Below are positions 1 to 64,000 of a stretch of DNA of 64,000 nucleotides, piece by piece (the first letter of the stretch is position 1; the number at the start of each line of letters is the position of its first letter). The notes under the pieces were generated by a model. That model saw only the letters and a list, made by a program, of their open reading frames with translations, had not been told where the DNA came from and ran no database searches. The translations under genes were made by a program, and so were the position numbers. The DNA is from Asticcacaulis sp. EMRT-3 (GTDB taxonomy: Bacteria; Pseudomonadota; Alphaproteobacteria; Caulobacterales; Caulobacteraceae), in contig NZ_JASERT010000001.1 of assembly GCF_030027245.1 (NCBI RefSeq), positions 2,596,501-2,660,500 on the forward strand. The letters are read 5' to 3'.

Positions 1-2096
1 CGCGGGCCATCATGCGGCGTCAGGCGGATGGCGGCGGGCGCGCCTGCGGTTTTTAAGCTATATTCGGAGTTTTTTCCATCCTTATAGGTGGTGACGGCCT
101 TCAGCTCGCCCGGCGCATAATGCACCTCAGGGAAGGTGAACAAAAAGCCTGAGCTGCGTTCACCCTTGCCGAGCGATTTTCCATTGAGGAACAGTTCGAC
201 ACTCTCGCCATTCGCCACGACATAGACCGGCTTGACCGTGCCCGCCGCATAGGTCCAGTGGCCGATAATGTAGGTGGCGGGCTCATCCGAATTGACCCAG
301 CCGCCCCACATGACGCGGTCGGCGTACCAGGCGTCTTTCGGCAGGCGCACGGCGTCGAGTACGCCGGAGCGGCGGTAATTATTATCGCCACGAAAGTGCG
401 AATTGCTGTCGGTAAAGCCGATCTTGACGCCACCCGCATTGACGCGATCACCTGAGCCGGGGCGCTGCTGGTAATAGTCCCACCAGCGTTTAACGTCCTC
501 GACCGCCATCGAATCGTTATTGCGGTTATAGTCGGGCGCATCTTTATGGAAGGGCGGCGTCCAGTCGTCCTCATAGGCGCGCGCCGCTTCATCGCGTGAA
601 TATTCATGCGCCCACAGGGGCTTACCCGCGCTTTTGTTGATATAGAGCATTTCGCCGCCATATTCGGCGATTTTGGAATCAAGCATTTCGCGCGCCCCAA
701 TGGCGCGGCCACCGTGCGGATCATAGAGGTCGCGTACCGCCTTCATCTGCGCCATATGGTCTTCGGTAATCGTCTTATTGCCGCTCTCATAAAAGATGAT
801 CGACGGGTCGTTGCGGTTATAGATGATGGCGTCGCGCATCAGCTCAACGCGCTGCTGCCAGCGGCGATCCTTGGGGTCGCCTTCGGAATCACCCGCCGGC
901 ATATTGGTCAGAAGCCCCAGACGGTCGGCCGATTCGACCTGTTGCTTCGAGGGCGTAACGTGCATCCAGCGCACCAGATTGCCATTATCGTGGGTGATCA
1001 GGCTGTCGGAAAAATCGCTGATCCACGGCGGCACCGAAATGCCGACGGCGGGCCATTCGTCGGTGGTGCGCTGGGCATAGCCTTTCAGGTGCAAAACGCG
1101 GTCATTGAGCGAAAACATGCCGTGCGCGAAGGTGGTTTTGCGGAAGCCGGTTTTTGTGTCCACGGCGTCGATGACGTGGCCGGACTCGTCCTTCAGCACG
1201 GTGGTGACGGTATAGAGATAGCCGTAACCCCAGCTCCAGAAATGGAGGCCGCCGATCTTCGCTTCGGCGCTTAAGGTCGTCGTTTCGCCCGCCTTCAGCG
1301 CTGCGCCGCCGCCGTCGATCGTGGCCACCAGCTTGCCGTCAAGATCGCGCACCATCGCCTGATAGGTCACATTCATCGCCTGATCGGCATGGACCTCCGT
1401 CTCGGCATGAATAGTGGCGCTTGCGCCCGCAATATCGAAGCCATCGGCCCAGATATAGGCGCCGGTCGTGCCGAGATTGGAATAGAGCGGCAGGGTCTGG
1501 TACACATCACCGGTCAGATGCAGACGCGCCGGCTTATTAATGCCGCCATAATTGGCGTAGAAGTTCATGTCGCTCCACTGGAACGGCGTGTGGGTGGCAC
1601 GCTCGCGGTATTTCCAGTTGCTGTCAACGCGCACGGCCACGACATTGTCGCCCGGTTTCAGGGCTTTCGTGATGTCGAAACCAAAGGCCATGACGCCATT
1701 TTCGCTTAAACCCACTTCAACGCCATTGACCCAGACCTCGGCGGCCTGACGCACGCCCTGAAATTCGAGAAAAGCATGGTCGGCGTGCGTGCCTTTCGGC
1801 AGGCGGAAGGTTTTGCGATACCAGGTGATGCCGGTCGACAGCTTGTGGATGTCGCGCGCGAACGCTTCTTCTTCATTGAAGGCGTGCGGCAGGGTGACGG
1901 CCTGCCAGCCCTTATCGTCATAGGTCGTGCCGGACGCCGCCGGATCATCGCCGGTGTGCATCTTCCAGTTCTGATCGAAATCGAACGACTGACGCGGCGA
2001 GGCGACCACGGTGGAGGCGCGCTCGGCATGGGCGGCTGTGGCCATGCCCGTGCAGAGGAGGATGGCGGCGATGGGCAGGCGGGATAAAAGCTTCAA
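1..2096 (-). CDS. Glycoside hydrolase family 2 (beta-galactosidase-like), exported, 3' end cut by window edge
   Basis: At least 698 residues are visible; the C-terminus runs off the left edge. I chose a TTG start at 2096 because it gives a good signal peptide (KLLSRLPIAAILLCTGMATAAHA) followed at once by a GH2 sugar-binding domain (DFDQNWKMH..., LPHAFNEEEAF, TWYRKTFRLP). The frame stays open across the region. The TIM-barrel catalytic pair is visible: Glu437 in FYESGN, the expected acid/base, and Glu498 in WAHEYS, the expected nucleophile. A later beta-sandwich segment (VANGESVELFLNGKSLG) is typical of bacterial GH2 proteins of the beta-galactosidase/DUF4982 type. It probably acts in the periplasm on galactosides from plant polysaccharides; the exact substrate cannot be read from the sequence. 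Confidence 0.85.
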   Translation of the reverse strand, partial: MKLLSRLPIAAILLCTGMATAAHAERASTVVASPRQSFDFDQNWKMHTGDDPAASGTTYDDKGWQAVTLPHAFNEEEAFARDIHKLSTGITWYRKTFRLPKGTHADHAFLEFQGVRQAAEVWVNGVEVGLSENGVMAFGFDITKALKPGDNVVAVRVDSNWKYRERATHTPFQWSDMNFYANYGGINKPARLHLTGDVYQTLPLYSNLGTTGAYIWADGFDIAGASATIHAETEVHADQAMNVTYQAMVRDLDGKLVATIDGGGAALKAGETTTLSAEAKIGGLHFWSWGYGYLYTVTTVLKDESGHVIDAVDTKTGFRKTTFAHGMFSLNDRVLHLKGYAQRTTDEWPAVGISVPPWISDFSDSLITHDNGNLVRWMHVTPSKQQVESADRLGLLTNMPAGDSEGDPKDRRWQQRVELMRDAIIYNRNDPSIIFYESGNKTITEDHMAQMKAVRDLYDPHGGRAIGAREMLDSKIAEYGGEMLYINKSAGKPLWAHEYSRDEAARAYEDDWTPPFHKDAPDYNRNNDSMAVEDVKRWWDYYQQRPGSGDRVNAGGVKIGFTDSNSHFRGDNNYRRSGVLDAVRLPKDAWYADRVMWGGWVNSDEPATYIIGHWTYAAGTVKPVYVVANGESVELFLNGKSLGKGERSSGFLFTFPEVHYAPGELKAVTTYKDGKNSEYSLKTAGAPAAIRLTPHDGP

Positions 2097-2321
2097 GACA
2101 GGCTCCACGCACTAAGGTCATACCAAAAAAGACGATGGGTATGATCAATAATGCGTGGAGTTGCGCATATGCAAGCAAAATTTGCGCGTTTCAATCAGAA
2201 ACGATCTTGCGACAAGAGATTAGAATTCGAGAGGCGTTATATTTATAAGAAAAATCATAAAATTCAAAAAGCGCGGCTTCGGAAATGACCGCTTGCGTCT
2301 CGACGCGCTTCGCTTGCTCGC

Positions 2322-2407
2322 CACCTCCCCGTCTTCGCTTTGCTTGACAGGGAGGAGGGATGTGCCGCATGTCACCCTCCTCCCTGTGCCAAAGGCATGG
2401 GGAGGTG
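2322..2407. repeat. Nested palindromic intergenic repeat
   Basis: The outer arms CACCTCCCC (2322-2330) and GGGGAGGTG (2399-2407) enclose a perfect 13-bp inner stem ACAGGGAGGAGGG (2347-2359) / CCCTCCTCCCTGT (2375-2387). It lies downstream of msrA in the 346-bp gap before the GH2 gene. The rest of that gap (2097-2320) is AT-richer and presumably carries the GH2 promoter; I recognise no operator with certainty. The CCTCCCC/GGGGAGG vocabulary is shared with the element at 24164-24322, so the two may be relatives. Confidence 0.7.
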
Positions 2408-2442
2408 TCGGCGAAAGCCGACGGAGGGGTATCTTTTGTTTC

Positions 2443-3051
2443 CTAGTCGGCCAGATTGCCCCAGAGCTTATGCAGGGCCGGGCCGCGTCCGCAGCCTTGG
2501 TAATAGGCCTCATAATGGGCGGCGTGGGTCTTCCAGAAATGCTGGTGATAGTCAGAGGCCGGATAGAAGGGCAGACCGGTCGCCGTCGATTTGACGATCA
2601 ATGTGGCGATAGGCTTGTTCAGTTGCTGGCCCACGGCGGCTTTGGAAGCGACGGCCTGTTTGTACTGGTCATTATTATAGGTGAAGATGGCCGTACGATA
2701 GCTGGAGCCGAAATCACAGATGACGCCATCGGGGTTGGTCGGGTCGGTATGGTGCCAGAAGGTATCGAGCAATTGCTGATAGGTCACCTTATCGGGATCG
2801 TAAGTCACTTCCACCGCCTCGACATGGCCGGTGGTTTCCGTCACCACCTCTTCATAGGTCGGATTTTTAACGTGGCCGCCCATGAAGCCCGCGCGCGTAT
2901 TGGTGACGCCGGCCACATGGTCGAAGGCCTTTTGCATACTCCAGAAACAGCCGCCGGCGAAGACGGCCACCTGGCTGGCGGCCTGGGCGGTCAGGGCCGT
3001 TGTGCTGAGCATCAAGGCCGCAGCGGCGGCGAAAATCGATTTTTTGAACAT
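2443..3051 (-). CDS. msrA: Peptide-methionine (S)-S-oxide reductase MsrA, exported
   Basis: 202 residues. The start at 3051 gives a Sec-type signal peptide (MFKKSIFAAAAALMLSTTALTAQA). The MsrA active-site motif GGCFWSMQ follows with catalytic Cys35, and the family regions (TRAGFMGG, HAEAVEVTYDP-like HVEAVEVTYDP, FWHHTDPT, SDYHQHFWKTH) are present. It reduces the S epimer of oxidised methionine; the signal peptide places it in the periplasm. It is read after msrB, which ends 102 bp upstream, so the two probably form an operon interrupted by the structured repeat at 3068-3152. The C-terminal cysteine (YYQGCGRG) may act as the resolving thiol; that is inference. Confidence 0.93.
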   Translation of the reverse strand: MFKKSIFAAAAALMLSTTALTAQAASQVAVFAGGCFWSMQKAFDHVAGVTNTRAGFMGGHVKNPTYEEVVTETTGHVEAVEVTYDPDKVTYQQLLDTFWHHTDPTNPDGVICDFGSSYRTAIFTYNNDQYKQAVASKAAVGQQLNKPIATLIVKSTATGLPFYPASDYHQHFWKTHAAHYEAYYQGCGRGPALHKLWGNLAD

Positions 3052-3067
3052 GGCAGATTCCTTATCT

Positions 3068-3152
3068 CCAGATGCGATGATTCTGTGCATTGCATCTGGC
3101 AAGGCCGACTGGCCGTCGCCGCTTATGCGGCGAGCCATGCGGCGTCTGAGCT
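3068..3152 (+). repeat. Structured repeat element, copy 1
   Basis: A hairpin CCAGATGCGATG (3068-3079) / CATTGCATCTGG (3088-3099) is followed by a 53-bp module (3100-3152) that matches 46 of 53 positions in copy 2 at 16111-16163. The module itself folds: a 6-bp stem CGCCGC-TTAT-GCGGCG, plus short GGCC/GGCC and GCC/GGC hairpins. The element fills almost the whole gap between msrB and msrA, ending one base before the msrB stop codon. The orientation given is that of the plus strand, opposite to the flanking genes. Confidence 0.8.
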
Positions 3153-3153
3153 A

Positions 3154-3639
3154 TCAAGCAGGGTGGAATTGCAGGGCCGCGCCATTATTGCAGTAGCGCT
3201 TGCCGGTGGGGGGCGGGCCGTCATCGAACAGATGGCCCTGATGGCCGCCGCAGCGTGCGCAGTGATATTCGGTGCGCTCGACCACGATCTTGAAATCGGC
3301 CTTCATGTTCAGATGGCCGGGTATGGCGCGGAAAAAGCTGGGCCAGCCGGTGCCGGAATCATATTTGGTATCGGAATTGAACAGGGGCAGGTCGCAGCCG
3401 AGGCAGGCGAAGACGCCTTTGCGGTGTTCATTGAGCAGCGGGCTGGAAAAGGGCCGCTCGGTGGCCTCGTGGCGCAGCACCTCATAGCTGAGCGGGGATA
3501 AGCGCTTCTTCCATTCGGCGTCGGAAAGATTAAGCGGGGCGATGGTTTCGGCACTGGCGGAGGTGCCGCCGCCGCTTCCGGCAATGGCGGTGCCGAGAAC
3601 CCCCAGGCTGATCATCGAAAGAAAATCACGGCGTATCAT
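3154..3639 (-). CDS. msrB: Peptide-methionine (R)-S-oxide reductase MsrB, exported (Tat-like signal)
   Basis: 161 residues. The N-terminus MIRRDFLSMISLGVLG has a twin-arginine start and hydrophobic stretch, so export by Tat is likely. The SelR/MsrB domain follows: zinc ligands Cys79/Cys82 (CLGC) and Cys127/Cys130 (CARC), and catalytic Cys150 in RYCNNG where most family members read RYCINS. The start at 3639 has a clear AAGGAG ribosome site nine bases upstream. It reduces the R epimer and complements the exported MsrA encoded next. Confidence 0.92.
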   Translation of the reverse strand: MIRRDFLSMISLGVLGTAIAGSGGGTSASAETIAPLNLSDAEWKKRLSPLSYEVLRHEATERPFSSPLLNEHRKGVFACLGCDLPLFNSDTKYDSGTGWPSFFRAIPGHLNMKADFKIVVERTEYHCARCGGHQGHLFDDGPPPTGKRYCNNGAALQFHPA

Positions 3640-3827
3640 GTGACGGGCTCCTTATTGGCTGTCTGCTTCTTATACGCCGCTGCCGCTGATCGGGTTACAT
3701 CGGCGCTTATATAGGCGGCATAAAAGTCGGACGGGTCGGGCTCAGCCTGCTTCCGCAGCGTCAAGGGGTGTGCCTTTTTTAACGCACCTGTTATCGCCCG
3801 GACACGAATAGGGCTCTGGTGGGGCCG

Positions 3828-3845
3828 CTGTCACACAACTGTCGT
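3828..3845 (+). promoter_or_regulatory. Pho box upstream of the porin gene
   Basis: CTGTCACACAACTGTCGT is two heptamers (CTGTCAC and CTGTCGT) spaced 11 bp, the PhoB direct-repeat arrangement known from alphaproteobacteria. It sits 103 bp before the porin start. A weaker GCGTCAT half lies in phase 22 bp further on (3861). This is the main recognisable signal in the 308-bp gap 3640-3947, which separates the divergent msrB and porin genes. Confidence 0.75.
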
Positions 3846-3947
3846 CGAACCTACACGCAAGCGTCATGCGCCGACCCTATAGCGCCTGACGTGGCCTTCG
3901 CTGTTCGAGGCCAGACTATTTCCAGACGTCCAAACAAGGGTCTCTCC

Positions 3948-4979
3948 ATGAAAACCTCCCTCATCCTCGGCACCGCAATAGGCGCCCTCATGATGACCGC
4001 CGCCGCCGGTGCCAATGCTCAGAGCTGGGCTGACAACACCACGGTTTCCGGCCGCATCTATGCCGACGTGACCGACCTGTCCGTCAAGACCAACGATGTC
4101 AAGCAGCCGGCCAGCGGTTTCGGCACGGACGTGAAGCGCTTCTACATCGGCATCGACCACAAGTTCGACAATATCTGGGCCGTCAACGTCACCACCGATT
4201 TCACGACCGTCAACACCAATAGCGGCAATCTCGATTCGGTCTATATCAAGAAGGCCTATGTCGAAGGCAAGTTCTCACCGGCCCTGGATGTGCGCATCGG
4301 CTCGACCGACATGCCGTGGATCCCCTATGCCGAAGGCATTTACGGCTACCGCTATATTGAAAACACCCTGTCCGACAAGGCGCATGTCGGCACCTCGGCC
4401 GACTGGGGCGTCCACGCGAACGGCAAGCTCGGCCCGATCTTCTCCTACGCCATCTCGGCTGTGAACGGCAATGGCTACAAGAACACGGCCCGCGCCAAGA
4501 GCGTGGATGTTGAAGGCCGTCTGAGCGCCAAGCTGCCCCAGTGGGATTTCGCCATCGGTGGTTATACCGGCAAGCTCGGCACGGTTTATGGGGTGGCGAC
4601 GCCGAACACGGCTAATCGCTTCAATGCCATCGGTGCCTGGCATAATGATGTCGCCCGTGTGGGCGTCGAATATTTCTCGGCCAATGACTATTCCGCCGCC
4701 ATCATCAAGGGCGCGCCGGAAGACAAGGCCGACGGCTGGTCGGTGTTCGGCAATTATCAGTTGAACCCGGTTTATGGCCTGGTCGCCCGCTATGACGACG
4801 TGAAGCCGAACAAGACGACCGTGTCGTCGCGCGAAGACAAGTATTACAATGTCGGCGTCACCTATGCCGCCTTCAAGAATGTCAGCTTCGCCCTGATGCT
4901 GAAGCACGACGAGCTGTCCTCGACGGGCGTCAAGACCGTGACCGACGAAGTCGGCATCTGGTCGCAAATGCAATACTAA
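3948..4979 (+). CDS. Outer-membrane porin, probably phosphate-starvation induced
   Basis: 343 residues. The ATG at 3948 gives a signal peptide (MKTSLILGTAIGALMMTAAAGANAQ) and the rest has the alternating beta-strand pattern of a trimeric porin or phosphate-selective porin-like barrel (VSGRIYADVTDLS, RFYIGIDHKFDNIWAVNVTTDF, NVGVTYAAFKNVSFALMLKHDE). It ends in an aromatic residue (QMQY), as outer-membrane barrels do. The Pho box at 3828 and the pst genes just downstream suggest that it passes phosphate or organophosphates across the outer membrane. A GTG 129 bp upstream is in frame but would put non-signal sequence first, so I rejected it. Confidence 0.78.
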   Translation: MKTSLILGTAIGALMMTAAAGANAQSWADNTTVSGRIYADVTDLSVKTNDVKQPASGFGTDVKRFYIGIDHKFDNIWAVNVTTDFTTVNTNSGNLDSVYIKKAYVEGKFSPALDVRIGSTDMPWIPYAEGIYGYRYIENTLSDKAHVGTSADWGVHANGKLGPIFSYAISAVNGNGYKNTARAKSVDVEGRLSAKLPQWDFAIGGYTGKLGTVYGVATPNTANRFNAIGAWHNDVARVGVEYFSANDYSAAIIKGAPEDKADGWSVFGNYQLNPVYGLVARYDDVKPNKTTVSSREDKYYNVGVTYAAFKNVSFALMLKHDELSSTGVKTVTDEVGIWSQMQY

Positions 4980-5016
4980 AATCCGTCGCCTTCGGGCGAA
5001 GGATGTCGTCAAAGAA

Positions 5017-5046
5017 GGCCGTCGCGCATGTCGCGGCGGCCTTTTT
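5017..5046 (+). terminator. Rho-independent terminator after the porin gene
   Basis: GGCCGTCGCG (5017-5026) pairs with CGCGGCGGCC (5032-5041), one mismatch, followed by TTTTT. It closes porin transcription before pstS. Confidence 0.88.
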
Positions 5047-5125
5047 CTGTGTCATTTATGATGAGAAATGGCGATTTTTTCTGAAAAAAATAGGTTTTTT
5101 CACGGTGTCACAATCTTTAACGGCG

Positions 5126-5143
5126 CTGTCATATAGGTGTTAC
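5126..5143 (+). promoter_or_regulatory. Pho box upstream of pstS
   Basis: CTGTCATATAGGTGTTAC consists of two heptamers spaced 11 bp. A further GTGTCAC half lies 21 bp upstream (5105), close to two helical repeats away, so PhoB may bind a longer array. It lies 65 bp before the pstS start codon. Confidence 0.78.
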
Positions 5144-5207
5144 AAAAGACAGGTAACCCCATTCTCAGGATCACACGGGGTCCGCAAAATTCCTAAGGAG
5201 ATGGGGA

Positions 5208-6269
5208 ATGTTCAAGTTTCTGACGGTTGCGGCGGTTGCCGCACTGATTATCGCTCCGGTCGCTTCGACCGCAACGGCTGCTGGCACGATTTCGGGTGCC
5301 GGCTCCACCTTCGCCGCGCCGCTCTACGCCAAGTGGGCGGAAGGCTATAAGGCGACCACGGGTTCCAACCTCAACTATCAGGCCATCGGTTCCGGCGGCG
5401 GCATCAAGCAGATCGAAGCCAATACGGTTGATTTCGGCGGCACCGACAAGCCGCTGACCGAAGATGTTCTCGCTCAGAACGGCCTCTATCAGTTCCCGAC
5501 CGCCGTTGGCGGCGTGGTTCCGGCCATCAATGTTCCGGGCATTCCTTCCGGCAAGCTGAAGCTGTCGGGCCAGACCCTGGCCGACATCTATCAGGGCAAG
5601 ATCACCAAGTGGAATGACCCGGCCATCGCCAGGTTCAATGCCGGTCTGGCCCTGCCGAACCTGCCGATCACCGTTGTTCACCGTTCGGATGGTTCCGGCA
5701 CGACCTTCATCTTCACCACCTATCTGTCGGTTGCCTCGGCGGACTGGAAAGCCAAGGTTGGCGCGAACGACTCGGTTGAATGGCCGGTGGGCGTTGGCGG
5801 CAAGGGTTCCGACGGTGTTGCGGCGCTCGTGCGTGGTACGGTTGGCTCGATCGGTTTCGTCGAATATTCCTACGTCCAGCAAACCCACATCAACTTCGCT
5901 CTGGTTGCTTCGCATGACGCTACCTGGCCGCAGCCGACCGCTGAGAATTTCAAGGCCGCTACCGCCGGTGCCGACTGGGCGCACGCTCCGGGCAATTATC
6001 TGATGATCGTCAATCAACCGGGCAAAAATGCCTGGCCGATCTCCGGTGCTACCTTCGCCCTGGTGCACAAGGCCCCGAACGCTGCTGATGCTGCCAAGGT
6101 GGCCGGTGTGCTGAAGTTCTTCGATTACGGCTTCAAGAACGGCGACACGAACGCCAATGACCTGTTCTATGTGCCGCTGCCGGCCTCGGTGAAGACGCTG
6201 ATCCGCAAGCAATGGGCTTCGCAAATCCAGTCGGGCGGCAAGCCGGTTTACGTGTCTCCCAACAAGTAA
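5208..6269 (+). CDS. pstS: Phosphate ABC transporter, periplasmic phosphate-binding protein PstS
   Basis: 353 residues, start behind a strong AAGGAG. The signal peptide ends near ATAA-GTISG, and the mature protein begins with the family signature GAGSTFAAPLYAKW. Phosphate-contacting motifs are visible: GSGGGIKQIEANTVDFGGTD, HRSDGSGTTFIFTTYL and VGGKGSDGV. It captures inorganic phosphate in the periplasm for the PstCAB transporter encoded next. The Pho box at 5126 implies PhoB induction. A hairpin lies in the 156-bp gap before pstC. Confidence 0.97.
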   Translation: MFKFLTVAAVAALIIAPVASTATAAGTISGAGSTFAAPLYAKWAEGYKATTGSNLNYQAIGSGGGIKQIEANTVDFGGTDKPLTEDVLAQNGLYQFPTAVGGVVPAINVPGIPSGKLKLSGQTLADIYQGKITKWNDPAIARFNAGLALPNLPITVVHRSDGSGTTFIFTTYLSVASADWKAKVGANDSVEWPVGVGGKGSDGVAALVRGTVGSIGFVEYSYVQQTHINFALVASHDATWPQPTAENFKAATAGADWAHAPGNYLMIVNQPGKNAWPISGATFALVHKAPNAADAAKVAGVLKFFDYGFKNGDTNANDLFYVPLPASVKTLIRKQWASQIQSGGKPVYVSPNK

Positions 6270-6295
6270 GCCTGCGCTGATACGCTGAAAACGCG

Positions 6296-6323
6296 GGGCG
6301 AGGTCGGTTTTTTGGCCTCGCCC
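6296..6323 (+). terminator. Hairpin between pstS and pstC (partial terminator or mRNA stabiliser)
   Basis: GGGCGAGG (6296-6303) pairs with CCTCGCCC (6316-6323) across a 12-nt loop that itself contains a T run; no U tract follows the stem. Such a hairpin after a binding-protein gene commonly raises its expression above that of the membrane components; that role is inferred here. Confidence 0.55.
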
Positions 6324-6425
6324 TGTCTGCATGTCCAGAGACAATGACCACCACCAAGCTTGTATCCGTCCTGTGCGGTGGGTATAGGCTGAAAGCCGCA
6401 AGACCAACCGGGAACAGACACGCTC

Positions 6426-7391
6426 ATGTCCGCTGAAACACCCGCCACCGCATCCGCCACGTCCCAGGCATCAGGCCCGCGCCTCGACCCCACTGATCCC
6501 ATCTTCCGCTGGGTGTCTTTCGGGGCGGCCACCCTGTTGCTGGCCGTGCTGGCGGGCATTATCGGCTCGCTGCTCGTCGGCGGCTGGCCGGCCCTGTCAA
6601 AATTCGGTTTCGGCTTTTTCATCCATTCGACCTGGAATCCGGTTACTGAGCAATATGGCGCTGCCGGGCCGATTGTCGGCACAATCATCTCCTCAGCCCT
6701 GGCGCTGGTGTTTGCCTTGCCGATTGCGGTCGGGGTTGCGGTGTACCTGACCCAGTTCTGCCCGCGTGCCCTGGCTCAACCTCTGTCCACGGCGGTGGAA
6801 CTGCTGGCGGGCATTCCCTCCATTGTTTACGGCATGTGGGGCCTGTTCGTCTTCGCCCCCTTCTTCGCCAATCATGTGCAGGTGCCGCTGATGATGGCGG
6901 CCAAGCCCGGCTCGCTGCTCGATAAGCTGACCACCGGCATTCCCAATGGCGCCAATGTCCTGACCGCCTCGATCATCCTGGCCATCATGATCCTGCCCTA
7001 TATGGCGGCTGTGTTTCGTGAGCTGTTCCGCTCGATCCCGCCGCAGGTGCGCGAAGCCGCCTTCGGGGTGGGGGCCACGCCGTTTGAGGTGACCACCTCG
7101 GTCATCATCCCCTATGTGCAAAAGGGCATGATCGGCGTGATCATGCTGGGACTTGGCCGGGCACTTGGCGAAACCATGGCCGTCACCTTCATCATCGGCA
7201 ATTCGCACCGCTTCCCGAAATCGCTGTTCGATTCGAGCGCCACGCTCGCCTCGACCATTGCCAATGAATTCGCCGAAGCCACCACCGAAATGCACACTTC
7301 GGCGCTGATGGCGCTGGGCTTCGTGCTGTTTCTCATCACCTTCGCGGTTCTGGCGGCGGCGCGCGCGCTGTTGTCGAACCAGCGTTATTAG
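6426..7391 (+). CDS. pstC: Phosphate ABC transporter permease PstC
   Basis: 321 residues with about six membrane segments, the first at roughly residues 35-60. The family signature is clear: ELLAGIPSIVYGMWGLFVF, and the EAA-type coupling loop REAAFGVGATPFEV that contacts PstB, followed by GLGRALGETMAVTFIIGN. The N-terminal 30 residues are polar and rich in Ala, Ser and Thr. It forms the inner-membrane channel together with PstA, whose gene starts 11 bp downstream. Confidence 0.96.
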   Translation: MSAETPATASATSQASGPRLDPTDPIFRWVSFGAATLLLAVLAGIIGSLLVGGWPALSKFGFGFFIHSTWNPVTEQYGAAGPIVGTIISSALALVFALPIAVGVAVYLTQFCPRALAQPLSTAVELLAGIPSIVYGMWGLFVFAPFFANHVQVPLMMAAKPGSLLDKLTTGIPNGANVLTASIILAIMILPYMAAVFRELFRSIPPQVREAAFGVGATPFEVTTSVIIPYVQKGMIGVIMLGLGRALGETMAVTFIIGNSHRFPKSLFDSSATLASTIANEFAEATTEMHTSALMALGFVLFLITFAVLAAARALLSNQRY

Positions 7392-7402
7392 GAGCGCTGA
7401 CC

Positions 7403-8242
7403 ATGAACCGCGCTTTTCGCCGCAAGGCCGCCAACACCGTCTTCGTCAGCCTGTGCGTGATCGCCACCCTGATCTCGCTGGCGGCCCTGGGCCTGATCCT
7501 GTACTCCCTGTTCAAGGAGGGGCTGGGCGGCATGAACCTGCAAATCTTCACGATGGATACGCCCGCGCCGGGCTCGGAGGGGGGCTTACGCAACGCCATC
7601 TATGGCTCGATCCTGATGTGCGGCGTCGGCATGATCATCGCCCTGGTCGTCGGCGTGCTGGCCGGGACATGGCTGGCCGAAATCGGCGGCGACACCCCTT
7701 ACGGCCACGCTGTGCGCTTTCTCAACGATGTTTTGCTGTCAGCGCCTTCGATCCTGATCGGCCTGTTCGTCTATGAGCTGATGGTCAAGCCGCTGCATGG
7801 CTTTTCCGGTTGGGCGGGGGCTGTGGCCCTGTCGATCCTGGCCACGCCGATCGTGACGCGCACCACCGAAGACATTCTCAACCTGCAACCCAATGCGTTG
7901 CGCGAAGCCGGCATGGCGCTCGGTTCCTCGCAATTCACCACGATCCGCAAGATCATCTGGAAGGCGGCGGGCGCTGGCCTGCTGACCGGCGGCCTGCTCG
8001 GCTTTGCGCGCATTTCCGGCGAAACGGCACCGCTTCTGTTTACCGCGCTGAACAACCAGTTCTTTGAAGGCAATATGGCGCATCCGATGTCGTCTCTGCC
8101 GGTGGTGATGTTCAATATGGCGCTCAGCCCCTATTCCGACTGGAACAGGCTGGCCTGGGCCGCTGCCCTGCTGGTGGCCGTGGCCGTGCTGGTCGTCAAC
8201 ATCATCGGGCGCTGGCTCGCCCGCGAAAAGCAATCTCACTAA
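7403..8242 (+). CDS. pstA: Phosphate ABC transporter permease PstA
   Basis: 279 residues, six predicted membrane spans. Typical PstA motifs are FLNDVLLSAPSILIGLFVYE, TRTTEDILNLQPNALREAGMALGSSQ (coupling loop) and GFARISGETAPLLFTALNN. The start follows the pstC stop by 11 bp with a GGAG in between, and pstB begins 34 bp later. It pairs with PstC to make the translocation path. Confidence 0.96.
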   Translation: MNRAFRRKAANTVFVSLCVIATLISLAALGLILYSLFKEGLGGMNLQIFTMDTPAPGSEGGLRNAIYGSILMCGVGMIIALVVGVLAGTWLAEIGGDTPYGHAVRFLNDVLLSAPSILIGLFVYELMVKPLHGFSGWAGAVALSILATPIVTRTTEDILNLQPNALREAGMALGSSQFTTIRKIIWKAAGAGLLTGGLLGFARISGETAPLLFTALNNQFFEGNMAHPMSSLPVVMFNMALSPYSDWNRLAWAAALLVAVAVLVVNIIGRWLAREKQSH

Positions 8243-8276
8243 TCTCACTCCATCTGGCTCCTGACCGAGAAAACGC

Positions 8277-9086
8277 ATGACCGACACGACATCCCCCGAT
8301 TTCAAGAGTGTGATCGTTCCGCCGCCGGCCGACAGCCTCGTGCTCGAAACCAGGAAGCTCGACTTCTTTTACGGCGCGCATCAGGCCCTGTTCGGTGTCG
8401 ATCTGCCGGTGAAGCGCAACGCCATCACCGCCCTGATCGGGCCTTCGGGCTGCGGCAAGTCCACGCTTCTGCGCACGATCAACCGCATCTATGATCTCTA
8501 TCCCGGCCAGCGCGCCGAGGGCGAAATCCTGTTCGATGGCGAAAACATCCTGTCGCCCAAGATGGATGTGCCGGCCTTGCGCGCCCGCGTCGGCATGGTG
8601 TTCCAGAAGCCGACGCCGTTCCCGATGTCGATCTATGACAATGTGGCTTTCGGCGTACGCCTGCACCAGTCGAAATCCAAGTCCGAGATGGACGAACTGG
8701 TTGAAACCTCCTTACGCAAGGCCGCCCTGTGGGATGAGGTCAAGGACAAGCTGCACAAGTCGGGCCTTGGCCTGTCCGGCGGCCAGCAACAGCGCCTGTG
8801 CGTGGCGCGCGGCATTGCGGTCAATCCCGAAATCCTGCTGCTCGACGAACCGGCCTCGGCGCTCGATCCGATCTCGACCGCCAAGCTGGAAGATACGCTC
8901 GAAGAACTGAAGCACGATTACACCATCGTCATCGTCACCCACAATCTGCAACAGGCGGCGCGCCTGTCCGACTATACGGGCTTCATGTTCTTAGGCAAGA
9001 TGATCGAATTCGGCCCGACCGAAGAACTGTTCGTCAAGCCCAAGGTCGATAAGACGGGTGAGTATATTGGGGGCCGTTTCGGCTAA
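8277..9086 (+). CDS. pstB: Phosphate ABC transporter ATPase PstB
   Basis: 269 residues. Walker A is GPSGCGKST (residues 55-63), the ABC signature is LSGGQQQR near residue 165, Walker B is [12 protein letters not shown] near 185, and the switch histidine lies in [17 protein letters not shown]. It drives phosphate import and, in known systems, also takes part in the PhoR/PhoU signal. The gene ends in the first bases of a long hairpin element, and no phoU follows before the next gene on the other strand. Confidence 0.97.
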
Positions 9087-9228
9087 ATTTGCGGCAGATT
9101 CGCGTGAGGGCGGCCTGCGAATGGCCGCTTTTTGCGCTTCCGGTGCTCACGTACTTGAGTACGCTGCGCTCCGGTTCTCAAAAACAGCCATTCTCGACTC
9201 ACCCTGACGCGAATCTTTCCGCAAATTT
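9085..9228. repeat. 144-bp long-hairpin intergenic element
   Basis: The outer arms AAATTTGCGG-AGATTCGCGT-type (9085-9110) and its complement (9202-9228) match at about 24 positions. A second arm pair (GAATGGCCGCTTTTTG near 9119-9134 and CAAAAACAGCCATTC near 9179-9193) continues inward, and the centre is GTACTTGAGTAC (9151-9162). The whole sequence can fold into one hairpin. It begins within the pstB TAA and ends 13 bp from the convergent gene's stop, so it occupies the entire 3'-3' gap and may act as a bidirectional terminator. Confidence 0.82.
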
Positions 9229-9240
9229 CAACAATTTCAT

Positions 9241-11277
9241 TCACTCCACGTACAGCACGCGCGGATCGGCCTCAAAGGTGGTGCCGTCTGAGCGGGTGGC
9301 GCGGGCTGAAAGCGTGTGGGTGCCGACCTTCAATGAGCCTTTCGGGAAGCTGTAGGTATATTGCAGCCGGGGCCAGTTCGGGTCATATTTCAGCAGGTTC
9401 GGCGCGGGATGGCTCTTTTCGTCGATGCCGTAATGGGCGTGGGCCACCACCTTGCCATCAAGCAATATATCAACGGCGGTCACACCCTTCGGATCGGCGG
9501 CCATGCCGTAAAGCTGGCTTGTATTATCATGTGAGATGAAATCGCCCCGCGTTGGGTGGGCGATATAGAGCTGCGGCACCAGCGGGCAGGGCTTGCTATC
9601 GACCTCGGCATCACTGAGCGGGGAGGTGCGCACACGGGCGGTGAAGAAATCGATGGCCGTGCGATAGGGCGGTAGCGCCGTGATACCTTCCGGCTCGATG
9701 GCGTCGAAATCCTTGCAGAGCTGAGTATAGAGCGCCGTCTGTTCGGGTTCGTGATAGATGTAGGATGGCTCCAGCAGAGCCAGCACCACGCCGCCGCCAG
9801 CATGATCGGTCATCAGGGCCTGACGGTCGAGGTGCCAGTCGTGGCGCGCCACCGAAAACATGCTGACATCATCATAGGGGTCGCCGAGCGTATAGACGCG
9901 ACGGCCTTTTTGATGATCGGCTGGAAATTCGAGGTGGACGGCGGCAATATGGCCATTGGTGGCGATGACGGGTGTGCCGCCAAAGCGAACCCTGGTCCGC
10001 ACCAGTGCCTTATGCAGGGCAGGTTCGAGCAGGGTCCAGTCTTCGTTTTTGAGAATGTTGAAAGCGCGCCACTGCGACGTGAGTTTGGCCGAATTGTCGT
10101 AGAGGATCTGATAGCCAGTGGCGGCCACGCCGATCAACAGGGCCAGCAGAGGGCCGGTGGCGATCAGAACCGCGCGCAGGCGGCGGCCATTTAGTGTTCG
10201 GGCCTTGTCGGTGAAACGGATCAGAACACCGGGCACCATAGGCAGCATGGGGATGGCGGCCATGAAGGGCCAGTGCGGCATCACCTTTTTATTGACCGTG
10301 GCTTGCAGGGCGTAAAACAGGAAGATCACCACCACCTGCCAGGCCAGCAGGGCTTCCGGGCCGGAGGGCCGACGCGGTAGTTTTTCGCCCTTGTCGTCCC
10401 GTTCGGGCTTCGGCCACAGCGCGTGTTTGACCGCGCCCCAGATGGCGATGAAAAAGAGCGGCGTCCAGATGGCAAACTGGGTTTCGATCAGGCTTAAGAC
10501 ATGTTTCGGATCAGGATCATAGTGAGGACGGCGGATGACGTGGAACTCAATGGCCGGCCAGCCTTCCTGAGCATTGTAAATAAAGGCGGGCAGCAGGCCC
10601 AGAAGCCCGATGGCAGCGGTAATCCACACGCCCTTATGTGTCCACAGGGTGCGGCCGTGCCGATCAGCCAGCATATAGACCACGACGGCCAGACCCGGCA
10701 CCAGAAAGCGAAAATGAACGAGCTGGCCAATGCCTGCGCAGACACCGGCCCATATCCACCATTTGAGGCCGTCTCCCTTCATGCCGCGCAGGATGCAGCC
10801 CAGCATCAGGGCCAGCAGCAATTGCAAGGCGCCTTCTGGATAGAAGATGGTGCCATTGAGGCTGATGGCGGGGATCAGCATCGAAATGATCGCCGCCCAC
10901 AGGGCGTTGCGCTGGCTGGTGACGGGTGTGGCCATGAACCAAACCGCCCACGGAATCGCCATGGCGATGGCCAGCCCCACCAGCCGTAAGGGCCAGATGT
11001 GCCAGCCGAAAATTGTGGTGATCAGCCGGGCCAGCCACGGAAAACCGGCGGGAATATCGGGATAGCCGAGCGCCAGATACTGGCCCGACATGACGAAATG
11101 GCTCTCTTCCCAGATGACATGGCTGATCAGGCCGACCGAGAATTTCCAGACCAGCAAGACGAGCCATAGCGCGATGGCGACGCGCAAGAGCTGGCGCTCA
11201 TCGCCGAACAACGGCTTTTGTGGCCCCAGCGTAGCCGGCGTGGCATTGAGATCGTGCAGTTTGTCTAGCTCAGGCAT
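9241..11277 (-). CDS. GT39/ArnT-like membrane glycosyltransferase with C-terminal beta domain
   Basis: 678 residues from the ATG at 11277, chosen because GGGAG precedes it by a good distance; an in-frame ATG at 11313 would add 12 residues. A first membrane span (IALWLVLLVWKFSVGLI) is followed by an acidic loop (VIWEESHFVMSGQYLALGYPD) in the place where PMT/ArnT enzymes carry their catalytic acids, and about ten more spans follow. The last 250 residues are soluble and end in a beta-sandwich-like region (TYSFPKGSLKVGTHTLSARATRS). Such enzymes move sugars from polyprenyl phosphate donors to an acceptor on the periplasmic side. The acceptor here is unknown. Confidence 0.7.
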   Translation of the reverse strand: MPELDKLHDLNATPATLGPQKPLFGDERQLLRVAIALWLVLLVWKFSVGLISHVIWEESHFVMSGQYLALGYPDIPAGFPWLARLITTIFGWHIWPLRLVGLAIAMAIPWAVWFMATPVTSQRNALWAAIISMLIPAISLNGTIFYPEGALQLLLALMLGCILRGMKGDGLKWWIWAGVCAGIGQLVHFRFLVPGLAVVVYMLADRHGRTLWTHKGVWITAAIGLLGLLPAFIYNAQEGWPAIEFHVIRRPHYDPDPKHVLSLIETQFAIWTPLFFIAIWGAVKHALWPKPERDDKGEKLPRRPSGPEALLAWQVVVIFLFYALQATVNKKVMPHWPFMAAIPMLPMVPGVLIRFTDKARTLNGRRLRAVLIATGPLLALLIGVAATGYQILYDNSAKLTSQWRAFNILKNEDWTLLEPALHKALVRTRVRFGGTPVIATNGHIAAVHLEFPADHQKGRRVYTLGDPYDDVSMFSVARHDWHLDRQALMTDHAGGGVVLALLEPSYIYHEPEQTALYTQLCKDFDAIEPEGITALPPYRTAIDFFTARVRTSPLSDAEVDSKPCPLVPQLYIAHPTRGDFISHDNTSQLYGMAADPKGVTAVDILLDGKVVAHAHYGIDEKSHPAPNLLKYDPNWPRLQYTYSFPKGSLKVGTHTLSARATRSDGTTFEADPRVLYVE

Positions 11278-11337
11278 GGTTCGCTCCCGGTTATACCGTT
11301 TATAAACAGCCACGGGGAGCGAGGTAAAGGGCTGGCT

Positions 11338-12216
11338 TTATTTCGCCGGAGTTGTCGTGGCGGCGGGGGTCAGCCAGCCCATGTCGCTCAGCCAGTCGGC
11401 CAGGCGTTGCGGCCAGTCGCGCACCGTCTTGTGGTCGGAGCGGTCGCCCATATTGAAGGCGTGCGGGATGCCCGCCATGACGTGACGCTCGAAAGGTACG
11501 GCCGGCCAGGCGTCATACAGCCGCTCGATGGCGTCGGTGTCGGCCATCGCCATGCGGTCGGCCGAGCCATTGAGCAGGAAGACGGGCGGCGGCGCGTGAT
11601 CGACGAAGGGCGGCAGGCCGAGCGGCCCCGGATAGATTTCGATGAGGAAATCGGGGCGCGCGTCGATACGGTCGATGGGATCGGGGGCCTTGGGATCGGC
11701 AGCGGGTGGGTTGAAGGCCGCCATCGAGGTCAGTTCGCCGCCCGCTGAAAAGCCCATAATGCCGATGCGGTGCGGGTTGATGCCATATTGGGCGGCGTGG
11801 GCGCGCACATAGCGGATGGCCCTGACCAGATCGGCCTTGGCGTCGCCCTCAATCGAATAGGGCGAGCCCTTTTCGCGCGCCAGCACATATTTCAGCGCGA
11901 AGGCGGTGACGCCGAGATTTTGCAGATATTGCGCCGGCTGTTCACCTTCGGCATGGAAGACGAGATTTTCATGGCCGCCACCGGGCGCGATAATGATCGC
12001 CGTGCCGCTATTCTTATCGGGCGCAGGCGCATAGACGGTGAGGGAGGGGTTATTGATCGAACGCCACCACCAGTCGGCATGTTGTTCGGGAATGTCGCGG
12101 CGCGATTCAAAGCCGGGCTGACCCTTGGCCCACAGCGGGATGACGGTTTGGGCGCCAGCCGTGGAGGCGGCCAAAATAAGCGCGGCCAGCGCTGATGTTT
12201 TCCAGATGTGACGCAT
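11338..12216 (-). CDS. Secreted alpha/beta-hydrolase, carbohydrate esterase-like
   Basis: 292 residues with a signal peptide (MRHIWKTSALAALILAASTAGAQ). The alpha/beta-hydrolase fold shows an oxyanion region GTAIIIAPGGGHENL, the nucleophile elbow GIMGFSAGGEL, an aspartate region FLLNGSADRM and a histidine in GIPHAFNMG. This set matches the xylan/acetyl esterase branch of the BD-FAE/axeA-like families. It probably removes acyl groups from plant polysaccharide in the periplasm. It lies 61 bp upstream of the GT39-like gene on the same strand. Confidence 0.8.
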   Translation of the reverse strand: MRHIWKTSALAALILAASTAGAQTVIPLWAKGQPGFESRRDIPEQHADWWWRSINNPSLTVYAPAPDKNSGTAIIIAPGGGHENLVFHAEGEQPAQYLQNLGVTAFALKYVLAREKGSPYSIEGDAKADLVRAIRYVRAHAAQYGINPHRIGIMGFSAGGELTSMAAFNPPAADPKAPDPIDRIDARPDFLIEIYPGPLGLPPFVDHAPPPVFLLNGSADRMAMADTDAIERLYDAWPAVPFERHVMAGIPHAFNMGDRSDHKTVRDWPQRLADWLSDMGWLTPAATTTPAK

Positions 12217-12260
12217 GATCTTCTCCCGTTATATTTATGGAGAAGAAGCTAGCCCAGCTT

Positions 12261-12575
12261 TCAGCCCTTGACCAGTTGCCGTGTGGCGTTTTCGATCGTG
12301 TAATCAGCGGCCATGCGCACATTGCGCAAATGGCGCACCTGACGGATCGATTCTTCGTAGAGCGGATGGGCCTTGTAGGCGCGGAAATCTTCCAGCGTGT
12401 CGAACTCACCATAGACGACGATGTCGATCTCATTGGCGATCTGGTCGATCTTTTCGTTAAACGCCACTTCCAGAATTCGCGCCTGCGGGATCTGGGTCAG
12501 CACCGACAGGCCGCGATAAATGCTGTCGCGGTTCGCCGGATTCGTGCTGTTGAACATAACGATGTGACGGATCAT
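12261..12575 (-). CDS. Dabb (stress-responsive alpha/beta barrel) domain protein
   Basis: 104 residues covering one dimeric alpha/beta-barrel domain from end to end: MIRHIVMFN at the start, the mid-segment IDIVVYGEFDTLEDFRAYKAHPLYEE and a C-terminal helix. Members bind small hydrophobic ligands or act as cyclases; the role here is unknown. It is 45 bp upstream of the esterase gene and has a 10-bp tandem repeat just before its start codon. Confidence 0.85.
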   Translation of the reverse strand: MIRHIVMFNSTNPANRDSIYRGLSVLTQIPQARILEVAFNEKIDQIANEIDIVVYGEFDTLEDFRAYKAHPLYEESIRQVRHLRNVRMAADYTIENATRQLVKG

Positions 12576-12590
12576 GCGCGCTCTATTCGG

Positions 12591-12630
12591 ATTGGGTCAG
12601 ATTGGGCCAGATTGGGCCAGATTGGGGGAG
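12591..12630. repeat. Four tandem 10-bp repeats
   Basis: ATTGGGTCAG, ATTGGGCCAG, ATTGGGCCAG and ATTGGGGGAG run head to tail. They lie 16-55 bp upstream of the Dabb start codon (minus strand), that is in its promoter or leader. The period is close to one DNA turn. Confidence 0.85.
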
Positions 12631-12671
12631 TTTGCGCCTCACTTAAAGCCTGAGGCGCGGGCGTCAAGTGC

Positions 12672-13331
12672 CTATTCAGGATCGCAGTTATCCGGCCCGC
12701 AGACCCGGCCTTCCGCCACGGGTTGCACGCGGCGGAAAACGTCGGCGAAGGCGGCGGGCGGCTGGGCGCCCGACAGGGCATACTGGCCATCAATCACAAA
12801 GAAGGGTACGCCGCGTACGCCATTGGCGCGCGCTAAGGCTTCATCATCGCTGACGCGCGCCGCTATCTCGGCGGAGGTCAGCGCCGCCTGTATATCGTCT
12901 GGGGTCAGACCGGCCTCTGCGCCAATGGCCAGCAGGGTTTCGCGGTCGAAGATATTTTGATGATCGGTGAAATAGGCGCGGTAAAGTGCGCTCAAAAGCC
13001 TGTCCTGAACGCCTTTTTCTGCGCTCAGAACGAGCAGTTTATGGGCATCGAGCGTGTCACCGATCAGGGTGTCGGCCAGACGGAAATCGAGGCCGAACTG
13101 CGCCGCCATATCGGTGACGCGCTGTTGCTGAGCCTCTGCCGCCGCCCCCGTCAGGCCGTATTTGCGGGCCAGCATGTCGTCAACCGGCTGCGGCACCTCA
13201 CCCGGTTGCAGGCGAAAGGCGCGATGGACGATCTCGGCCTTTACGCCCGCCTCACTCAGCGCCTGTTCGAGCGAAGCCTTGCCGATATAGCAAAACGGAC
13301 AGACGACGTCAGACCAGATATCGATGCGCAT
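12672..13331 (-). CDS. DsbA-family (FrnE-like) thiol oxidoreductase
   Basis: 219 residues without a signal peptide. It starts MRIDIWSDVVCPFC, with the redox motif CPFC at residues 11-14 in the thioredoxin fold. The inserted helical domain (RVTDMAAQFGLDFRLADTL, HKLLVLSAEKG) and the cis-Pro region GVRGVPFFVIDGQY are characteristic of the FrnE branch, cytoplasmic DsbA-like proteins often tied to oxidative stress. It heads the minus-strand group that continues with the Dabb gene. Confidence 0.9.
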   Translation of the reverse strand: MRIDIWSDVVCPFCYIGKASLEQALSEAGVKAEIVHRAFRLQPGEVPQPVDDMLARKYGLTGAAAEAQQQRVTDMAAQFGLDFRLADTLIGDTLDAHKLLVLSAEKGVQDRLLSALYRAYFTDHQNIFDRETLLAIGAEAGLTPDDIQAALTSAEIAARVSDDEALARANGVRGVPFFVIDGQYALSGAQPPAAFADVFRRVQPVAEGRVCGPDNCDPE

Positions 13332-13441
13332 GATGAGGCTCCTTTGTCATCCGTATATAGTCCGGTTACGGTTTGGCTCAAGCCGATGAAGGCCGGGCCA
13401 GCCTTTTTTTGCCTGTTATTGTATATCTTGTCTTGCAAAAA

Positions 13442-13454
13442 GTTACTGTATAAC
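13442..13454. promoter_or_regulatory. Possible metal-regulator operator upstream of merC-like gene
   Basis: GTTACTGTATAAC is a short inverted repeat (GTTA...TAAC) in the AT-rich gap before the MerC-like gene. It resembles Fur/Zur-family operators in size and symmetry. The match is suggestive only. Confidence 0.25.
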
Positions 13455-13539
13455 ATATGTGGTCATCATGCTTCGCAAAACCGACACCCCGTCCAAAACG
13501 TCCGCCCTTTCCGAACACAGCCGGACAAGTGAAAGCGCG

Positions 13540-13968
13540 ATGACCACCGTACCCAAGAAAAGCAAATGGCTGGATTTCGCCTCGGTCGGCCTGTCGGGCC
13601 TCTGTGTCGTGCATTGTCTGGCCCTGCCGCTTCTGGCCGCCGTCCTGCCGCTGGCCGGGGCTTTGGCGCATGATCCGTGGGTGCATCCTTTGCTGGTGCT
13701 GATCGCCGCGCCGCTCAGCCTGAGCGCCATCCACACATCAAGAGCGTGGCGCAAACTGCCTGTGGTGGGCCTGATCCTGGCGGGCCTGACCCTGCTGGCT
13801 CTGGCGGCCTTCGTGCCGGCGCTGGAAAATGTTGAAACCCTGCTGAGCGTCACGGGTGCCCTGGCCATTGCGGGCGCCCACTGGGTCAATTACCGCAGTC
13901 AGCACCGCCATGCCTCTACAGGACACGGGCACACGCCGGATTGCGCCTGCGAACCGGCGGCCGAGTAA
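13540..13968 (+). CDS. MerC-domain small membrane protein
   Basis: 142 residues from the ATG at 13540 (MTTVPKKSKWLDF); an in-frame ATG at 13468 would add 24 polar residues and is possible. Four hydrophobic segments follow. The first contains the MerC metal motif GLCVVHCLALPLL, with two cysteines and a histidine. The C-terminus is rich in His and Cys (HRHASTGHGHTPDCACEP), suggesting metal binding. MerC proteins import mercuric ion; in genomes without a mer operon the relatives are linked to zinc or heavy-metal handling. The Atm1-type exporter gene follows about 100 bp later. Confidence 0.8.
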   Translation: MTTVPKKSKWLDFASVGLSGLCVVHCLALPLLAAVLPLAGALAHDPWVHPLLVLIAAPLSLSAIHTSRAWRKLPVVGLILAGLTLLALAAFVPALENVETLLSVTGALAIAGAHWVNYRSQHRHASTGHGHTPDCACEPAAE

Positions 13969-14073
13969 TTTTCCGCAATCGCCTGAGATTTTACCGCACA
14001 TATGTTTGGCGATAGCTGAGGGTGCGCCTATATAGGGGCACATCCTTAAGCGTTTTCCCGGACATATGCCGTA

Positions 14074-15969
14074 ATGAGTGCCACGCCCGCACAGCCGCCT
14101 TCCCGATTCAAGCCATCCGTCATGACCCAGCCTATGCCGAAGCCCAAGGCGAAGGCGTCGGAAACCCTGACCTTCCTGATGCCCTATCTGTGGCCGGAAG
14201 GCCGGATGGATCTCAAGCTTCAGGTGATGTGGGCGTTGCTGGCTATGGTGGTGGGCAAGCTTTTGACCGTGGCCACGCCGTTTGCCTATAAGTGGGCGGT
14301 CAATGCCTTTGGGGCGCACGGTGCGCATCCGGTGGGCTGGTGGCAACTCGTCATGATGTCGCCGATCATCCTGGTGCTGGCTTACGGCGTCGCGCGGATG
14401 TTCTCGCAGATTTTCAACAATATCCGCGACGGCATGTTCGCTGCGGTGGGTCAGCACGCCGTGCGGGGCCTGGCCAACCGCGCCTTTGTCCATCTGCATA
14501 ATCTTTCGCTGCGCTTTCATTTGCAGCGCCGCACCGGCGGGCTGTCACGGGTGATCGAACGCGGCAAGTCGGGCATTGAAACCATTATCCGCCTGACCAT
14601 GATGGTCGGCATCCCGACCGTGCTTGAATTTGTCCTGACCGCCATCAGCCTGTGGGCGCAGTTCGACCTGATCTATGTCGTGGTGGTGGCGGTGACCGTG
14701 GTGGTCTATGTCTGGTTCTCGATTATCGCTTCGAACATGCGCATCTCGATCCGCAAGGAGATGAATGAGGCTGATTCCGACGCCATGTCGAAGGCGGTCG
14801 ATTCGCTGCTCAATTTCGAAACGGTCAAATATTTCAGCAATGAGGCGCTGGAGCGCGGCCGCTATGACCGCGCCACCGGCATGTATGAACAGGCGGCGAT
14901 CAAGACCTATACCTCGCTGGCCTGGCTCAATATCGGTCAGGCGATCATCTTTTCCATCGGCATGGCCGTGGTGATGCTGATGTCGGCCTATGAGGTCGTG
15001 CATGGCACCAAGACCATCGGCCATTTCGTGCTGGCCAATGCCTTCATGATGCAATTGGCCATTCCGCTCAACTTCATCGGCACGCTGTACCGCGAAATCT
15101 CGACCGGCCTGATCGACATGGAAGCCATGTTCAACCTGCTCGACGAGCCCGAAGAGGTGGTCGATGCGGCGGATGCGAAGGATCTGATCGTCACCGATGG
15201 CGCGGTGAAGTTCAGGGATGTGGTGTTTTCCTATGATCCCGACCGCGAAATTCTGAAAGGCGTGTCGTTTGAGGTGCCGGCGGGCAAGACGGTGGCGATT
15301 GTCGGGCCTTCGGGGGCCGGTAAATCGACCATTTCACGGCTGCTGTTTCGCTTTTACGACGTCAAGGGCGGCTCCATCGAGATCGACGGTCAGGATATTC
15401 GCGGCGTCTCTCAGGCGTCTTTACGCAAGACCATCGGCATGGTGCCGCAGGATACGGTGCTGTTCAACGACACGATCAGCTACAATATCGCCTATGGTCG
15501 CTATGGGGCCTCAAGGGCTGAGGTCGAGGACGCCGCCGACCGCGCCCAGATTTCCGGCTTTATCGCCACCCTGCCCAAGGGCTATGATACCGAGGTCGGC
15601 GAGCGCGGCCTGAAGCTGTCGGGGGGCGAAAAGCAGCGCGTGGCCATTGCCCGGACGCTTCTGAAATCACCGCCGATCCTCATACTCGATGAGGCGACTT
15701 CGGCGCTTGATACCCATACGGAGCGCGAGATTCAGGCCTCGCTCGATGATGTGTCGAAGAACCGCACCACATTGGTGATTGCCCACCGCCTGTCCACCGT
15801 GGTGGCGGCGGATGAGATTCTGGTGCTGAAGGACGGGGTGATTTCCGAGCGTGGCCGCCATCATGATCTGATGCGGCAGAACGGGCTCTATGCCTCAATG
15901 TGGGAACGCCAGCGCGCCGCCGACGAGGCCAAGCAGGCCCTGGCCAAGGTGACCTCTGACGTCGAATAG
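14074..15969 (+). CDS. atm1: Atm1-type ABC exporter (fused membrane and ATPase domains)
   Basis: 631 residues. After about 35 residues of basic leader come six membrane helices and a C-terminal ATPase with Walker A GPSGAGKST, signature LSGGEKQR and Walker B ILILDEATSALD. The transmembrane part carries the features of the Atm1/HMT1 family (QFNNIRDGMF-like IFNNIRDGMF, LHLRFHLQRRTGGLSR-like LSLRFHLQRRTGGLSR, PLNFIGTLYREISTGLIDM). Characterised bacterial members export glutathione conjugates and metal-glutathione complexes. The MerC-like gene just upstream fits a metal-handling role. Confidence 0.9.
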   Translation: MSATPAQPPSRFKPSVMTQPMPKPKAKASETLTFLMPYLWPEGRMDLKLQVMWALLAMVVGKLLTVATPFAYKWAVNAFGAHGAHPVGWWQLVMMSPIILVLAYGVARMFSQIFNNIRDGMFAAVGQHAVRGLANRAFVHLHNLSLRFHLQRRTGGLSRVIERGKSGIETIIRLTMMVGIPTVLEFVLTAISLWAQFDLIYVVVVAVTVVVYVWFSIIASNMRISIRKEMNEADSDAMSKAVDSLLNFETVKYFSNEALERGRYDRATGMYEQAAIKTYTSLAWLNIGQAIIFSIGMAVVMLMSAYEVVHGTKTIGHFVLANAFMMQLAIPLNFIGTLYREISTGLIDMEAMFNLLDEPEEVVDAADAKDLIVTDGAVKFRDVVFSYDPDREILKGVSFEVPAGKTVAIVGPSGAGKSTISRLLFRFYDVKGGSIEIDGQDIRGVSQASLRKTIGMVPQDTVLFNDTISYNIAYGRYGASRAEVEDAADRAQISGFIATLPKGYDTEVGERGLKLSGGEKQRVAIARTLLKSPPILILDEATSALDTHTEREIQASLDDVSKNRTTLVIAHRLSTVVAADEILVLKDGVISERGRHHDLMRQNGLYASMWERQRAADEAKQALAKVTSDVE

Positions 15970-15981
15970 CGGGCATGAAAA

Positions 15982-16011
15982 ATCCCTCTCACCGGGGCAG
16001 GAGAGAGGGAT
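15982..16011. terminator. Hairpin downstream of the Atm1 gene
   Basis: ATCCCTCTC (15982-15990) pairs with GAGAGGGAT (16003-16011). It begins 13 bp after the stop codon. No T run follows, so termination by this stem alone is uncertain. Confidence 0.55.
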
Positions 16012-16035
16012 GACAGCCGAAGCTGAATAAGCCTT

Positions 16036-16073
16036 TTAGAGCGCCATCTGATTCTATCAGATCGGCGCTCTAA
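16036..16073. repeat. TAGAGCG-type palindrome
   Basis: TTAGAGCGCC plus ATCTGAT pairs with ATCAGAT plus GGCGCTCTAA, a 17-bp stem with a 3-nt loop and a single bulged C at 16063. It is the first of three inverted repeats packed between the convergent Atm1 and lipoprotein genes. The end sequence TAGAGCG recurs in the palindrome at 53299. Confidence 0.8.
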
Positions 16074-16075
16074 TA

Positions 16076-16163
16076 CCAAGTTGCGATGACTTTGACTCAT
16101 CGCAACTTGGCAAGGCCGACTGGCCGTCCGAGCTTATGCGAGGAGCCATGCGGCGCTTGAGCT
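16076..16163 (+). repeat. Structured repeat element, copy 2
   Basis: A perfect 14-bp stem CCAAGTTGCGATGA (16076-16089) / TCATCGCAACTTGG (16097-16110) is followed by the 53-bp module (16111-16163) shared with copy 1. The first stem differs from copy 1 at several paired positions yet stays fully paired. In the second stem one G-C pair is flipped to C-G, and two pairs are replaced by a tandem G-A/A-G mismatch. It lies in the probable 3' untranslated region of the Atm1 transcript. Confidence 0.82.
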
Positions 16164-16173
16164 GCGAATAATG

Positions 16174-16225
16174 CTTATACCAACTTGCACCTGCAAAGGT
16201 TCTGGTCTGCGCAAGTTGGTATAAG
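16174..16225. repeat. 15-bp inverted repeat after the lipoprotein gene
   Basis: CTTATACCAACTTGC (16174-16188) and GCAAGTTGGTATAAG (16211-16225) are perfect complements around a 22-nt loop. The right arm is 3 bp from the stop codon of the minus-strand lipoprotein gene, so it may protect or end that transcript. There is no clear U tract. Confidence 0.75.
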
Positions 16226-16228
16226 GGT

Positions 16229-16459
16229 TTACATTGACGAGGACGAAGTGGTCGTCGTGGTCGTGGTGGTGGCTGACATGCCGGTATCCGAAGACATGGC
16301 CGTATCGGACGCAGCCATGCCGGTATCGGCGGGGGCCATTTCCGACGTGGTGGTTTCGGTGGTGGTGGAGGTGTCGCTGGTCTTCGAGCAGGCGGAGGCG
16401 CCCAGGCAAAGAACGGCGGCAGCGACGGGCAGCAGCATTTTGGCGGAAATCTTGATCAT
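16229..16459 (-). CDS. Small Thr/Ser-rich lipoprotein
   Basis: 76 residues. The ATG at 16459 follows a strong AGGAGAGG ribosome site. The N-terminus is a lipoprotein signal (MIKISAKMLLPVAAAVLCLGASAC) with probable lipidated Cys24. The mature part is low-complexity: runs of Thr and Ser alternating with Ala-Asp-Thr-Gly-Met units (ADTGMAASDTAMSSDTGMSA) and a tail of eight Thr. No fold or function can be assigned. Similar extracytoplasmic Thr/Ser tails are sometimes glycosylated or act as flexible tethers, which is speculation here. Confidence 0.75.
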   Translation of the reverse strand: MIKISAKMLLPVAAAVLCLGASACSKTSDTSTTTETTTSEMAPADTGMAASDTAMSSDTGMSATTTTTTTTSSSSM

Positions 16460-16566
16460 GGTAGTCCCTCTCCTATGTTCACAAACAGGTGAACTGACTA
16501 TGGCCATTGCGAAATAGATAAGCTTTGCGGATAGGTCGCCGTGTTCATAAAAAACCTGTAAGGATT

Positions 16567-17592
16567 TTACTTTGGGGCCAGCAGATAATGGCCTATGCCC
16601 CATTCGCGGCTCTGATCATGGCCAAATAAGCCCGCCGTGGCGAGATAAAAGAGCCGCCAGCGCCTGTGCCACAATCCGGCGTCGCGGCCATAGACGGAGC
16701 GCAGGATAGGCGTGATGGCGGCGTGCTCCGTATCGAAGCGCTCCAGCCAGTCGAGCGCCGTGCGCTGATAATGCTGACCCGACCAGCGCCACTCGGCCTC
16801 GACCGCATAGAGATCGCCGAAGCGATGCGGCAGGTCGTGGGCGGGCATGATGCCGCCGGTGAAGAAATAGCGCCCGATCCAGTCGGCGGGATCATCGTGG
16901 TGAAAGCGGTAGGAATGGCTGCGGTGCGTAAAGACGTGCAGGAACAGGCGTCCGTCGGGTTTCAGCCAGCCGCGCGTGCGCTGCAAAAGCGCCCGCCAGT
17001 TCGACATATGCTCGAACATCTCCACCGACACAACACGGTCAAAACGCAGATCGACGTTAAAATCGTTCATGTCGGCGGTGATGACGGTCAGGTTGTTCAG
17101 GCCGCGCTGCTTCGCCTGTTCGACAATATAGCCGCGCTGCGAATGCGAGTTGGAGACCGATACGATGCGCGATTGCGGAAAATTTTCGGCCATGTGCAGC
17201 GACAAAGATCCCCAGCCGCAGCCCAGTTCGAGTATGTCCTGACCATCATTGAGGCCCGCATGTTCGCAGGTTTCATCAAGCGCCAGGGTTTCGGCCTCAT
17301 CAAGCGTGGTGGAATCGTCGGGATAGAGGCAGCACGAATATTTGCGCTGGGTGCCCAGGGTGAGGGCGAAAAATTCGGGCGGCAGTTCGTAATGCTGGGC
17401 ATTGGCGGCATCGGTGTGGGCGGCGATCGGATAATCGTCCATAGCGGCCACGAAGGCGGCTTCGGCCGCATCATCGCTCAGTTCAAGGCGGCGGCACGTG
17501 CGGCCCACCAGCCAGTCGATCCCGGCCAGGGTCAGGCCATCGGGCAGGGGCGCGCGTTCTGCGGCGCCGATGGCGCTGGCGAGCAGGTTCAT
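16567..17592 (-). CDS. Cyclopropane-fatty-acid synthase-like SAM methyltransferase
   Basis: 341 residues. The SAM-binding motif is ILELGCGWGSLSLHMA, and CFA-family segments surround it: NAQHYELPPEFFALTLGTQRKYSCCLY, VVSVEMFEHMSNWRALLQR, GRLFLHVFTHRSHSYRF, FTGGIMPAHDLP. The start ATG overlaps the stop of the DUF1295 gene (ATGA), so the two are coupled. Family members modify unsaturated lipid acyl chains at the membrane. The combination with DUF1295 recurs in alphaproteobacterial membrane-stress regulons (established for some ECF sigma/ChrR systems); regulation here is not visible. Confidence 0.85.
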   Translation of the reverse strand: MNLLASAIGAAERAPLPDGLTLAGIDWLVGRTCRRLELSDDAAEAAFVAAMDDYPIAAHTDAANAQHYELPPEFFALTLGTQRKYSCCLYPDDSTTLDEAETLALDETCEHAGLNDGQDILELGCGWGSLSLHMAENFPQSRIVSVSNSHSQRGYIVEQAKQRGLNNLTVITADMNDFNVDLRFDRVVSVEMFEHMSNWRALLQRTRGWLKPDGRLFLHVFTHRSHSYRFHHDDPADWIGRYFFTGGIMPAHDLPHRFGDLYAVEAEWRWSGQHYQRTALDWLERFDTEHAAITPILRSVYGRDAGLWHRRWRLFYLATAGLFGHDQSREWGIGHYLLAPK

Positions 17593-18422
17593 CTTGTGAC
17601 TCCTTTGGGGGCGGAATGCGGAGGCAGGGGAAAGAAGGGGCTGACGCGCGCCTGATAGGCGCGAAACGCATCGCCGCGGCTTTTCAGCATGTGGGCTTCG
17701 AGCGGCGGCACGCCTGAAACATGGACGAGCAGGCCGTACATCATGGCAGGTGCGGCCAGGGCCAGCCAGCCGAAGCCTGTGAAGGCGGGCACAATGGCGA
17801 TCACCGCCCAGGCGCACCAGCCCAGCCATTCAAAGAAATAGTTGGGGTGGCGCGACCAGCTCCACAGGCCGGTGTCGCAGACAAGATGTTCGCCCTTGTG
17901 CGCATGGCGGAAACGCTCGATCTGGGCGTCGGCCACGGCTTCGCCCGCCACGGCGACGATCAGCAGGGCCAGACCCGCCGCGTCACCGATGGACGGGAAG
18001 GGGGCGGGGCTGGTGGCGGCCAGCCGGACGGCGAGCACCAGCACGAGGGCAGCCAGAGCCTGAATCTGTAAAAAGAGGAACAATTGCCAGCCGGCGGACT
18101 TGCCCCACTGGGCGATCAGGGCGGCGTAACGCGGATCATCGCCACCTTTTAAGGTGCGGTTGAGAATATGCAGGCCAAGCCGCAGCGACCACAAAAGGAT
18201 CAGCAGGGCCACCATATAATGACGCGGCGCAGCACCTAAACCGGGCAGGAGCGCTGCCGCCAGCCCGCCCGCGCCGACGCCAAACGACCAGATCACGTCG
18301 ATCCAGCCCGAATGGCTGGTCAGACGCTGCACGGCCCAGGCCACGAACATGGTCAGGCTGAGGCCAGCGGCGATCAGGAGCATGGGCCAGAACAGGGGCT
18401 GGGACTGTAAGAGTGCGGTCAT
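17589..18422 (-). CDS. DUF1295 membrane protein (steroid 5-alpha-reductase-like fold)
   Basis: 277 residues with about seven membrane spans from the ATG at 18422. The C-terminal region carries the reductase/isoprenylcysteine-methyltransferase-like signature: DAQIERFR, LWSWSRHPNYFFEWLGWCAWAV and LEAHMLKSRGDAFRAYQ. These motifs bind NADPH in related enzymes. The ribosome site before 18422 is poor, so the true start may lie elsewhere. It is followed by the CFA-like gene with a 4-bp overlap, pointing to a shared lipid-modification task. Confidence 0.82.
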   Translation of the reverse strand: MTALLQSQPLFWPMLLIAAGLSLTMFVAWAVQRLTSHSGWIDVIWSFGVGAGGLAAALLPGLGAAPRHYMVALLILLWSLRLGLHILNRTLKGGDDPRYAALIAQWGKSAGWQLFLFLQIQALAALVLVLAVRLAATSPAPFPSIGDAAGLALLIVAVAGEAVADAQIERFRHAHKGEHLVCDTGLWSWSRHPNYFFEWLGWCAWAVIAIVPAFTGFGWLALAAPAMMYGLLVHVSGVPPLEAHMLKSRGDAFRAYQARVSPFFPLPPHSAPKGVTR

Positions 18423-18554
18423 GAAACTGGTACGGTGCCAAAGGCGCGGCGGTTCATGACGGACGGGGATTTTTCTCCGGGTCGCCACCATTGATCCGGT
18501 TCGGAGGCCCGCACGTAAAGACAGGTGGGAGCGGCACAGAAAAAGGATGCCCGA

Positions 18555-18965
18555 ATGCCGACACAACCAGCCTGCCTGATGATCACCGCTGCCCTGATGC
18601 TGACCACGCCTCTGGCGGCCTATGCTCAGTCGTCATCCGAACGCGCGCCGCGCGCCGCCTCCATGCAAGGTGTGTGGAATCGCGGCGACGGCAAGGCGCG
18701 TGTGCGGGTGGGGCCGTGCGGCGACGGTCTGTGCGCCGTTAATCTGTGGATCAAGCCGGGTACGCACGGCGAAAAGGTCGGTGACCGGCTGGTGCTGGAT
18801 GTGGCACCCGACAGCGACGGCCACTGGTCGGGCAAGGCCTATGATCCGCAACGCAATCTGCATATGAGCTTCGACGCCGATGTCGAGTCCGATCACATGA
18901 CCACGACCGGCTGCGTGCTGAAAATCATGTGCAAGCATATGGGCTGGACGCGCGCTGCCGGTTGA
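18555..18965 (+). CDS. DUF2147 secreted protein
   Basis: 136 residues; the ATG at 18555 has AAAGGA at good distance. A signal peptide (MPTQPACLMITAALMLTTPLAAYAQ) precedes one DUF2147 domain recognisable by GVWNRGDGKARVRVGPCGDGLCAVNLWI, GKAYDPQRNLHMSF and TGCVLKIMCKHMGWTR. Four cysteines in CGDGLC and CVLKIMC could pair in the periplasm. The molecular function of the family is not known. It converges with the paralogue gene ending at 18969, only 3 bp away. Confidence 0.88.
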   Translation: MPTQPACLMITAALMLTTPLAAYAQSSSERAPRAASMQGVWNRGDGKARVRVGPCGDGLCAVNLWIKPGTHGEKVGDRLVLDVAPDSDGHWSGKAYDPQRNLHMSFDADVESDHMTTTGCVLKIMCKHMGWTRAAG

Positions 18966-18968
18966 TGA

Positions 18969-20147
18969 TCAGGGCTGCTTGCCCTTTTGCAGGGCATTGA
19001 TCAGACCGGCTTCGAAATCCATCAATATGTCGGCGAATTCGATGTCGTGCAGCGGGCGGGCACCCTTGCGGGTTGTGCGCGCCATGCGGAAACGCCAGAA
19101 GGAGACGATATGGTTGAGCGTGCCGATCTTCTCACCCAGATCGACAAACAGGCTTGAGCCGTATTTGAGGAAGCGACGGAACGGTTCGGGATCACGCCTG
19201 ACGGCCAGGGCGCGATACACATCATCATATTCGCCAAGCGTTATGCGCGCGTCGTTAAGCACGGCGGCAATGGCGCGCGCCACGCGCGGCACGGCCTTTT
19301 CGAGATAGAGGCTGGTGGCGTCATTATGGGCGGCGCGCGGCCGGATCGTGCCGAGGCCCGCCAGCACTTCGCGCACCCCCATTTGCAGTTCGCGGTGACA
19401 CCATTTGTAATAGAGAAAGCCGCGCCAGCAGACGATGCCGTCCTGGAACGAGTCCTCATCCATTTGCAGGGTTTCGCGTAACGGATTGAGATCCTTGTGT
19501 AACTGATCGGACAGGATACGGCTGCCGAGCTTATAGGCTCCCTTGCTACCCTTTTGTCCGAAGGCGACGCTGACCAGGTTTTCAATCTCATCGGCGGTAA
19601 AGGCGCTCATCGATTTGAGATCGGCAGCCGAGATCTGGAAATAGACTCCCGATGGAAAATAGCCGGCCTTGGCCAGGTGTTCGCGCAGCAGGAAGGGATC
19701 GAGCGAGGGCAGGTTGTCGAGGCAGAGCAAAACCTTGGCGTCGCGGTTTTTAGCGGCGTCCTCGATGCCGAGATAGCTGCGCATCAATTCTTCAAAGCGC
19801 GTCTGGCGGAAGAAGAAGGAGCGCCCGCCAAGGCGCAGATCATAGGTATCGTAAGGCAGGATGATCTTGGTGACGGTCTGGCGGCCGCCGGGAAACAGGT
19901 GGCGTTCGTCAAGACGCAGGGTGTGCTTGACGATCAGGGCGTGGTTGAGCGCTGAATTCTCGAACATCGGCTTGGCCAGATAGTCGGGATTTTCGCGGTA
20001 GGTGGTAAACAGCTTGGCCAGATTGAGCACGCGGCATGTTGACCAGGTGCGGTTGAGATGGGCCAGGTTGCGGATTTCACGAACCGAGATGAAATCGCTG
20101 TCATTGGCGGGATGCGAAAACGGCAGGACGGGCTGGGCGTGCTTCAT
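18969..20147 (-). CDS. Unknown protein, paralogue A of a tandem pair behind a response regulator
   Basis: 392 residues from the ATG at 20147. I do not recognise the family. It aligns with the upstream gene product along its whole length: VKHTLR..ER.LF, TKIILPYDTYDLRLGGRSF, LPSLDPFLLREHLA, FLYYKWCHRELQ, PFRRFL, LGEKIGTLNHIVSFWRFRM and DILMDFE are shared or nearly so. No signal peptide or membrane span is visible, so it is probably cytoplasmic. It starts 2 bp after the stop of the paralogue. The most conserved blocks are rich in charged and aromatic residues, but no known catalytic motif appears. Confidence 0.75.
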   Translation of the reverse strand: MKHAQPVLPFSHPANDSDFISVREIRNLAHLNRTWSTCRVLNLAKLFTTYRENPDYLAKPMFENSALNHALIVKHTLRLDERHLFPGGRQTVTKIILPYDTYDLRLGGRSFFFRQTRFEELMRSYLGIEDAAKNRDAKVLLCLDNLPSLDPFLLREHLAKAGYFPSGVYFQISAADLKSMSAFTADEIENLVSVAFGQKGSKGAYKLGSRILSDQLHKDLNPLRETLQMDEDSFQDGIVCWRGFLYYKWCHRELQMGVREVLAGLGTIRPRAAHNDATSLYLEKAVPRVARAIAAVLNDARITLGEYDDVYRALAVRRDPEPFRRFLKYGSSLFVDLGEKIGTLNHIVSFWRFRMARTTRKGARPLHDIEFADILMDFEAGLINALQKGKQP

Positions 20148-20148
20148 C

Positions 20149-21306
20149 CTATGTCTCGCTGTAGTGTGACACCAGCGACAGGGAATCCTCAAAGTCCATC
20201 AGGATGTCGCCATATTCGAGCGGGGTCAGGCTGTGGGTCAGCAGGCTCTGGTTCATGCGGTAGGCCCAGAAGGAACCGATATGGCTGAGAATGCCGATAC
20301 TCTCGCCCAGTTCGAAGAACATTTCCGGCCCGTCGAGCAGGAAGCGGCGGAAGGGGCCCGCATTTTCTCCCTCGACCAGAGCGTGGTAAGCCTGATCATA
20401 GACGATCAGGATGCGCCCGACATGGCGGATGGCGGCGACGATGCTCTGGGCCAGACGCGGGCGGGCGATTTTCAGATATTCGCGCAAGGCGTCGTCGCAG
20501 GCGCCGATCGGCTGATAGCTGGCCAGGCCTTCCAGCACCTTGCGCAATTCTTCGCGCAATTCGATATGCCGCCATTTGAAATAAAGAAAGCCGCGCCATG
20601 AGAAAATGCCGTCGGAAAATTCGGCGTCCGTCATGCGCAGTGTGGTTTTCAGCGGGGCCAGTTCCGTGTCGAGTTCATTGGACAGGATCTTGTCGGCCAG
20701 TTTGACCGCCGCGCCGGCGCTCAGCACATCGGCGAATGCCGTGCGCACCAGTCGCTCGATCTCTTCATTGGTGAAGCTGATCATGCGCTGCACATCATAG
20801 GGCGCAATTTTCAGATAGCAGGCCGCCGGACGAAAATTATTGCGCGCCAGGTGCTCGCGCACCAGAAACGGATCGAGCGACGGCAGGGTGTCGAGCAGGC
20901 GCAGGGTCTGGACATCCTGATGGGCATTGAGGTCGTCGGTGTTGAAATAGCCACGGCAGAACGAATCGAAGCCGGTCTGGCCGACGAGGATGGAGCGTCC
21001 GCCCAGTTTGAGGTCATTCGGATCGAAGGGCAGGATGATCTTGGTGGCGGTGCGGCGCGGACGGGCGAACAGATCGCGTTCATTGGCGCGCAGCGTATGC
21101 TTGACGATGATCGCCTTGTTCATCTGAGCGTTGCGAAAGAACGGCTTGTTGCGGTATTCGGGCTCATGGGCCGATGACAGATAGATCCGCGACAGGTTGA
21201 GCACGCGCGAGGTCGAGGCGGTTTCGCCCAGATTGACGAGGTTGCGCGCGTCGCGGCTGGAGCTGGCCATGCCGCCTTTGGAATCGACATGGGCATAGGC
21301 GTTCAT
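20149..21306 (-). CDS. Unknown protein, paralogue B of a tandem pair behind a response regulator
   Basis: 385 residues. It begins MNAYAHVDSKGG and soon enters the region shared with paralogue A: NLGETASTSRVLNLSRIYL, VKHTLRANERDLF, TKIILPFDPNDLKLGGRS, LPSLDPFLVREHLA, FLYFKWRHIELRE, PFRRFL, LGESIGILSHIGSFW and DILMDFEDSL. The start codon overlaps the response-regulator stop (ATGA), so the three genes are very likely one transcript. It is predicted cytoplasmic. Retention of two diverged copies side by side suggests a heteromer or two specialised outputs; that is inference. Confidence 0.75.
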   Translation of the reverse strand: MNAYAHVDSKGGMASSSRDARNLVNLGETASTSRVLNLSRIYLSSAHEPEYRNKPFFRNAQMNKAIIVKHTLRANERDLFARPRRTATKIILPFDPNDLKLGGRSILVGQTGFDSFCRGYFNTDDLNAHQDVQTLRLLDTLPSLDPFLVREHLARNNFRPAACYLKIAPYDVQRMISFTNEEIERLVRTAFADVLSAGAAVKLADKILSNELDTELAPLKTTLRMTDAEFSDGIFSWRGFLYFKWRHIELREELRKVLEGLASYQPIGACDDALREYLKIARPRLAQSIVAAIRHVGRILIVYDQAYHALVEGENAGPFRRFLLDGPEMFFELGESIGILSHIGSFWAYRMNQSLLTHSLTPLEYGDILMDFEDSLSLVSHYSET

Positions 21307-22247
21307 GAGGCCACCTTGCGATGCTGGCGGCGGTGGGTCACCAGAGTGTCGAGATGGGTCACGATGGCGAGCGCTTCGTCATGATCGGCGGGCGGTTCGC
21401 CATTGAGGCGGATCAAGGCATCGAGATGGACATCGAGCACATCGGTCTCGGCCCGGTCGCCGAACAGGCGGACATAGGTGTTGAGTGAGGCGGCGGCGTG
21501 TTCGATCAGGCGCATACGTGCATCATGGGCGGCGGTCTGGGTATCGATCAGGCGCGTCACCACCATATTGAGCGCCTTTGGGTTGATCGTGCCGCTGGTC
21601 TGCATCAACTGGCGCAGGCTGCTCATCTCTTCGAGCGCCTGCATTTTCAGCGCTTCGGATTTCAGGCGTCTGGCGGAGGGTGGCTTTTGTGGCTTGCGAC
21701 CGGACGGCGGCGCGGCGGCCATGTCGCCCGTACGCTGACCCAGTCCGGGGAAAAGCGCAGCCTTGCGGCGTGTGCCGGCGGTCATTGGGGTGATGTTGCG
21801 CGCTTTACGCAACAGGGCCTTGGAGATGGCGCGCAGCAGAGAATTGGCCGAGAAGGGCTTGACGACGAATTCCGTCACCCCCGCCCGGTGTGCCTGATCG
21901 ACATCGCGCACGCGCTGGCGGGCGGTCAGCATGATGATCGGCATGTGCGGATTGGCAAAGCGCGTGTCGCCATTCAGGGCGGCGTGGCGCACCTCGGTCA
22001 CGAGATCAATGCCCGACATGCCGGGCAGGCCCCAATCGACGATCAAAAGATCAGGGGCATGGGCCTGCATCATCACCACGGCCTCTTCGGCGTGGCGGGC
22101 GAAGTAGAGATTGACAAAGCCGGAGGCACGCAGCAACTCCATGACCAGACGCCGCGTGGCGTCGTGATCCTCGACCACGAGCACCGTCACCCCCACGGGG
22201 TTGAGCCTGCGCATCAGGCGCGAGGTAGGGTTTGACTGTTCGATCAT
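21303..22247 (-). CDS. Response regulator with long C-terminal helical region
   Basis: 314 residues from the ATG at 22247; a GTG directly before it is also possible. The receiver domain spans roughly residues 20-145: acidic pair in VVEDHDATRR, phosphoacceptor Asp71 in IVDWGLPGMSG, Thr in IIMLTARQ, Lys in EFVVKPFSANSLLRAI. A basic, Pro/Ser-rich linker (about 155-200) leads to a helical C-terminal part (SLRQLMQTSGTINPKALNMVVTRL..., DTLVTHRR) with no DNA-binding or enzymatic domain I can name. Output is therefore probably by protein contact, most simply with the two paralogues encoded next. No histidine kinase gene is adjacent. Confidence 0.82.
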   Translation of the reverse strand: MIEQSNPTSRLMRRLNPVGVTVLVVEDHDATRRLVMELLRASGFVNLYFARHAEEAVVMMQAHAPDLLIVDWGLPGMSGIDLVTEVRHAALNGDTRFANPHMPIIMLTARQRVRDVDQAHRAGVTEFVVKPFSANSLLRAISKALLRKARNITPMTAGTRRKAALFPGLGQRTGDMAAAPPSGRKPQKPPSARRLKSEALKMQALEEMSSLRQLMQTSGTINPKALNMVVTRLIDTQTAAHDARMRLIEHAAASLNTYVRLFGDRAETDVLDVHLDALIRLNGEPPADHDEALAIVTHLDTLVTHRRQHRKVAS

Positions 22248-22359
22248 CACGAGGAGGTGCGCCGCGTCCTTGATTGCAATCTCGACAGGCTAGGGCAAAT
22301 CCCTTAATTCCGCGTTGATCAAGTTGCTGTTTTTAAAGTTAATTTTTACTTTACCCTGT

Positions 22360-22375
22360 TTAAACTGCTTTTAAC
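22360..22375 (+). promoter_or_regulatory. CtrA-type binding site (TTAA-N7-TTAAC)
   Basis: TTAA at 22360-22363 and TTAAC at 22371-22375 are separated by exactly seven bases, the full CtrA consensus of Caulobacterales. It lies between divergent genes, 23 bp before the FliL-like start and 113 bp from the response-regulator start. Two more TTAA sequences occur close by (22333, 22339). Confidence 0.65.
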
Positions 22376-22398
22376 GAAACCATGAGAAGGTAAAGGTC

Positions 22399-22806
22399 AT
22401 GATCAAGCGTCGTCATCTTCTGCTCCTGCCCGTTCTGGCGTCTGCGCCTGCCCTCCTGTCCGCCGCGCCCGTTTTCGCGGAGACGAAGAAGAAGGGTGGC
22501 GGCGATGGCTATACCCAGTTTCCGACCATCAACGTCTTCACCGATGCCGACCGTTTGCGTCACGGCACAATGAGCGTCGATCTTGGCCTGTATAGCGATG
22601 ATCCCAAGCTGGTGGCGCAGATCAAGCTCTATATGCCGCGCCTTCAGGACGCCTATGTCACCGTGCTTCAGGGCTATGGCGGCACTCTGAACCGCACCTC
22701 CGTGGTCGATACCAACTATATCAGTATGCAATTACAGGCCGTCACCGACCGGATTTTACAGGTGCATGGCGCCAAGGTGCTGCTGGGTTCGATTTTGCTG
22801 AATTAG
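22399..22806 (+). CDS. FliL-like exported protein
   Basis: 135 residues. The N-terminus MIKRRHLLLLPVLASAPALLSAAPVFAE is a signal peptide with basic start. The remainder resembles the periplasmic domain of FliL (MSVDLGLYSDDPKLVAQIKLYMPRLQDAYVTVLQGY, then a C-terminal ILQVHGAKVLLGSILLN). Unlike canonical FliL, which keeps an N-terminal membrane anchor, this one may be cleaved and released. FliL proteins support stator function at the flagellar motor. The CtrA-type box just upstream suits a flagellar or polar role. The assignment rests on the sequence pattern only. Confidence 0.6.
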   Translation: MIKRRHLLLLPVLASAPALLSAAPVFAETKKKGGGDGYTQFPTINVFTDADRLRHGTMSVDLGLYSDDPKLVAQIKLYMPRLQDAYVTVLQGYGGTLNRTSVVDTNYISMQLQAVTDRILQVHGAKVLLGSILLN

Positions 22807-22900
22807 GCCTTATCGGCCATTTTGCATTGCACATATCGACAATAGGCCATAGTTTTGCCGGGCTTGCGGTATAGAGCCGTAAGCCTCATGGAGGCTTGCC

Positions 22901-23284
22901 ATGACGACCCGATTTTCACCCTTCACCCAGTCCTCGTTTGAAGCCGGTCTGAAGCTGATGGAGGCGCAGAGCCAGCTTGCGGCGCGCAGCCTGATCAATC
23001 TGATCGAGATGATCTCCACCAGCACGCACCGCTACAGCGAAGACACCGACCATTTTACGCAGGAAGCTATGCGCCTGATGAATGCGGCGGCCAGCGCGCC
23101 CGATGCCGCCGCCCTGGCCGAGGTGCAGAAGCGCTGGGCCGAAACCTGCCTGACCTATGGCAAGGATCGCACCCAGGCCACGCTGAACTTCGTCGAGCAG
23201 TGCGGACAGCAGGCGCTCAATATCGCGGCGCGGCATGGTCAGGGTGGCGCTGACCAGAACAGCTCTGAAGCCCCGAAAACCTAA
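22901..23284 (+). CDS. Phasin-family protein
   Basis: 127 residues, mostly amphipathic helix, with the phasin pattern: FTQSSFEAGLKLMEAQSQLAARSLINLIEM, TDHFTQEAMRLMNAAASAPDAAALAEVQKRWAE and YGKDRTQATLNFVEQC. Phasins coat polyhydroxybutyrate granules. The 3-hydroxybutyrate dehydrogenase gene follows 44 bp downstream, which supports the call. The gap before it contains TTTGCATTGCAC (22821-22832), loosely like PhaR-type operators rich in TGCA, but I would not rely on it. Confidence 0.75.
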   Translation: MTTRFSPFTQSSFEAGLKLMEAQSQLAARSLINLIEMISTSTHRYSEDTDHFTQEAMRLMNAAASAPDAAALAEVQKRWAETCLTYGKDRTQATLNFVEQCGQQALNIAARHGQGGADQNSSEAPKT

Positions 23285-23328
23285 ATCTGATCCTGAAACC
23301 TCCTCCCCTCCCCAATAGGATGATATAC

Positions 23329-24111
23329 ATGACTCTGGCTAACAAAACCGCTCTGATCACCGGTTCGACAAGTGGCATAGGTTTAGGGATCGCCAAGACG
23401 CTGGCAGCGCAAGGTGCCCATATCATGCTCAATGGTTTCGGCGAGGCTGACGCCATCGAGGCCGAGCGCGCCGGGCTGGAAAAGGATTATGGTATCAAGG
23501 CGCGCTTCAATGGTGCCGACCTGACCAAGCCCGACGCCATTGCCGGGCTGGTCAAGGCCTGCGATGAGCTGGGCGGGGTCGATATATTGGTCAATAATGC
23601 CGGCATTCAGCACGTGGCACCGATCGAGGATTTCCCGCCGGAAAAATGGGACGCCATCATCGCGCTCAACCTGACCGCCAGCTTCCACACCACGCGCCTG
23701 ACCTTTGCGGCAATGAAGGCGAAAAAATGGGGTCGCATCGTCAATATCGCCTCGGCCCATGCGCTGGTGGCTTCGCCGTTCAAATCGGCCTATGTGTCGG
23801 CCAAGCACGGGCTTTTGGGCCTGACCCGAACCATCGCTCTGGAAGGCGCTGAATTCGGCATTACCTGCAATGCCATCTGTCCCGGCTATGTCCATACGCC
23901 GCTGGTCGAAAAGCAGATTCCCGACACGATGAAGGCGCGGGGCATGACGCGCGAACAGGTGATCCGCGATGTGATTCTGGCAGCCCAGCCCACCAAGGAA
24001 TTCGTGGCCGTCGAGGATATTGCGGCGCTCGCCGTCTTCCTTTGTTCGGATGCGGGCAAGTCGATCAATGGCGCGCCTCTGTCCATCGATGGCGGCTGGG
24101 TGGCGGCCTGA
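23329..24111 (+). CDS. bdhA: 3-Hydroxybutyrate dehydrogenase (SDR)
   Basis: 260 residues, the usual length of this enzyme. I prefer the ATG at 23329 (MTLANKTALITG) because AGGA lies eight bases upstream; an ATG at 23320 is in frame. The NAD-binding motif is TGSTSGIG (11-18), followed by NNAGIQH (89-95), and catalytic Ser142, Tyr155 and Lys159 in YVSAKHG. The substrate-loop sequence CNAICPGYVHTPLVEKQIPD is typical of D-3-hydroxybutyrate dehydrogenases. It oxidises 3-hydroxybutyrate to acetoacetate in polyhydroxybutyrate breakdown, matching the neighbouring phasin. Confidence 0.93.
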   Translation: MTLANKTALITGSTSGIGLGIAKTLAAQGAHIMLNGFGEADAIEAERAGLEKDYGIKARFNGADLTKPDAIAGLVKACDELGGVDILVNNAGIQHVAPIEDFPPEKWDAIIALNLTASFHTTRLTFAAMKAKKWGRIVNIASAHALVASPFKSAYVSAKHGLLGLTRTIALEGAEFGITCNAICPGYVHTPLVEKQIPDTMKARGMTREQVIRDVILAAQPTKEFVAVEDIAALAVFLCSDAGKSINGAPLSIDGGWVAA

Positions 24112-24163
24112 TCGGCATTCAACGCTTTAGGCTCTATGGAATGGGCGGCGACGGCCATAAGGC

Positions 24164-24322
24164 AAGAACCCCCACCACCAACGCGCAGGCGCGTCGGTCC
24201 CCCTCCCCAGTAAACTGGGGAGGTATATAGAAAGCCGCTCTTTTTTATACCTCCCCACCTCTGGTGGGGAGGGGGACCGCACGAAGACGCGAAGCGGCTG
24301 AGATGGGGTGGTGGGGGTTCTT
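24164..24322. repeat. 159-bp inverted-repeat (MITE-like) element
   Basis: The ends are AAGAACCCCCACCACC (24164-24179) and its complement ending at 24322. Moving inwards, GGTCCCCCTCCCCA pairs with TGGGGAGGGGGACC, and GGGGAGGTATA pairs with TATACCTCCCC around the centre. It fills the gap between the convergent bdhA and xylanase genes and carries no open reading frame. It may serve as a bidirectional terminator and may be non-autonomously mobile. Confidence 0.8.
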
Positions 24323-24354
24323 ACTTTAATTATGCGCCGTCAGTGCCCAGACCC

Positions 24355-25419
24355 TTAAACCGTCATCTCCAAAGCCTTGGCGAAGGCGCGGGCCATCGGC
24401 TTGGGCCTGCCCAGCCGGTCAAACAGCAACGGCTCGTCGGGCAGTTTCAGGCCCGGCTGGCGGTTGATCCACGAATCGCTGTCGCGCAGGCCCCAGATGG
24501 TAACGCCGTAGCGCTGCGCCGAAGGCAGGGCGTCATAGGTGTCCAGCAGCGTATTGATCAGGCGAATCTGATCGAGGCGCGGTTCGGCCATATTGGTGAT
24601 GCGGTCTTCGTGCAGCGAAATATCAACCTCGGACATGTGCAGCATCAGGCCGGTTGAGGCCAGATCGCGGATGGCGGTCTTCAGGGCCTGCGGCGGCAGA
24701 TCGGCCTGAATATGGGTCTGGCTGCCGATACCGTGTAGCGGCGCGCCCGATTTCAGCACGCGCTCGACCATAGTGAGGAAGGTCTTGCGTTTGGCGGGCG
24801 TCAGTTCGAGATTATAGTCATTGATAAACAGCTTCGCTGCCGGATCGGCCTGATGGGCAGCGGTCAGGGCCAGACCGATATAGTCATCGCCCAGAACCTG
24901 ACGCCACAGACACGGACGCAGGTCGTGGCCGTCATTCCAGACCGGTTCATTGACCACGTCCCAGCCGCCGATGCGCCCCTTATAGCGGCCAACAACGGCC
25001 TGAATATAGTCGGCATAGGCCGCGAGAAAGGCATCGGGCCTGTTCCCCAGTTTTGCAAAGCTGGGGCCGCCCGGCTGATCGTACCAGATGAGGGTGTGGC
25101 CGTGGAAAGCCATGCCATGCGCCTCAGCAAAGGCCACCAGCCGGTCGGCGCGATCAAAGCGCAGAGTGCCGTCGTCGCCCAGCACATATTCCATCTTCAT
25201 TTCCCATTCGGGGGTCAGACGTGAATATTGCTGCGCCGCCAGCTTCGCCCAGTCAGGCTCAACGATCTGGCTGGCCGTGGCGGCGACGCCGAGCGGGTAG
25301 GGGGCCAGGCTTTTCAGTGGCGGTGGATCGGGCAGGGTCTGGGCGGTGCAGCCGGTGGTGACAGCCAGGCCGGACAGGGCTGCGACGCCCGCCAGCCAGT
25401 CTCGCCTTGTTGCCTTCAT
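24355..25419 (-). CDS. Endo-1,4-beta-xylanase, GH10, lipoprotein
   Basis: 354 residues. The N-terminus MKATRRDWLAGVAALSGLAVTTGC combines a twin-arginine motif with a lipobox (lipidated Cys24 likely). The GH10 barrel shows EWEMKMEYV, HGHTLIWYDQ, the acid/base Glu158 in WDVVNEP and the nucleophile Glu264 in MSEVDISL. It cleaves xylan backbones at the cell envelope. The start lies only 17 bp after the fliJ stop on the same strand, an odd position that may make it part of the flagellar operon transcript. Confidence 0.93.
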   Translation of the reverse strand: MKATRRDWLAGVAALSGLAVTTGCTAQTLPDPPPLKSLAPYPLGVAATASQIVEPDWAKLAAQQYSRLTPEWEMKMEYVLGDDGTLRFDRADRLVAFAEAHGMAFHGHTLIWYDQPGGPSFAKLGNRPDAFLAAYADYIQAVVGRYKGRIGGWDVVNEPVWNDGHDLRPCLWRQVLGDDYIGLALTAAHQADPAAKLFINDYNLELTPAKRKTFLTMVERVLKSGAPLHGIGSQTHIQADLPPQALKTAIRDLASTGLMLHMSEVDISLHEDRITNMAEPRLDQIRLINTLLDTYDALPSAQRYGVTIWGLRDSDSWINRQPGLKLPDEPLLFDRLGRPKPMARAFAKALEMTV

Positions 25420-25436
25420 GGATGGGCCTGCATGGA

Positions 25437-25850
25437 TTAAGCCGGACGCGCCATGCGCAGCGCTACTTCGTCAAGAGCGGCGTTTTCCGCCTTCTTTTCG
25501 GCGGCGAGGCGGCGCAGATGGCTGAGTTCGGCGACGTGCTCGAACTTTTTCAGGTCTTCGAAAGCGTGAGCCAACTGATCGCGCACACCTTCTTCTTCAT
25601 GGCTGACCAGATCGAGTTCGGTCTGGATCGTGTCGCGGCGCATTTTATAACCGCGCTTATAGGCAGTCAGGCTGTGGCCGAGCGCCGGATCGGCGGCTGA
25701 GCGCACGCATTCCAGCTCATATTCGGCGGCCAGTGTGGCGATCTTCATTTCGGCGTGGGTGCGGCGGGTGACCACTTCGGCCAGTCGTTTTTGCAGGGTT
25801 TCCACCTCATAGGTGGACAGGCGGATCAGCGACTGGGCCCATTTGGTCAT
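25437..25850 (-). CDS. fliJ: Flagellar export protein FliJ
   Basis: 137 residues from the ATG at 25850 (MTKWAQSLIRLSTYEVETLQKRLAEVV), with GGAG nine bases upstream. The protein is almost entirely coiled coil, with heptads of Leu/Ala flanked by Glu, Lys and Arg, as FliJ is. FliJ sits in the flagellar type III export ATPase ring and couples FliI to the export gate. It follows fliI by 88 bp; family sequence conservation is low, so the assignment leans on fliI adjacency, length and coiled coil. Confidence 0.82.
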   Translation of the reverse strand: MTKWAQSLIRLSTYEVETLQKRLAEVVTRRTHAEMKIATLAAEYELECVRSAADPALGHSLTAYKRGYKMRRDTIQTELDLVSHEEEGVRDQLAHAFEDLKKFEHVAELSHLRRLAAEKKAENAALDEVALRMARPA

Positions 25851-25938
25851 GGCGTTACTCTCCATTACTTTTTTTGCGTTCAAGCGCCACGAACGCTATC
25901 GCGTCCGGAAAACCAGCTTAAAAGACGGTTTGATTCCG

Positions 25939-27282
25939 TTAAGCCTTGGCAAGAATTTCGGCCAAAAGTGTAAAGGAGTCGTCAAGACTTGTGTATTCTT
26001 CCTTATCCTGACGCAGGAAGTGTTCGATCTCCGGATTGAGGATAATGGCGCGGTCAACATCGGGATCCGAACCCTGACGATAGGCGCCGATGCGGATCAG
26101 TTCTTCCATATTGCTATAGGCCGACATGACCTTGCGCGCTTGGCGCACCACCTCGCGTTCGGGGATGGTCTGGCATTCGGGCATGGTGCGGCTGATCGAT
26201 TTCAGCACATCAATGGCCGGAAAACGTCCGCGTTCGGCAATGGTGCGGCTCATGACGATATGGCCGTCGAGAATCCCGCGCACGGCGTCTGCGATCGGCT
26301 CATTATGATCATCGCCATCGACCAGCACGGTGAAAAGCCCGGTGATCGGGCCCGCCTGAAACTGACCACCCGTGCCGTCTTCGAGTACGGGGCCGGGGCC
26401 GGCGCGCTCCAGCAATTTGGGCAGTTCGGCAAAACAGGTGGGGGTATAGCCCTTGGTGGTGGGTGGCTCGCCGGTGGCCAGTCCGATCTCGCGCTGGGCC
26501 ATCGCAAAGCGCGTCACCGAATCCATCAGGCACAGAACCTCCAGTCCCTGATCGCGCAGATATTCCGACAAGGCCATCGTCATATAGGCGGCCTGGCGGC
26601 GTTTCAGCGCCGGTTCGTCCGAGGTGGCGACCACGACGATGGCGCGCTTCAATCCCTCCGGGCCAAGCGTTTCCTCGATAAATTCACGCACCTCGCGGCC
26701 ACGTTCGCCGATCAGCCCCACCACGACGGCGTCGCAGGTGGCTTCACGCGCCAGCATCGACAAAAGCACTGACTTGCCGACACCGGAACCGGCGAAAACG
26801 CCGAGGCGCTGGCCACGGCAGCAGGTGGTGAAGACATCCATCGCGCGCACACCGAGATTCAGGCGCTCACCGACGCGGGCGCGTTTGTGCGCCGAAGGGG
26901 GGGCGGCTTTCAGCAGATAGCCTTCCGGCCCCTGCGGCAAGGGGCCGTGGCCATCGACCGGATTGCCGAACGAATCGACGATGCGGCCCAGCCAGGCCGA
27001 AGTGGGGAACACTTTCGCGCCTTCGGAGGAAATGCGGATTTCGGCGCCGGGCGTGACGCCTTCGACCGGGCCAAACGGCATCATCAGGGCGCGGTCTTCG
27101 CGGAAACCGACCACCTCGACCGGCAAGGGGGCATCATGGCGGCGGATGATTTCGCAGCGCGCGCCCACCTGCATATAGGATAGTCCGCCCTTGGCCTCGA
27201 TCAGCAGACCGCTGACCGCCGCCACGCGCCCGAAGACGCGCACACTTTCGACATTTTTAACGAGATCAATCAGGCCCTGCAT
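25939..27282 (-). CDS. fliI: Flagellum-specific export ATPase FliI
   Basis: 447 residues. Walker A is [11 protein letters not shown] near residue 170, the Walker B region is [33 protein letters not shown], and [18 protein letters not shown] near 360 is the FliI/YscN signature distinguishing it from F1 ATPase. It energises delivery of flagellar subunits to the type III export gate. The promoter region contains TTAACCTTTCTTAA (27308-27321, minus strand), one base short of the CtrA spacing. Confidence 0.96.
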
Positions 27283-27307
27283 GGTGCACAGTATGGTGAA
27301 TCACGGC

Positions 27308-27321
27308 TTAAGAAAGGTTAA
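27308..27321 (-). promoter_or_regulatory. Near-consensus CtrA site upstream of fliI
   Basis: On the minus strand the sequence reads TTAACCTTTCTTAA, two TTAA halves with six rather than seven bases between them, 26 bp before the fliI start codon. CtrA control of flagellar operons is established in Caulobacter; the non-standard spacing keeps confidence low. Confidence 0.35.
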
Positions 27322-27344
27322 TGCGCGCTTTTATCCGCCAGGTT

Positions 27345-28242
27345 TTAGGCCAGTTTGATTTCGCGCAGGCGCTGCAACAGGAAATCATGGGCGGTGATCG
27401 CTTCGGGAAACTGATCGGGGCGGGCGTCCGATATGCAGCCGGGCAGGGTTTCGATCAGGTAAGGTGGCTCGAAATGCAGGAAGAAGGGCGTCGAATAGCG
27501 CGCGATACCATTACGTGCCTCGGTCAGGTTGATCACCCGGTGCAGGGTGGACGGCAGGACACCATTGGTCAGGCGCGACAGCATGTCGCCGATATTGCAG
27601 ACGATGCAATCAGCCGGCGGGGTGATCGGCAGCCATTGGCCGTCGCGGTCGAGGATTTGCAGGCCCGGTTCCTCGGCACCGAGTAACAGCGTGATGACAT
27701 TGATGTCGCCATGCGCCCCGGCGCGCACGCTCATCCCCGGTTCATGAACGGGTGGATAGTGCAACAGACGCAAGACGCTGTTGCCATCACGCACGAGCGG
27801 GGTGAAAAACTCGCGCTCAAGGCCGAGCCAGGCGGCGAGGGCACCCAGAACCTGTTTGCCGAGCGCATCGAGCGCTTCATAGAGGGCATAGGTGCTGGCG
27901 TGAAAATCGGTGATTTCCTGCGGCCAGATATTGGCGGCCATATAGTCGCGGTAAGGGTGACTGACGGGCAGTTCGCGGCCGATATGCCAGAAGGCTTTCA
28001 GGTCGTGGGCCTGCGCGTCCCTGGCGGTTTCGACACCGAACGGTGTATAGCCGCGCGCCCCGCCGCCACCGGGCTGGTGGTATTTGAGCTTGATCGATTC
28101 GGGCAGGGCAAAGAAGGCCTTCGTGGCCGCCGAGCACGGCGAAACCATAGCGCTCGAAAGCCGCGCCCTGTTGTGCTGAAAAGGCTTTGAAATCGTCGTT
28201 ATACAGGGCCAGGGGCACGGGCGGGATGGCGGAATCGGGCAT
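27345..28242 (-). pseudogene. 2OG-Fe(II) oxygenase (isopenicillin-N-synthase family), frameshifted
   Basis: The expected N-terminus starts at 28242 (MPDSAIPPVPLALYNDDFKAF, then FERYGFAVLGGH), but family sequence continues in another frame from about 28128 (ATKAFFALPESIKLKYHQPGGGGARGYTPFG). Between YGFAVL and AFFALP family members usually carry about 15 more residues (the HGI segment), so the lesion looks like a short deletion whose length is not a multiple of three. The downstream part is intact, with the iron ligands (AHGDINVITLLL, STLHRVIN) and the 2OG arginine region (RYSTPFFLHFEP). Either the gene is inactive, or the sequence has an error there. Confidence 0.7.
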
Positions 28243-28418
28243 GACGGGGTCACAAACGGCAGGATTCGGGGCGGTTGAGGAGCCATTTGGTGTAACGCGC
28301 CGCGCTAAAATATCACAGACCTTTTTAAGCTTGGCGCGGGGGATGATTTTTGTCGTAAACTCCGCTATGAACCGGCAAAGCTGTTGGGGAATAGTTTTTT
28401 CAAAGGAATATAGATTCA

Positions 28419-30287
28419 GTGTCAGGGGCGGGCGGGCGTATCGGGGGCATGAAGACGGCGCTTTTCGGAGCGGCGGGCCTCATTGTGTGCCTTGTGCTGG
28501 CCTGGCTGATACTGGCCATGCCCGGCCATGCGCAGGCGCAGGACGGCGATGCCGGTTCGACTGCCAGTGCCGGTTCTGGCGGTTCGCTTGGCGACATGGT
28601 CGGTTCCGACCTGCAACCGATCAATTCCACCAAGGCCCTGACGGTCGCCGAACAGTCGGTGGTGCGGGTTCTGGTCGTGTATCGCGGCTATGGCGGCCAG
28701 CCGCTCGATACGGTGGGCATGGGCTCAGGCTTTGTGGTGGCGCCCGGCTATATCGTCACCAATTATCATGTGGTCGAAGTGCCGCCTGAGGCGTCATCGG
28801 CTGATATTTACATCGTGCCGCACAAGGATTCCGGCGCCACCTACCAGCAGGTGCAACTGGTCAAGCCGTGGGTGGAGGGCGATCTGGCCCTGCTGGCCGC
28901 GCCCAATCTGAAAATCGCCCCGCTCAAGCTTTATCTGACGCCCTATAAGAATGAGCGCGTGGTGGCGATGGGCTATCCTGATGTCACCGATCACCTGCTC
29001 AACCGTTCGGGCACGGCCCTGCTCGAACCGGGCGACGCCTATGTGACGCAGGGCTCGATCGCCCTGTTTGCCTCCTCAAATCCCGATGGGTCGCGCGTCG
29101 ATACCCTGTTTCATACCGCGCCGATCAATCACGGCAATTCGGGCGGGCCGCTGCTCAATGAATGCGGTCAGGTGGTGGGGGTCAATACCTGGACCGCACC
29201 GTCCACCCTGTCGGCGGGCGGTGATCTGGATGTAGCTGCCGGTCAATTCGTGGCCACCCATGTGTCGGCGCTCAACACCTTTCTGGCCTCGGCGGGCGTG
29301 ACGCCGCAGATCGTATCTACGCCCTGCTATGCCCGCACCGAGGATGAGATCGTCAAGGACGACGCCCTGACCAAGGCGCTGGCCGCCGCCGCCGCCGCCC
29401 AGGCGCAGCGCCTTGATGAACAGAAGAAGGCCGAGGCCGACCGCGCCGTGATGGAGCGACTGCAACTGGGGGCGATGGTCATTCTGTCGCTGCTCGTTCT
29501 GGTGCTGATCGCCCTGATCGTGCGACGTGAAATGCGCCACCGCGCCGAGATCCACGCCAGCCGCGAACCGGAGGCGCCGACGGCCTTTTCGGGCGATACG
29601 CCGGAAAAGCCGCGTCCCGAAAAGACGAAGCCGGTCAAGGCGGAAAAGGTAAAACCGGAAAAAACGGCCCCGGAAAAAACGGCTCTTGAGCGTATCCGAC
29701 GCGCGCCCTTGCGCCATCCTGTGCCCTGGGGCTGGATCATTCTCGGCCTGATCATTGTGGTGGCCGTGGCCGCCTTCCTGATCAAGGACCGCGACATCTA
29801 TAACCACCTGCCCAAAGCCAAGCCCGCTGTAGCCGTGGCGAAGGACACCGCCGTGCATATGGTGTGCGCTGTCGATAAGGCGGCCTCGCCCAATGCGCTG
29901 CCCGGAGCAGGCCCGATCGAATTCGAGTTCGATGCTGCCCATGCCTGCGTCAATGACCGCACCCCCTATGAGCGCCAGCCCGACGGCACGCTGGTGCGCT
30001 TTACCCTGGCTGACAGTGATCCGGTGGCGGCGCGTATGGAGCTGTCGGCCGATGGCACGGTGTTCCGCCGCTTCGATTACCGGCTGGATCCTGCTGCCTA
30101 CAAGACCTTTCTTGATCAGCGCACGGCGCTCGGTTCGCTGCGCTGCTCAGCGCATGACGATCCGGGCGCTCTGGTGGCGCTCAGCGAGAATCTGGCCAAG
30201 GTGCGCGCCCTGTCGCAGAGCTACCTGACCATGCCGCCGGAAACCTCGACCGTCTGGAGCTGCCACAAGGTGGCCAACGGGGGTTAA
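28419..30287 (+). CDS. Membrane-anchored trypsin-like serine protease
   Basis: 622 residues from a GTG at 28419 behind AAGGA; an ATG at 28449 would remove ten residues. A hydrophobic N-terminus (about 12-40) is followed by a trypsin-fold domain with catalytic His117 (NYHVVE), Asp155 (EGDLALL) and Ser241 (INHGNSGGP). Then come an Ala/Gln-rich helix, a membrane span near 350-368, a Lys/Pro/Glu-rich cytoplasmic linker (about 395-430), another span near 437-456, and a C-terminal extracytoplasmic domain of about 160 residues with several cysteines that I do not recognise. There is no PDZ domain, unlike DegP. The target is unknown. Confidence 0.8.
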   Translation: MSGAGGRIGGMKTALFGAAGLIVCLVLAWLILAMPGHAQAQDGDAGSTASAGSGGSLGDMVGSDLQPINSTKALTVAEQSVVRVLVVYRGYGGQPLDTVGMGSGFVVAPGYIVTNYHVVEVPPEASSADIYIVPHKDSGATYQQVQLVKPWVEGDLALLAAPNLKIAPLKLYLTPYKNERVVAMGYPDVTDHLLNRSGTALLEPGDAYVTQGSIALFASSNPDGSRVDTLFHTAPINHGNSGGPLLNECGQVVGVNTWTAPSTLSAGGDLDVAAGQFVATHVSALNTFLASAGVTPQIVSTPCYARTEDEIVKDDALTKALAAAAAAQAQRLDEQKKAEADRAVMERLQLGAMVILSLLVLVLIALIVRREMRHRAEIHASREPEAPTAFSGDTPEKPRPEKTKPVKAEKVKPEKTAPEKTALERIRRAPLRHPVPWGWIILGLIIVVAVAAFLIKDRDIYNHLPKAKPAVAVAKDTAVHMVCAVDKAASPNALPGAGPIEFEFDAAHACVNDRTPYERQPDGTLVRFTLADSDPVAARMELSADGTVFRRFDYRLDPAAYKTFLDQRTALGSLRCSAHDDPGALVALSENLAKVRALSQSYLTMPPETSTVWSCHKVANGG

Positions 30288-30460
30288 GCCTTCATCCTGC
30301 GTTCAGCCAGGTGCCTGTAAATCGTCTTTGCACCACCGGGATCCGGGACGCCTCGCAGGACAGTTTTACCGGTTTCTAACAGGCTGCGCTTACATTTCCG
30401 TCCCGTTTCTTATGGCAACCATGCCAGGATGGGCACCGCTATCTGAGGAGTTTTTGAAAT

Positions 30461-31153
30461 ATGCACACATTGATGACAGGGTGTAAAAATCCGGGCCGTA
30501 AGCTTCTGCTCGGCCTGACGGGCGTGGCCTTCCTGCTGGCCGGTTGCGAAACCACCGACACCTCCAATGGCCTGAAGACACATTCCAACACTCAGACCGG
30601 GGCGCTGATCGGTGCCCTGGCCGGGGCAGGCCTTGGCGCGCTCAGCAACAAGAAGGGCGATCAGGCGCGCAAGAATGCCGTTCTGGGCGCGGGGATCGGC
30701 GCGCTGGCGGGCGCAGGCGTTGGTGCCTATATGGATCGCCAGAACAAGGACTTGCGCGCCAAGCTGGAAGGTCATGGCGTCTATATCACGCGCTCCGGCG
30801 ACAATATCATTCTGAACATGCCGGGCGATGTCACCTTCTCGTCGGGCAGCGCCGATCTCAATGCCGGTTTCATGCCGGTGCTGAACGATGTGGCCACCAT
30901 TCTGAACCAGTATCCGTCCACCTATATCGATGTGGTCGGCTATGCCGACAGTCAGGGCGCGGAAGCCTATAATCTCGATCTCAGCGAGCGCCGCGCCAAT
31001 GCCGTGGCCGGTTATCTGGTCGGGCAGAAGGTCAAATCGCAACGCATCTATGTGGCCGGCATGGGTGAGGCCGATCCGATTGCCAGCAATGACACGCCGG
31101 AAGGCCGCGCTCAGAATCGCCGCGTCGAAATCACCCTGCGCCCGGTGGAATAG
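30461..31153 (+). CDS. OmpA-family lipoprotein with glycine zipper
   Basis: 230 residues; GAGGAG lies ten bases before the start. A lipoprotein signal ends in the lipobox LLAGC (Cys29). Two glycine-zipper helices follow (TGALIGALAGAGLGALSN and LGAGIGALAGAGVGAYMD), and then an OmpA domain that binds peptidoglycan (FSSGSADLNAGFMPVLNDVATIL, VVGYADSQGAEAYNLDLSERRANAVAGYL, GMGEADPIASNDTPEGRAQNRRVEI). It probably anchors the outer membrane to the cell wall, as YiaD/Pal-type proteins do. Confidence 0.92.
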   Translation: MHTLMTGCKNPGRKLLLGLTGVAFLLAGCETTDTSNGLKTHSNTQTGALIGALAGAGLGALSNKKGDQARKNAVLGAGIGALAGAGVGAYMDRQNKDLRAKLEGHGVYITRSGDNIILNMPGDVTFSSGSADLNAGFMPVLNDVATILNQYPSTYIDVVGYADSQGAEAYNLDLSERRANAVAGYLVGQKVKSQRIYVAGMGEADPIASNDTPEGRAQNRRVEITLRPVE

Positions 31154-31215
31154 TTAAGCGCCGGTTTACCCTCTCTCTTGAGGGAATATCAAACGGACGG
31201 CCTTAGGATGGCGGC

Positions 31216-32010
31216 ATGGAAACAGCATGTCGTCATTTGGGGCGTTCTTTGGGCCGTCTTTCGCTTCTGGGAGCCGAGGTCGATGTCATCACCCCGGCCC
31301 ATGTGCTCGATTTCGTGGCCATGCGCGCCACATCGGGGCAGGGCGGCATCGTGGCCAATCACAATCTGCACAGCCTTTACCTGTATCAGAAAAGCGCCGC
31401 TATGCGCGCCTTCTATGCCCTGGCCGATCTGATCGAGATCGATTCGACGCCGATGATCGCCTGGGCCAGGCTGCTCGGCCATCAGGTATCGCGCGATCAC
31501 CGCTGCACCTATCTCGATTTCCGCGAAGATTTCTGGGCGCGGGCGCAAGGCCATGACTGGTGCATCTATCATATTGGCGGGGCTTCCGAACATAATGCTG
31601 CCTCGCGCGATGCTATCCTGCGCCGCTATCCGGGCGTTCGCCTGCACCTGCATACCGGTTATTTCGATATGAACGGCCCGGACAATGACGCGCTGCTGGC
31701 CGATATTGCGATGCACCGCCCGCAGGTTCTGCTGGTCGGCATGGGGATGCCGCGTCAGGAAATGTGGATACTGGCCAATCATGACCGCCTGCCGCCGTGC
31801 GTTATCCTGCCGGTCGGCGCTGCCTTCGATTACGAGGCGGGCGTGATGTACACACCGCCGCGCTGGACAGGACGGATCGGCCTTGAATGGCTGGTGCGCT
31901 TCGTGCATGAGCCGCGCCGCCTGTTTGAACGTTATTTCGTCGAGCCGTGGCACCTGATTCCGCAGGCTCTGAAAGATGTGGCATCGCGCCGCATCGGATC
32001 TGCAACTTAA
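31216..32010 (+). CDS. WecG/TagA/CpsF-family glycosyltransferase (GT26)
   Basis: 264 residues. The family signature is spread through the protein: VVANHNLHSLYLYQKS, ADLIEIDSTPMIAWARLLG, IYHIGGASEHNAASRDAI, LLVGMGMPRQEMWI and ILPVGAAFDYEAGVMYTPPRW, followed by GLEWLVRFVHEPRRLFERY. Members transfer an N-acetylhexosamine onto lipid-linked precursors. In Caulobacter the holdfast enzyme HfsJ is, as I recall, of this family, so a polysaccharide or holdfast role is as likely as one in the pseudaminic acid pathway encoded next. Confidence 0.9.
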   Translation: METACRHLGRSLGRLSLLGAEVDVITPAHVLDFVAMRATSGQGGIVANHNLHSLYLYQKSAAMRAFYALADLIEIDSTPMIAWARLLGHQVSRDHRCTYLDFREDFWARAQGHDWCIYHIGGASEHNAASRDAILRRYPGVRLHLHTGYFDMNGPDNDALLADIAMHRPQVLLVGMGMPRQEMWILANHDRLPPCVILPVGAAFDYEAGVMYTPPRWTGRIGLEWLVRFVHEPRRLFERYFVEPWHLIPQALKDVASRRIGSAT

Positions 32011-32016
32011 TCTCCG

Positions 32017-32031
32017 TTAACGGCGCATTAA
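32017..32031. promoter_or_regulatory. CtrA-type binding site upstream of pseB
   Basis: TTAACGGCGCATTAA has seven bases between two TTAA halves (32017-32020 and 32028-32031), 49 bp before the pseB start at 32081 and 6 bp after the stop of the glycosyltransferase gene. A third TTAA lies at 32007. Read on the minus strand it matches TTAA-N7-TTAAC exactly. Confidence 0.5.
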
Positions 32032-32080
32032 GCGCAGCATCGCAAAACTGGTGGCTCATCAGCCTCGCAGTCAGGTCGTC

Positions 32081-33139
32081 ATGTCGCCCTCATCCCCGCT
32101 CTATCGTGATTTTTCGCCGACCACCGATCCTGTTCAGGGCAAGGTGGTGCTGATCACCGGCGGCACCGGTTCGTTCGGGCGGCGCATGGTGCAGACACTT
32201 CTTGAAAATCACGCGCCGCGCAAGGTGATCATCCTGTCGCGCGACGAACTGAAGCAGTATGAGATGCGCTGCGATCTCGAAGACCGTTTCGATGCCCAGC
32301 AAATGGCGAAGATGCGTTTCTTCCTTGGCGATGTTCGCGACCGCCAGCGCCTGCAACTGGCCTTTCGCGGTGTCGATATTGTGATCCACGCCGCGGCCTT
32401 AAAGCAGGTGCCTGCGGCGGAATATAATCCTTCTGAATGTATCGCCACCAATATCAATGGCGCGGAAAACGTCGTCTGGGCCTGTCTGCAAAACCGGGTC
32501 AGCCGCGTCGTGGCCCTGTCCACCGACAAGGCGTGCTCGCCGGTTAATCTGTATGGCGCTACCAAGCTGGCTTCTGATAAGATTTTCGTGGCCGCCAATA
32601 ATCTGGCCGGTGACATCGGCACGCGCTTTTGCGTGGTGCGTTATGGTAATGTCGTCGGGTCGCGCGGCTCGGTGGTGCCCTATTTCAAACGACTGCTCGA
32701 TCAGGGCGCGGCGGAATTGCCGATCACCGATGCGCGCATGACGCGCTTCTGGATTTCACTCGATCAGGGCGTGGCCTTTGTGTTGTCGTGCATGGAACTG
32801 ACGCAGGGCGGGGAGATCTTCGTGCCGAAGATTCCGGCCACCCTGGTCAGCGATCTGGCTCTGGCGATGGCGCCGGACGCCGGTCATAAAATGATCGGCA
32901 TCCGTCCAGGCGAAAAACTGCACGAGATGATGATCTCGGCGGACGATGCGCGCTCGACCTTTGAGCTGGACGACCGCTATGTGATCGAGCCGGAATTCGT
33001 CGAATATCAGCGCAAGAGCTTCAGTAAGGTGCGCGGTGCGCGGCGGGTGGACGAAGGTTTTTATTACGCCTCCGATAATAATGCCGAACGCCTTGATGCA
33101 CAGGGTATCCGGGCGATGATGGACGCTTACCTGATATGA
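32081..33139 (+). CDS. pseB: UDP-N-acetylglucosamine 4,6-dehydratase (inverting) PseB
   Basis: 352 residues. I chose the ATG at 32081 (MSPSSPLYRDFSPTTD), preceded by AGG; a GTG 30 bp upstream is in frame. The NADP motif is LITGGTGSFGRRMV, and the active-site region is VALSTDKACSPVNLYGATKLASDK, with the Asp-Lys pair and the Tyr of the extended SDR. It catalyses the first step to pseudaminic acid, dehydrating and epimerising UDP-GlcNAc. The next gene starts inside its stop codon (ATGA), so pseB and pseC are coupled. Confidence 0.95.
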   Translation: MSPSSPLYRDFSPTTDPVQGKVVLITGGTGSFGRRMVQTLLENHAPRKVIILSRDELKQYEMRCDLEDRFDAQQMAKMRFFLGDVRDRQRLQLAFRGVDIVIHAAALKQVPAAEYNPSECIATNINGAENVVWACLQNRVSRVVALSTDKACSPVNLYGATKLASDKIFVAANNLAGDIGTRFCVVRYGNVVGSRGSVVPYFKRLLDQGAAELPITDARMTRFWISLDQGVAFVLSCMELTQGGEIFVPKIPATLVSDLALAMAPDAGHKMIGIRPGEKLHEMMISADDARSTFELDDRYVIEPEFVEYQRKSFSKVRGARRVDEGFYYASDNNAERLDAQGIRAMMDAYLI

Positions 33140-34317
33140 GCTTCCTGCCCTATGGCCGCCAGTCGATTGACGATACCGACATCGCGGCGGTGGTGGCGGC
33201 GCTGCAATCCGATTTCCTGACCACCGGCCCGCTGGTTGATCAGTTTGAGCAGGCGCTGGCGCAAACCGTGGGGGCGCAGGAAGCCGTGGTGGTGTCTAAC
33301 GGCACAGCCGCCCTGCATCTGGCGGTGATGAGCGAAAATTTAAGCCCAAAGGATGTGGTGATCGTGCCCGCCATCACCTTTGCCGCCACGGCCAATGCGG
33401 TGGCCTATTGCGGGGCGCAGGTGGTCTTCGGCGATGTCGATCCGCTGACCGGGCTGATGAGCGATGAGGGCTTTGACGCGGCGCTTGAGCTGATCGCGCG
33501 CGACTATGCCGATCACCGCTTTGCCGGGGTGATTCCGGTGCATTATGCCGGGCGGACGGTCGATCTGACGCACATCGCCGAGGTGGCCGGAATGCACGGC
33601 GCTTTTGTGATCGAGGACGCCTGCCATGCGCTCGGCTCGGTGGGGCCGCAAGGCCGGGTGGGATCATGCGCGGCGTCCGACATGGCCTGTTTTTCGTTTC
33701 ATCCGGTCAAGACCCTGACGACGGGCGAGGGTGGGGCGATCACGCTCAATGATCCGGTGCGAGCACGCCGTCTGAGAGCCCTGCGTTCGCATGGCATCGA
33801 GCGCGATCCGGCGCATTTCGTGGCTGAGGAGCGCGGTCCGTGGGTCTATGAGATGCAGGCACTGGGCTATAATTACCGCCTGCCTGATCTGAATTGCGCG
33901 CTGGGCCTGTCGCAGTTGCAGCGCCTTGCCCACTTTGCCGAACGGCGCGCAAAGCTGGTGGGGCAATATCAGAAGGCGCTGGGCGCGTCCAACCTGCCGG
34001 TGCGCTGGGCAGCGCCCTTGCCGGGTGAGACGCCGGTGTTTCACCTGTTTGCCGTATCGATTGATTTTGCCGGTCTGGGCATGACGCGCGAAGCCGTGAT
34101 GGAGGCCTTGCGGGCGCGCGGTATCGGCACGCAGGTGCATTATATCCCCGTGCCGGACATGCCCTATTGGCAGCATAATGCGCTCGGCAAACGTGATCTT
34201 CCGGGTACGGAGCAATTTTACACCACCACCCTGTCCCTGCCTTTGTTCGCCGATATGAGCGATGATGATCCGGCGCGCGTGGTGGCGGCCTTAAGCGAGG
34301 TTTTGCATGGCTCTTGA
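33136..34317 (+). CDS. pseC: UDP-4-amino-4,6-dideoxy-N-acetyl-altrosamine transaminase PseC
   Basis: 393 residues of the DegT/DnrJ fold-type I aminotransferase family. It opens with FLPYGRQSIDDTDIAAVVAALQSDFLTTGP as PseC enzymes do. The PLP lysine lies in MACFSFHPVKTLTTGEGGAI, and the acidic cofactor contact is VIEDACHALGS. It aminates the 4-keto product of PseB. It overlaps pseB by 4 bp and pseI by 11 bp. Confidence 0.95.
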   Translation: MSFLPYGRQSIDDTDIAAVVAALQSDFLTTGPLVDQFEQALAQTVGAQEAVVVSNGTAALHLAVMSENLSPKDVVIVPAITFAATANAVAYCGAQVVFGDVDPLTGLMSDEGFDAALELIARDYADHRFAGVIPVHYAGRTVDLTHIAEVAGMHGAFVIEDACHALGSVGPQGRVGSCAASDMACFSFHPVKTLTTGEGGAITLNDPVRARRLRALRSHGIERDPAHFVAEERGPWVYEMQALGYNYRLPDLNCALGLSQLQRLAHFAERRAKLVGQYQKALGASNLPVRWAAPLPGETPVFHLFAVSIDFAGLGMTREAVMEALRARGIGTQVHYIPVPDMPYWQHNALGKRDLPGTEQFYTTTLSLPLFADMSDDDPARVVAALSEVLHGS

Positions 34318-35356
34318 AGTCACGATAGCGGGCCGCAAAATCGGTGCCGGTCACGAGCCCTATATTATCTGCGAATTGTCGGGCAATCATAATGGCTCGC
34401 TGGAGCGCGCCCTGGCCCTGGTCGATGCCGCCGCCGCCACGGGCTGCGATGCCATCAAGCTGCAAACCTATACGGCCGACACCATCACCATGACATCTGA
34501 CCGGCCGGAATTCTTCATTCATGGCGGGCCGTGGGATGGCCGCGCCCTGCATGATCTTTATAATGAGGCCCATACGCCGTGGGACTGGCATGAGGCTCTG
34601 TTTGCGCGCGCTCGCCAGCACGGCGTCACCATGTTTTCATCGCCGTTTGATGAAACCGCTATCGACCTGCTCGAAAGCTTAAACGCGCCCGCCTATAAGA
34701 TCGCCTCGTTTGAGCTGGTTGATCTGCCGCTCGTCGCCTGCGCGGCCTCGAAAGGCAAGCCGCTCATCATGTCCACCGGCATGGCCAATGCCGCCGAGAT
34801 CGACGCTGCCGTCCAGACGGCGCGCAAATTCGGTTCGGGGGAGATCATCCTGTTGCACTGTGTGTCCAACTATCCGTCCGATATTGCCGACGCCAATGTG
34901 CGCACCGTACCTGATCTGGGCGCAAAGTTTGGCTGCGTGTCGGGACTGTCGGATCACACCCACGGCGTCGCGGCGTCGGTGGCGGCGATTGCGCTCGGCG
35001 GAGCGGTGATTGAAAAGCATTTCACCCTGGCCAGATCGGATGGCGGGCCGGATGCGTCGTTTTCACTCGAACCGGCGGAATTTACCGCTCTGGTACGCGA
35101 TTGCAAGGATGCGTGGAAGGCGCTGGGCCACGTCCATTACGATACTCTGGGTACGGAACAAGGCTCGAAAACCTTCCGCCGTTCGCTGTATGTGGTCAGG
35201 GATGTCAAGGCTGGCGAGGTGCTGACCAAGGACAATATCCGCTCGATCCGTCCGGGTTTGGGTCTTTCACCTGCCCGCCTGTGGAATGTACTGGGCAAGG
35301 TAGCCACGCGCGATCTGGTGCGCGGGGAACCTCTGGCGATGGATATGGTAGGTTAG
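34307..35356 (+). CDS. pseI: Pseudaminic acid synthase PseI
   Basis: 349 residues, the normal length. The NeuB-type TIM barrel shows YIICELSGNHNGSLERAL, DAIKLQTYTADTITM, IKIASFEL-like YKIASFELVDLPLV, IMSTGMANAAEID, LLHCVSNYPS and GLSDHTHG. A C-terminal SAF domain (SLYVVRDVKAGEVLTKDNIRSIRPG) follows. It condenses the 6-deoxy-altrose diacetamido sugar with phosphoenolpyruvate. It ends 3 bp before the convergent DUF4019 gene. Confidence 0.95.
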   Translation: MALEVTIAGRKIGAGHEPYIICELSGNHNGSLERALALVDAAAATGCDAIKLQTYTADTITMTSDRPEFFIHGGPWDGRALHDLYNEAHTPWDWHEALFARARQHGVTMFSSPFDETAIDLLESLNAPAYKIASFELVDLPLVACAASKGKPLIMSTGMANAAEIDAAVQTARKFGSGEIILLHCVSNYPSDIADANVRTVPDLGAKFGCVSGLSDHTHGVAASVAAIALGGAVIEKHFTLARSDGGPDASFSLEPAEFTALVRDCKDAWKALGHVHYDTLGTEQGSKTFRRSLYVVRDVKAGEVLTKDNIRSIRPGLGLSPARLWNVLGKVATRDLVRGEPLAMDMVG

Positions 35357-35359
35357 ACA

Positions 35360-35965
35360 TCAATTTGCTGAATAATTGGGGCAATTTGTCGATAATGATG
35401 TCCAGAGTTGATCGAGGGTGGCCCGTGATTTGGTGCGTTCTATGTCTTTGGCATCGGCATTGCTGATAAAATTGCTCTCTTCACGCATCAGCTTAAAATC
35501 ATCATTTTCAGATTTTTGGTAAAATACAAGATAACCACATTCACGATCAATATTTGCAAACTTGCCTGCAATGTCGACAGCGACATAGATACCTGGAAAG
35601 GGCGCGTCGGCAGGGTCTTTGGTCCAAGTTATTTTCAATACGGTTCTTTGCTTGGTGGAGCCCGCCTGCTCAAGGAAATTACGATTGTTTTTTGCAAACT
35701 CATCGTAAGTTTGATTTTGCTGATCGATTGGTGCCATCATGTCATAAGCTTGCTTATATTCGCCATTGTCTATGGCTGCAAAATAGCGCTGCACCGCAAA
35801 TGTAACGGATTTGAATTCCGCTTCTGAGGGGAGCCATCCTTTCGCGGAGTCAGTGGTAATATTGACCTCGCGCCAAGGTTTATTCAAAGTTGCGGATGCG
35901 GTCTGGGCGTCTGTCGCGCCCACAATCGCAGATACTGCAAAGCATAAAACGATATATAATTTCAT
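35360..35965 (-). CDS. DUF4019-domain exported protein, AT-rich gene
   Basis: 201 residues from the ATG at 35965, giving a signal peptide (MKLYIVLCFAVSAIVGATDAQ). The DUF4019 domain is recognisable in VQRYFAAIDNGEYKQAYDMMAP, YDEFAKNNRNFLEQAGSTKQRTVLKITWTKDPADAPFPGIYVAVDI and GYLVFYQKSENDDFKLMREESNFI. The function of the domain is unknown. Base use is clearly more AT-rich than in neighbouring genes, suggesting recent acquisition. A run of ten G lies six bases before the start codon, in the ribosome-binding position. An upstream in-frame ATG at 36010 would read through that run. Confidence 0.8.
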   Translation of the reverse strand: MKLYIVLCFAVSAIVGATDAQTASATLNKPWREVNITTDSAKGWLPSEAEFKSVTFAVQRYFAAIDNGEYKQAYDMMAPIDQQNQTYDEFAKNNRNFLEQAGSTKQRTVLKITWTKDPADAPFPGIYVAVDIAGKFANIDRECGYLVFYQKSENDDFKLMREESNFISNADAKDIERTKSRATLDQLWTSLSTNCPNYSAN

Positions 35966-35970
35966 GACGT

Positions 35971-35980
35971 CCCCCCCCCC
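35971..35980. repeat. C10/G10 homopolymer tract at the DUF4019 start
   Basis: Ten consecutive C on the plus strand, hence ten G on the coding strand, six bases before the ATG. It is the longest G/C homopolymer I noticed in the window. Confidence 0.95.
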
Positions 35981-36027
35981 ATTCAGTCTTTCAACATTCC
36001 TATAGGCCATAGCCTAAAGTCAAGGGA

Positions 36028-36888
36028 TCAACTTGGCGTACCAAACCGGCCCGCCTGATAATCGGCATAGGCCTGATGGATTTCGGCGGCGGTGTTCATC
36101 ACGAACGGGCCGTGGGCCACGATCGGCTCATTGATCGGTTCGGCATGACCGAACAGCACAACGGCGTCGCCAATGGCTTCGATGTCGACCACGTCGCCTT
36201 CGCCAAATTCGACCAGACGTTCACGCACGGCATCGACGCCATTGACCGCCACATCGCCGCGCACCACATAGCAGAAGACATCGCGGTTTTGCAGACCGTC
36301 AAAACGGATGCGCCCGCCGGGTTTGAGCACCAGCCAGCTCATGAAAACGCCGGTCAGGGATTGGATCGGCCCGTGCTGGCCCTGCCATTCGCCCGCCACC
36401 AGATGCAGGGCGCATTTGCCATCATCAAGAACCGGAATGGCGTTGGCCTGCACGCCGGTATAGCGCGGCGCGGTCATTTTCAGCTTTGCGGGCAGATTGA
36501 TCCATAGTTGCAGGATTTCCAGCGGCCCGCCCGCCTGTTTGAAGCGTTCGGGCGACACTTCTTCGTGGACGAGGCCCGATCCCGCCGTCATCCACTGCAC
36601 GCCGCCCTTTTCGATGATGCTTTCATGACCGCCTGAATCGCGGTGCGCCAGTTCACCCTCAAGGATGAAGGTCACCGTCTCGAAGCCGCGATGCGGGTGC
36701 GGGCCAAAGGGCAGGCCCCTGTTGCCCGGCGCATAGGTTTGCGGCCCGTGGTGATTGAGGAATAAAAACGCGCCCACATGGCCCAGATGCGGGCCGGGCA
36801 GGGGGCGGCGCGTCACCAGATCGCCGATGTCGTCACGATAGGCTTCATGCAGGGCGAGAACGGGTTTGGATGCGATCATAGACCCCAT
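36028..36888 (-). CDS. Pirin-family protein
   Basis: 286 residues from the ATG at 36888 (GAGGG six bases upstream); ATGs at 36879 and 36900 are also in frame. Two cupin domains are present, with the N-terminal pirin metal site HPHRGFETVTFILEGELAHRDS...GGVQWMTAGSGLVHEE supplying His and Glu ligands. Bacterial pirins include quercetinase-like dioxygenases and redox-sensing regulators; the target here is unknown. It sits between the halves of the pseudaminic acid locus with no evident link to it. Confidence 0.9.
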   Translation of the reverse strand: MGSMIASKPVLALHEAYRDDIGDLVTRRPLPGPHLGHVGAFLFLNHHGPQTYAPGNRGLPFGPHPHRGFETVTFILEGELAHRDSGGHESIIEKGGVQWMTAGSGLVHEEVSPERFKQAGGPLEILQLWINLPAKLKMTAPRYTGVQANAIPVLDDGKCALHLVAGEWQGQHGPIQSLTGVFMSWLVLKPGGRIRFDGLQNRDVFCYVVRGDVAVNGVDAVRERLVEFGEGDVVDIEAIGDAVVLFGHAEPINEPIVAHGPFVMNTAAEIHQAYADYQAGRFGTPS

Positions 36889-37011
36889 GTAGGCCCTCAT
36901 GTCGATCAGGCAAGAGGTGTGTCATGATTAGGCCATCTGTCTGGCGCTTTATTCAGCCTGCGTTCAGCTTGGCGAGCCTATAGAACAGCCAGCTTTCCCG
37001 TTTGATGAGTC

Positions 37012-37602
37012 ATGACCATGCGTATTGCTCTCCTTCTGGCCCTTGGCCTCGCCGCTGTCGCCCAGCCGGTTCTGGCGCAGAGCGCTTACGACAATCCCAA
37101 TGACGGCTATCCCGGCGCGCAGCCGCAGTTTCAGCGTTACAGCGGTGCGCAGAATACTGGCGATGCTTATGAGCAGGGCCGGGCCGATCAGGCGCGCGCC
37201 GATGATGGCGCGCCTGCGCAGGGTCGCCACTATGACGGCTATTGCTATGCCCGCAAGGATCAGGCCTCGGCCACCGGCGCCATTGCCGGCGCGGCGCTCG
37301 GCGGGGTGATCGCCAACGGCGCTTCCGGGCGCTGGGATCGCGGCTCTAACACAGTGGCCGGTGCGCTGCTGGGCGCGGTTCTGGGGTCGAGCGTCGGGCG
37401 TTCCAGTATCGATTGCTATGATGGCGACTATTATCCGTATGACGCCGGTTATTACGCGCCGCCGCCACCGCCCGTCGGCTATTCGGTCGTCTATTTCAAC
37501 AGCCGCCCGTCCTATGGCTATCACTATGTGTACCGGTCTTATGGTCGGGGCTATGGCTGGGATCATGGCTGGGGCGGGCGCGGCTTTCATCATCGCTGGT
37601 AA
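37012..37602 (+). CDS. Glycine-zipper exported protein with Tyr/Gly-rich tail
   Basis: 196 residues; ATG at 37012, with another at 37018. A signal peptide (MTMRIALLLALGLAAVAQPVLAQ) precedes a polar region rich in Gln, Asp and Ala. A glycine-zipper 2TM helix pair follows (ATGAIAGAALGGVIAN, TVAGALLGAVLGSSVG) flanked by two cysteines, then a tail of Tyr, Gly, Pro and His (YYAPPPPPVGYS, GYGWDHGWGGRGFHHRW). Proteins of this type are common in Caulobacteraceae envelopes; no function is established. Confidence 0.82.
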   Translation: MTMRIALLLALGLAAVAQPVLAQSAYDNPNDGYPGAQPQFQRYSGAQNTGDAYEQGRADQARADDGAPAQGRHYDGYCYARKDQASATGAIAGAALGGVIANGASGRWDRGSNTVAGALLGAVLGSSVGRSSIDCYDGDYYPYDAGYYAPPPPPVGYSVVYFNSRPSYGYHYVYRSYGRGYGWDHGWGGRGFHHRW

Positions 37603-37620
37603 GCTGCTAAATCAGCGCCT

Positions 37621-38262
37621 ATGGATGCGTTGAACACTGCCCTTTTCTGGCTCGACTATGCGGCTGTCGCTGTCTTTGCTGCCACTGGCGCACTGGCGGC
37701 GGCGCGCCTGCGTCAGGATTTCATCACCTTCACCTTTTTCGCCGCCATCACCGGCGTCGGCGGCGGCACCCTGCGCGATCTTTTGATCGGCGCGCCGGTC
37801 TTCTGGGTGCATCGCCCCGGCTATATCATGGTGTGCGTGGCGATGGCGGGGCTGATCTGGTTCGTCGGCGGGCGCGGCTGGCGTTTCCGGGCGCTGCTGT
37901 GGCTCGATGCTCTGGGCATGGCCGCCTATGCGGTGGTTGGCACGGCCAAGGCGCTCAGTCTCGGTGTGCCGCCGTTTTCGGCCATGATCATGGGGGTGCT
38001 GACCACGGCGTTTGGCGGGGTGATCCGCGATGTGCTGGCGGGTGAGCCCAATCTTCTGCTGCGCCGTGACATCTACATCACCGCCGCGCTTTTGGGCGCA
38101 GCCACCTTTGCGGGCTTAAAGCTGACGGGTTTGAGCTTCTGGCCTGCGGCGATTCCGGCGTTCGTGCTGGCCTTTGGCCTGCGGGCGGCGGCTATTCGTT
38201 TCCATCTCAGACTGCCCGCTTTTCAGGGCGCGCAGAAAGACCTGCCGTCCCATCATTCCTGA
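37621..38262 (+). CDS. TRIC-type cation channel family protein (UPF0126/YadS-like)
   Basis: 213 residues with seven hydrophobic segments in two internal repeats. Each carries the family signature: FFAAITGVGGGTLRDLLIG in the first and IMGVLTTAFGGVIRDVLAG in the second, with PVFWVHRP and NLLLRRDIYITAALLGA following. Structures of prokaryotic TRIC relatives show potassium-conducting trimers. It begins 18 bp after the glycine-zipper gene and is followed after 14 bp by the DUF302 gene. Confidence 0.9.
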   Translation: MDALNTALFWLDYAAVAVFAATGALAAARLRQDFITFTFFAAITGVGGGTLRDLLIGAPVFWVHRPGYIMVCVAMAGLIWFVGGRGWRFRALLWLDALGMAAYAVVGTAKALSLGVPPFSAMIMGVLTTAFGGVIRDVLAGEPNLLLRRDIYITAALLGAATFAGLKLTGLSFWPAAIPAFVLAFGLRAAAIRFHLRLPAFQGAQKDLPSHHS

Positions 38263-38276
38263 ACAGGAGATTTCCG

Positions 38277-38660
38277 ATGAAATATATTGTTGAAAGCAGC
38301 AAAAGCGTCGATCAGGCCGTGGCCGCCCTGCACGAGGCCGTGCCCGCTCACGGTTTCGGCATTCTGCATATTCATAATCTGAAGGAGACGATGGCCAAAA
38401 AGGGCGTCGCTTTCGACCACGAATGCCAGATTCTCGATGTCTGCAATCCCGGCAAGGCCAGGGCGGTCTTGAGCGAGGACATGACGATGAGCCTTGTCCT
38501 GCCGTGCAAGCTTTCGGTGTATGAAGAGGGCGGCAAGACCCATATCGGCATGGTGCGGCCCACCGCCCTGCTGGGCGCGATGAGCGATTCCCCCGGCATG
38601 GCCGAGGTCGCCAAAGAGGTCGAGGCGACGCTGACCGCGATTATTGACGCTGCGAAATAA
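38277..38660 (+). CDS. DUF302-domain protein
   Basis: 127 residues, one DUF302 domain: MKYIVESSKSVDQAVAALHEAVPAHGFGILHIHNLKETMAKKG, FDHECQILDVCNPGKARAVL, MSLVLPCKLSVYEEGGKTHIGMVRPTALL. There is no signal peptide. A good AGGAG precedes the start. The domain's role is unknown, though it often accompanies redox or metal genes. Its last 20 bases overlap the 3' end of pseF on the opposite strand. Confidence 0.9.
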   Translation: MKYIVESSKSVDQAVAALHEAVPAHGFGILHIHNLKETMAKKGVAFDHECQILDVCNPGKARAVLSEDMTMSLVLPCKLSVYEEGGKTHIGMVRPTALLGAMSDSPGMAEVAKEVEATLTAIIDAAK

Positions 38661-39339
38661 GCACGCGGAAGGCTTGCTCGGCCACCTCCCAGTCTTCGGG
38701 CGTGTCAATATCGACCACCAGATTACGCGGCAGGATAACCGGTGCGGAAATCGGTGAAAAGGTGATCTCGCCCCTCAGCCAGGCCTCGCTCCAGCCCCAG
38801 TAGAACTGCGCGGCGTCATGAAAGGCCGGTTCCAGATCCTGTGAGCGCTTCATCAGGTTTTCCGGCCAGAACATGTCAAGCCCGCCATCTGCCGTCTGGC
38901 GCAGGGCGCGCTGGATCGGAAAGGCGTAGGAGGTGACGGAAAAAGCGAAGCGCTTGCCCGGTTGTTGCAGGGCGTTCCAGCCCTCTTTCAGCTTGTCGGG
39001 ATCGAGAAAAGGGGCGGTGGCGTAGATGCAGCAGCAGGCATCGGCGGCTTCGCCCTGTTCGGCCAGCCATTGTAAGGCGTGAACGATGACCGGCCCCGTG
39101 CCGGCGTGGTCATTGGCCAGTTCGGCGGGGCGCATGAAGGGGGTTTCGGCGCCGTGTTCGCGCGCCACGGCGGCGATTTCGTCGTCATCGGTCGAGACGA
39201 TGATGCGCTCGAACAGGCCACTGGCCTGTGCCGCCCGGATCGCATAGCTGATCATCGGCTGGCCGTGAAACAACTTGATATTCTTGCGCGGAATGCGTTT
39301 TGAGCCGCCGCGCGCCGGGATGACGGCCACCTTTTTCAT
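38641..39339 (-). CDS. pseF: Pseudaminic acid cytidylyltransferase PseF
   Basis: 232 residues. The CTP-binding motif is VIPARGGSKRIPRKNIKLFHGQPMI at the N-terminus, and further signatures are IIVSTDDDEIAAVA, AADACCCIYATAPFLDP and LVVDIDTPEDWEVAEQAF. It activates pseudaminic acid to CMP-Pse. Its start overlaps the stop of the PhyH-like gene by 4 bp (ATGA), which ties that dioxygenase to the pathway. Confidence 0.95.
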   Translation of the reverse strand: MKKVAVIPARGGSKRIPRKNIKLFHGQPMISYAIRAAQASGLFERIIVSTDDDEIAAVAREHGAETPFMRPAELANDHAGTGPVIVHALQWLAEQGEAADACCCIYATAPFLDPDKLKEGWNALQQPGKRFAFSVTSYAFPIQRALRQTADGGLDMFWPENLMKRSQDLEPAFHDAAQFYWGWSEAWLRGEITFSPISAPVILPRNLVVDIDTPEDWEVAEQAFRVLISQRQ

Positions 39340-40265
39340 GCCATCACCAGTTTGTTGATATAGGGGTCACGGCCTGCAAGCGGCAGGCGCTCGCTACCAC
39401 GCGGACAAAAGGGCGACGGATAGAGATTATATTCGATGGCCAGCAGCAGGCGTGGTTCATCGACCGGCAACTGCCCCTTGTGAAAGCCATAGACATCTTC
39501 GAGAAACCACGAACCGGCGGGGCCGGTGATGCGCGCGATGGACGCCTCGCCAAAGGTGGCGGCAATGGCCTCGTCGGTCTGGGCGCGGCCCGTATCGAGG
39601 CGACGGTCGCGGTGGGAGCCGCGCACGAATCTGTGCGGGCCGGACGCTTCATCAACATCGGTGAGATAATAGAAGGCTTTGAAATTTCGGGCGCAATCAT
39701 AATCGCGGTGGAAGCGCTGCACGCTTTTGGCGGTTTCGCGGCCTGGGTAAGACCAGGTGATGCCGATATTATCGATCACCGGCTTGCAGCCCATATAGGC
39801 CTCGGCGACGGCCAGTATGTCGGGCTGGTTCATCAGGGCGGCCATGTGCGGCGCGCGCAGGGTTTCGTTCCAGCTATAATAGCCGATATTGATTTCGTCC
39901 GAAGGCGGAGCATCCCAGCGAAAGCTGCCAAGATGCGGCCGGTAGGGGTCATGGCAGGGGGTGGCTTTAAAATAGGTCACCAGATCGGCCAGCCAGCCGG
40001 GATCGATGGCGGGCTGCATATCGGTGACGCCCTCTTCGCGCAATTGCTCAAGCAAAGCCCTCGCCCGCGCTGACAGTTTCAGACCGGGCGTTTTTGGCGC
40101 AAAGGCGGACAGGGTTTGCACCAGGGCCTGGCGCTGGCCCAAGCCCAGCACGGGCAGCAGGTCATAGGCGATGTTGCGACTGTCTGTGCGCGCCCGCCCG
40201 GCGAAATGGCGGAGGCTGGGTATGCGCGTTTTCAGGCGCTCGGAAAAGGTAATCTTGTCGCCCAT
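39336..40265 (-). CDS. PhyH-type (phytanoyl-CoA dioxygenase family) 2OG-Fe(II) oxygenase
   Basis: 309 residues. The iron-binding HxD is His186/Asp188 in QRFHRDYD, with the distal His in YGFHKGQL and the 2OG-binding Arg probably in PRLLLAIEYNLYP. The region ARNFKAFYYLTDVDEASGPHRFVRGSHRDRRL is typical of the family. Members hydroxylate acyl-CoA, ACP- or carrier-bound substrates as well as sugars. It is coupled to pseF by a 4-bp overlap and lies 17 bp after the acyl carrier protein gene, so an acyl or sugar hydroxylation in the pseudaminic acid pathway is likely; the substrate is unknown. Confidence 0.85.
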   Translation of the reverse strand: MGDKITFSERLKTRIPSLRHFAGRARTDSRNIAYDLLPVLGLGQRQALVQTLSAFAPKTPGLKLSARARALLEQLREEGVTDMQPAIDPGWLADLVTYFKATPCHDPYRPHLGSFRWDAPPSDEINIGYYSWNETLRAPHMAALMNQPDILAVAEAYMGCKPVIDNIGITWSYPGRETAKSVQRFHRDYDCARNFKAFYYLTDVDEASGPHRFVRGSHRDRRLDTGRAQTDEAIAATFGEASIARITGPAGSWFLEDVYGFHKGQLPVDEPRLLLAIEYNLYPSPFCPRGSERLPLAGRDPYINKLVMA

Positions 40266-40282
40266 CAAAGCGTTCGGGCGTT

Positions 40283-40504
40283 TTACAGATCGACCAGGGC
40301 GGCCAGATCGTCGAGGGTTTTGGCGTCTTTCAGCTTGTCGCTATCCACCGCCTTGCCCAGATCGGCATCGACCATAGCGACAAAGGTGATGACCGACAAG
40401 GAATCCCAGTTGCCGACATCGTCGATCTTTTCCTCTCCGGTCAGGCCGGACGGATCGGCTTCGAGAATGTCCGCGACGGCGGCGATAAAGGCGGGCTTGT
40501 CCAT
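40283..40504 (-). CDS. Acyl carrier protein, pathway-dedicated
   Basis: 73 residues, four-helix ACP pattern with the phosphopantetheine-attachment Ser35 in GNWDSLSVITFV. It is short and acidic, as ACPs are. It is not in a fatty-acid gene context and is the first gene of the minus-strand group ACP-PhyH-pseF, divergent from the ketosynthase-led group 188 bp away. A dedicated carrier for a small acyl unit is the simplest reading. Confidence 0.9.
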   Translation of the reverse strand: MDKPAFIAAVADILEADPSGLTGEEKIDDVGNWDSLSVITFVAMVDADLGKAVDSDKLKDAKTLDDLAALVDL

Positions 40505-40692
40505 GACGAAATCCTTGCAAAAGAGGCGAAACCGGCCGGTGATGCGACCGCGAATCGTGTGATCATAGCTAAGACTCTATCCCTCAATATAAGCTTAATA
40601 TTGCGCGAGCAGAACGTGCGATCTTAACCCTTTTTAAGCTTCGCTGACTATGATGCGAATCGCAGTCGGCCTTGCAGGCCAGGGAGGTATCT

Positions 40693-41760
40693 ATGCCCGA
40701 AACCCATCTGGATGGGATCGCCTTTCGCGGCGTTCGCGCCTGCGTTCCGGCTCAGTCGCGCACGCTCGAAGACGAAAACCTGATCGATACCGAGGCCGAG
40801 CGCGAACGGCTGATGAAATCGATCGGTGTGCGTTCGCGCCATATTGCCCGCCCCGAGGTCATGACCTCCGATCTGTGCCATAAGGCGGCCGACGGCCTGC
40901 TCGACCAGCTTGGCTGGGCGCGCGACACGGTGGATGTGTTGATCTTCGTCACCCAAAGCGCCGACTATGTGATCCCGGCCACGGCCTGCGTTTTGCAAAC
41001 GCGCCTGGGCCTGGGTTCATGCCTGGCTTTCGATGTCAATCTCGGCTGTTCGGGCTATCCATACGGCCTGTGGCTGGCAGCCAGCCTACTCAAAAGCGTC
41101 AGCGTCAGCGGACGGCCAGCACGGGCGCTTATTCTGGCTGGTGATATATCTTCGGCGCGCATGGTGCCCGGTGATCGCAGCGTCATTCCGCTGTTTGGCG
41201 ACGCCGGCACGGCCACGGCGCTGGAAACCGACCCGGACGCCAAACCCATGCACGGCGTTTTCGGTACGGATGGCGCGGGCGCAGAACACATCATCATCAA
41301 GGCGGGCGCGCTCAAGGGGTCGTTGCTGCCGCAGCGCGAAGCCATGAGCGAGGAGGCCTTCGAGCAGCTTTACCGCGATTCACGCCTGTATCTGAACGGC
41401 ACTGAGGTTTTTAACTTCACGCTGAAAAACGTGCCGCCGCTGGTTCAGGCCATTTTTGATGCGGCCGCCGTTTCCATTGACGATGTCGATTATGTCGTCT
41501 TCCATCAGGCCAATACCTTCATGCTCAACCATCTGCGCAAGAAATCGGGCCTGCCGGAAGACAAGGTGCCGATCGCCATGGAAACCTTCGGCAATACCTC
41601 ATCGGCCTCGATTCCGCTGACCCTGTGCGCGCGCCTGTCTGACGCCCTGACTGAGCCGCGCGAACTGGTCTTTATCGGTTTTGGCGTCGGCTGGTCGTGG
41701 GGCGCGATGAAGCTGTCAGTCAGTGGCATTCCCGCGCCGCAGATCGATGACTATGGCTGA
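40693..41760 (+). CDS. KAS III-like (FabH/HMG-CoA synthase-like) ketoacyl synthase
   Basis: 355 residues; AGGGAGG lies ahead of the ATG at 40693. Thiolase-fold motifs: active-site Cys119 in NLGCSGYPYGL, His in YVVFHQANTFML, Asn in FGNTSSASIPLTL. Further sequence such as SIGVRSRHIARPE and FVTQSADYVIPATA is typical of the FabH superfamily. It joins an acyl-CoA to an ACP-bound malonyl unit or transfers acyl groups. The dedicated ACP is divergent and adjacent; the Rieske gene overlaps the 3' end by 8 bp. Confidence 0.9.
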   Translation: MPETHLDGIAFRGVRACVPAQSRTLEDENLIDTEAERERLMKSIGVRSRHIARPEVMTSDLCHKAADGLLDQLGWARDTVDVLIFVTQSADYVIPATACVLQTRLGLGSCLAFDVNLGCSGYPYGLWLAASLLKSVSVSGRPARALILAGDISSARMVPGDRSVIPLFGDAGTATALETDPDAKPMHGVFGTDGAGAEHIIIKAGALKGSLLPQREAMSEEAFEQLYRDSRLYLNGTEVFNFTLKNVPPLVQAIFDAAAVSIDDVDYVVFHQANTFMLNHLRKKSGLPEDKVPIAMETFGNTSSASIPLTLCARLSDALTEPRELVFIGFGVGWSWGAMKLSVSGIPAPQIDDYG

Positions 41761-42865
41761 TACGTTCCGCATCGCAGCGCTACGAGGACGGATCGCGGCG
41801 GATTACTATCATCGCGATGACGTATTGGCGGCTGAGCTGGAGCATGTCTTCAAGCCGTCATGGCTGTGTGTCGGATTTTTGCAGGATGTGCAAAACCATC
41901 AGGATTTTATCACCGCCCGGATCGGTCATCACGACATTGTGGTGCAGAATTTCCACGGCGAACTGAGGGCTTTTCGCAATGTCTGCTCGCATCGCTTTGC
42001 CCGCATCCAGTGCGCCAGCACCGGCAATCGTCCTCTCCAATGCCCCTATCATGGCTGGACCTATGACGGCGCGGGCCGTCCGGTTGGCATCCCGCTCAAT
42101 GGTCACAGCTTCAGTCTGGATGAGGCGGACAAGGATGCGCTGGCGCTCGAAGCCTATGCGCTGGAAACGGTCGGCCACTTCGTCTTTGTACGGATGAGTC
42201 GCGAAGGCCCCTCCTTGCAGACATTCCTCGGCAGCTTTTATGACGATTTGCATCATGTCAGCGAAACCTGCCCGGATCGTTTCGAGAAGGATAGTTTCGA
42301 CTGGGAGGCCAACTGGAAACTGGGCATGGACAATGCCGCCGAAGGCTATCATGTGCCTTTGGTTCATGCCGAAAGCTTCGGTGAAATCCTGTCAACCGAC
42401 CTGACCCTGACCACGGATGCGGGCCATAGCCGCTATGTCGGTCAGTTGAAAGAGCGCTCGCTGAAATGGTGGGGCAATGTCGCCAAATCGATCCGGCTGG
42501 AACCCGGCGACACATATCCGCACTATGCCAGCTTTCTGATTTTCCCCAATATCATCGTTGTTTACGCCTATAGCGCCTTCCTGACCTTCCAGACTTTTGA
42601 CCCCACCGGGCCGCAAACCTTGCGCATCCATACGTCGGCATGGCTGGCGCGCAATAATGGCCGGGCCGCACGCGATATGGTCGTTGAGTCGCTAAGAGGG
42701 TTTTCGGCTCAGGTGCGTGACGAGGATCGTGACATCTGCGCCAAAGCCCAACGCGGCACGCGGGAAGCGGGGGCACGGCGCCCCTTGCTGGGAGTTATGG
42801 AAGGGCGTATTCGTCATTTTCAGGAAACCTATATACAGTATATGCAGAAAGCCCGATTACCATGA
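41753..42865 (+). CDS. Rieske non-heme iron oxygenase, alpha subunit-like
   Basis: 370 residues. The [2Fe-2S] Rieske motif is Cys78-x-His80 (CSH) and Cys97-xx-His100 (CPYHGW). The catalytic iron site follows in [19 protein letters not shown], with the two histidines and bridging acidic or Asn residue of the family. C-terminal sequence ([19 protein letters not shown]) matches the ring-hydroxylase/choline monooxygenase-type group. No dedicated reductase or ferredoxin gene is nearby. Located between the KAS III-like and SDR genes with overlaps on both sides, it should oxidise the acyl or sugar intermediate of this module. Confidence 0.9.
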
Positions 42866-43629
42866 GCCAGCCCCTCTTCAACCCCATGTCAATGGAGGGG
42901 CGCACGGTTCTGGTTACCGGGGCGACGAGCGGTATCGGCATGGCCACGGCCATCTATCTGTCGCGTCTGGGTGCGCGCGTGGTGGCCAGCGGACGCAGCG
43001 AAGAACGTCTGGCCGAGGTGATGAGCCAGCTTGCAGGCGAGGGTCATCTGGGCAGGCTGTTCGATCTGGCGCAGCTCGATGAGATCGTGCCGTGGCTGAA
43101 GGCCCTGTGCGCTGAGATTGGCCCGCTCAATGGCATCGCCCACTGCGCCGCCGTGCAGGCCACACGGCCTATTCAGGCCATCAATGCCGACTTCGTCACC
43201 AACGCCCTGTCGCAGAATCTCGGCGCATCCCTGATGCTGGCGCAGGCCTATCGCCTGAAGGCCTGCCGCGGCACACCCGCTTCGCTCGTCTATTGTTCGT
43301 CATCGGCGGCCCTGCGCGCCGCCCCCGGCAATGTCGTCTATGCCGCCACCAAGGGCGGGCTGGTTTCAGCGGTCAAGGGCCTGAGCCATGAACTGGTGCG
43401 CGACGGCATCCGCGTCAATGCCGTGGCCCCGGCCATGGTCGATACGCCGATGGCCGAAAATTTCCGCACGATCGTATCGCCGGAAAAGTTCGCGCACGTC
43501 GTAAGCCTGCAACCGCTCGGCCTTGGCCGCCCCGATGATGTGGCCGCCGCCATCGCCTATCTGCTGGCCGATACGGGCCGCTGGGTGACCGGCACGGTGC
43601 TCAATGTCGATGGCGGGTTTCTGGCGTGA
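42862..43629 (+). CDS. Short-chain dehydrogenase/reductase (FabG-like)
   Basis: 255 residues. The cofactor motif is [10 protein letters not shown], followed by the active-site Ser in [11 protein letters not shown] and Tyr/Lys in VVYAATKGG, then [14 protein letters not shown] and the C-terminal [10 protein letters not shown]. It overlaps the Rieske gene by 4 bp. A FabG-like reduction of a beta-keto group made by the KAS III-like enzyme would be logical; this is inference. Confidence 0.92.
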
Positions 43630-44483
43630 CCACGATGGCTCCCGCGCGCAGCCCGGTACGCAAGCTGGCGCGGCGCATCCATGACGGCCATTCGCGCGGG
43701 CCTTTGAGCTATCTCGACATGGGCAGGGCCGACGCGCCCGCCATCGTTTTCATTCATGGCTTCGGCGCTGATCTGCTCACCTGGTATCTGTGTCTTGTGC
43801 CGCTGGCATCGTCGTTTCGGGTGATCGCGCTCGATCTGCCGGCGCACGGCGCCTCCACCACCGAGGTTGGCGACGCCTCGCTCGACGCCATGCTCGACTG
43901 GTTCGAGGAGGCGCTTGAGCTGCTCGATGTGCGGGCCGCCCATCTGGTGGCCCATTCGATGGGGGCCAAGATCGCGCTCGGCTTTGCGCTGCGCCATCCC
44001 GAACCCAGCCTCAGCCTTGGGCTGGTTTCGCCCGCCGGACTGGGTGGCCATGCCAATCACGATGCGCTCAACGCCTTTATCGACGCGCCAACGCCAGAGC
44101 TGGCCGAAGCCTTTGCCCGTCGGCTGACCGGCCCGGCAGCCGCGCATTTGCTGCCCGCCATGACGCGCGCCCTGATGGAGACGATGTCCGACTCTGAGCG
44201 CCGCACCGCCCTGGGTCACCTGCTGGGCCGGTATCAGGCCTCGGCCCTGACCTGTTTTCAGACCAATGCCACTTTTTCTGCCGGGGATTTGCTGGGGCTG
44301 CACTGTCCGCTTTTGATCCTGTGGGGCGCGCATGACGACATCCTGCCCCGGCCCGATATGGCGCAATTGCCACCGCACTGCCAATGGGTTCACCTGGCGG
44401 ATGCCGGACATGTGCCGCACATGGAAACGCCGCAGGCCGTGGTGGCGGCGTTGAAAAGCTTCCTCTCAGCCGGGGTGGCCTGA
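43626..44483 (+). CDS. Alpha/beta hydrolase (thioesterase or acyltransferase-like)
   Basis: 285 residues from a GTG at 43626 that overlaps the SDR stop. Motifs: oxyanion region [13 protein letters not shown], nucleophile elbow [13 protein letters not shown], Asp in [12 protein letters not shown] and His in [13 protein letters not shown]. It lacks a signal peptide. In this setting it could release or transfer the ACP-bound acyl group. It overlaps pseG by one base (TGATG), binding the acyl module to the pse genes translationally. Confidence 0.85.
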
Positions 44484-45460
44484 TGCGCCTGTTTATCCGC
44501 ACGCAAGCCTCAAGCGCCATCGGCATGGGCCATTTCATGCGCTGTTTCGCCATTGCCGAAGCGGCGCGCGCGCAAGGGTTGGCGGTTACCTTCCTGCTGG
44601 ATGCTCTGGAAGATGGTGTGCGCCAGCGCCTGAGCGAGATTGGGGCGGATGGTGTCGTCATACCCGCTCTGGGCAGCGGCGAAGACCTGATGCGGCTGTC
44701 CGAACTGGGCCTGACGCGGCGCGACTGGCTGATCGTCGATTCCTATGCTGCCGACGAAGCCTATCTGGCCGCCTTAAGTTTGCTGGCGCGGCTGTGCGTG
44801 ATCGACGATCTCGGCCTGCTGGCCGTCTATGATGCTGATCTGCTGATCAATCCGGCTCTGGCCGCGCCCGATATGGGCTATGCGACCAAAACGCGCGCCC
44901 GCTGTCTGCTGGGGGCGCCCTATGCCTTGATCCGACGCGAGTTCCGTGAGGCTGTGGCGCGGCCCGACGGGGTGGTGACGATCATGTTCGGCGGTTCCGA
45001 TCCGCAGAACTTAAGCGCCGCCTGCGCCGAAATCCTGCTTCACAATGATATGTTCCGTGTACGGATCATCGCGGGCCCGGCCAATGCGCACATCGCCGGA
45101 TTGCGGGCATTGGCGGCGCTGCATGACCGGCTGGAGGTGGTGGCGTCGCCGCCCTCCGTTGCCGAAGCCCTGAGCGACAGCGCGCTGGTGATCACGGCGG
45201 CGGGCGGTACGGTGGGCGAGCTGGCGGCGATGGGGCTGCCCGCGCTGGTGCTGGTGGTGTATGATAATCAGGCGGCGGCGCTGAGCGCCTGTCCCTATCC
45301 GGTGATCGATGCGCGCACGGGCCTGCCCACGGATCTGACGCTGCGGGTGGCGGCCCTGCTGGCCGATCCGGCGGGGCGCGTGCAAAACGGTCAAAAGGCG
45401 CATGGGCTGGTCGATGGGCTGGGGCCGCGGCGCATTATGGAGGCCATGACCGGTGTATAG
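44483..45460 (+). CDS. pseG: UDP-2,4-diacetamido-2,4,6-trideoxy-altropyranose hydrolase PseG
   Basis: 325 residues of the GT-B-like hydrolase family. N-terminal IRTQASSAIGMGHFMRCFAIAEAARAQG carries the catalytic His in GMGH. The C-terminal nucleotide site is VTIMFGGSDPQNLS and VITAAGGTVGELAAMGLPALVLVVYDNQ. It removes UDP from the diacetamido sugar, freeing it for PseI. The next gene overlaps by 8 bp. Confidence 0.93.
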   Translation: MRLFIRTQASSAIGMGHFMRCFAIAEAARAQGLAVTFLLDALEDGVRQRLSEIGADGVVIPALGSGEDLMRLSELGLTRRDWLIVDSYAADEAYLAALSLLARLCVIDDLGLLAVYDADLLINPALAAPDMGYATKTRARCLLGAPYALIRREFREAVARPDGVVTIMFGGSDPQNLSAACAEILLHNDMFRVRIIAGPANAHIAGLRALAALHDRLEVVASPPSVAEALSDSALVITAAGGTVGELAAMGLPALVLVVYDNQAAALSACPYPVIDARTGLPTDLTLRVAALLADPAGRVQNGQKAHGLVDGLGPRRIMEAMTGV

Positions 45461-46025
45461 TTTTTTGTCCTGCCGCCCGGTGACGCCGGATGACGCGAAA
45501 TTGCTGCTCGACTGGCGCACGGCCCCGCACGTCACGCAATATATGCTGACCGACGTGCCCTATGACATCGAACGCCAAAGGGGCTGGATTCAGCGCTGTC
45601 AGGCGCGTGACGATTATCACGACTGCATCCTGCAATGCGAAGGCCGCGACATCGGCTATACCTCCATCACCATCACGGACCGGCATTCCGGCATAGGTGA
45701 GATCGGCATCTATATTGGCGACCTGACCGCGCCGCACGCCCTGACCATGTATAATTTCGTTCACACGCTCAACCATGCCTTTTTCACGCTCGGCCTGCAC
45801 AAGCTGGTCAATCATGTGGTGGCGTGGAATGGGCGCGTGGTGAAGATGCAGGCTTTTAACGGTTATCGCCATGTCGGGGTATTGAAAGAGCACGCCCTGA
45901 AGGACGGGGTGCGCCACGACCTGCATATTTTCGAGCAGTCGGCAGCCGAATGGGCCGTATTTCGTAAAAAATTTCCCGATAACCGTAACTGGTGGGGCGC
46001 ACAAACAGTATATGATGGACATTGA
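45453..46025 (+). CDS. pseH: GNAT N-acyltransferase PseH
   Basis: 190 residues from a GTG at 45453. It follows the GNAT fold with PseH features: LLLDWRTAPHVTQYMLTD, IGEIGIYIGD, TMYNFVHTLNHAFFTLGLHKLVNHVVAWNGRVVKMQAFNGYRHVG. PseH normally acetylates the 4-amino group of the PseC product with acetyl-CoA. With an ACP-based acyl module in the same operon, its donor could be an acyl-ACP instead; nothing in the sequence decides this. Confidence 0.9.
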   Translation: MYSFLSCRPVTPDDAKLLLDWRTAPHVTQYMLTDVPYDIERQRGWIQRCQARDDYHDCILQCEGRDIGYTSITITDRHSGIGEIGIYIGDLTAPHALTMYNFVHTLNHAFFTLGLHKLVNHVVAWNGRVVKMQAFNGYRHVGVLKEHALKDGVRHDLHIFEQSAAEWAVFRKKFPDNRNWWGAQTVYDGH

Positions 46026-46051
46026 AGCATTCCTTATGAAAGGCGTTCATC

Positions 46052-46537
46052 ATGTCACCTGTCTCCGCCAGAAAATCGGCCCTCGGTTTCGATCTGACCC
46101 CGCCCACTTCCGACGAGATTCAGCAACTCGCGGCCCGTCTCGATCCTGAGGCGCGCCGTATCCTGCTCGATCACGGCACTGAGCCGCCATTTTGCGGGGC
46201 CTTCGATGAATATGAGGAGGAGGGCACCTATACCTGCAATCTGTGCGCCCTGCCTTTGTTTTCGTCGCGCGCCAAGTTCCATTCCGGTTCAGGCTGGCCC
46301 AGCTTTTATGAAAGCCTCAACAAAGAACACGTTCGCTATATCCGCGATACGTCGCATGGCATGGTGCGCACTGAGATCCGTTGCGGGCGCTGTGATTCGC
46401 ACCTTGGCCATGTCTTCGAGGACGGGCCAAGGCCGACGGGACTGCGCTATTGCATGAATTCCGTCGCTATGGATTTCGTGCCGGATGGTGAGAATCTGCC
46501 CGATCCGCTGAACCGCGACGATCCTGAGCATCTTTAG
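46052..46537 (+). CDS. msrB: Peptide-methionine (R)-S-oxide reductase MsrB, cytoplasmic
   Basis: 161 residues without a signal peptide. Zinc ligands are Cys62/Cys65 (CNLC) and Cys111/Cys114 (CGRC); catalytic Cys134 is in LRYCMNS, with HVFEDGPRPTG before it. This is the second MsrB of the window and, unlike the one at 3154, should act in the cytoplasm. It starts 26 bp after pseH, probably by chance of position, though co-transcription is possible. Confidence 0.93.
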   Translation: MSPVSARKSALGFDLTPPTSDEIQQLAARLDPEARRILLDHGTEPPFCGAFDEYEEEGTYTCNLCALPLFSSRAKFHSGSGWPSFYESLNKEHVRYIRDTSHGMVRTEIRCGRCDSHLGHVFEDGPRPTGLRYCMNSVAMDFVPDGENLPDPLNRDDPEHL

Positions 46538-46623
46538 TGTTTATTAAGGACGATCAGGCTACCTTTTGGAGAACAAAGATATAAATAATAACCAAATAAA
46601 ACCTGGGGTTGATCTTGCTGTCC

Positions 46624-47616
46624 ATGCTCAAAAAACGTCCTGTCGCCGCCATCGAAACGACGAGCTTCACGGACGAAGCCGCCGCCCTTTCCTCGGCTCA
46701 GATCATCGCGGCCCTGTCGGCCCTTGAGACGGGTGCCGACCTGCCCGATCTCAGCGCCCTGACTGAGGGCGTGGCCCAGGGCTTACGCGCCGTTCATGCG
46801 CGCCAGTCGGCTCAGGCCGAAGCGTTGCGCAAGCAGGCTCAGGCGCGCTCATTGCAGGCCAGCGAGGTCAGGAGCGCCACTCATCATATTACCGGCGAAG
46901 TGCGCACCACGCGCGAACACGCCCAGAGCATGGCGGCGGGCATTGAAGAACTGACGGCCTCGATTGAGCAGATCGCCGCCACGGCCAGCCATGTCGCCAG
47001 TGCGATGGACGAGGCCAATTCGGCCATGCGGCAGGGCGCGCAGGCGTCGCGCGTGGCCGGTGACGCCTCGCGCAGCATCGGTGAGGCCTTTGATGTCATG
47101 ACCGGTTCGACGAAGCAACTGACCGAAACCTCGACGCAGATTTCGACCTTTGTTTCGGCCATCGACGCTTTGGCGCAGCAAACCAACCTGCTGGCGCTCA
47201 ACGCCACCATCGAATCGGCGCGGGCCGGTGAAGCCGGGCGCGGCTTCTCGGTCGTGGCGTCGGAAGTGAAGGCCCTGTCGGGCCAGACCCGCAAGGTCAC
47301 CGATGACATCCGCGCCCATATCGAGCGGCTGGAAAGCCACGTCAAGGCCCTGACCGACAGCGTCAGCAGCGTGGCCGAGCGCGTGCAGGATTCGATTGCC
47401 AATACCGAAAACGCCTGCGTTCATATCGAATCGATTGAAAGCATCGTGGCCGATAATGCGCAGAATATGGGCATGATCGCCGGGGTCATCAATCAGCAGA
47501 CCGAAGCCGTGCAGGAACTGGCGCAGGGCATTACCGCCACCGCCGAGCATTCCGCCGCTGCGGTGGGCCATGCCGATACGATTGTGGCGCATCTCGATAA
47601 GATGATGGTCGGTTAG
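46624..47616 (+). CDS. Soluble methyl-accepting chemotaxis protein
   Basis: 330 residues from the ATG at 46624. There is no signal peptide, membrane span or HAMP domain. A short N-terminal helical region (about 100 residues) leads into the signalling coiled coil, with the conserved hairpin tip [37 protein letters not shown]. No known sensory domain such as PAS, globin or CZB is visible. It would report a cytoplasmic cue to CheA/CheW, which are not encoded here. Confidence 0.88.
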
Positions 47617-47649
47617 AACGAAAGGTCTGATAGAACATTCGTTCTAACC
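47611..47649. terminator. 12-bp inverted repeat between convergent genes
   Basis: GGTTAGAACGAA (47611-47622) pairs perfectly with TTCGTTCTAACC (47638-47649). The left arm contains the chemotaxis gene's stop codon; the right arm ends 13 bp before the 3' end of the convergent SGNH gene. It is probably a bidirectional terminator, though the U tracts are short. Confidence 0.6.
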
Positions 47650-47662
47650 ATTGCGCAAAGCT

Positions 47663-48520
47663 TTAATCCGCGTTGAGATAGGGAATAACGTCCGGTTCGG
47701 TCTGGGCCAGCAGATTGGCGACCATGCGGCCATAAAAGGTCGCGCCCGTCGTCTGGTTCATGTGGGTATAGTCGAACTTCTGGGGTTCATGACCGCTCAT
47801 TTGCGAGGCGTCGGTGAAGACCGCCGGCACGGATGTGCCGGTGGCTTCGGTTTTCAGCACATTTTCGGGAATCGGCTGGCCCGCCAGATAATGGTTGGCG
47901 GCCACATTGCCCATCGCCTGCACCGCGCGCTGGCTCTCGCCGAACAGGTCGATCAGCGGCAGGTGATGCTCGATGGCGACATTCTGCATCGAGGCAGCAA
48001 ACGGCGCGATACGGTCGGGCAGCAGCCTATTGTCCACGAAATCGCGCATCGAGATCGGCGTTACCAGCACAAAGGTGGCCCCGGTGCTTTGGGCGTCTTT
48101 CGCATAGCCCCACAGATTGGCCGGATATTCCCACAAAACATCGGTGTGGCGTTCCGGCTTGGGCGAGCCGTCATTATGGCCGAACTGCATCAGCACATAG
48201 GTTTTGGCAAACGGCACGCCCTGATCATTGGTCGTCTTTTTCAGCGCGGTCATCACATCCTGATCCCAGATGCCATCGACGCGGTAGCTTTTCGTGCTGC
48301 GCCCGCCGCGCCCTTCATTGAGGCAGGTCACCTGCGGGCCAAACTGGCGGCAGAAGGCGTCGCCATAGCCGCTCTTATGCGCCATCGTCGAATCACCGAC
48401 CAGCACGATGCGGATGGGTGGCAGGGCCTGACTGGGCGCGGCTTGGGCCTGAGCCGCGCCGGTGGTGGCGAATAGGGACAGAGAGCCAATAATGGCCAGA
48501 TGACGGAGCGTGGCAAACAT
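47663..48520 (-). CDS. SGNH/GDSL hydrolase, rhamnogalacturonan acetylesterase-like, exported
   Basis: 285 residues; GGAGG precedes the ATG at 48520. Signal peptide MFATLRHLAIIGSLSLFATTGAAQAQA. The four SGNH blocks are present: VLVGDSTMAHKSGYGD (Ser), NEGRGGRSTKSY (Gly), MQFGHNDGSPKP (Asn) and FDYTHMNQTTGA (Asp and His). This pattern is that of rhamnogalacturonan acetylesterases, which deacetylate pectin. It fits the other secreted polysaccharide enzymes of the window. Confidence 0.9.
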   Translation of the reverse strand: MFATLRHLAIIGSLSLFATTGAAQAQAAPSQALPPIRIVLVGDSTMAHKSGYGDAFCRQFGPQVTCLNEGRGGRSTKSYRVDGIWDQDVMTALKKTTNDQGVPFAKTYVLMQFGHNDGSPKPERHTDVLWEYPANLWGYAKDAQSTGATFVLVTPISMRDFVDNRLLPDRIAPFAASMQNVAIEHHLPLIDLFGESQRAVQAMGNVAANHYLAGQPIPENVLKTEATGTSVPAVFTDASQMSGHEPQKFDYTHMNQTTGATFYGRMVANLLAQTEPDVIPYLNAD

Positions 48521-48666
48521 GGCGCGAAAAACCTCCTGCTTGGATGAAGGCGGCATAAAAGCGCCTAATGGTGGCGCAATCAAGCGAATATGATCAAAAA
48601 AAATCACTATCAAGCAATTTGGCGACTGAGGCTGACTAAAAGCGGCTGGGTTGTAAAGGCTGCCGA

Positions 48667-48684
48667 ATGTCACGCAAGTGTCAC
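48667..48684 (+). promoter_or_regulatory. Pho box upstream of the phytase-like gene
   Basis: ATGTCACGCAAGTGTCAC contains two TGTCAC units spaced exactly 11 bp, like the boxes at 3828 and 5126. It lies 48 bp before the start codon of the phytase-like gene, a normal position for PhoB activation. Confidence 0.72.
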
Positions 48685-48732
48685 GCACAGACGCCATAGA
48701 AGGGACAGTCCAACCCTCTTGCGGAGATCGTG

Positions 48733-50136
48733 ATGAGCTTGCGTTCACATCTGTTATGCGCCGTCGCCGCCCTCAGTTTTATGGCGGCGGGTTCAACACA
48801 GGCAGAGCCAGCCCTGATCGCCACACTGAGGATTCCCGCCGATGCGGCCGACAAGGCCGACATGCCCGAAGCCCTTCTGGAAAACGGCGTCTCCAATCAT
48901 CTGCTAGGTGGCCTGGGTTCCGGCCTGGCCTATGCCGGGGGCGATCACTTCGTCGCCCTGCCGGATCGCGGCCCGAACGCCAATGTCTATAACCCCATCG
49001 TTGATAATACGGTGAGCTATGTGGCACGCTTTCATACGCTGAGCCTGCGTCTGACCGCCAATCCGGCGGCGGGGCAGGCGGCGCAATTGCCGTATCGGGT
49101 CGATGCCAGTCTGGACAAGACAACCCTGTTGTTTGCCCCGACCCCGCTTGTTTACGGCGATGGCGTGGCGGCGCATATCCGCGACGGCAGGCCTGACATC
49201 AATACGGGGTCAAAATATTATTTCACCGGTCGCTCGGATGGTTTTTCGGCGGACGAATCTTCACTGGCGGCAGATCAGGCGCGCCTTGATCCCGAAGGCG
49301 TGCGCGTTTCCCCCGATGGCGCCAGCCTCTATATATCGGATGAATACGGCCCGCACCTGTATCAGTTTGATGCCAGAACCGGTGAGCGACTGAAGAGCTT
49401 TGCCATACCGGCAAAATTTGGCGTGGCGGTTCAGGGCGCCAGTGAAGATGTCGAACTGGCGGCCAATCGCTCAGGCCGGGCCTCCAATAAGGGTATGGAG
49501 GGGCTGGCTATAACACCGGATGGCAAGTTTCTGCTGGGTGCGATGCAGGCACCGCTGTTACAGGATGGTGGGGCATCCGGCACCTGTATTCGCCTGATCC
49601 GCTTTGATATAGCCACGGGCAGGACGCAGGAATTTGCTTATGAACTGACGCAGGTCGGCAAGCCGGGAAAGCCGAAACTGTCCGATCTCAATGAGATTCT
49701 GGCCGTCAATGACCACCAGTTTCTGGTGCTGGAGCGCGATGGCAAGGGCCTGGGAAATGAATCGAAGGCCGCGTTCAAGCGCCTTTATCTGATTGACCTG
49801 GCGTCGGCGCAGGATGTCAGCGATGTCGAGGGGGCGGCAGCCCTGGCACAGAAAGCCGTTAAAAAGACGCTCTTTCTGGATATGGTCAGCACACTGACGA
49901 AGGCGGGCATCAAGGCGTCCCACATACCGGCCAAGCTGGAGGGAGCGAGTTTCGGGCAGGATGTCACGCTGGCGGGAAAGACGCGGCATACCTTGTGGCT
50001 GTCATCGGATAATGACTTTCTGGCGAGCGTGCCGGATAAGGATGGCAAGATGCGGCCCAATCCCAATCGTCTGTACGTCTATGGTTTTACCGATCAGGAC
50101 CTGCCCGGTTATCAGGCTGAGATGTTCACGAAATAG
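48733..50136 (+). CDS. Esterase-like/phytase-family exported protein
   Basis: 467 residues from the ATG at 48733 (GGAG upstream). Signal peptide MSLRSHLLCAVAALSFMAAGSTQAE. The mature protein resembles the phytase-like beta-propeller family: LLGGLGSGLAYAGGDHFVALPDRGPNANVY, DPEGVRVSPDGASLYISDEYGPHLYQFD, GMEGLAITPDGKFLLGAMQAPL, NDHQFLVLERDGKGLG. Acidic residues in these blades probably bind calcium. It likely releases phosphate from organic phosphate esters in the periplasm, consistent with the Pho box. The exact substrate is unknown. Confidence 0.85.
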   Translation: MSLRSHLLCAVAALSFMAAGSTQAEPALIATLRIPADAADKADMPEALLENGVSNHLLGGLGSGLAYAGGDHFVALPDRGPNANVYNPIVDNTVSYVARFHTLSLRLTANPAAGQAAQLPYRVDASLDKTTLLFAPTPLVYGDGVAAHIRDGRPDINTGSKYYFTGRSDGFSADESSLAADQARLDPEGVRVSPDGASLYISDEYGPHLYQFDARTGERLKSFAIPAKFGVAVQGASEDVELAANRSGRASNKGMEGLAITPDGKFLLGAMQAPLLQDGGASGTCIRLIRFDIATGRTQEFAYELTQVGKPGKPKLSDLNEILAVNDHQFLVLERDGKGLGNESKAAFKRLYLIDLASAQDVSDVEGAAALAQKAVKKTLFLDMVSTLTKAGIKASHIPAKLEGASFGQDVTLAGKTRHTLWLSSDNDFLASVPDKDGKMRPNPNRLYVYGFTDQDLPGYQAEMFTK

Positions 50137-50153
50137 GCTTTACGGCGAAGCAT

Positions 50154-50190
50154 AAAAAAAAGCGGCGCACCCGCGAAGGTGCGCCGTTTT
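50154..50190. terminator. Bidirectional Rho-independent terminator
   Basis: CGGCGCACC (50163-50171) pairs with GGTGCGCCG (50178-50186), flanked by A8 on the left and T4 on the right, so it can end both the phytase-like gene and the convergent aldehyde dehydrogenase gene. Confidence 0.9.
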
Positions 50191-50215
50191 CATGTTGGAT
50201 CAAAAATGACCTGTC

Positions 50216-51664
50216 TTACGGCTGGATATAGGCCGTCTTGACGATGGTGTAGAATTCCTTGGCATAGGCGCCCTGTTCGCGCGGGCCGAAGGAGGAGGCT
50301 TTGCGACCGCCGAACGGCACATGGTAATCAACGCCCGCCGTCGGCAGGTTGACCATGACCATGCCCGACTGGATGCGGCGTTTGAAGATTTCGGCCGATT
50401 TCAGCGAGGTGGTGCAGATGCCCGCCGACAGACCCATTTCGGTGTCATTGGCCACCGTGATCGCTTCTTCGAGATCCTTGACGCGGATGATCGAGGCCAC
50501 AGGCCCGAAGACCTCTTCCTTATTGATCGCCATGTCGGGCGTGGTGTTGTCGATCAGGGTGGGGGCGTAATAATAGCCGGGCGTGCCAAAGGTCAGGTCT
50601 TCGCCGCCCGCCACGATGGCGGCACCTTCGGCCTTGGCCTTGGCCACGGCGTCGCGCGCGATGTCGAGCTGTTCCTGCGAAGCAATGGGGCCCATCTGAA
50701 CGCCATCGGCACGCGAATCGCCGACCTTGATGGCCTTGGTGGCCTTGGTCAGTTCGGCAACGAACTTGTCGGCAATGCCTTGCGTCACGATGATGCGCGA
50801 CGAAGCCGTGCAGCGGTGGCCGGTCGAGAAGAAGGACGAGTTCAGCACCGAATTGACGGCGATGGTGAGGTCGGCGTCATCGAGCACGACGACGGGGTTC
50901 TTGCCGCCCATTTCGCACTGGACGCGCTTGCCCTTGGCCACGGCCTGATCGCGGACGCGCGTGCCGGTCGGTACCGAGCCGGTGAACGAGATGGCGTCGC
51001 AGCCGTCGATCATCAGCGGGCCAGCCACCGAGCCGCGCGCAAACACGACGTTCAGCACGCCCTTGGGCAGGCCCGCGCGGTGCAGGATGTCGGCCAGGGC
51101 CCAGGCGCAGCCGGGGGTCAGTTCGGCGGGCTTTAAGACCACCGTGTTACCAAAGGCGATGGCCGGGGCCATTTTCCACGCCGGGATGGCGATGGGGAAG
51201 TTCCACGGGCAGATCAGGCCGACCACGCCCACCGGTTCGCGGGTGATTTCCACCTTGACGCCGGGACGCACAGAATCGAGCACTTCGCCGTGGGCGCGCA
51301 GGGCCTCACCGGCGAAGAATTTGAAGATATGACCGGCGCGGGTCACTTCGCCAATGCCTTCGGGCAGGGTCTTGCCTTCTTCGCGCGACAAAAGCGCGCC
51401 CAGCTCGGCCTTGCGGGCCAGGATTTCCGTACCGGCATTGTCGAGCACGTCGAAGCGCTGTTGCGGCGTCGAATATTGCCAGGTTTCAAACGCGGTGCGG
51501 GCGGCCTTGATGGCGGCATCGACCTCGGCCTCACCGGCGGTCGAATAGACGCCGATCACGTCATTGGTGTCGGACGGGTTGATGTCGTTAAAGGTCTTGC
51601 CCGTAACGACCCATTCGCCATTGATCAGGTTTCCGAATACATTGGGTGTGCTGGTGTCGGCCAT
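50216..51664 (-). CDS. Aldehyde dehydrogenase, probably alpha-ketoglutarate semialdehyde dehydrogenase
   Basis: 482 residues. The catalytic Cys is in STGHRCTASSR, the general-base Glu in VQCEMGGKNP, the NAD motif in FTGSVPTGTRV and the oxyanion Asn in ICPWNFPIAIP. The C-terminal VDYHVPFGGRKASSFGPREQG is characteristic of the 2,5-dioxopentanoate dehydrogenases that finish oxidative pentose and uronate pathways (for example the Caulobacter xylose route). Other steps of the pathway are not encoded here, so the substrate is inferred. The first residues, MADTSTPNVFGNLINGEWV, fit the family start. Confidence 0.87.
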   Translation of the reverse strand: MADTSTPNVFGNLINGEWVVTGKTFNDINPSDTNDVIGVYSTAGEAEVDAAIKAARTAFETWQYSTPQQRFDVLDNAGTEILARKAELGALLSREEGKTLPEGIGEVTRAGHIFKFFAGEALRAHGEVLDSVRPGVKVEITREPVGVVGLICPWNFPIAIPAWKMAPAIAFGNTVVLKPAELTPGCAWALADILHRAGLPKGVLNVVFARGSVAGPLMIDGCDAISFTGSVPTGTRVRDQAVAKGKRVQCEMGGKNPVVVLDDADLTIAVNSVLNSSFFSTGHRCTASSRIIVTQGIADKFVAELTKATKAIKVGDSRADGVQMGPIASQEQLDIARDAVAKAKAEGAAIVAGGEDLTFGTPGYYYAPTLIDNTTPDMAINKEEVFGPVASIIRVKDLEEAITVANDTEMGLSAGICTTSLKSAEIFKRRIQSGMVMVNLPTAGVDYHVPFGGRKASSFGPREQGAYAKEFYTIVKTAYIQP

Positions 51665-51922
51665 GAGCGTGCTCCTCGATTTGTGGCGGTTTCTGTTAAG
51701 GCTGACCGGCTCTATAGGCCATCATGGTAGCGTTAACAACAGGGATGTTGACCGTGTCTATATAGTCAGCCGCGCCGCCTTTGTCACGGTGCGCGGGTCA
51801 GGTTTTATTGTATTTACTGAAACTTTGGGAAATGCCTTTTGAGGTGTCATTTCCTTCCAGCCTGATAAAGCGCATCCTGCGCCCGGCATATTGCCGTCGG
51901 CACCAGTATGAGGATTTCGAGC

Positions 51923-53083
51923 ATGGCCATTCCGTTCATCGATCTGGGTACGCAGCGCGCGCGCATCGGCGCGAAGATCGAAAGCGCGGTGGTGAATGTG
52001 CTTAATCACGGCGCCTATATTATGGGGCCTGAGGTCAAGACCTTCGAGGCCAATCTGGCGGCCTTCGCCGGGGCGAAGCACGCGCTTTCTTGCGCCAATG
52101 GCACGGACGCTATCGAACTGGTGCTGCTGGGCTTAGGGATAGGCAAGGGCGATGCCGTTTTCGTGCCGTCCTTTACCTTTGTCGCTACGGCCGAAGTGGT
52201 GCCGATGACGGGTGCCGAGCCGGTCTTTGTCGATATTCAGCCTGATACCTATAATATCGATCCGCTCAAGCTCGACGAAGCGATTGAAGCGGTCAAGGCC
52301 GAGGGGCGGCTCAAACCTGCCGCCATTATCGCCGTTGATCTGTTCGGCCAGCCCGCCGATTATCCGGCCCTGTCGGTCATTGCCAAAAAGCACGGCCTGC
52401 ATCTGATCTCGGACGCGGCGCAAGGGTTCGGCGGCACGATTGATGGCCGTCAGTCGCTCGAATGGTGCGTGGCCACGGCCACCAGCTTCTATCCGGCCAA
52501 GCCGCTCGGTTGCTATGGCGATGGCGGCGCGGTGGTGACCAATGACGACGCCCTGATGGAGCGCCTGATCTCGTTCCGCGTCCACGGTGGGGCCACGCCG
52601 ACCGATGCGGCGACCATGAACTATGCTCACGAGGCCAAGTACCTCAATGTGCGTATCGGCATGAATTCGCGCCTCGACACGATTCAGGCGGCGGTGCTGA
52701 TCGAGAAGCTGGCCATTTTTGGTGAGGAAATCGACCTGCGGCAAAAGGTGGCGGCGCGTTATAACCGGCTTTTGGAAGGCCATGTCATAAGCGTGCCCTT
52801 CGTGCGCGACGGCTATGTCTCGACCTGGGCGCAATATACGATTGAACACGCGGACCGTGATGGCTTGCAGGCGCATTTGCGCGACGCGGGCGTGCCGTCG
52901 GCGGTCTATTATCCGATCCCGCTGCACCGCCAGCCCGGCTATGCCGCCTTCACCGCCGGGCCGCGCGATCTGGGCGTGTCCGACGCCAAGGCGAAAACCG
53001 TGATTAGCCTGCCGTTCAGCCCCTATCTGTCGGAGGCGACGCAGGATGAAATCGTCACGGCGGTGCTCAGTTATAAGGCCTAG
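51923..53083 (+). CDS. DegT/DnrJ/EryC1-family sugar aminotransferase
   Basis: 386 residues from the ATG at 51923 (GAGGA upstream); an in-frame ATG at 51908 would add five residues. It is a fold-type I PLP enzyme: HALSCANGTDAIELVLLGLGIGKGD, LISDAAQGFGG, and the PLP lysine in SFYPAKPLGCYGDGGAV. The sequence is closest in style to WecE/FdtB-type nucleotide-sugar 3- or 4-aminotransferases. No other nucleotide-sugar gene is adjacent, so pathway and product are unknown. Confidence 0.88.
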   Translation: MAIPFIDLGTQRARIGAKIESAVVNVLNHGAYIMGPEVKTFEANLAAFAGAKHALSCANGTDAIELVLLGLGIGKGDAVFVPSFTFVATAEVVPMTGAEPVFVDIQPDTYNIDPLKLDEAIEAVKAEGRLKPAAIIAVDLFGQPADYPALSVIAKKHGLHLISDAAQGFGGTIDGRQSLEWCVATATSFYPAKPLGCYGDGGAVVTNDDALMERLISFRVHGGATPTDAATMNYAHEAKYLNVRIGMNSRLDTIQAAVLIEKLAIFGEEIDLRQKVAARYNRLLEGHVISVPFVRDGYVSTWAQYTIEHADRDGLQAHLRDAGVPSAVYYPIPLHRQPGYAAFTAGPRDLGVSDAKAKTVISLPFSPYLSEATQDEIVTAVLSYKA

Positions 53084-53084
53084 T

Positions 53085-53112
53085 ATAAGGCCCGGCTGGC
53101 CTCACGCCTTAT
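53085..53112 (+). terminator. Hairpin after the DegT aminotransferase gene
   Basis: ATAAGGC (53085-53091) pairs with GCCTTAT (53106-53112), with an inner GGCC/GGCC pair; the downstream sequence is TTCC. It starts two bases after the stop codon. Termination strength is uncertain. Confidence 0.5.
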
Positions 53113-53298
53113 TTCCATATGTTTCGGAATTGTGAGCATGTTTGGGAGGGTTTGCCGAAACCCCTTGACCTTGCGGATAAATTTGACTTTAAAAGCGCGA
53201 TCTATCCTGTTATGCACACAAATCCGTCACATTTCGCGGCTGCACACGGAGCTTCAAGGCTCCGCGCTGTGTCGTGCTGTGGCATATTTTTCGATGGC

Positions 53299-53350
53299 TA
53301 GAGCGGTCTGCATTCTGATTGAATCGGTCAAAGGCATGCAACCCGCTCTA
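53299..53350. repeat. TAGAGCGG-type palindromic repeat upstream of amt
   Basis: TAGAGCGG (53299-53306) pairs with CCGCTCTA (53343-53350), and inside it TGCAT (53309-53313) with ATGCA (53336-53340). A further GCTCTAG lies just before the amt ribosome site (53408-53414). The 343-bp gap 53084-53426 otherwise holds the terminator above and AT-rich sequence presumably carrying the amt promoter. Confidence 0.65.
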
Positions 53351-53426
53351 CATTTTACGTTTTTCCGCATCTCGCATTCAATTTGTAAGTCAAATTAAAT
53401 GCTCGTTGCTCTAGGGGTTACACGAC

Positions 53427-54701
53427 TTGACCACCGCAAATGCACTTTCGGCCGCGCCGCACCTGCTGGCGCATCAGGTTCCGCTGGTACTTAATTCGGG
53501 CGACACGGCCTGGATGCTGGCCTCGACCGGGCTTGTCCTGTTCATGACCCTGCCGGGCGTGGCGCTGTTTTATGGCGGCATGGTGCGCAAGAAGAACCTG
53601 CTGGCCACGATGGCGCAGTCGGTGGCGGTGACGGTGATTGCCAGCATTATCTGGGTTCTGCTCGGCTACAGCCTGACCTTTGGCGTCGGTGCTACGCCCG
53701 CCATCAATAATGTTATCGGTTCGTTCGATGTGTTCGGCCTGCATGGCGTTGGCCTTAACACGGCCTATTCGGCGGCCCCGCAACTGCCCGAATATCTGTG
53801 GATCGCCTATCAGATGACGTTTGCGATCATCACCCCGGCCCTGATCGCCGGTTCGATCGTCGAGCGCATGAAGTTTTCGGCCTTTTGCCTGTTCATCGCC
53901 CTGTGGAGCATCTTCGTCTATGCGCCGGTGGCGCACTGGGTATGGGGCGGCGGTTTCCTGGCTCAGATGGGCGTGCTCGATTTCGCCGGTGGCGCTGTGG
54001 TACACGTCAATTCCGGTGTGGCGGGCCTTGTCGCCTGTCTGGTCATCGGCAAGCGCAAGGGCTTTGGCCGCGACAATATGGCGCCGCATAATCTCGGCTA
54101 CACCATGATCGGCGCCTCGATGCTGCTGGTCGGCTGGCTGGGGTTCAACGCCGGCTCGGAATGGAAGGCCGACAGCCTGGCCGCCGTGGCGGCGCTCAAC
54201 ACCATCGTGGCCACCATGACGGGCGCTATCGGCTGGATCGTGCCGGAATGGTTCGAGCGTAAGCAGCCGACCCTGCTCGGCATGGTGTCGGGCATGATTG
54301 CGGGCCTTGTGGCCATCACGCCTGCGGCAGGCTTTGTCGGGCCGGGGGCCGCCCTGCTGATCGGGCTGATCACTGGCCCGATCTGCTATTTCGCCTCGAC
54401 CTATGTGAAGAATTTGTTCAAATACGACGACTCGCTCGATGCCTTCGGCGTTCATGCGGTGGGCGGTTTCACCGGCGCGCTGTTGACGGCGGTGTTTGCC
54501 GACACAGCCATCAATCCGGCGGGTGCCGGGGCCAGCGTGCTCAAACAGTTGCTGGGTCTGATCGCGGTGATCGCCTGGAGTGCTACAGTCAGCTTCATCA
54601 TCCTGATGGTCTGCAAATACACAACAGGCCTTCGCGTCACAGATGAGCAGGAGATCGAGGGCCTCGATCAATCGCAACACGGGGAGACGCTGCACGGATA
54701 A
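53427..54701 (+). CDS. amt: Ammonium transporter Amt
   Basis: 424 residues from a TTG at 53427; AGGGG lies nine bases upstream and the reading starts just before the normal family N-terminus (LNSGDTAWMLASTGLVLFMTLPGVALFYGGMVRKKN). Eleven membrane spans follow. The conserved pore histidines are in APHNLGYTMIGASML and FGVHAVGGFTGALLTAVF, with FNAGSEWKAD between. It moves ammonium across the inner membrane. Linkage to glutamate synthase downstream fits nitrogen assimilation; no glnK gene is adjacent. Confidence 0.95.
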   Translation: MTTANALSAAPHLLAHQVPLVLNSGDTAWMLASTGLVLFMTLPGVALFYGGMVRKKNLLATMAQSVAVTVIASIIWVLLGYSLTFGVGATPAINNVIGSFDVFGLHGVGLNTAYSAAPQLPEYLWIAYQMTFAIITPALIAGSIVERMKFSAFCLFIALWSIFVYAPVAHWVWGGGFLAQMGVLDFAGGAVVHVNSGVAGLVACLVIGKRKGFGRDNMAPHNLGYTMIGASMLLVGWLGFNAGSEWKADSLAAVAALNTIVATMTGAIGWIVPEWFERKQPTLLGMVSGMIAGLVAITPAAGFVGPGAALLIGLITGPICYFASTYVKNLFKYDDSLDAFGVHAVGGFTGALLTAVFADTAINPAGAGASVLKQLLGLIAVIAWSATVSFIILMVCKYTTGLRVTDEQEIEGLDQSQHGETLHG

Positions 54702-54733
54702 TCTGCTAAACGTTTAAGGCTGATTATATCCCT

Positions 54734-54809
54734 CCCCCTCGCGATTGAACTGAGGCCCGGCTGACAGGACGAAGGTTCTGGAAAGCCGCTTCAGGATCAG
54801 CCGAGGGGG
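54734..54809. repeat. Long-range inverted repeat after amt
   Basis: CCCCCTCG (54734-54741) pairs with CGAGGGGG (54802-54809), and inside it CGGCTG (54758-54763) with CAGCCG (54798-54803 overlapping the arm edge). It begins 33 bp after the amt stop and may end that transcript. It is part of the 337-bp gap before gltD. Confidence 0.45.
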
Positions 54810-54833
54810 TTCGTGCGTTATATGGCCCCACTA

Positions 54834-54855
54834 TATAGTATCTCGTGGTACTATA
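54834..54855. promoter_or_regulatory. AT-rich palindrome upstream of gltD
   Basis: TATAGTATCTCGTGGTACTATA has 7-bp inverted halves (TATAGTA/TACTATA) with an 8-bp spacer. It is 183 bp before the gltD start, in an otherwise GC-rich gap. It looks like an operator for a dimeric regulator; which one is unknown. Confidence 0.45.
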
Positions 54856-55038
54856 TCGGCATCTGTGTCATATAGCAGCGGAAAATATGACATGTTTGCC
54901 CGGAATGCGGGATTAACACTTTTCTTTGCGGCACTTTTGCGCTTTTAGCAGAGGGTTGCGAAGGCGCGGGGCCGGACGTTCCGGTCGCTACCAGTCGCTA
55001 AACGCCGGTTTCACGCTGGCAGGTTAAAGGCAAAGCTT

Positions 55039-56505
55039 ATGGATACGAACCGTTTCGTCATTGAGGTCAAGAAGACTCCTGAGAAGTCGGATGCGAAAAC
55101 ACGCACCGGCAATTTCAATGAGATCTATGCTGACTTCAAGCCGACACAGGCCTCGCATCAGGCTTCGCGCTGTGCCCAGTGCGGCGTGCCCTTCTGCCAG
55201 CATGGCTGCCCGTTGCAGAACAATATCCCCGACTGGCTGCGCCTGACCGCCGAAGGCCGTCCGCAGGAGGCATGGGAGCTGTCATCGGCCACCTCGACCC
55301 TGCCGGAAATCTGCGGTCGCATCTGCCCGCAGGATCGTCTGTGCGAAGGTTCGTGCGTGCTGGAGCAATCGGGCTGGGAAAATGTCACCATCGGTTCGGT
55401 GGAGCGCTATCTCGGCGACATGGCCTTTGAAAAGGGCTGGATCGAACCGATCACGCCGGAAACCGAACGCGCCCAGTCGGTGGGCATTATCGGGGCGGGC
55501 CCCGGCGGTATCGCCGCTGCCGACCGTCTGCGCACGCTCGGCTACAAGGTCACCATCTATGACCGCTATGACCGCCCCGGCGGCCTGCTGGTCTATGGCA
55601 TCCCGTCGTTCAAGCTGGAAAAGCATGTCGTGGCGCGCCGCACCGACCGTCTGGCCGCATCGGGCGTGGACTATGTGCTGAACTGCGACATCGGCACGGA
55701 TGTGTCATTCGAAGAGGTGCGCGAGAAGCACGACGCCATCCTGATCGCCACCGGCGTTTACAAGGGACGCAGCCTGTCCGTGCCGGGTTGCGGCTCGAAG
55801 GGGGTTGTGGCCGCGCTCGATTATCTCACCATGTCGAACCGCGTCGGCTTCGGCTATGAGGTCAACCCCGAAGCCGAGGCGCATCTCGACGCCAGGGGCA
55901 AGTCGGTTGTGGTCATCGGCGGCGGCGACACGGCGATGGACTGCGTGCGCACGGCCATCCGCCAGGGTGCGAAGTCTGTATCGTGCGTCTATCGCCGCGA
56001 CCGTGCCAATATGCCGGGTTCCGACCGCGAAGTGTCGAATGCCGAGGACGAGGGCGTGCATTTCGAATGGCTGTCGGCCCCCAAGGCGGTGCTGGGCGAC
56101 GCCGATCATGTCACCGGCCTGCGCATCCAGCGCATGCGTCTCACCACGCCGGACGCGCAGGGCCGTCAGGCCGTCGAGGACATACACGGTGCCGAAGCCG
56201 ACCTGCCCGCCGATCTGATCATCGAAGCGCTGGGCTTTGAGCCGGAAAACCTGCCGGTGATGTTTAATGAACCTAAGCTCGAAGTGTCGCGCTGGGGCAC
56301 ATTGCAGGTTCAGGCTGGCGAGTTCCAGACGATGGTGCCGGGCGTTTTCGCCGCCGGTGACATTGTGCGTGGCGCTTCGCTGGTCGTCTGGGCCGTGCGC
56401 GAAGGCCAGGACGCCGCCGCCGAAATTCACCACTATTTGCAAACCGAGCTTCTGTCTGCCGCGAACGGCAATGACGAAGCCCTCCAATTGGGGGCCGCGG
56501 AATAA
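55039..56505 (+). CDS. gltD: Glutamate synthase (NADPH) small subunit GltD
   Basis: 488 residues. Two N-terminal [4Fe-4S] cysteine groups are visible (CAQCGVPFCQHGCPL and CGRICPQDRLCEGSC), then the FAD motif GIIGAGPGGIAAADRL and NADPH motif VVVIGGGDTAMDCVRTA, and the C-terminal FAD segment GVFAAGDIVRGASLVVWAV. It passes electrons from NADPH to the large subunit for conversion of 2-oxoglutarate and glutamine to two glutamates. It precedes gltB by 2 bp, the reverse of the E. coli order. Confidence 0.96.
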   Translation: MDTNRFVIEVKKTPEKSDAKTRTGNFNEIYADFKPTQASHQASRCAQCGVPFCQHGCPLQNNIPDWLRLTAEGRPQEAWELSSATSTLPEICGRICPQDRLCEGSCVLEQSGWENVTIGSVERYLGDMAFEKGWIEPITPETERAQSVGIIGAGPGGIAAADRLRTLGYKVTIYDRYDRPGGLLVYGIPSFKLEKHVVARRTDRLAASGVDYVLNCDIGTDVSFEEVREKHDAILIATGVYKGRSLSVPGCGSKGVVAALDYLTMSNRVGFGYEVNPEAEAHLDARGKSVVVIGGGDTAMDCVRTAIRQGAKSVSCVYRRDRANMPGSDREVSNAEDEGVHFEWLSAPKAVLGDADHVTGLRIQRMRLTTPDAQGRQAVEDIHGAEADLPADLIIEALGFEPENLPVMFNEPKLEVSRWGTLQVQAGEFQTMVPGVFAAGDIVRGASLVVWAVREGQDAAAEIHHYLQTELLSAANGNDEALQLGAAE

Positions 56506-56507
56506 TC

Positions 56508-59500
56508 ATGACCCATTTTGATTCGTTTAAGCATTATCAAGACCAGCGCCAGCGCCTGATCGATGGCCACGCCTATGACCCGGAATCGGAAATCTCGGCC
56601 TGCGGCGTCGGCGTCGTCTGTTCGATCGACGGTTCGCAACGCCGCGATGTGGTCGATCTGGCCGTCAAGGCGCTGAAGGCCCTGTTCCACCGTGGCGCGG
56701 TCGATGCCGATGGCAAGTCGGGCGATGGCGCGGGCATTATGATCAATGTGCCGCAGGCCTTCTTCCGCAAGCAGGTCGAAAATATCGGCCATAAGCCGCG
56801 CCCCGGCCCGATCCTCGTCGGTCAGGTCTTTCTGCCGCGCACCGATCTGGGCGGTCAGGAAACGGCGCGAACCATCGTTGAGTCCGAGATCCTGCGTTCG
56901 GGTTTCTACCTCTATGGCTGGCGTCAGCCGCCGGTCGATGTGGCGCAACTGGGCGAACGCGCCCTGGCCACGCGCCCGGAAATCGAGCAGATCATGCTGG
57001 CCGCCCCGGAAGGTCTGGACGGCGAGGCGCTGGAACGCGCCATGTTCCTGTGCCGCCGCCGCATCGAAAAGCGCGTCGATGAAGCCAATCTGTCCGACTT
57101 CTACCTCTGCTCCTTCTCGGCCAAGACCCTGATCTATAAGGGTATGTTCCGCGCCGAGCTGGTCGATGACTTCTATCTTGACCTGAAAGACCCGGAATTT
57201 GCATCGTCGGTGGCTATCTTCCACCAGCGTTTCTCGACCAACACCTTCCCTGAATGGCGTCTGGCCCAGCCCTTCCGTATGCTGGCCCATAATGGCGAGA
57301 TCAACACGCTGCGCGGCAATATCAACTGGATGAAGTCGCACGAAATCCGCATGGCCGCCGCCACCTTCGGCGATCAGGCCGCCGATGTGAAGCCGGTGAT
57401 CCAGCCGCGCGGTTCCGATTCCGCCGCGCTCGACAATGTGTTTGAGCTTCTGGTGCGCGCCGGCCGTTCGGCCCCGATGGCCAAGGCCCTGCTGATCCCC
57501 GAAGCCACGGCCAAGGACGCCAATGTCTCCGACGCCAATAAGGCGCTCTATGCCTATTGCAATTCGGTGATGGAACCGTGGGACGGCCCCGCCGCCGTCT
57601 GCGCCACCGATGGCCGCTGGGTGATTGCGGGCAAGGATCGCAATGGTCTGCGGCCTTTGCGCGTCAGCGAAACGCGCGATGGTCTGCTGATCGTCGGTTC
57701 CGAAGCGGGCATGACCGGCGTGGCCGAGGAACGCATCGCGCGCCGCATCCATATTGCGCCGGGCCGCATGATCGCCGTCGATCTGGAAGCGGGCAAGCTG
57801 TTCTCGGAAGACGAGATCATCGACGCCCTGGCCCAGAAGCACGATTACAAGGGCTGGCTCGAAAACATGATCGAGCTGGAGCCGCTGATCGCCTCGGGCC
57901 CTGAGCCGCGCAACCTGACCGGCGAAGACCTGCTGCGTCGTCAGGTGGCGGCGGGCTTTACGCTCGAAGACCTCGATTCGGTGCTCGACGCCATGATCAA
58001 GGACGGCAAGGAAGCCATTGGCTCGATGGGCGATGATACGCCCATGGCCGTTTTGTCGAATGAATGGCGGCCTCTGGCCCACTATTTCCGTCAGAACTTC
58101 GCCCAGGTCACCAACCCGCCGATCGATCCTCTGCGTGAAGAGCAGGGTATGAGCCTTCGTACGCGCTTCAAGAATCTCGGCAATATCCTGGCCGAGGATG
58201 AGGCCCAGACCGATGTGTTCGTGCTGGAAAGCCCGTTCCTGACCACGCTGATGTATGAGCGCATGGTGAAGTTCGACTCGGCGGGCAAGGTCGAGGTGCT
58301 CGATGCGACGTTCGATGTGCCTGCCGAAGGTGCGCTGTCCGGCGAGGGGCTGAAGGCCGCGCTCGAAGGTCTGCGCGATCAGGCGGTCGCCGCCGTCAAG
58401 GCCGGGGCGTCGATGATCGTCCTGACCGATGAGGCGATCTCGGCAAGCCGCATCGGCGTGCCGATGATACTGGCCGCCGCCGCCGTTCATTCGCGGCTGG
58501 TGAGCGCGGGCCTGCGCTCGTTCGTCTCGATCATCGTGCGCTCATCCGAAGCGATGGACCCGCATACGTTTGCGGTTCTGGTGGGCGTCGGCGCCACGGC
58601 GATCAATCCCTATCTGTCGCTGGAACTGATGCAGGATCGTCTGGCCGGTGGCCGCTATCCGGGCCTTGATGAGCACAAGGCCTTCCTCAACTACAAGAAG
58701 GCCATCGAAGCCGGTCTGATGAAGATTCTGGCCAAGAAGGGCATTTCGGTCATATCGTCGTATCGCGGCGGCTATGAATTCGAAGCGCTGGGCCTGTCGC
58801 GTGCACTGGTGGCCGAATATTTCCCCGGCGTGACCTCGCGCATTTCCGGCATCGGCCTGTCGGGTATCGAGCAGAAGCTGAAAGTCCTGCACGGTCAGGC
58901 TTTTGCGGCGAAGCGTCCGGTGGCGCAGATCGGCGGCTTCTACAAGATGCGCGCCGCCGGTGAGACGCACTATTACCAGCCGCGCCTGATTCACCTGCTG
59001 CAAGACGCCACCACGCGCCGCGACTATGAAACCTTCAAGACCTATTCCGGTCTGATCGCCAAGATGTCGAAGACGCACCCCACCAGCCCGCGCGATCTGC
59101 TGGCCTGGCATAGTTCTGAGCCCGCCATTTCGGTGGATGAGGTCGAGTCGGTCAATGAGATCCGCAAGCGCTTCGTCACGCCCGGCATGTCGCTGGGGGC
59201 GCTTTCGCCCGAAGCGCACGAGACGCTGAACATCGCCATGAACCGCATCGGCGCGCGCTCGGTTTCGGGCGAAGGCGGCGAGGATCCTGAGCGTTATCAG
59301 CGCCGACCGAACGGCGATAACCCCAATTCGGCGATCAAGCAGATTGCGTCGGGCCGTTTCGGCGTCACGGCGGAATATCTGAACCAGTGCCGCGAAATCG
59401 AAATCAAGGTCGCGCAAGGCGCCAAGCCCGGCGAGGGCGGGCAATTGCCCGGCTTCAAGGTGACCGAGTTCATCGCCCGTATGCGTCACTCGACGCCGGG

Positions 59501-61022
59501 CGTGGGCCTGATCTCGCCGCCGCCGCACCACGACATCTATTCGATCGAAGACCTGGCCCAGCTCATCTATGACCTGAAGCAGATCAATCCGCGCGCCCGC
59601 GTCACCGTCAAGCTGGTGTCGCAATCGGGGATTGGCGCGGTGGCGGCGGGTGTCGCCAAGGCCAAGGCCGATGCGATTCTCGTGGCCGGTAATGTCGGCG
59701 GCACGGGGGCTTCGCCGCTCAGTTCGGTCAAGTTCGCCGGCCTGCCGTTTGAACTGGGCCTGTCGGAAGCCCATCAGGTGCTGACGCTCAACAATCTGCG
59801 TGGCCAGATCCGTCTGCGCGCCGATGGCGGTATGCGCACCGGCCGCGACATCGTGATCGCCGCCATGCTGGGGGCTGACGAGTTCGGTATCGGCACGGCG
59901 TCGCTGGTGGCGATGGGCTGCCTGATGGTGCGCCAGTGCCAGTCCAACACCTGCCCGGTCGGGGTGTGTGTGCAGGACGAACGCCTGCGCGCCAAATTCA
60001 CCGGCACGCCCGACAAGGTGATCAACCTGTTCACTTTTGTGGCCGAAGAGGTGCGCGAAATCCTGGCCAGCCTTGGCCTGCGCACGCTCGGCGAAGCGGT
60101 GGGCCGTACCGACCTGCTGCAACAGGTGTCGCGTGGCGGCATCCATCTCGACGATCTCGATCTCAACCCGCTTCTGGTGCGCGTCGATCTCGATCCCAAG
60201 GCAACGGTGACTGCGCCCGACCAGATCAATGAAGTGGCCGAAACGCTCGACGCCAAGATCGTTCAGGACGCCGCCTTCCTGCTCGACCGTGGCGAAAAGA
60301 TGCAACTGACCTATGATGTGCGCAACACCATGCGCGCCGTCGGCACGCGCACCTCGTCGGCCATTGTCAACACCTATGGCAACACGCTGGCCGAAGGTCA
60401 CCTGACGCTGGAACTGTCCGGTTCGGCGGGCCAGTCTCTGGGCGCTTTTGCCGTCAATGGCCTGACGATCAATCTGATCGGCGAAGCTAATGACTATGTC
60501 GGCAAGGGGCTGTCCGGCGCGATCATTGTGGTGCGCCCCAAGGCGTGGCACGAAAATCAGGCGCTGGCGGGCAATACCATCCTGTATGGCGCGACCTCAG
60601 GCCAGCTCTATATCGCGGGCACGGTGGGCGAACGCTTTGCGGTGCGCAATTCCGGTGCCACCACGGTGGTGGAAGGTGTCGGCGCGCATGCTTGCGAATA
60701 TATGACGGGCGGCGAGGTGGTTATTCTCGGTCGCACCGGCTCGAACTTCGGCGCGGGCATGACCGGCGGCGTGGCGTGGATCTATGATCCGGCGGGCGCC
60801 CTGCCGTCGCATATCAACCCGGACAGCATCACCCTGCGTCCGGTGCCGGACGCCAATGCCGTTCGCCTCAAGGCGCTGATCCGTCAGCATCTGGAGCGCA
60901 CCCTGTCGCCGCGCGCCCAGGCCATTCTCGATGACTGGGACAATGCCCTGAAGGCATTTGTCGAGGTGATGCCGAATGAAATCCTGGCCATACAGCAAAA
61001 GCTGGAAGCCAAAAGAGCCTAA
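56508..61022 (+). CDS. gltB: Glutamate synthase (NADPH) large subunit GltB
   Basis: 1504 residues, normal length. The class II glutaminase domain should begin at Cys32 (ACGVGVVCSIDG) after removal of a 31-residue propeptide. Next come the central domain, the FMN-binding synthase domain (GEGGEDPERYQRRPNGD, VSQSGIGAVAAGVAKAKADAIL, GGTGASPLSS), the [3Fe-4S] cysteines in CLMVRQCQSNTCPVG near residues 1138-1150, and the C-terminal beta-helix of Gly-rich repeats (NSGATTVVEGVGAHACEYMTGG). It forms the GOGAT complex with GltD. Confidence 0.97.
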   Translation: MTHFDSFKHYQDQRQRLIDGHAYDPESEISACGVGVVCSIDGSQRRDVVDLAVKALKALFHRGAVDADGKSGDGAGIMINVPQAFFRKQVENIGHKPRPGPILVGQVFLPRTDLGGQETARTIVESEILRSGFYLYGWRQPPVDVAQLGERALATRPEIEQIMLAAPEGLDGEALERAMFLCRRRIEKRVDEANLSDFYLCSFSAKTLIYKGMFRAELVDDFYLDLKDPEFASSVAIFHQRFSTNTFPEWRLAQPFRMLAHNGEINTLRGNINWMKSHEIRMAAATFGDQAADVKPVIQPRGSDSAALDNVFELLVRAGRSAPMAKALLIPEATAKDANVSDANKALYAYCNSVMEPWDGPAAVCATDGRWVIAGKDRNGLRPLRVSETRDGLLIVGSEAGMTGVAEERIARRIHIAPGRMIAVDLEAGKLFSEDEIIDALAQKHDYKGWLENMIELEPLIASGPEPRNLTGEDLLRRQVAAGFTLEDLDSVLDAMIKDGKEAIGSMGDDTPMAVLSNEWRPLAHYFRQNFAQVTNPPIDPLREEQGMSLRTRFKNLGNILAEDEAQTDVFVLESPFLTTLMYERMVKFDSAGKVEVLDATFDVPAEGALSGEGLKAALEGLRDQAVAAVKAGASMIVLTDEAISASRIGVPMILAAAAVHSRLVSAGLRSFVSIIVRSSEAMDPHTFAVLVGVGATAINPYLSLELMQDRLAGGRYPGLDEHKAFLNYKKAIEAGLMKILAKKGISVISSYRGGYEFEALGLSRALVAEYFPGVTSRISGIGLSGIEQKLKVLHGQAFAAKRPVAQIGGFYKMRAAGETHYYQPRLIHLLQDATTRRDYETFKTYSGLIAKMSKTHPTSPRDLLAWHSSEPAISVDEVESVNEIRKRFVTPGMSLGALSPEAHETLNIAMNRIGARSVSGEGGEDPERYQRRPNGDNPNSAIKQIASGRFGVTAEYLNQCREIEIKVAQGAKPGEGGQLPGFKVTEFIARMRHSTPGVGLISPPPHHDIYSIEDLAQLIYDLKQINPRARVTVKLVSQSGIGAVAAGVAKAKADAILVAGNVGGTGASPLSSVKFAGLPFELGLSEAHQVLTLNNLRGQIRLRADGGMRTGRDIVIAAMLGADEFGIGTASLVAMGCLMVRQCQSNTCPVGVCVQDERLRAKFTGTPDKVINLFTFVAEEVREILASLGLRTLGEAVGRTDLLQQVSRGGIHLDDLDLNPLLVRVDLDPKATVTAPDQINEVAETLDAKIVQDAAFLLDRGEKMQLTYDVRNTMRAVGTRTSSAIVNTYGNTLAEGHLTLELSGSAGQSLGAFAVNGLTINLIGEANDYVGKGLSGAIIVVRPKAWHENQALAGNTILYGATSGQLYIAGTVGERFAVRNSGATTVVEGVGAHACEYMTGGEVVILGRTGSNFGAGMTGGVAWIYDPAGALPSHINPDSITLRPVPDANAVRLKALIRQHLERTLSPRAQAILDDWDNALKAFVEVMPNEILAIQQKLEAKRA

Positions 61023-61036
61023 GGACGGGTGCTCTC

Positions 61037-61073
61037 AAAAAAAAAGCGGCTCCTTACGGGGCCGCTTTTTTTT
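61037..61073. terminator. Bidirectional Rho-independent terminator after gltB
   Basis: AGCGGC-TCC pairs with GG-GGCCGCT around TTAC, preceded by A8 and followed by T8, so it serves gltB and the convergent hybrid kinase gene. Confidence 0.93.
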
Positions 61074-61089
61074 ATGATGTGGTCAACGG

Positions 61090-62769
61090 TCAGCGCGTCT
61101 GGGCCAGTTTCTGCGCCAGAATATCGGGCAGGACGGGCTTGGAAATATAGTCGTCCATGCCCGCGGCCAGACAGCGTTCGCGGTCACCGGCCAGGGCGTG
61201 GGCGGTGACGCCGATAATGACATTACGCGGCCCGCCATTTTCCAGATCGCGGATGCAGCCGGTCGTTTCCAGTCCGTCCATGCCGTGCATCTGCACATCC
61301 ATCAGTATGGCATGATAGGGATGCGCGGCTTGGGTGATCAGCTTCAGCGCTTCGGAGCCGTTCGCGGCGGAATCGGTGGCGTAGCCCAGTTCTTCGAGCA
61401 TCAGCGACAGCACCATGATGTTGGGCTCATAATCCTCGACGATCAAAACGCGCGGCGGTTCGCCATTCGCCGCCGCCACGGGGCGATAGTCGGGCTTCGG
61501 TGCCGCGTCGGGTTCGCTGGGCGATGTCAGGGGCAGGCTGAGTGACAGGCGGAACGAAGACCCTTCCATCGCCTGACTGCGCACGGAAATATCGCCGCCC
61601 ATCAGTTGCGCCAATGAGCGCGCGATCGACAGGCCAAGCCCTGAACCACCAAAACGCCGGGTGATGGTTTCGTCGGCCTGGGTGAATTTGTCGAAAATGA
61701 TATTGAGCTTGTCTTCGGGTATGCCGATGCCGGAATCATGCACCACAATATCAAGTTCGCAATCCTCACCCTGACAGGTGGCCTGGGCTTCGATGGCGAT
61801 CTCGCCGGAATCGGTGAATTTGAGGGCATTCGACACGAGGTTCATCAGCACCTGTTGCAGGCGCGACCGGTCGCCCAGCAGCATCATGCCCTCGGTCTTG
61901 TCATCGATGCGCAAGCTGAGGCCCTTGCGTTCGATGTCCTGAGCGAACATGACGCGAATATCTTCCAGTACCGCTGTCACCTGAAAAGGTATGGCTTCCA
62001 GCTCGATATGATCGTCCTCGATGCGGCTGATGTCGAGCAGGTCATTGATCAGTTTGAGCAGCAGGTCGGCATTGGTGCGCAGGGTTTCGACGATTTTTTT
62101 CTGATCGCCGTCCAGCTTGGAGCGCGACAGGATCGAGGCCAGCCCCGTCACCACATTCATCGGTGTGCGGATTTCATGGCTCATTGTGGCCAGAAAGCGG
62201 CTCTTGGCCTGGCTGGCGGCTTCGGCGCGTTCCTTGGCCAGCTTCAGCTCGATGCTTTGCTGGGCATTTTCGCGTAAGAGTCTTTCCTTGGTGAAGGCGG
62301 CCACCATGATGGCGGGCAAAAGGTCGAGATAGGTCTGGTTGATGTCCTTGACCGCATAATCGGCCGCGCCTTTTTGCAGGGCCGCCAGGGCGATGCGCTC
62401 ATCGCCACCGACGGTCAGGATGACGGCGGGCGGGGCCAGCGGCAGTTCGTCCATACGGTCGAGCAGTTCCAGCCCGTTCATGCCCGGCAGATTGTAATCG
62501 ACCAGCACCAGATCATAGTTGTTGTCATGCAGCAGCTCCAGTCCCTTCTCGGCGGTGCCTGCCAGATCGACCTTGAGCCCGATCCGCTCCATGCGCTTTT
62601 GCAGCAGACGCGCCAGCGCCGCGTCGTCCTCGACATAGAGGATGTTGCGCATACCGGTGTGAAGGCCCGTTTGGAGGCCAGAATTGGGGTCGGCATGGGG
62701 AGATGCGCTGGGCAGAAGATCAGACTCCGTCATCGCAGAACCGTTGCTTTCAGGGGATACAGGCGGCAT
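61090..62769 (-). CDS. Hybrid sensor histidine kinase (REC-HisKA-HATPase-REC)
   Basis: 559 residues, no membrane span. A receiver domain comes first (about 42-155) with Asp91 in LVDYNLPGMNG. A coiled linker then leads to HisKA with His198 in ATMSHEIRTPMN, HATPase_c with N-box LMNLVSNALKFTD, G1 DSGIGIPEDK and G2 GGSGLGLSIA, and a C-terminal receiver with Asp491 in LMDVQMHGMDG. A kinase bracketed by two receivers is probably fed by the small regulator encoded 17 bp upstream and relays onward through a phosphotransferase not present here. Confidence 0.93.
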   Translation of the reverse strand: MPPVSPESNGSAMTESDLLPSASPHADPNSGLQTGLHTGMRNILYVEDDAALARLLQKRMERIGLKVDLAGTAEKGLELLHDNNYDLVLVDYNLPGMNGLELLDRMDELPLAPPAVILTVGGDERIALAALQKGAADYAVKDINQTYLDLLPAIMVAAFTKERLLRENAQQSIELKLAKERAEAASQAKSRFLATMSHEIRTPMNVVTGLASILSRSKLDGDQKKIVETLRTNADLLLKLINDLLDISRIEDDHIELEAIPFQVTAVLEDIRVMFAQDIERKGLSLRIDDKTEGMMLLGDRSRLQQVLMNLVSNALKFTDSGEIAIEAQATCQGEDCELDIVVHDSGIGIPEDKLNIIFDKFTQADETITRRFGGSGLGLSIARSLAQLMGGDISVRSQAMEGSSFRLSLSLPLTSPSEPDAAPKPDYRPVAAANGEPPRVLIVEDYEPNIMVLSLMLEELGYATDSAANGSEALKLITQAAHPYHAILMDVQMHGMDGLETTGCIRDLENGGPRNVIIGVTAHALAGDRERCLAAGMDDYISKPVLPDILAQKLAQTR

Positions 62770-62786
62770 GACTTCTCGGAACTCTT

Positions 62787-63221
62787 TCAGCTTTTATCAC
62801 GAAAATGGGGTACGCGCACCGTAGTCAGGCTCAGGCCCAGCTTGCGGATGGCTTCGGCGAAATCGTTATGATGAACGGGTTTGGTCATGAAACCGTTGCA
62901 GCCCAGCGCATAGCAGCGGTCGATGTCGCTCGGATGGTCGGTGGTGGTCAGCACGATGACCGGCACATCGGCGCTGGCCGGATCGCTTTTCAGACGGCGC
63001 AGGATTTCAAAGCCGTCAATATCAGGCAGGTTGAGATCGAGCACCACGACACTGTGGCTGTGGGCGGACGCCGCGCCGGCCAGAAAATAATCGAGCGCCT
63101 CGGCACCGTTTTTCAGGCGTACCAGCGGATTGAGCACGCCGACCCGTTGCAGATTGCGCCCGATCAGGCGTGCATGGCCTTCGTCATCCTCGACCAGAAC
63201 CAGGGTGAAGGGTGTTTTCAT
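62787..63221 (-). CDS. Single-domain response regulator (Rcp1/CheY-like)
   Basis: 144 residues consisting only of a receiver domain: acidic pair in LVEDDEGHARLI, phosphoacceptor Asp62 in VVLDLNLPDIDG, Thr in IVLTTTDHPSD, Lys in NGFMTKPVHHNDF. The pattern (VRLKNGAEALDYFL) is that of regulators paired with bacteriophytochrome-type kinases. It overlaps the upstream kinase gene by 4 bp (ATGA) and so is its probable partner. Confidence 0.93.
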   Translation of the reverse strand: MKTPFTLVLVEDDEGHARLIGRNLQRVGVLNPLVRLKNGAEALDYFLAGAASAHSHSVVVLDLNLPDIDGFEILRRLKSDPASADVPVIVLTTTDHPSDIDRCYALGCNGFMTKPVHHNDFAEAIRKLGLSLTTVRVPHFRDKS

Positions 63222-64000
63222 GCCTCCACCGCCTCACGCGCCGGTTCGCTTGCCTCTTCATCGCTTGCGAGCGGTTTCTTCGGCAGGCTGACATAGAAGG
63301 TGGTGCCGACATCGAGCGCCGAATCGAACCAGATCGAACCCGCCATCTTGCGCAAGGACGCTTTGACATAGGCCATGCCGATGCCCAGCCCACGCACATC
63401 ACCGACATTGCGGGCGCGCCGGAATATATTGAACACCCGCTCTGTATCGGCCGGATCAATGCCGCGGCCGTTGTCACGCAACGAAAAAATATAGTCGCGG
63501 CTCGTCTCATGGCACGAGACTTCAATCACACCTCGACGTTCGGGGTTGAGATATTTCACCGCATTGTCGAGCAGGTTGGAGAAGATCTGTTCGAGCGCCA
63601 CCGCATCGGTGCGCAACAGGGGCATGTCGCCGATCTTTACCTCCACGCTCTTGGCCGAGATTTCATAACTTTGCGCGCCCAGACATTTTTCAAAGATGGC
63701 GCGCGAATCGACCGCCTCTTCCCGATAGCCGAACTTGCCGATGCGCGACAGGTCGAGAATGGCCGTGGTCAGGGTATCCATGCGATCGATAGCATTGCCG
63801 ATAAAGCCGAGACTTTCGGGAATATCGTGCTTGAGCAGGGTTTCGAGCTGGGCCCAACTGCGCGCGGCGATTTTTTTCTGCTGCGGCTCCAGCAGCGCGC
63901 GTACCTCATCGAGCGCGATGTGCAGTTCGTGCGAAAAGCCTTTCAGATTGACCAGCGGCGAGCGCATATCGTGCGAGGTGATATAGGTAAAGGCCTCCAT
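63218..64000 (-). CDS. Sensor histidine kinase, 5' part beyond window edge
   Basis: The last 260 residues are visible. They start at the phosphorylation helix with the histidine in YITSHDMRSPLVNLKGFSHEL, the type seen in bacteriophytochrome-like kinases, and continue into HATPase_c: N-box QIFSNLLDNAVKYLNP, G1 LRDNGRGIDPADTERVF, G2 VRGLGIGMAYVKASL. The sensory part lies off the right edge, so the signal cannot be told; PAS/GAF/PHY light sensing is only a guess from the helix type and the Rcp1-like partner. Confidence 0.9.
   Translation of the reverse strand: MEAFTYITSHDMRSPLVNLKGFSHELHIALDEVRALLEPQQKKIAARSWAQLETLLKHDIPESLGFIGNAIDRMDTLTTAILDLSRIGKFGYREEAVDSRAIFEKCLGAQSYEISAKSVEVKIGDMPLLRTDAVALEQIFSNLLDNAVKYLNPERRGVIEVSCHETSRDYIFSLRDNGRGIDPADTERVFNIFRRARNVGDVRGLGIGMAYVKASLRKMAGSIWFDSALDVGTTFYVSLPKKPLASDEEASEPAREAVEA

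Follow-up and report, generated by a model that had tools for sequence, protein, structure and literature searches.

The window, that is, the whole stretch of 64,000 nucleotides of Asticcacaulis sp. EMRT-3 DNA that was analysed, contains genes of pseudaminic acid (Pse) biosynthesis together with a module of acyl-carrier, condensing and oxygenase genes. The features of the locus are the following:

31216-32010, plus strand: putative WecG/TagA/CpsF-family glycosyltransferase adjoining PseB (PF03808; TIGR00696 over cut-off)
32051-33139, plus strand: PseB, UDP-GlcNAc 4,6-dehydratase (inverting) (TIGR03589, 502.5 bits; cut-off 407.75)
33136-34317, plus strand: PseC aminotransferase (TIGR03588, 463.8 bits; cut-off 423.5)
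34307-35356, plus strand: PseI pseudaminic acid synthase (TIGR03586, 497.4 bits; cut-off 340.25)
38641-39339, minus strand: PseF CMP-Pse synthetase (TIGR03584, 326.9 bits; cut-off 205.7)
39336-40268, minus strand: PhyH-family Fe(II)/2-oxoglutarate dioxygenase, accessory (PF05721, 22.1 bits, only just over the gathering score of 22)
40283-40504, minus strand: dedicated acyl carrier protein, ACP (DSL, Ser35; PF00550)
40505-40692, no strand: spacer parting two divergent gene rows (TTAA-N6-TTAA at 40624-40637)
40693-41760, plus strand: KAS III-like condensing enzyme (PF08541/PF08545; below the TIGR00747 cut-off)
41753-42865, plus strand: Rieske oxygenase alpha subunit (PF00355/PF00848)
42862-43629, plus strand: FabG-like SDR (PF13561)
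43626-44483, plus strand: alpha/beta hydrolase, accessory (PF00561)
44483-45460, plus strand: PseG UDP-sugar hydrolase (TIGR03590, 170.2 bits; cut-off 153.55)
45453-46025, plus strand: divergent PseH-like GNAT acyltransferase (TIGR03585, 56.7 bits; cut-off 93.1)

PseB, PseC, PseI, PseF and PseG all score over their NCBIfam equivalog cut-offs (5/5). The first-pass annotation had described a full pse pathway interleaved with the module; these five enzymes are complete, but the interleaving is partial, as a DUF4019 and a pirin gene, along with two more ORFs, stand between PseB/PseC/PseI (32051-35356) and PseF. The ACP, KAS III-like enzyme, Rieske oxygenase, SDR, hydrolase, PhyH, PseF and PseG that it had named are each found at the locus. 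Read from the sequence, PhyH overlaps PseF by 4 bp and the hydrolase overlaps PseG by 1 bp, in agreement with the ties it had claimed. Further overlaps join KAS III and Rieske (8 bp, taking the Rieske ATG at 41753), Rieske and SDR (4 bp), SDR and hydrolase (4 bp, hydrolase start GTG), and PseG and GNAT (8 bp). Scans for promoters (one site vs 2.6 in shuffles) and terminators (three vs 7.2) returned fewer sites than shuffled sequences. The pattern TTAA-N6-8-TTAA 5′ of KAS III is restricted to the window and only 3 of 16 relatives; hence, no regulatory role is claimed for it.

The D34-S35-L36 motif of the ACP is invariant in 15 sequences. With numbering that begins at the TTG of the ORF (40672), the KAS III catalytic residues C126, H278 and N308 do not vary across 30 aligned sequences, which include second KAS III copies; Cys-His-Asn is the catalytic triad of this superfamily. 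Housekeeping FabH is ruled out as an identity for this enzyme by scores below both cut-offs (TIGR00747, 181.9 of 292.1 bits; PRK09352, 219 of 249 bits) and by the sole other match in the genome being 32% identical. The SDR keeps Y160 and K164 in all 19 sequences and falls below the cut-off of each NCBIfam model among 25 listed of 232.

For the Rieske oxygenase, the best 120 of 440 homologues were aligned. Herein, the [2Fe-2S] ligands C78, H80, C97 and H100 are kept in 119, the bridging Glu E197 and H200 in 120, H205 in 119, and D325 in 118; H200, H205 and D325 are the mononuclear-iron ligands. Among 35 PDB matches, only CntA, the carnitine monooxygenase of group V, aligns across the catalytic domain to the end. 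It shares with the window protein the Rieske ligands, the His-His-Asp triad and the bridging Glu, whereas Y203, the aromatic residue by which it holds the quaternary amine, is not kept in the window's clade (CntA as excerpted from PMC7948474): the same best 120 of 440 homologues carry A (89), G (19), V (11) or S (1) at this position. A choline, carnitine or betaine enzyme is ruled out by this absence in 120 of 120, and the score against the GbcA model is 105.1 bits (cut-off 670). The labels “choline monooxygenase” and “carnitine monooxygenase” on this clade are, thus, probably wrong. No reductase partner for the Rieske oxygenase was found in the cluster.

In PhyH, H187-x-D189, H263 and R273 are invariant in 13 sequences. 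Its structure model has low confidence (pLDDT 67), so that the top listed fold matches, which are 2OG oxygenases, would back the superfamily assignment only. At the pse genes of two Rieske-less genomes there is a PhyH-family gene to which the window's PhyH shows no detectable similarity; the substrate of PhyH may therefore be the sugar instead of the acyl chain. In the alpha/beta hydrolase, S111, D237 and H262 are invariant in 11 sequences. Our guess is that both are accessory, PhyH in sugar tailoring and the hydrolase in thioester proofreading.

The last gene of the row had been named pseH. Because it stays below the TIGR03585 cut-off, this name does not hold, and the protein is described here as a divergent GNAT, not a confirmed PseH. 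Close orthologues occur in 17 of 17 Rieske-bearing vs 0 of 6 Rieske-less genus genomes. Canonical PseH exceeds its cut-off in 7 of 25 genus genomes, the window's not being among them, and two Rieske-less relatives carry it at the same locus position, in place of the module unit. R/Q-x-x-G-x-G/A is the CoA pyrophosphate loop of CoA-dependent GNATs. Tested as [RQK]xxGx[GA], this motif is absent from all 17 module GNATs vs present in 13 of 13 other family GNATs (those with loci given, of more than 100 matches); it is also found in 0 of 82 homologues (one a misaligned fragment) vs 7 of 7 comparison GNATs. The structure model (pLDDT 93.8) matches the GNAT fold with Foldseek and VIA-align, including PseH 4ri1 and FdhC 5ktc. 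The latter, an Acinetobacter enzyme identified by its entry title, has CoA bound in the structure and acts on another sugar. The PseH enzymes of H. pylori and C. jejuni (4ri1, 4xpk) have the same fold and the expected pathway position (PMC4363471, in excerpt), and both are matched by the GNAT profile, which contains canonical PseH rows; unlike them, the window GNAT is below the PseH cut-off and lacks the loop motif. A divergent GNAT without this loop may be a novel feature. The gene swap and the absent loop fit a GNAT that loads the built acyl chain onto the sugar, a step which the earlier proposal had given to PseH or another enzyme.

Linkage was assessed with gene labels given by the best BLAST match to the window's or relatives' proteins, family-model calls being made only where Pfam or NCBIfam is cited. 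The ACP-KAS III-Rieske-SDR core occurs together with PseF in 16 of 16 relatives' neighbourhoods (the ACP itself in 16/16), PhyH and the hydrolase in 12 of 16 each, and the gene surroundings of the module differ among these 16. In some relatives PseB, PseC and PseI are far off, yet PseF, PseG and the GNAT remain with the module. Outside the genus, KAS III or pse genes lie near all 13 fetched close Rieske homologues, loci that may include duplicates (L037-L042 vs the genomes behind L234-L238, L249 and L250), and near 1 of 74 distant Rieske loci. The rare linkage that would have spoken against the first-pass annotation is, hence, not seen. Its being conserved both across the genus and beyond it argues strongly against chance as the origin of the association. 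In the contig pattern scan, 80 of more than 593 matches were annotated, some on short contigs; in the two per-genome scans, at most five first-look candidates were scored per genome, making match counts there lower bounds. The protein-database search with KAS III gave 7950 matches among 7998 scored candidates and is uninformative on linkage. PseG identity gave no clean split of Rieske-bearing and Rieske-less genomes, with means of 55% within and 47% between the groups and overlapping ranges. Relatives also carry a second submodule, ACP2-ligase-SDR2.

We read the module, with a probability of about 0.68, as a dedicated N-acyl pathway for Pse, in which the divergent GNAT puts an ACP-built, hydroxylated short acyl group on N7 in place of acetyl. 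KAS III would use a malonyl unit to extend an acyl starter, leaving a short 3-oxoacyl chain on the dedicated ACP, the SDR would convert it to the 3-hydroxyacyl form, and the Rieske oxygenase would put a second hydroxyl on the chain. The GNAT would then move the acyl group from the ACP straight to the 4-amino group of the PseB/PseC product, replacing the acetyl of canonical PseH, and PseG, PseI and PseF would finish CMP-Pse, so that the acyl group sits on N7. We infer the order of steps, the ACP as donor, the chain length, the hydroxylation and the acyl structure. With the gene set at the acetyltransferase position of two relatives, a custom oxidised acyl group appears to replace acetyl on Pse. 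The single best guess for it, a hydroxylated C4 such as 3,4-dihydroxybutyryl, is doubtful. A fuller version is put forward tentatively: the Rieske oxygenase may hydroxylate the short acyl group on the ACP or just after sugar transfer, the CoA-free GNAT may take the chain from the ACP, the replaced acetylation may give an undescribed N7-hydroxyacyl Pse, and the same cassette may serve other amino sugars in other lineages. We know of no precedent for a bacterial Rieske enzyme acting on an ACP- or sugar-bound acyl group, nor for an acyl-ACP-dependent GNAT in the Pse pathway; each would, if true, be new biochemistry. The Rieske gene within such a sugar-acyl module appears to be a novel feature.

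Sugar islands that carry ACP-based acyl modules are already known, and the flagellar island of C. jejuni contains acyl/FabH2 genes. The published systems below are described from excerpts of the cited papers. The viosamine island of P. syringae (vioA, vioB, vioS, vioR, acp) places N-3-hydroxybutyryl viosamine on flagellin, and deletion of vioR abolishes the modified viosamine (PMC3927599). As in the window, KAS III, a FabG-type reductase, ACP and an N-acyltransferase stand beside amino-sugar genes, there an aminotransferase; unlike the window, the sugar is dTDP-viosamine, and the seven genes listed in the excerpt include no Rieske, PhyH or hydrolase gene; the excerpt makes no mention of a CoA loop in the acyltransferase. 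In A. baumannii, the capsule genes psaABCGHF yield Pse5Ac7(R)Hb, a distinct PseG/PseH-type pair accompanying a hydroxyacyl group on N7, as proposed for the window, whereas the excerpt has no mention of an ACP and no KAS III or oxygenase was found in it (PMC9676051). Both precedents yield 3-hydroxybutyryl (PMC3927599, PMC9676051) and are consistent with a rather unlikely alternative, in which a simple (R)- or (S)-3-hydroxybutyryl chain is attached, and Rieske and PhyH work on either the sugar ring or the already transferred N-acyl group, in the manner of CMAH.

CMAH is a Rieske enzyme that oxidises the N-acetyl group of CMP-Neu5Ac. Its Rieske domain (PMC9219854, in excerpt) and the dissimilar PhyH-family gene of the two Rieske-less genomes favour such a role, the likeness to CMAH being a functional analogy. 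Against a sugar-acting Rieske, its gene sits between KAS III and SDR and overlaps both, and the Rieske cassettes L040, L042 and L250 contain a DegT-like gene and no labelled pse gene in the stretch; together, these suggest that the acyl group, and not Pse itself, is the substrate.

ACP, FabG and AMP-ligase genes in Aeromonas group II pse islands (PMC7874193) and ACP/FabG/ligase genes in Enterobacteriaceae flagellin islands (PMC4875605) resemble the relatives' ACP2-ligase-SDR2 submodule. Unlike the window, these islands, as excerpted, have LuxC/LuxE and no named Rieske or KAS III, and the word “phytanoyl” is absent from PMC4875605. The authors of both papers proposed that ACP, FabG, ligase and LuxC/LuxE genes make a liposugar; a longer, lipid-like acyl group of this kind is improbable here, as the Pfam scan of the window's module genes found neither KAS I/II nor a dehydratase, and one KAS III means one elongation. 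A module that merely adjoins the pse genes and produces some unrelated small molecule is highly improbable. In its favour, certain cassettes have no labelled pse gene, KAS III, ACP and SDR are general-purpose enzymes and the GNAT family is large; against it, the linkage holds in 16 of 16 relatives despite differing surroundings, PseF, PseG and the GNAT stay when PseB/PseC/PseI are distant, and the linkage recurs in other lineages.

Literature searches (subscription journals outside their scope) found nothing on a Rieske gene with pseudaminic acid, only plant work on Rieske with flagellin glycosylation, and only C. difficile genome work on flagellin glycosylation with 3-oxoacyl synthase III and acyl carrier protein. 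The earlier remark that no described pse locus with this gene set was known agrees with these searches for the Rieske gene; the ACP/FabG/ligase parts were already present in the Aeromonas pse islands (PMC7874193, in excerpt).

With the module read as a dedicated N-acyl pathway, its meaning lies in the variety of Pse, which decorates flagellins and capsules and whose N-acyl groups differ between bacteria. A transferable cassette rewriting one of these groups would, if true, explain part of this variety and help genome-based prediction. As for the acceptor, four of five flagellin gene matches in the genome are over the Pfam cut-off; a polysaccharide is an equally possible acceptor in view of the WecG-type gene next to PseB.

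All genes named in the first-pass annotation, which had placed an acyl module among pseudaminic acid (Pse) genes, are present at the locus according to ORF and family searches. PseB, PseC, PseI, PseF, and PseG exceed their NCBIfam equivalog cut-offs in profile searches. For the other enzymes, the catalytic and ligand motifs of the respective families served as a yardstick: the DSL motif of the ACP is intact, and Cys-His-Asn is found in the KAS III-like enzyme, the iron ligands in the Rieske oxygenase, Tyr and Lys in the FabG-like SDR, Ser-Asp-His in the alpha/beta hydrolase, and HxD...H plus Arg in the PhyH-type dioxygenase. The genes form two divergent rows that flank a spacer of 188 bases. 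The left row consists of ACP-PhyH-PseF, with PhyH and PseF overlapping by 4 bases, and the right row of KASIII-Rieske-SDR-hydrolase-PseG-GNAT, with successive overlaps of 8, 4, 4, 1, and 8 bases. Herein, GNAT denotes a divergent PseH-like acyltransferase (45453-46025, plus strand) that falls below the PseH cut-off and lacks the CoA pyrophosphate loop. The spacer contains TTAA-N6-TTAA at window positions 40624-40637, close to the form of the CtrA box, the consensus of which is TTAA-N7-TTAA. Upstream of KAS III, the N7 pattern is present at two sites in three relatives and absent from 13 of 16.

At E <= 1e-40, 17 of 149 family genomes contain the Rieske oxygenase, every one from a single genus that contributes 23 genomes to this draw (17/23); two extra genus genomes were checked, one of which has it. 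Where the nearest Rieske and KAS III proteins carry a source name, it is mostly Asticcacaulis, which is therefore taken as the probable genus of the window. The neighborhoods of 16 relatives were fetched, and their gene content was scored by tblastn. ACP, KAS III, Rieske, SDR, and PseF occur in all 16, PseG and GNAT in 15, and PhyH and the hydrolase in 12 each. The sole neighborhood without PseG and GNAT (L028) starts at a contig end, and the GNAT of that genome lies on another contig. A 17th relative (L251) carries the full gene set. In several genomes, PseF, PseG, and GNAT remain beside the module, with PseB-PseC-PseI being distant or on another contig.

Outside the genus, 80 Rieske loci were kept from a scan of species genomes. 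The six closest, at 34-43% identity, come from Kiloniellaceae, two Azospirillum, Vampirovibrionales, Niveispirillum, and Paraburkholderia; KAS III is nearby in five of them and PseI in one. KAS III accompanies only one of the 74 distant loci (L065), the row of which reads aminotransferase-KASIII-ACP-KASIII-SDR-hexapeptide transferase-Rieske. At least five more Rieske matches were obtained from 385 alphaproteobacterial genomes (E <= 1e-45) and at least two more from 398 genomes of the phylum (E <= 1e-40), and all seven added loci adjoin KAS III or pse genes. By BLAST label, 13/13 pooled outside-genus loci are linked, 10 of them to KAS III and seven to homologues of PseI or PseG, some loci possibly being present in both the named and the unnamed set. 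The most informative of these is L249 (genome G722), where a single locus combines PseB-like and PseC-like genes, a ligase, two ACPs (one of them ACP2), GNAT, two SDRs, a cytidylyltransferase, PseI, Rieske, PseG, and two KAS III genes, in an order unlike that of the window. Its PseI reaches 499.9 bits, above the cut-off, and its PseG 148.3 bits, narrowly below the cut-off of 153.55; the cytidylyltransferase passes no PseF cut-off. Since at three loci (L040, L042, L250) the cassette is accompanied by a DegT-like aminotransferase and no labeled pse gene, the cassette is not confined to Pse. Tandem Rieske pairs, suggesting two successive oxidations, are seen at L036:8952-11217 (genome G145) and at L234:8889-11086, the latter in an alphaproteobacterium from beyond the genus. 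A BNR-repeat protein lies immediately upstream of Rieske in an Azospirillum locus (L038:8555-9856) and a similar locus (L238:8032-9360). FkbM-type methyltransferases adjoin the cassette in other lineages (L041, L234, L250) and could O-methylate a hydroxyacyl group.

Carnitine monooxygenase (CntA) is the only matched solved structure whose alignment to the Rieske protein runs through the catalytic domain up to the end. Both proteins have the His-His-Asp triad and the bridging Glu. Y203 of CntA is described as holding the quaternary amine (PMC7948474), and its position is occupied by Ala, Gly, Val, or Ser in all 120 best of 440 Rieske homologues. This replacement points to a substrate other than a quaternary amine and makes choline monooxygenase and similar database names doubtful for these homologues. 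No reductase is found among the module genes; a search of one reductase family returned an unlinked NAD/Fer2 reductase (G000:C1:174615, in the same genome), which could be a candidate partner.

The closest tested system is the viosamine island of P. syringae. Its N-3-hydroxybutyryl viosamine is proposed to arise through KAS III, FabG, ACP, and an acyltransferase, and deletion of the reductase is reported to abolish the modified viosamine (PMC3927599). Another PseG/PseH-type pair, that of A. baumannii, is listed alongside Pse bearing (R)-3-hydroxybutanoyl at N7 (PMC9676051). Extrapolating from these systems, the module of the window would produce a short 3-hydroxyacyl-ACP, the Rieske enzyme would oxidize it further, and GNAT would transfer the oxidized acyl group onto the amino sugar. 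The main uncertainty of this mechanism concerns the timing of the Rieske step, before or after transfer, together with the carbon attacked. N-Glycolyl sialic acid is made by the CMP-sialate hydroxylase CMAH. As CMAH is a Rieske protein (PMC9219854), oxidation following acyl transfer is conceivable as well.

ACP-based acyl modules are already described in sugar and pse islands (PMC3927599, PMC7874193, PMC4875605). Within the paper library covered, a search found no work linking pseudaminic acid with Rieske enzymes, and one for Rieske and flagellin glycosylation returned a single plant paper. In our judgment, the elements that appear to be new at the window locus are the added Rieske enzyme, the acyltransferase without a CoA loop, and the exchange of this unit for canonical PseH.

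PhyH may act in tailoring of the sugar, given its partial presence and the finding, at the pse genes of two Rieske-less Asticcacaulis genomes, of a PhyH-family gene not detectably similar to the PhyH of the window. This other PhyH-family gene lies beside PseG and canonical PseH (L209:8409-9326 and L210:7545-8462).

The window represents a shorter form of the locus, from which a second submodule of many relatives is absent. With reference proteins drawn from three of the same relatives' loci, a second KAS III was found in 13 of 16 relatives (>=55% to one of two references), a second ACP and SDR2 in nine (>=77%), and an AMP-binding ligase in seven. The order ACP2, AMP-binding ligase, SDR2, KAS III is found between SDR/hydrolase and PseG (L023, L029, L035, and others), and the submodule resembles ACP/FabG/ligase sets of other flagellin islands. 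A LeuA-like gene of the 2-isopropylmalate synthase type adjoins PseF in four of the 16 relatives (L026-L029), perhaps by chance or perhaps as a precursor supplier.
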